Below are positions 1-8,566 of a DNA stretch of 8,566 bases, in pieces. The position numbers and the translations under genes are program-made. The DNA is taken from positions 1-8,566 of the forward strand of contig JAGATI010000057.1 of NCBI GenBank assembly GCA_017621295.1, in the 5' to 3' direction. The DNA is from Clostridia bacterium. Its GTDB lineage: Bacteria; Bacillota_A; Clostridia; TANB77; CAG-508. Within the stretch, counting starts at the first letter, position 1, and each line of letters begins with the position of its first letter. Under the pieces are notes generated by a model that saw nothing but the letters and a program-made list of their open reading frames with translations, was not told the DNA's origin and did not search any database.

Positions 1-187
1 ATTCTTCTGCTTCTTCTTCTGTACAATAATCCCATGTCATGTTACATTTTAACATTCCTACAGCAACAGGGTTATCTATTAATGTCCCTGTTGCCTTAGA
101 TGTATAACTATTGTTGTCTAAATCCTCTATATCATCATCGTATGTTGAAGGTGTTTTCATAGTTTTTCCATTCACTTTCCAAAGCAT
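1..187 (-). CDS. DUF6711-like phage tail protein, partial (3' end outside window)
   Basis: The first 62 codons are seen and the frame is still open at the window edge. The protein begins MLWKVNGKTMKTPST and continues with a D-rich stretch (YDDDIEDLDN) and TGTLIDNPVAVGMLKCNMTW. This layout (short hydrophobic strand with NG, the TPS turn, an I/L-D segment, then a strand ending in a W) matches my memory of the DUF6711 family of small Firmicute phage proteins found just after the tape measure gene. The ATG lies one base after the tape measure stop (TAATATG), with an AGGTGAT ribosome site inside the end of that gene, so the two are translationally linked. The family's function is unknown to me; a role at the tail tip or in tail completion is inferred from position only. 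Confidence 0.65.
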   Translation of the reverse strand, partial: MLWKVNGKTMKTPSTYDDDIEDLDNNSYTSKATGTLIDNPVAVGMLKCNMTWDYCTEEEAEE

Positions 188-188
188 A

Positions 189-2900
189 TTAATCACCTAC
201 CTTTATTACTGCTTTTCCAGTTCTTCTTGTTTTTTCGTTTATTCCATCTACTATTTCATCTATAAACATTTTTGTTCCTACTATTAGTTGAACTCTTATA
301 GGTTGTCCTTTATTGCCCATTGAAAAATTACTATCTGATATAGCTTCTACCATTGTTTCATACATTAATTTCTTTGGACTTACAATTTCTGGGTTGCTTC
401 TAGCTCCAGAATACTCTCCACCTATAAAAGCTGTTTCATCATATAATACGCCACCTTTAGCAAGTCTTGGTAATGATAATGTTGATATAGTTCCTATGCT
501 AACTCCCGGCAATTTATTGATTAATCTTATTGCTCCATTAATTAAACCAATTGCTCTATTTATTGTGTTTTGTATCATTGAGATTACGCCATTTATTCCA
601 GACTTAACAGCGTTTGAAATAGCATTTCCTATATTTGTTCCTAAAGTAGAAAAAGTTCTTTTAACATTATCCCATACGCCACTAAAGAAACTACCTATAT
701 TTCTAAAAATACCTTTTATTCCATCATATGCTTCTTGAAATTTGTTTCTTATACCTTCTTTTATTTCTGTAACTTTGTTTACTGCTTTATCCTTCATTTC
801 AATAAATTTATTTACTACATTTGTTTTAATTTCCTCTACTTTTTCTTTTGCTTTATCTTTCATTTCGTTAAATTTATTTACGAAATTATCTCTTATTTCT
901 GTTATTTTTTCTCCAACTTTTCTTCCAAGTTCTTCCGCTGCCTTAGTTACTTTTTCAGCTATTTTTCCTGGTATTCCAACAATAAATTCATATGCAAGCC
1001 TTATAAAATCTTTTATAAATTCCAATTCATTTCCTACAGTTGTCTTTATACCTTCCCAAGCTCTTGACCAATCACCTGTGAATACGCCTATCCAAAAGTC
1101 TAGTAATCCACCTATTATACCTAACCAGTCGCCTATTAATTTTACAATTAATTCTATTGCAGGTGCTACTGCTTCCATCATACTAGTTACAAAAGGTTCT
1201 AATGTATCACATAAAACAACTATAAATTCAATTGCCTTACTAACAGCATCTAATAAACTCGTAAACGTGTCTCTTCCTGCACCTTCCCATATATTTTTAA
1301 TTATTTCTGTTGCTTTCTCTATCACACTTGATATTATTTCAAATCCTTGAACAATTGCATTTACAAAGTTTTGTGCTTGCTCTGTTTTCCACCATTCCTT
1401 ATATGCATCATATACACTTAATACTATATCTAAAACATTACTAAAAGCATCAGCTAAATTTTGAATTATCTGTGTTCCATTGTTGTCTTTTTCCCAAGCA
1501 TTTTTCCATTTTTCAGCCATTATTCCAATTGTATCTGAAATTGTTGTTATTATCTGTAGTATAGTGCTACAAATCCTTTCTCCTGTTCCGTTTAACCATA
1601 CTTCTGCAAAACTTTTTCCAACAGCTCCAAATAACTCTTTAATTTTACCAGCACTATTTCTTATTGAATCCATAAGAGCTTGACCATGATTAGCCCATGC
1701 ATTTCTCATTGGCTCAAATAACTTAGATAATACTCCTTTAACTTTTTCAGCCCAAGGTATTAGCTTTCCATCAATATTTGATAAATCAATATTAGGTGCA
1801 ACGTCTCCTACTCCATTTCCACTATCAGAATTATTATTATCTTGTATGTTATCTATTTCACTATGTATTCCTGATAGTTGTTTAGTTTCTTCTTTTGCTT
1901 TTTTTGCACTTCCTGCCATATTTGAATATGCTTTTGCACTTGCATTAGCAAATATATTTACCCCTGTAAGAGCGTAAATTAAAGATTGAACTCCTTTTAA
2001 AGCTTGATATATAAGATTAACTATCCACTGTATAACTGGTGCTAACGTTGAACCTAGTGCATATTTCATATAATCTATATTTGCACTTAATTGTTTAGCT
2101 TGTGTGTTCTGACTAGATAACCATGTATTTGCTACATTGGTTAATGTTGAATATATCGTTTGCAGACCAAATAAAGCACCTGAAATTTTTAATATTTGTC
2201 CTAGTCCAACTTTTAATGAGCCACCCATTTTTGATGCCATACTTTTTGCGGAACTTAATCCATTACTTATTTTCTTACTAGAACTACCAGAACTATCCAT
2301 TTGTTTTTTTACTTGCTGTATTGCATTTTTTAATCTATTTGCAAAAGTATTTGACTTTTGCAGTTCCTTACTTGTGCCGACTTTTATTTTATTGTTATTT
2401 GTTTTATTAATATTACTATTAAGTTTTTCTACTTCTGCTTTGGCTTTTTTTATGTCAGCAGTATTTACATCTATCTTAGACTTTTTTACTGTTCCAGTTT
2501 TAGTAGTATAATTGTTTATAAAACCTTGTATATCATTTGAATTATAGTTTTTAAAATTTGAAATACTTTCTTTAACTCTGTTTGTACTTTTGTTTATTTC
2601 ATCTGCTTGTTGCTTAAATCTTTGAGCATCAAAAACATCGCCTAGTACTCCTCTTTGCCCTTTTAACTGTTTAAACTTGTTAGATATTCCTGTTATTTGT
2701 CGTCCTATGCCATTAATCTTCATTGATGAAGTATCACCTATATCTGCTAATCCTAAACTTTCTAATTGTTTTTTTGCTTTTTTAGTAGCTGTTGCTACTT
2801 GTGATGCCATTTTTTTAGTATCAACTTTCTCAAATATATCTGAACTTAAACCTTTCATTTCCTTTACTGCTTTTTTTACTTCATTAACAGCTTTTCGCAA
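189..2900 (-). CDS. Phage tail tape measure protein
   Basis: Long protein (903 aa from the TTG at 2900) that sets tail length and occupies the tail tube lumen. It has a Lys-rich coiled-coil N-terminal third (to about residue 220), hydrophobic segments near 225-262 and 282-318, a very hydrophobic stretch near 555-612, two to three copies of a roughly 22-residue repeat with core NKFxEMKDKA near 665-725, and a C-terminal region with the LPRLAKGGVLYDETAFIGGE signature typical of tape measure proteins. The TTG has no ribosome site. The frame is open 20 codons further up to an ATT at 2960, which lies 8 bases after AAAGGGGG and gives the more natural start ITVEEIEILVTAKV; the true product is probably about 923 aa. 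It is separated from the chaperone genes by the accessory cassette. Confidence 0.93.
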   Translation of the reverse strand: MRKAVNEVKKAVKEMKGLSSDIFEKVDTKKMASQVATATKKAKKQLESLGLADIGDTSSMKINGIGRQITGISNKFKQLKGQRGVLGDVFDAQRFKQQADEINKSTNRVKESISNFKNYNSNDIQGFINNYTTKTGTVKKSKIDVNTADIKKAKAEVEKLNSNINKTNNNKIKVGTSKELQKSNTFANRLKNAIQQVKKQMDSSGSSSKKISNGLSSAKSMASKMGGSLKVGLGQILKISGALFGLQTIYSTLTNVANTWLSSQNTQAKQLSANIDYMKYALGSTLAPVIQWIVNLIYQALKGVQSLIYALTGVNIFANASAKAYSNMAGSAKKAKEETKQLSGIHSEIDNIQDNNNSDSGNGVGDVAPNIDLSNIDGKLIPWAEKVKGVLSKLFEPMRNAWANHGQALMDSIRNSAGKIKELFGAVGKSFAEVWLNGTGERICSTILQIITTISDTIGIMAEKWKNAWEKDNNGTQIIQNLADAFSNVLDIVLSVYDAYKEWWKTEQAQNFVNAIVQGFEIISSVIEKATEIIKNIWEGAGRDTFTSLLDAVSKAIEFIVVLCDTLEPFVTSMMEAVAPAIELIVKLIGDWLGIIGGLLDFWIGVFTGDWSRAWEGIKTTVGNELEFIKDFIRLAYEFIVGIPGKIAEKVTKAAEELGRKVGEKITEIRDNFVNKFNEMKDKAKEKVEEIKTNVVNKFIEMKDKAVNKVTEIKEGIRNKFQEAYDGIKGIFRNIGSFFSGVWDNVKRTFSTLGTNIGNAISNAVKSGINGVISMIQNTINRAIGLINGAIRLINKLPGVSIGTISTLSLPRLAKGGVLYDETAFIGGEYSGARSNPEIVSPKKLMYETMVEAISDSNFSMGNKGQPIRVQLIVGTKMFIDEIVDGINEKTRRTGKAVIKVGD

Positions 2901-2986
2901 CTCTGGTCTTAAACTATTAACTTTAGCAGTAACTAAAATTTCTATTTCCTCTACTGTAATAAGTCATTCCCCCTTTCCATTAAAAT

Positions 2987-3008
2987 AAGACATTCATAAG
3001 AATGCCTT
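2987..3008 (-). terminator. Hairpin terminator between accessory cassette and tape measure gene
   Basis: On the minus strand AAGGCATTC, loop TTAT, then GAATGTCTT form a 9-bp stem with one G-U pair, followed by ATTTTAAT. On the plus strand the same position is an A-C mismatch, so the minus-strand RNA is the better fold. The U tract is short, so termination may be partial. It lies about 10 bases upstream of the tape measure ribosome site. Confidence 0.5.
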
Positions 3009-3010
3009 TA

Positions 3011-3039
3011 TTGTAAAAATTTGTATTTAATTGTATAAT
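3011..3039 (+). promoter_or_regulatory. Sigma-A-type promoter of the plus-strand small membrane gene
   Basis: TTGTAA at 3011-3016, 17-base spacer, perfect TATAAT at 3034-3039. Predicted transcription start near A3046. It is the same TTGTAA-N17-TATAAT design as the promoter at 7394..7366. Confidence 0.7.
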
Positions 3040-3041
3040 CT

Positions 3042-3056
3042 CCTCAGAAAGTGAGG
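3042..3056 (+). promoter_or_regulatory. Shine-Dalgarno-sequestering hairpin
   Basis: CCTCA (3042-3046), loop GAAAG, TGAGG (3052-3056). The right arm is the Shine-Dalgarno of the gene starting at 3065. The left arm lies mostly upstream of the predicted transcription start, so it would be present only in transcripts entering from upstream. Confidence 0.45.
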
Positions 3057-3064
3057 TGATTATA

Positions 3065-3289
3065 TTGGATAGTACTGAATACCATACAAAACTTTCCAAA
3101 GCAAAAAGTCAGACTGAACGAGAAAAGATTAATGACGAATTTATGAAACAACGTCGTTCTGTTCGTAAAAAACAAACATTAAGAAAATTCTGCACGGATA
3201 ATTTATTTGATATCATTAACGCTATCATTACCCTTTTAGCTTTAATAGTTGCAATATTAAGTTTATTATTGCAATTGCAAGGAAACTAG
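3065..3289 (+). CDS. Small C-terminally membrane-anchored protein, unknown function
   Basis: The only convincing plus-strand protein gene. From the TTG at 3065 it gives 74 aa: a charged, helical N-terminal half (MDSTEYHTKLSKAKSQTERE, then several R/K-rich turns) and one strong C-terminal membrane helix (about INAIITLLALIVAILSLLL) ending only four residues before the stop, the plan of a tail-anchored protein with its bulk in the cytoplasm. I prefer TTG 3065 to GTG 3056 because the strong ribosome site GAGGTGAT overlaps that GTG and is spaced correctly for the TTG. It has its own promoter and runs towards the minus-strand cassette, so it is an independent moron. Its last 62 bases overlap the 3' end of the 46-aa minus-strand gene. 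I do not recognise the family. Confidence 0.7.
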   Translation: MDSTEYHTKLSKAKSQTEREKINDEFMKQRRSVRKKQTLRKFCTDNLFDIINAIITLLALIVAILSLLLQLQGN

Positions 3290-3368
3290 TTGCTAATATC
3301 AAGTTGAATATCTGAAATTTAGTTGGTTTTGGAATTGGATATTTATATTTCTTATTTTTTGATTTCAT
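3228..3368 (-). CDS. Small single-pass membrane protein (46 aa), unknown function
   Basis: An ATG at 3368 follows AGGAGGG closely and opens a 46-codon frame ending in TAA at 3230..3228. The product has a basic, proline-containing N-terminus (MKSKNKKYKYPIPKPTKF) and one membrane helix (about IFNLILATSFLAIAIINLIL) with a basic tail, suggesting an N-in single-pass peptide. It starts just beyond the terminator that ends the 3836..3417 gene and I see no good promoter of its own, so it would depend on read-through. Its 3' end lies antisense to the membrane helix of the plus-strand gene. Size and topology recall type I toxins or small phage membrane proteins, but no specific family is recognised. 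Confidence 0.6.
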   Translation of the reverse strand: MKSKNKKYKYPIPKPTKFQIFNLILATSFLAIAIINLILQLLKLKG

Positions 3369-3387
3369 TTTTCCCTCCTATAATAAA

Positions 3388-3418
3388 AACGCCAGAGTTA
3401 TCTGACGTTTGATTTTTT
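3388..3418. terminator. Strong, probably bidirectional rho-independent terminator
   Basis: A 9-bp stem (3388-3396 with 3401-3409, loop GTTA). On the minus strand the stem is fully paired with one G-U and is followed by TTTTTATTAT, so it ends the 3836..3417 gene. On the plus strand it has one A-C mismatch but is followed by six Ts (3413-3418), so it may also stop transcripts from the 3065..3289 gene. Confidence 0.8.
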
Positions 3419-3836
3419 AATTTACTTTTAATTGTGATTTTAAAGCATTTTCATATTCTTGTATTTGAATTTGTCCTTCTAAAACTTGATGTGCAAGATT
3501 TACTTTTAAGATAATTTCTTCTTTATTTTTCTTTAGCTTTATTTGTTTATCTCTTACTGATTCTATTTCACTTTTTGTTAATAATGTTGGTTTAGATATA
3601 TCTATGTATTTTGTTCTATTTTGACTATCTTTTATTGCAAAACAATCTCTAATTCCATTTTCATCTTTAAAGCTTGAAATAACTCTATCAGCTTTTGATT
3701 TATAATATTGTTCTACTAATCTTTCATTATCTGGTTTTTCATCATATATTTTTACTAATTGAACTACATATTCCTTACTTAAATTTCCATTTTTTCTCAT
3801 TTCTTCATGGATTCTATCTCTTACTTTTCTATCCAT
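3417..3836 (-). CDS. Hypothetical protein, charged helical (139 aa)
   Basis: A soluble, mainly helical protein rich in K, E and D, with no membrane segment and no motif I can name. The N-terminal part (MDRKVRDRIHEEMRKNGNLS) looks like a small helical domain. The middle contains RDCFAIKDSQNRTKYIDISKP, which may form beta strands, and the C-terminal 50 residues are probably coiled coil. The ATG is one base after the stop of the preceding broken gene and uses AAGGAGG at 3853-3847 as ribosome site, so the two are cotranscribed. A strong terminator follows the stop directly, which makes this the last gene of the repressor-led operon. Function unknown. Confidence 0.75.
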   Translation of the reverse strand: MDRKVRDRIHEEMRKNGNLSKEYVVQLVKIYDEKPDNERLVEQYYKSKADRVISSFKDENGIRDCFAIKDSQNRTKYIDISKPTLLTKSEIESVRDKQIKLKKNKEEIILKVNLAHQVLEGQIQIQEYENALKSQLKVN

Positions 3837-3837
3837 A

Positions 3838-4281
3838 TTATTTTATCCTCCTTATTTGGTTATAGTTTCTATATATTTCTTTTATTTCAGTTAATTTATC
3901 TATAGCATCATCTATATCTTGTTCTAATCTATCTTTATCTGATTTCATCATTGAATCTACCCAAAGATATACTTCTGTATCTTTTACTTCTAATGTTAAT
4001 ATTTTAAAAAGTGCATTGTGATAATTAAGTTCTATTGCTTTTTTATTCTCAATCTTTTTAAATTCTTCCTCTAGGAATTGTTCTTCTTTGCTTTTTTGTT
4101 TTACTAATTGTAATACTCTTGTTCTTGTAGGTATGTCTTCATTTTCTCTTGCTTCTGCTTTTACTTGTTCTACTATTTCCTTATTAGAAGATAATGTTTC
4201 AAATCGTTTAACTTGATTTTCATTAAATCCTAGTCTTTGTGCTGTTTCATATTTAGTTTCTGACTTTGGTTCACCGCTGAA
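3838..4281 (-). pseudogene. C-terminal remainder of the frameshifted early-phage gene
   Basis: Directly after the stop of the 4558..4271 frame, the +1 frame is open to TAA at 3840..3838. From GGT at 4275 it reads GEPKSETKYETAQRLGFNEN and QVKRFETLS, then a segment with QVKAEARENEDIPTRTRVLQL, then a charged helical tail ending NYNQIRRIK. This is the natural continuation of the first part: the SETKYETAQRLGFNENQVKR stretch looks like a helix-turn-helix, and ETLSSNKEIVEQVKAEAREN is a pattern I associate with the same phage family. No start codon lies near its beginning, so it would be lost unless the ribosome shifts frame. One extra base near CAGCGG (about 4279-4274) would explain the break. Confidence 0.75.
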
Positions 4282-4558
4282 CTAAAGTTGTTTTTATGTC
4301 AGTTCTCTTTCCTTGTGCCTTAGGTATTTGTTTTAATAAATCCCCAATTTTTACTTCTGCATCAAGCAAAGCTTCTGCCAACATTTGAGCTTCTTCTTTC
4401 TTCTGTTCTCTTACTTCTTGTGCAAGTTGTACTTTATCTATCGCTCTTATTTCAGCTCTTACAGATGTTAACTTTTCTCTACCTACTAAAACAAATTTTG
4501 CTAAATCTTCTATCTTATCTGGTAAATTTTGATTTTGAATTACAATTCCTTCTTGCAT
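4271..4558 (-). CDS. Early-phage-type coiled-coil/HTH protein, N-terminal part (frameshifted)
   Basis: Starting at ATG 4558 (AAAGGAAG site, proper spacing; the in-frame ATG at 4579 lies inside the upstream gene), it reads MQEGIVIQNQNLPDKIEDLA and on through KFVLVGREKLTSVRAEIRAI, a long charged helix, and IPKAQGKRTDIKTTLVQR before a TGA. The KIEDLAKFVL...GREKL..VRAEIRAID and KAQGKRTD blocks are familiar to me from clostridial phage and mobile-element proteins of about 230-250 aa, sometimes annotated as ParB-like or replication-associated. Here the frame ends at 95 aa, and the expected rest continues in the +1 frame to 3838, giving about 240 aa when joined. Such genes normally sit in early regions, so finding one between tail genes is odd. 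Its role is not known to me. Confidence 0.7.
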   Translation of the reverse strand: MQEGIVIQNQNLPDKIEDLAKFVLVGREKLTSVRAEIRAIDKVQLAQEVREQKKEEAQMLAEALLDAEVKIGDLLKQIPKAQGKRTDIKTTLVQR

Positions 4559-4560
4559 AC

Positions 4561-4752
4561 CTATTCTTCCTTTCTCCACTCTTTTTCTAAATACTTAATA
4601 GTTTCTTTATTTTTACAGTCATTATAAATTGATTTTATTATTTCAGCTTTCTTGTTTATATCTTTAATATTGATACATGCTCCATATGTTTTAGTTTCTA
4701 AATTTGTATAAAATCCTGTTGATTGATATTGTGACACAAAATCTTTTCTCAT
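4561..4752 (-). CDS. Hypothetical small protein (63 aa)
   Basis: The ATG overlaps the stop of the preceding gene as ATGA (4752-4749), with AAGGAGG ten bases upstream, so translation is coupled. The protein is soluble: an N-terminal part with aromatic residues and one Cys (MRKDFVSQYQSTGFYTNLET, then KTYGACINIKD) and a C-terminal helix rich in K and E (SIYNDCKNKETIKYLEKEWR). I recognise no family. Tight packing between the 74-aa gene and the early-type gene suggests they form one functional set. Confidence 0.7.
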   Translation of the reverse strand: MRKDFVSQYQSTGFYTNLETKTYGACINIKDINKKAEIIKSIYNDCKNKETIKYLEKEWRKEE

Positions 4753-4973
4753 TCTATTTCTGCCTCCTTGTTATCAAGTACCCCTTTAAATGTTCTAAAC
4801 TCATAATTATTTAGATTTATATTTTCTACCTCTTTTTGTGTTAACCATTCAGAAACCATAAATAAATATATGTCATTTACTTTTACTATTAATTGAATCT
4901 TGTTTTTATTTTCTGGTTTATAATATTTTGCCATATACCAATTTTCTTTTATTTGAATATAATCACTTTTCAT
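4749..4973 (-). CDS. Hypothetical small protein (74 aa)
   Basis: ATG at 4973 with GGAGG (4985-4981) seven bases upstream, inside the end of the 50-aa membrane gene. The sequence looks like a small beta-rich domain: MKSDYIQIKENWYMAKYYKP, then a strand pair around KIQLIVKVNDIYLFMVSEWL, then NYEFRTFKGVLDNKEAEIE. The alternation of hydrophobic strands suggests a compact fold, but I recognise no family. It ends with TGA, which shows that TGA is a stop in this genome. Part of the operon running from 5413 to 3417. Confidence 0.72.
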   Translation of the reverse strand: MKSDYIQIKENWYMAKYYKPENKNKIQLIVKVNDIYLFMVSEWLTQKEVENINLNNYEFRTFKGVLDNKEAEIE

Positions 4974-4975
4974 GC

Positions 4976-5128
4976 CTATACCTCCAACACTTTCATAAGT
5001 TTTTTATAAATATTAAATTTAAAAACTCTGTAACTTATTAGCTGTATAAACATAAATCCAATAAAACCTAAAGATGCATATATTCCTAATAATAAAATTG
5101 TAAATATTCCTGTTATTAAAATTTGCAT
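4976..5128 (-). CDS. Small membrane protein (50 aa)
   Basis: Too short for most gene finders but well supported: AAGGAGG at 5147-5141, ATG at 5128, 50 codons, TAG at 4978..4976, with the next gene starting two bases later. The N-terminal 32 residues are almost entirely hydrophobic (MQILITGIFTILLLGIYASL, then GFIGFMFIQLI), one long or two short membrane helices, followed by a basic tail (SYRVFKFNIYKKLMKVLEV). It is the first gene after the repressor and the plus-strand small RNA, the place taken by repB in pMV158-type plasmids. Its hydrophobic, basic-tailed design also resembles type I toxins. Function unknown; a toxin or a membrane exclusion peptide are possibilities only. Confidence 0.65.
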   Translation of the reverse strand: MQILITGIFTILLLGIYASLGFIGFMFIQLISYRVFKFNIYKKLMKVLEV

Positions 5129-5167
5129 AATAAAAAGAAACCTCCTTTAAAATTTTTGTATTTTAAG

Positions 5168-5196
5168 TTGAGATTTCTCTAATTCTATGATATAAT
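5168..5196 (+). promoter_or_regulatory. Consensus promoter for the antisense small RNA
   Basis: TTGAGA at 5168-5173, exactly 17 bases, then perfect TATAAT at 5191-5196 on the plus strand. No long protein frame follows; the transcript runs into a hairpin with a U tract about 75 bases later. Predicted start near 5203. Confidence 0.75.
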
Positions 5197-5202
5197 ATTT
5201 CA

Positions 5203-5287
5203 TAGATAGAGTTAATCTCTAGACGATAGGTATAGTTGTATGTCACCGACCAAAGTTTCTTACAACTGTGCCTATATTTTATTTTTC
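5203..5287 (+). ncRNA. Counter-transcribed (antisense) small RNA, ctRNA-like
   Basis: About 85 nt between a consensus promoter and an intrinsic terminator. The 5' part can form a short stem (TAGAG 5207-5211 with CTCTA 5217-5221). The main hairpin pairs 5226-5240 with 5261-5275: 15 bp including two G-U pairs, and a 20-nt loop containing GTCACCGACC. The same pairs are A-C mismatches on the minus strand, which argues that the plus-strand RNA is the selected form. The RNA is complementary to the segment between the repressor gene and the 50-aa membrane gene, so it could block translation or cause early termination of the operon mRNA, as RNAII does between copG and repB in pMV158. Target and mechanism are inferred. 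Confidence 0.6.
5226..5286 (+). terminator. Intrinsic terminator of the antisense RNA
   Basis: A 15-bp stem (5226-5240 / 5261-5275) followed by ATTTTATTTTT. On the minus strand no T tract follows the stem, so it works on the plus strand only. The U tract overlaps the stop codon of the repressor gene coming from the other side. Confidence 0.65.
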
Positions 5288-5413
5288 TAAGTCTCTTTTG
5301 ATAAGTTCTATAACATATTCATTAAAAGACTTGTTTTCCTCTAATAATTTATACTTAACTTGTTTTAGTAACTCATCATCAATCCTTACTGTTGTCTGTT
5401 TAATTTTTCTCAC
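5279..5413 (-). CDS. Ribbon-helix-helix repressor (CopG/Arc type, 44 aa)
   Basis: The short frame reads MRKIKQTTVRIDDELLKQVK, then YKLLEENKSFNEYVIELIKRDLEK. It fits the ribbon-helix-helix fold: N-terminal strand (KQTTVRID) that enters the major groove as a dimer, helix A (DELLKQVKYKLLEEN), the turn NKS, and helix B (FNEYVIELIKRDLEK). At 44 aa it is about the size of pMV158 CopG (45 aa). The GTG at 5413 is the only standard start but sits inside the ribosome site GAGAGGTGAG; an ATT at 5404, 8 bases downstream of GAGG, would give the classic start of KQTTVRIDDEL. Three TGACGTCA-like boxes around its promoter suggest autorepression. It leads an operon and is followed at once by the antisense RNA locus. 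Confidence 0.8.
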   Translation of the reverse strand: MRKIKQTTVRIDDELLKQVKYKLLEENKSFNEYVIELIKRDLEK

Positions 5414-5424
5414 CTCTCTTTCAT

Positions 5425-5460
5425 TGACGTCATAATATCATATGTGACGTCGTGATGTCA
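5425..5460 (-). promoter_or_regulatory. Three-box operator of the RHH repressor
   Basis: Near-identical palindromic octamers on the plus strand: TGACGTCA (5425-5432), TGACGTCG (5445-5452), TGATGTCA (5453-5460). Two are tandem and cover the -35 region; the third starts at the last base of the -10 box and covers the transcription start, 20 bp (two helical turns) from the next box. This arrangement suits cooperative binding of RHH dimers that shut the promoter. Confidence 0.65.
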
Positions 5461-5461
5461 A
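5432..5461 (-). promoter_or_regulatory. Promoter of the repressor-led operon
   Basis: Minus-strand TTGACA (5461-5456), 18-base spacer, TATTAT (5437-5432) with an extended -10 TGA just before it. Predicted start near 5425, leaving a leader of about 12-20 bases. Confidence 0.75.
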
Positions 5462-5514
5462 GAGGTGTTTTAATATTTTTTAAATTATTTTTTTGCATAA
5501 TAAAAACACCTACA

Positions 5515-5817
5515 TTATATAAGTGTTTCTATCATTTCTTTTAATTTATCTCTATCCCATAAAACTACATCATTCTTTTCAGCTTGTTTTTTAGCACTAT
5601 TAGTGAAGTAGTTGTTTGTTACTACAATTGCAACATGACAATTATAAAAAGATTTGCCACTATAAGCTTCTTGAACTGCTTTATTCCCAACAGGTTGAGA
5701 ATAATTTTTACATTGGATTGCATATTTTATATCATCTTTTATAGCTATTACATCGATTCCATAATCACCAGAACTTTTTGTAACAATACTATTATTGTAT
5801 CCTAAACAAGTTAATAA
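5515..5817 (-). pseudogene. Detached Mrr-like (PD-(D/E)xK) nuclease domain, cut off by an in-frame TAA
   Basis: Directly after the TAA at 5820..5818 the same frame stays open for 100 codons to TAA at 5517..5515. It reads LLTCLGYNNSIVTKSSGDYG, then IDVIAIKDDIKYAIQCKNYS, later CHVAIVVTNNYFTNSAKKQA and VVLWDRDKLKEMI. This is a restriction endonuclease-like (Mrr_cat) fold: the catalytic Asp in GIDV, the QCK motif, the VVTNNYFTNSAKKQA block and the LWDRDKL strand are all present and intact; the helix bearing the family Glu (FESFVA) lies just before the stop. No in-frame ATG, GTG or TTG exists early in the fragment, so it cannot be made as a whole on its own. A single G-to-T change (GAA to TAA) would explain the break. 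Confidence 0.8.
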
Positions 5818-6465
5818 TTAAGCAACAAAACTTTCAAATTCAAAGCCATCAAGTTCATCAATATATTCTAATTTACAAGCATCAATAAACTCTATCTTTT
5901 CTCTTAATGGATTTATTCTTTCTTCTAATACATTTATTTCTTCTTGTAATTCTATATTTTTGTTTTTTAGTTTCTTATTTTCTCTTTTTAATTCATCAAA
6001 TGTCTTTTTTTCTTCTTTTATTGTTTTTAAAATACTCTCTTCTTGTTTAGTCATTTTTTCTAGTTTATGTAATGTATTTTCCAATTCTATAATCTGCTTT
6101 TTTAATTCTTTTTCTTTTAATATTAATTGATTAATCTCTTGTTTGTATTGATTGATTTCAGATATATTATCTTTATTCAAAGATATATTTTCTAATATCT
6201 CACCTTTATAATTTTCTAAAGATGCAATTTGCTTTAATAATGTTGCTTTTATATTGTTAAGTTTTCTTATTCTTTTTATAATAGGTTTTGACAATAGCTT
6301 AAATATAAGTTCCCTACTATATAAAAAGCAAATAGAAGATGCTATTATAAAGAATAAAAAGAGTCCCATATCATTTCTTATATAAAGAATACTCATCAAT
6401 ACACATAACAATCCAATCAGAAGTACCATACTTTCTCTTTCATTTGTTCTGTTTTTTGATTTCAT
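5818..6465 (-). CDS. Two-TM coiled-coil protein, N-terminal part of a membrane-anchored Mrr-type nuclease
   Basis: Starts at ATG 6465 after GGAGGACAA, 17 bases downstream of the previous stop, so both genes share a transcript. It has two membrane helices (about residues 13-29 and 33-53, with short RND between), a basic stop-transfer stretch (KPIIKRIRKL), then about 130 residues of coiled coil rich in K, E and L. The last residues DELDGFEFESFVA are the start of an Mrr-like domain whose remainder continues after the TAA. The unbroken protein would be 316 aa: membrane anchor, cytoplasmic coil, nuclease. Membrane-anchored coiled-coil nucleases are a known plan among phage-defence effectors, so a role in excluding other phages is plausible. 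As it stands only the anchor and coil are made. Confidence 0.75.
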   Translation of the reverse strand: MKSKNRTNERESMVLLIGLLCVLMSILYIRNDMGLFLFFIIASSICFLYSRELIFKLLSKPIIKRIRKLNNIKATLLKQIASLENYKGEILENISLNKDNISEINQYKQEINQLILKEKELKKQIIELENTLHKLEKMTKQEESILKTIKEEKKTFDELKRENKKLKNKNIELQEEINVLEERINPLREKIEFIDACKLEYIDELDGFEFESFVA

Positions 6466-6482
6466 TTGTCCTCCATGTAACT

Positions 6483-7343
6483 TTAATCAAATTCTGCCAT
6501 ATCTATAATTAGTTTATCTATTTCATCTCGTTTGGTTGCTATTTCAACTACCTTTCCAGTATATTTATCTGAAGTTTCTTTTATTTTCTTGTCTAATTCA
6601 CTATTTGCTAATTCATTACTTATTTCTTTTTGTCTTGTTTCTAGCTCTTGTTTCTTTGACTTTAAATCTTCTTCCTCTTCAGGCGACAATTGTCCTCCTA
6701 TTAAGTTTGCTTTATAAAGTACAATTTTACTAGCATTCTCATTATATTCTCTTTGTAAACTTGTTTTTTTATTATATAATTCTATATGTTTTTCACTTAA
6801 CTCACCCGCTTCTTTTTGCAAACTTGTAAGTTCTTCTTGCAAAGTTGCTCTTTTGTCTGCCATCTTTTTTAATTCTTCTTGTTTTTCTTTACTTTCTTTT
6901 GATAAGTTATTAAGACTAGTTTCTGTTTTACTCAATTGCTTTTGCAAGTTTTCTATTTGCTCTGTATCTAGCTTTTCTACTACTTTTTCTACTGTTTTCT
7001 CTACTGTAACTGTATTTGTTTTTTGGGTTGTATCTGGTATCTTTGTATTTGTTTTTTCTTCATTTTTAACTACAATTTGTTCATTTTTTGTTTCATTTTC
7101 TTTATTTCTATTATCGTTAACCTGTTTTTGTAATTCTTCAAGCATAGTTTTAGTGTTAGCCAATTCATTTTTTAAGTCGTTTATCTCTTTACTATTATCA
7201 ACTTGTTTCTCTTCAATATAATTATCTACTTTAGTAACTTCTGTTGTTTTTGTATTTTTAGTTGCTTGTACCACACAAAAACTCGATACTCCTACTACAG
7301 TAACAGCTGATGCTCCAATAAGAATATATTTGACTAATTTCAT
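6483..7343 (-). CDS. Membrane-anchored exported coiled-coil protein
   Basis: 286 aa from ATG 7343 with AAGGAGA at correct spacing. MKLVKYILIGASAVTVVGVS and SFCVVQATK form an N-terminal signal anchor; no proper lipobox precedes the Cys, so it is not called a lipoprotein. The rest is hydrophilic: a coiled coil near 50-80, a T/K/N-rich linker with repeated VEKxVEK (about 85-125), then a long coiled coil (about 127-250) and a last charged helix ending DMAEFD. Most of the protein should lie outside the membrane. It is the first gene after the tail chaperones, has its own promoter, and is cotranscribed with the membrane nuclease gene. No enzymatic motif is seen. It may sense, bridge or block something at the cell surface; that is inference. 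Confidence 0.7.
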   Translation of the reverse strand: MKLVKYILIGASAVTVVGVSSFCVVQATKNTKTTEVTKVDNYIEEKQVDNSKEINDLKNELANTKTMLEELQKQVNDNRNKENETKNEQIVVKNEEKTNTKIPDTTQKTNTVTVEKTVEKVVEKLDTEQIENLQKQLSKTETSLNNLSKESKEKQEELKKMADKRATLQEELTSLQKEAGELSEKHIELYNKKTSLQREYNENASKIVLYKANLIGGQLSPEEEEDLKSKKQELETRQKEISNELANSELDKKIKETSDKYTGKVVEIATKRDEIDKLIIDMAEFD

Positions 7344-7350
7344 ACAATCA

Positions 7351-7365
7351 TCTCCTTATAGGAGA
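7351..7365 (-). promoter_or_regulatory. Shine-Dalgarno-sequestering hairpin
   Basis: TCTCCT, loop ATA, AGGAGA: six perfect pairs that bury the ribosome site of the coiled-coil gene. The predicted transcription start (about 7359) falls in the loop, so only RNA coming from upstream contains the left arm. Confidence 0.55.
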
Positions 7366-7394
7366 ATTATACATATAAATGTCAAATATTACAA
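7366..7394 (-). promoter_or_regulatory. Promoter of the coiled-coil/nuclease unit
   Basis: Minus-strand TTGTAA (7394-7389), 17-base spacer, perfect TATAAT (7371-7366). Same design as the plus-strand promoter at 3011-3039. Confidence 0.75.
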
Positions 7395-7420
7395 CTTAAA
7401 AAATATTACAAAATTCGACA
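7380..7420. repeat. Direct and inverted repeats around the moron promoter
   Basis: AAATATTACAA occurs twice (7384-7394 and 7401-7411), 17 bp apart; the first copy covers the -35 box. The outer ends TGTCAAAT (7380-7387) and ATTCGACA (7413-7420) are inverted copies with one mismatch. It could be a regulator-binding site; the high AT content makes chance repeats possible. Confidence 0.4.
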
Positions 7421-7476
7421 TTATTTTTATATTTTAGAGGAATTGTATAGTATATCTATGTTTCTTGCAATGAAAC

Positions 7477-7818
7477 TTATGTTACATTTTGATTAGCATT
7501 CTTCTCTGCTCTTATAATTGACCTTAATATTTTAGCTTGTTTTTCTGCACTTTGTGGTTTTGTTTCTTTCTTGAACAATTTACTAAACATATCAAATAAG
7601 CTTATTGTTTTTGGATTTGTATTTACAATACTAGCTCTTATCAGTTTATCTGTTACCGCTTCTTGTAATTGTACTTCCTGTTTAAATTCATCAATCATCT
7701 TAATAGATTGTACTTGCGTAAATAAATTAACTTCTTTATATGTGCTATTCCAAAATTCGTGAGGTTTCATATTAAAATAATAACAAAGAGGCTCTAATGC
7801 ATATATTAAATCTACCAC
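7477..7818 (-). CDS. Tail assembly chaperone 2 (gpT-like)
   Basis: In siphophages the gene between chaperone 1 and the tape measure encodes the second tail chaperone, which coats the tape measure during tube assembly. The sequence DLIYALEPLCYYFNMKPHEF with the following WNSTYKEV matches the usual helix-turn with the (H/E)EFW..T..E signature of this class. The GTG at 7818 has a weak AGAGG site and is used here. The frame is open upstream with coding-like sequence (NDISKKIEEADN) to an ATA at 7857 that lies 8 bases after AAGGA and overlaps the stop of chaperone 1 as ATAA, probably an altered ATGA start-stop overlap. The frame is -1 relative to chaperone 1, but no good slippery heptamer is present. 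Short for a separate protein (113 or 126 aa). Confidence 0.75.
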   Translation of the reverse strand: MVDLIYALEPLCYYFNMKPHEFWNSTYKEVNLFTQVQSIKMIDEFKQEVQLQEAVTDKLIRASIVNTNPKTISLFDMFSKLFKKETKPQSAEKQAKILRSIIRAEKNANQNVT

Positions 7819-7853
7819 ATTGTCTGCCTCTTCTATTTTTTTACTTATATCAT

Positions 7854-8303
7854 TTATGCTTTGAATCCTTGAAATTCCTCTGCCATTACATTTACTGTTG
7901 CTTTTTCTGTTGCACTCTTGATAATATCTTCTAAGTTCACTGATGACATTAGGTCGTTTGTTTTCGCTTCTAATTCTTCCTCTGTCATCTTCATGTTGAA
8001 AAAACCTTCTTCATTTATTACCTTTGCTATATCATTATAAATATCAACATAAGTTTTATTCTTTTCTGCTTTATATTCATCTATAAAGTCATATACTTCA
8101 TCACTTCCTGAAAATGGACTTTTGCCATTTTCATCTTCTGCTAAGATAAATATAATTTTGCTTAAAGCTTCTATTTCACATTCTCTTAATGCTGTAAAAA
8201 ATGCTTCTTCAAACTTTTTGTTCTTTAAAACATTTGCTATGCTTACTATTTTTCTTGTTTTTAATACTAAATTAATAGACTTTGAACTTGTTTCTAATTT
8301 CAT
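7854..8303 (-). CDS. Tail assembly chaperone 1 (gpG-like)
   Basis: 149 aa from ATG 8303 with a perfect AGGAGGT site that overlaps the stop of the tube gene. It lies between the tail tube and gpT-like genes, the standard place of the lambda gpG equivalent. The sequence is mostly helical and acidic: an N-terminal strand (MKLETSSKSINLVLKTRKIV), the FEEAFFTALRECEIEALSKI helix, a predicted loop, then an acidic helical half ending VNVMAEEFQGFKA. Firmicute phage chaperones commonly begin with such a strand and KTRKIV-like motif and have about this length. It should bind the tape measure protein and recruit tube subunits. Stop is TAA at 7856..7854. Confidence 0.78.
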   Translation of the reverse strand: MKLETSSKSINLVLKTRKIVSIANVLKNKKFEEAFFTALRECEIEALSKIIFILAEDENGKSPFSGSDEVYDFIDEYKAEKNKTYVDIYNDIAKVINEEGFFNMKMTEEELEAKTNDLMSSVNLEDIIKSATEKATVNVMAEEFQGFKA

Positions 8304-8313
8304 AACTTACCTC

Positions 8314-8566
8314 CTAATTTCCTGCTGTAGTAGGAAAACCTTTGCTTTCCTTAATCTCAGAACTTCTATATAGTTTAACTTTACTTTGTAACATATTATC
8401 AATTTCAATTGCGTCCATTCCTAAAGCAATACCTGCTGTAAAATAAAACACAAGTGGTTTTCCATCTGATACTGCTGTTTCGTCTGGTAACTTCAAGAAT
8501 ATATATACATCTTTGTCTAATTCTTCTACTGCTCTTAGCTCGTCCCATTGAGCCTCTGTGTATAAG
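8314..8566 (-). CDS. Probable phage major tail tube protein, C-terminal part (start outside window)
   Basis: The frame is open to the window edge, giving the last 83 residues: LYTEAQWDELRAVEELDKDV, then YIFLKLPDETAVSDGKPLVF, YFTAGIALGMDAIEIDNMLQ, SKVKLYRSSEIKESKGFPTT and AGN. A TTG at 8494 could be mistaken for a start, but it has no ribosome site and the upstream sequence is plainly coding. The alternation of strands, the conserved-looking KVKLYRSSEIKES stretch and the position just before the chaperone pair fit a tail tube (major tail) protein, which polymerises into the tube through which DNA passes. The stop TAG overlaps the AGGAGG site of the next gene. The family assignment rests mainly on gene order. 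Confidence 0.65.
   Translation of the reverse strand, partial: LYTEAQWDELRAVEELDKDVYIFLKLPDETAVSDGKPLVFYFTAGIALGMDAIEIDNMLQSKVKLYRSSEIKESKGFPTTAGN

Follow-up and report, generated by a model that had tools for sequence, protein, structure and literature searches.

The stretch of DNA analysed here (8,566 nt; hereafter, the window) corresponds to the late region of a phage, read on the minus strand, in which a tape-measure gene (189–2900; phrog_1535) is preceded upstream by accessory genes, including one for an RHH repressor. The RHH gene (5279–5413, minus strand; 44 aa) was recognised from the list of open reading frames, PHROG repressor families, a profile search of the PDB and a structure model. 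When compared with solved structures, a profile built from 20 relatives matched ParG (E 8e-7), 56B (E 9e-6), ORF56 (E 1e-3) and HP0222 (E 0.016), and Arc only at E 0.8, all of which we take to be RHH proteins. The AlphaFold model (pLDDT 90.7) had an extended N-terminus followed by helices at residues 13–26 and 30–43, and Foldseek placed Arc and CopG chains among its best folds (TM 0.63–0.79), but with E values above 1. The open reading frame and the profile matches to ParG, 56B and ORF56 bear out the 44-aa RHH protein named in an initial annotation of this DNA.

A promoter pattern match, TTGACA-18-TATTAT (5432–5461, minus strand), marks the putative promoter of the RHH operon and is overlapped by two 16-nt direct repeats (5425–5460). 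These were identified by repeat and motif analysis, are operator-like, and would be bound by the repressor. The copies (5425–5440 and 5445–5460; spacing 20) are 81% identical, consistent with the repeated operator proposed earlier. The motif TGACRTCA matched three times, at two sites of which one was scored on each strand; 1 of 200 shuffles reached this number.

On the opposite strand, a second predicted promoter, TTGAGA-17-TATAAT with TG (5168–5196; 11/12), is kept in relatives. From it would start an antisense RNA of ~80 nt (5203–5286, plus strand), delimited by folding and, at its start, by the promoter, and consisting of a 5' hairpin (5207–5221), a terminator hairpin (5226–5275) and a U-tract (5276–5286) encoded opposite the last codons and the stop of the RHH gene. 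The terminator hairpin has 15-bp arms (5226–5240 and 5261–5275), and folding and a motif scan place CCAA in its loop (5241–5260), which is UUGG in the mRNA and matches YUNR, a motif described for recognition loops in the accessible part of a paper on pMV158 (PMC4485353). The hairpin was more stable on the plus strand (z −4.83) than on the minus strand (z −2.07) because its wobbles are G-U in the plus-strand RNA, and its polarity therefore fits the antisense direction. It was absent from the output of our terminator scan, the loop limit of which (8) is shorter than this loop. While the antisense and RHH promoters were the two best of 34 promoter matches in the window, this total was not above that of shuffled sequences (35.6); a promoter alone is therefore no proof, and the case rests on relatives. 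All elements that the initial annotation had placed in 5168–5461 were found there, including the promoter, 15-bp stem and U tract (5168–5286) of the candidate small RNA.

The first gene under the presumed control of this unit encodes a 50-aa membrane-like peptide (4976–5128, minus strand) that has 30 database relatives and is homologous to the first gene of another locus, L001. It is followed on the same strand by an open reading frame of 74 aa with no clear family (4749–4973), a 63-aa gene with relatives in the modules of L001, L020 and L114 (4561–4752), and, in what we call the effector position, the split remnant of an unnamed family (4081–4579), recovered as two tblastn pieces of a protein from L063. 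Between 4286 and 4263 the reading frame changes, which splits the gene relative to its intact L063 relative, and the window copy looks partly decayed. Members of this family follow the module in L063 (11919–12644) and L032 (2–301); the family had no Pfam or PHROG match and has 851 homologues, with a Pfam domain in none of the 120 matches listed. Elsewhere in the window, a piece of an Mrr-type nuclease (5543–5805, minus strand; Mrr_cat) is in frame with the open reading frame at 5818–6465, with a stop codon between them, and this gene (5543–6465) looks interrupted as well. The gene at 6483–7343 (minus strand) encodes 286 aa with a hydrophobic N-terminus, a long coiled-coil-like stretch and weak family matches only, and a 77-aa open reading frame (3056–3289, plus strand), hydrophobic at its C-terminus and of no clear family, opposes the operon.

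Recurrence of the module and the genes it precedes

A search with the 50-aa peptide led to the first relative, L001. There the promoter core recurs together with an RHH gene and a hairpin whose sequence differs, and a Bro-N/ORF6C antirepressor lies further downstream. The genes flanking its module we read as portal and head protease. Of 6 viral-contig stretches picked up by a scan with the core pattern, 4 were kept as members and 2 dropped; of 32 from genome contigs, which include Clostridium tyrobutyricum and Anaeromonas gelatinilytica, 7 were kept and 25 dropped. A looser pattern yielded 25 members among 33 stretches of viral contigs (3 already known; 8 dropped, including L058, an unclear case). 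Dropped stretches were judged to be non-members by eye from their context, and membership is partly a matter of such inspection. By these pattern scans, the order of RHH gene, antisense RNA and next gene first noticed in the window recurs at 33 further loci in other genomes, giving 34 loci and 27 distinct leaders with the window included. The exact core pattern occurred in 1 of 398 phylum-sample genomes, that one being the centre genome.

Upon inspection, an RHH gene lay upstream of the antisense RNA in the window and in 25 of 26 loci. The antisense unit of L029 is accompanied by another small DNA-binding-like open reading frame and by no recognised RHH gene, and at L040, where no RHH gene was found beside the antisense unit, the next gene encodes an HTH_3 protein. 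In the alignment of 12 loci found without a −35 requirement (A2), TTG stood 17 nt before TATAAT in 11 (TTC in L003), a spacing held while the surrounding leader shifts. The looser pattern itself required TTG at 17 nt, and its loci are uninformative on promoter conservation; among seven loci met later, 6 had TTG at this position and Javan570 did not. The terminator hairpins have unrelated sequences and one common form. They were more stable on the antisense-RNA strand in 31/34 loci, the other three sharing one sequence, and contained UUGG or CCAA in 31/34 (missing in L003, L054 and L060). A combined promoter-plus-terminator scan was positive for all 34 members, 3/170 shuffles and 21/768 random windows; it misses P22 sar and is not a general detector.

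Phage megablast with the whole window returned zero matches, a distant search of phages and plasmids matched the Mrr-like gene only, and L002, reached via the tape-measure protein, was uninformative. Rfam 15 had no match in the window up to E 5 and none at gathering scores at the module of 17 loci. The phage contig of L051 carries an Rfam 6A RNA (RF02925; 1505–1557) upstream of its RHH gene.

Antirepressor-type domains were encoded downstream in 16 of 20 Pfam-scanned loci, as Bro-N with or without ANT, Rha, ORF6N/ORF6C, P22_AR_N or AntA; these 16 include L027, with ORF6N only and below cut-off, and L034, with a partial gene. The Pfam scan found no such domain downstream in the window, L040, L050 and L063. 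Each of the named phages phiJH1301-1, Javan362 and Javan570 has an annotated antirepressor, and none is annotated within the stretch viewed of Javan527 and Javan52. The first downstream gene varies between loci, several having the antirepressor itself in first place. This variation bears on the proposal, raised in the initial annotation, of a toxin-type control system, in which the 50-aa membrane peptide would be a type I toxin silenced by the antisense RNA. The peptide is small and hydrophobic, lies right behind the antisense RNA and has a conserved homologue in L001, but a first gene that changes from locus to locus and is sometimes an antirepressor, together with the lack of any toxin family match, makes this explanation very unlikely.

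We also surveyed 64 loci starting from antirepressor genes, namely 4 ANT loci from three member genomes and two sets of 30 Bro-N loci, drawn from 299 phylum genomes and 195 family genomes. An RHH open reading frame was present in 6/64, all with the antisense unit (L074, L076 and L109, already known, and L111, L114 and L115, new). A scan ignoring RHH was positive at 7/64, adding L112 as well as L133, a weak case in which the loop motif is missing. The gain was four new loci, all within one bacterial family, and the phylum-wide Bro-N sample had the unit at 0/30 loci. The antisense unit guards a minority of Bro-N genes. Given that loci reached via antirepressor genes carry the unit, the design is no product of the search pattern. 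Clostridioides phage LIBA6276, a candidate that we rejected, encodes an antirepressor, yet no such unit is seen in the short gap preceding it.

Competing helices in the leader

In the window, folding and cross-pairing delimited three elements in the leader of the operon mRNA (minus strand): A (5203–5222), complementary to the 5' end of the antisense RNA; B (5170–5187), which could pair with A or, through 5170–5180, with the SD arm; and the SD arm itself (5134–5146, with AGGAGG at 5141–5146), followed by a U-rich stretch and the start codon. Among 19 leaders that could be scored, 13 had a spacer between SD and ATG with a T content of 60% or more, compared to 11.3% of 309 other genes. The start of the antisense RNA is the conserved core, and its 5' end falls at the A/B boundary, such that its target contains A and excludes B and SD. 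Across the 34 loci, the predicted 5' end lies 48–72 nt upstream of the start codon (median 58), and the SD could therefore not be covered as it is by sar.

In silico, each leader can form two competing helices, A:B, which leaves the SD free, and B:SD, which closes it. The B and SD-arm partners are AGAAAUCUC/GAGGUUUCU in the window, AGAAUCUC/GAGGUUCU in L001, AGGUAUCUC/GAGGUAUCU in L013 and ACACUUCUUUU/AAAAGGAGUGU in L042. Since MAFFT misaligned the variable hairpins, after which RNAalifold yielded the core palindrome only, pairing was tested by cross-pairing in place of a covariance model. Permuted partners matched the true B:SD and A:B pairings in 0 of 20,000 permutations each, values inflated by relatedness, and the control pairing A:SD was matched in 18,223 of 20,000. 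With one leader drawn per cluster (8 clusters, 20 draws, 4000 permutations), the median number of permutations reaching the observed value was 9.5 for B:SD (range 0–69), 0 for A:B (range 0–2) and 2651 for A:SD. With A removed, as antisense binding would do, opening the SD cost 9.2 kcal/mol on average instead of 3.6 kcal/mol and became harder in 26/27 leaders, L029 being the sole unresponsive one; with B shuffled, the cost was 3.4 kcal/mol. The A..B hairpin was the more stable alternative in 27/27 leaders. The complete window leader adopted the closed B:SD fold at equilibrium, and an open state would therefore need A:B to form first, during transcription.

These features suggest that the module is probably a double-control unit like P22 immI, in a phage of Gram-positive (Bacillota) bacteria, acting by attenuation of the pT181 type. 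The RHH protein would repress its own operon promoter, and the ~80-nt antisense RNA, made from inside the operon leader, would silence messages that leak through. In a free message, A would pair with B and leave the SD of the next gene open; an antisense RNA bound to the hairpin target and A would free B to pair with the SD. As in pT181, the B:SD hairpin may also end transcription if a U-run comes after it, although the 3' arm has no U-run behind it in L029, L034, L051 and others. In Javan527 (L139) and Javan52 (L142), B is predicted to form a plain terminator well upstream of the SD, and these leaders would be a purely transcriptional version of the switch. We infer a pT181-like mode of antisense attenuation for the design as a whole. 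The antirepressor of the guarded operon in most relatives examined would inactivate the lysogeny repressor, and in the window another effector, now broken, would occupy its position.

A simpler explanation is direct inhibition in the manner of sar, in which pairing followed by RNase III cleavage, or transcription interference, would suffice and the leader hairpins would be incidental. The antisense RNA is wholly complementary to the leader, the promoters converge, and P22 sar acts via pairing according to the accessible part of a review (PMC12197685). Nevertheless, in both competing helices the arms pair far better with those of their own leader than with those of other leaders, the antisense 5' end coincides with the A/B boundary, and plain terminators replace B in the two Javan phages, making inhibition without a switch unlikely.

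Hairpin diversity and possible specificity

The antisense hairpin and the switch differ in their conservation. Identity in the switch (A-core-B-SD) compared to that in the hairpin was 98% vs 50% for the window and L024, 100% vs 62% for L042 and L062, and 100% vs 66% for L043 and L059, with a shuffled-hairpin baseline of 49–51%. That hairpins vary while the switch is kept suggests a specificity code. We tentatively propose that these modules may form a widespread, uncatalogued family of RNA switches in Gram-positive phages, in which the variable antisense hairpin would be an exchangeable immunity code. If so, silencing by the RNA of a resident prophage would be confined to operons with a matching hairpin, whether incoming or co-resident, and would amount to an RNA-based compatibility system comparable to plasmid incompatibility or the heteroimmunity of P1 and P7.

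P22 and P1 provide the classical examples of antirepressors under antisense control. We found neither a description of the present design nor antisense control of antirepressors in Gram-positive phages in searches of an open-access library, and subscription papers, outside this search, may hold such a description. In the accessible part of a 2025 review of phage small RNAs (PMC12197685), the terms 'Gram-positive', 'Streptococcus' and 'Clostridi' are absent. The design seems uncatalogued. If real, it would join a P22-style immunity architecture to pT181-style attenuation and guard several unrelated antirepressor classes (Bro-N with KilAC, Rha, ORF6N/C and AntA). The named phages would make it testable, the loci would offer natural sets of antisense/attenuator pairs, and the unnamed protein family with 851 homologues would become a candidate effector.

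Comparison with known systems

The initial annotation likened the arrangement to CopG-RNAII of pMV158-family plasmids and considered a copy-control circuit captured by a phage, in which the RNA would simply block translation of the next gene. The likeness holds for gene order: an RHH gene, a countertranscript and the next gene succeed one another in pMV158, according to the accessible part of PMC4485353, as they do here and at the 33 other loci, and the RHH fold is common with CopG. It does not extend to the RNA, which is 48 nt long in pMV158 (PMC4485353, same part) and ~80 nt with two hairpins here, nor to the next gene, which is repB with atypical translation signals in the plasmid (PMC4485353) and here has a canonical SD and is no rep gene. 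Capture of a plasmid circuit is also opposed by antirepressor-type genes in 16/20 loci, by an RNA that stops 48–72 nt before the start codon, and by the presence of an SD with a covarying switch. No plasmid replication-initiator domain was found among the downstream proteins scanned with Pfam, and the plasmid searches returned no homologue and nothing relevant; we consider a plasmid origin highly improbable. A weak 41-nt match to two Fusobacterium plasmids was rejected, as in the single record inspected it falls within a RepB coding gene.

We know of no RHH partner of the c4 RNA of P1 and P7. As far as the accessible part of PMC12197685 describes it, c4 shares with the present design antisense control of an antirepressor and, possibly, heteroimmunity, and differs in pairing around the ribosome binding site. 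The RNAI/repC system of pT181 shares the predicted mechanism, with antisense binding that frees a terminator arm and mutually exclusive leader helices with the SD in the 3' arm; its terminator holds AGGAG in the 3' half (PMC5435934, accessible part). It differs in controlling a plasmid replication gene and, in that part of PMC5435934, no RHH partner is mentioned, whereas the present set has no Rfam match and some of its leaders lack a U-run.

With P22 immI, the module shares an RHH repressor gene, an antisense RNA on the opposite strand and then, in most relatives examined, an antirepressor. In P22, mnt, arc and the antisense RNA sar control ant within a moron of the late operon, as described in the accessible part of PMC2629481. 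The 70-nt sar abuts the start codon of ant, at a distance of 0 compared to 48–72 nt here, and its promoter lies inside ant, whereas the RNA described here lies upstream of the SD. No counterpart of Mnt was seen. Given that the window has no ant and the RNA does not lie over the SD, we do not file the module as a strict immI member. In its working, the design nevertheless appears most like P22 immI, with a pT181-like action.
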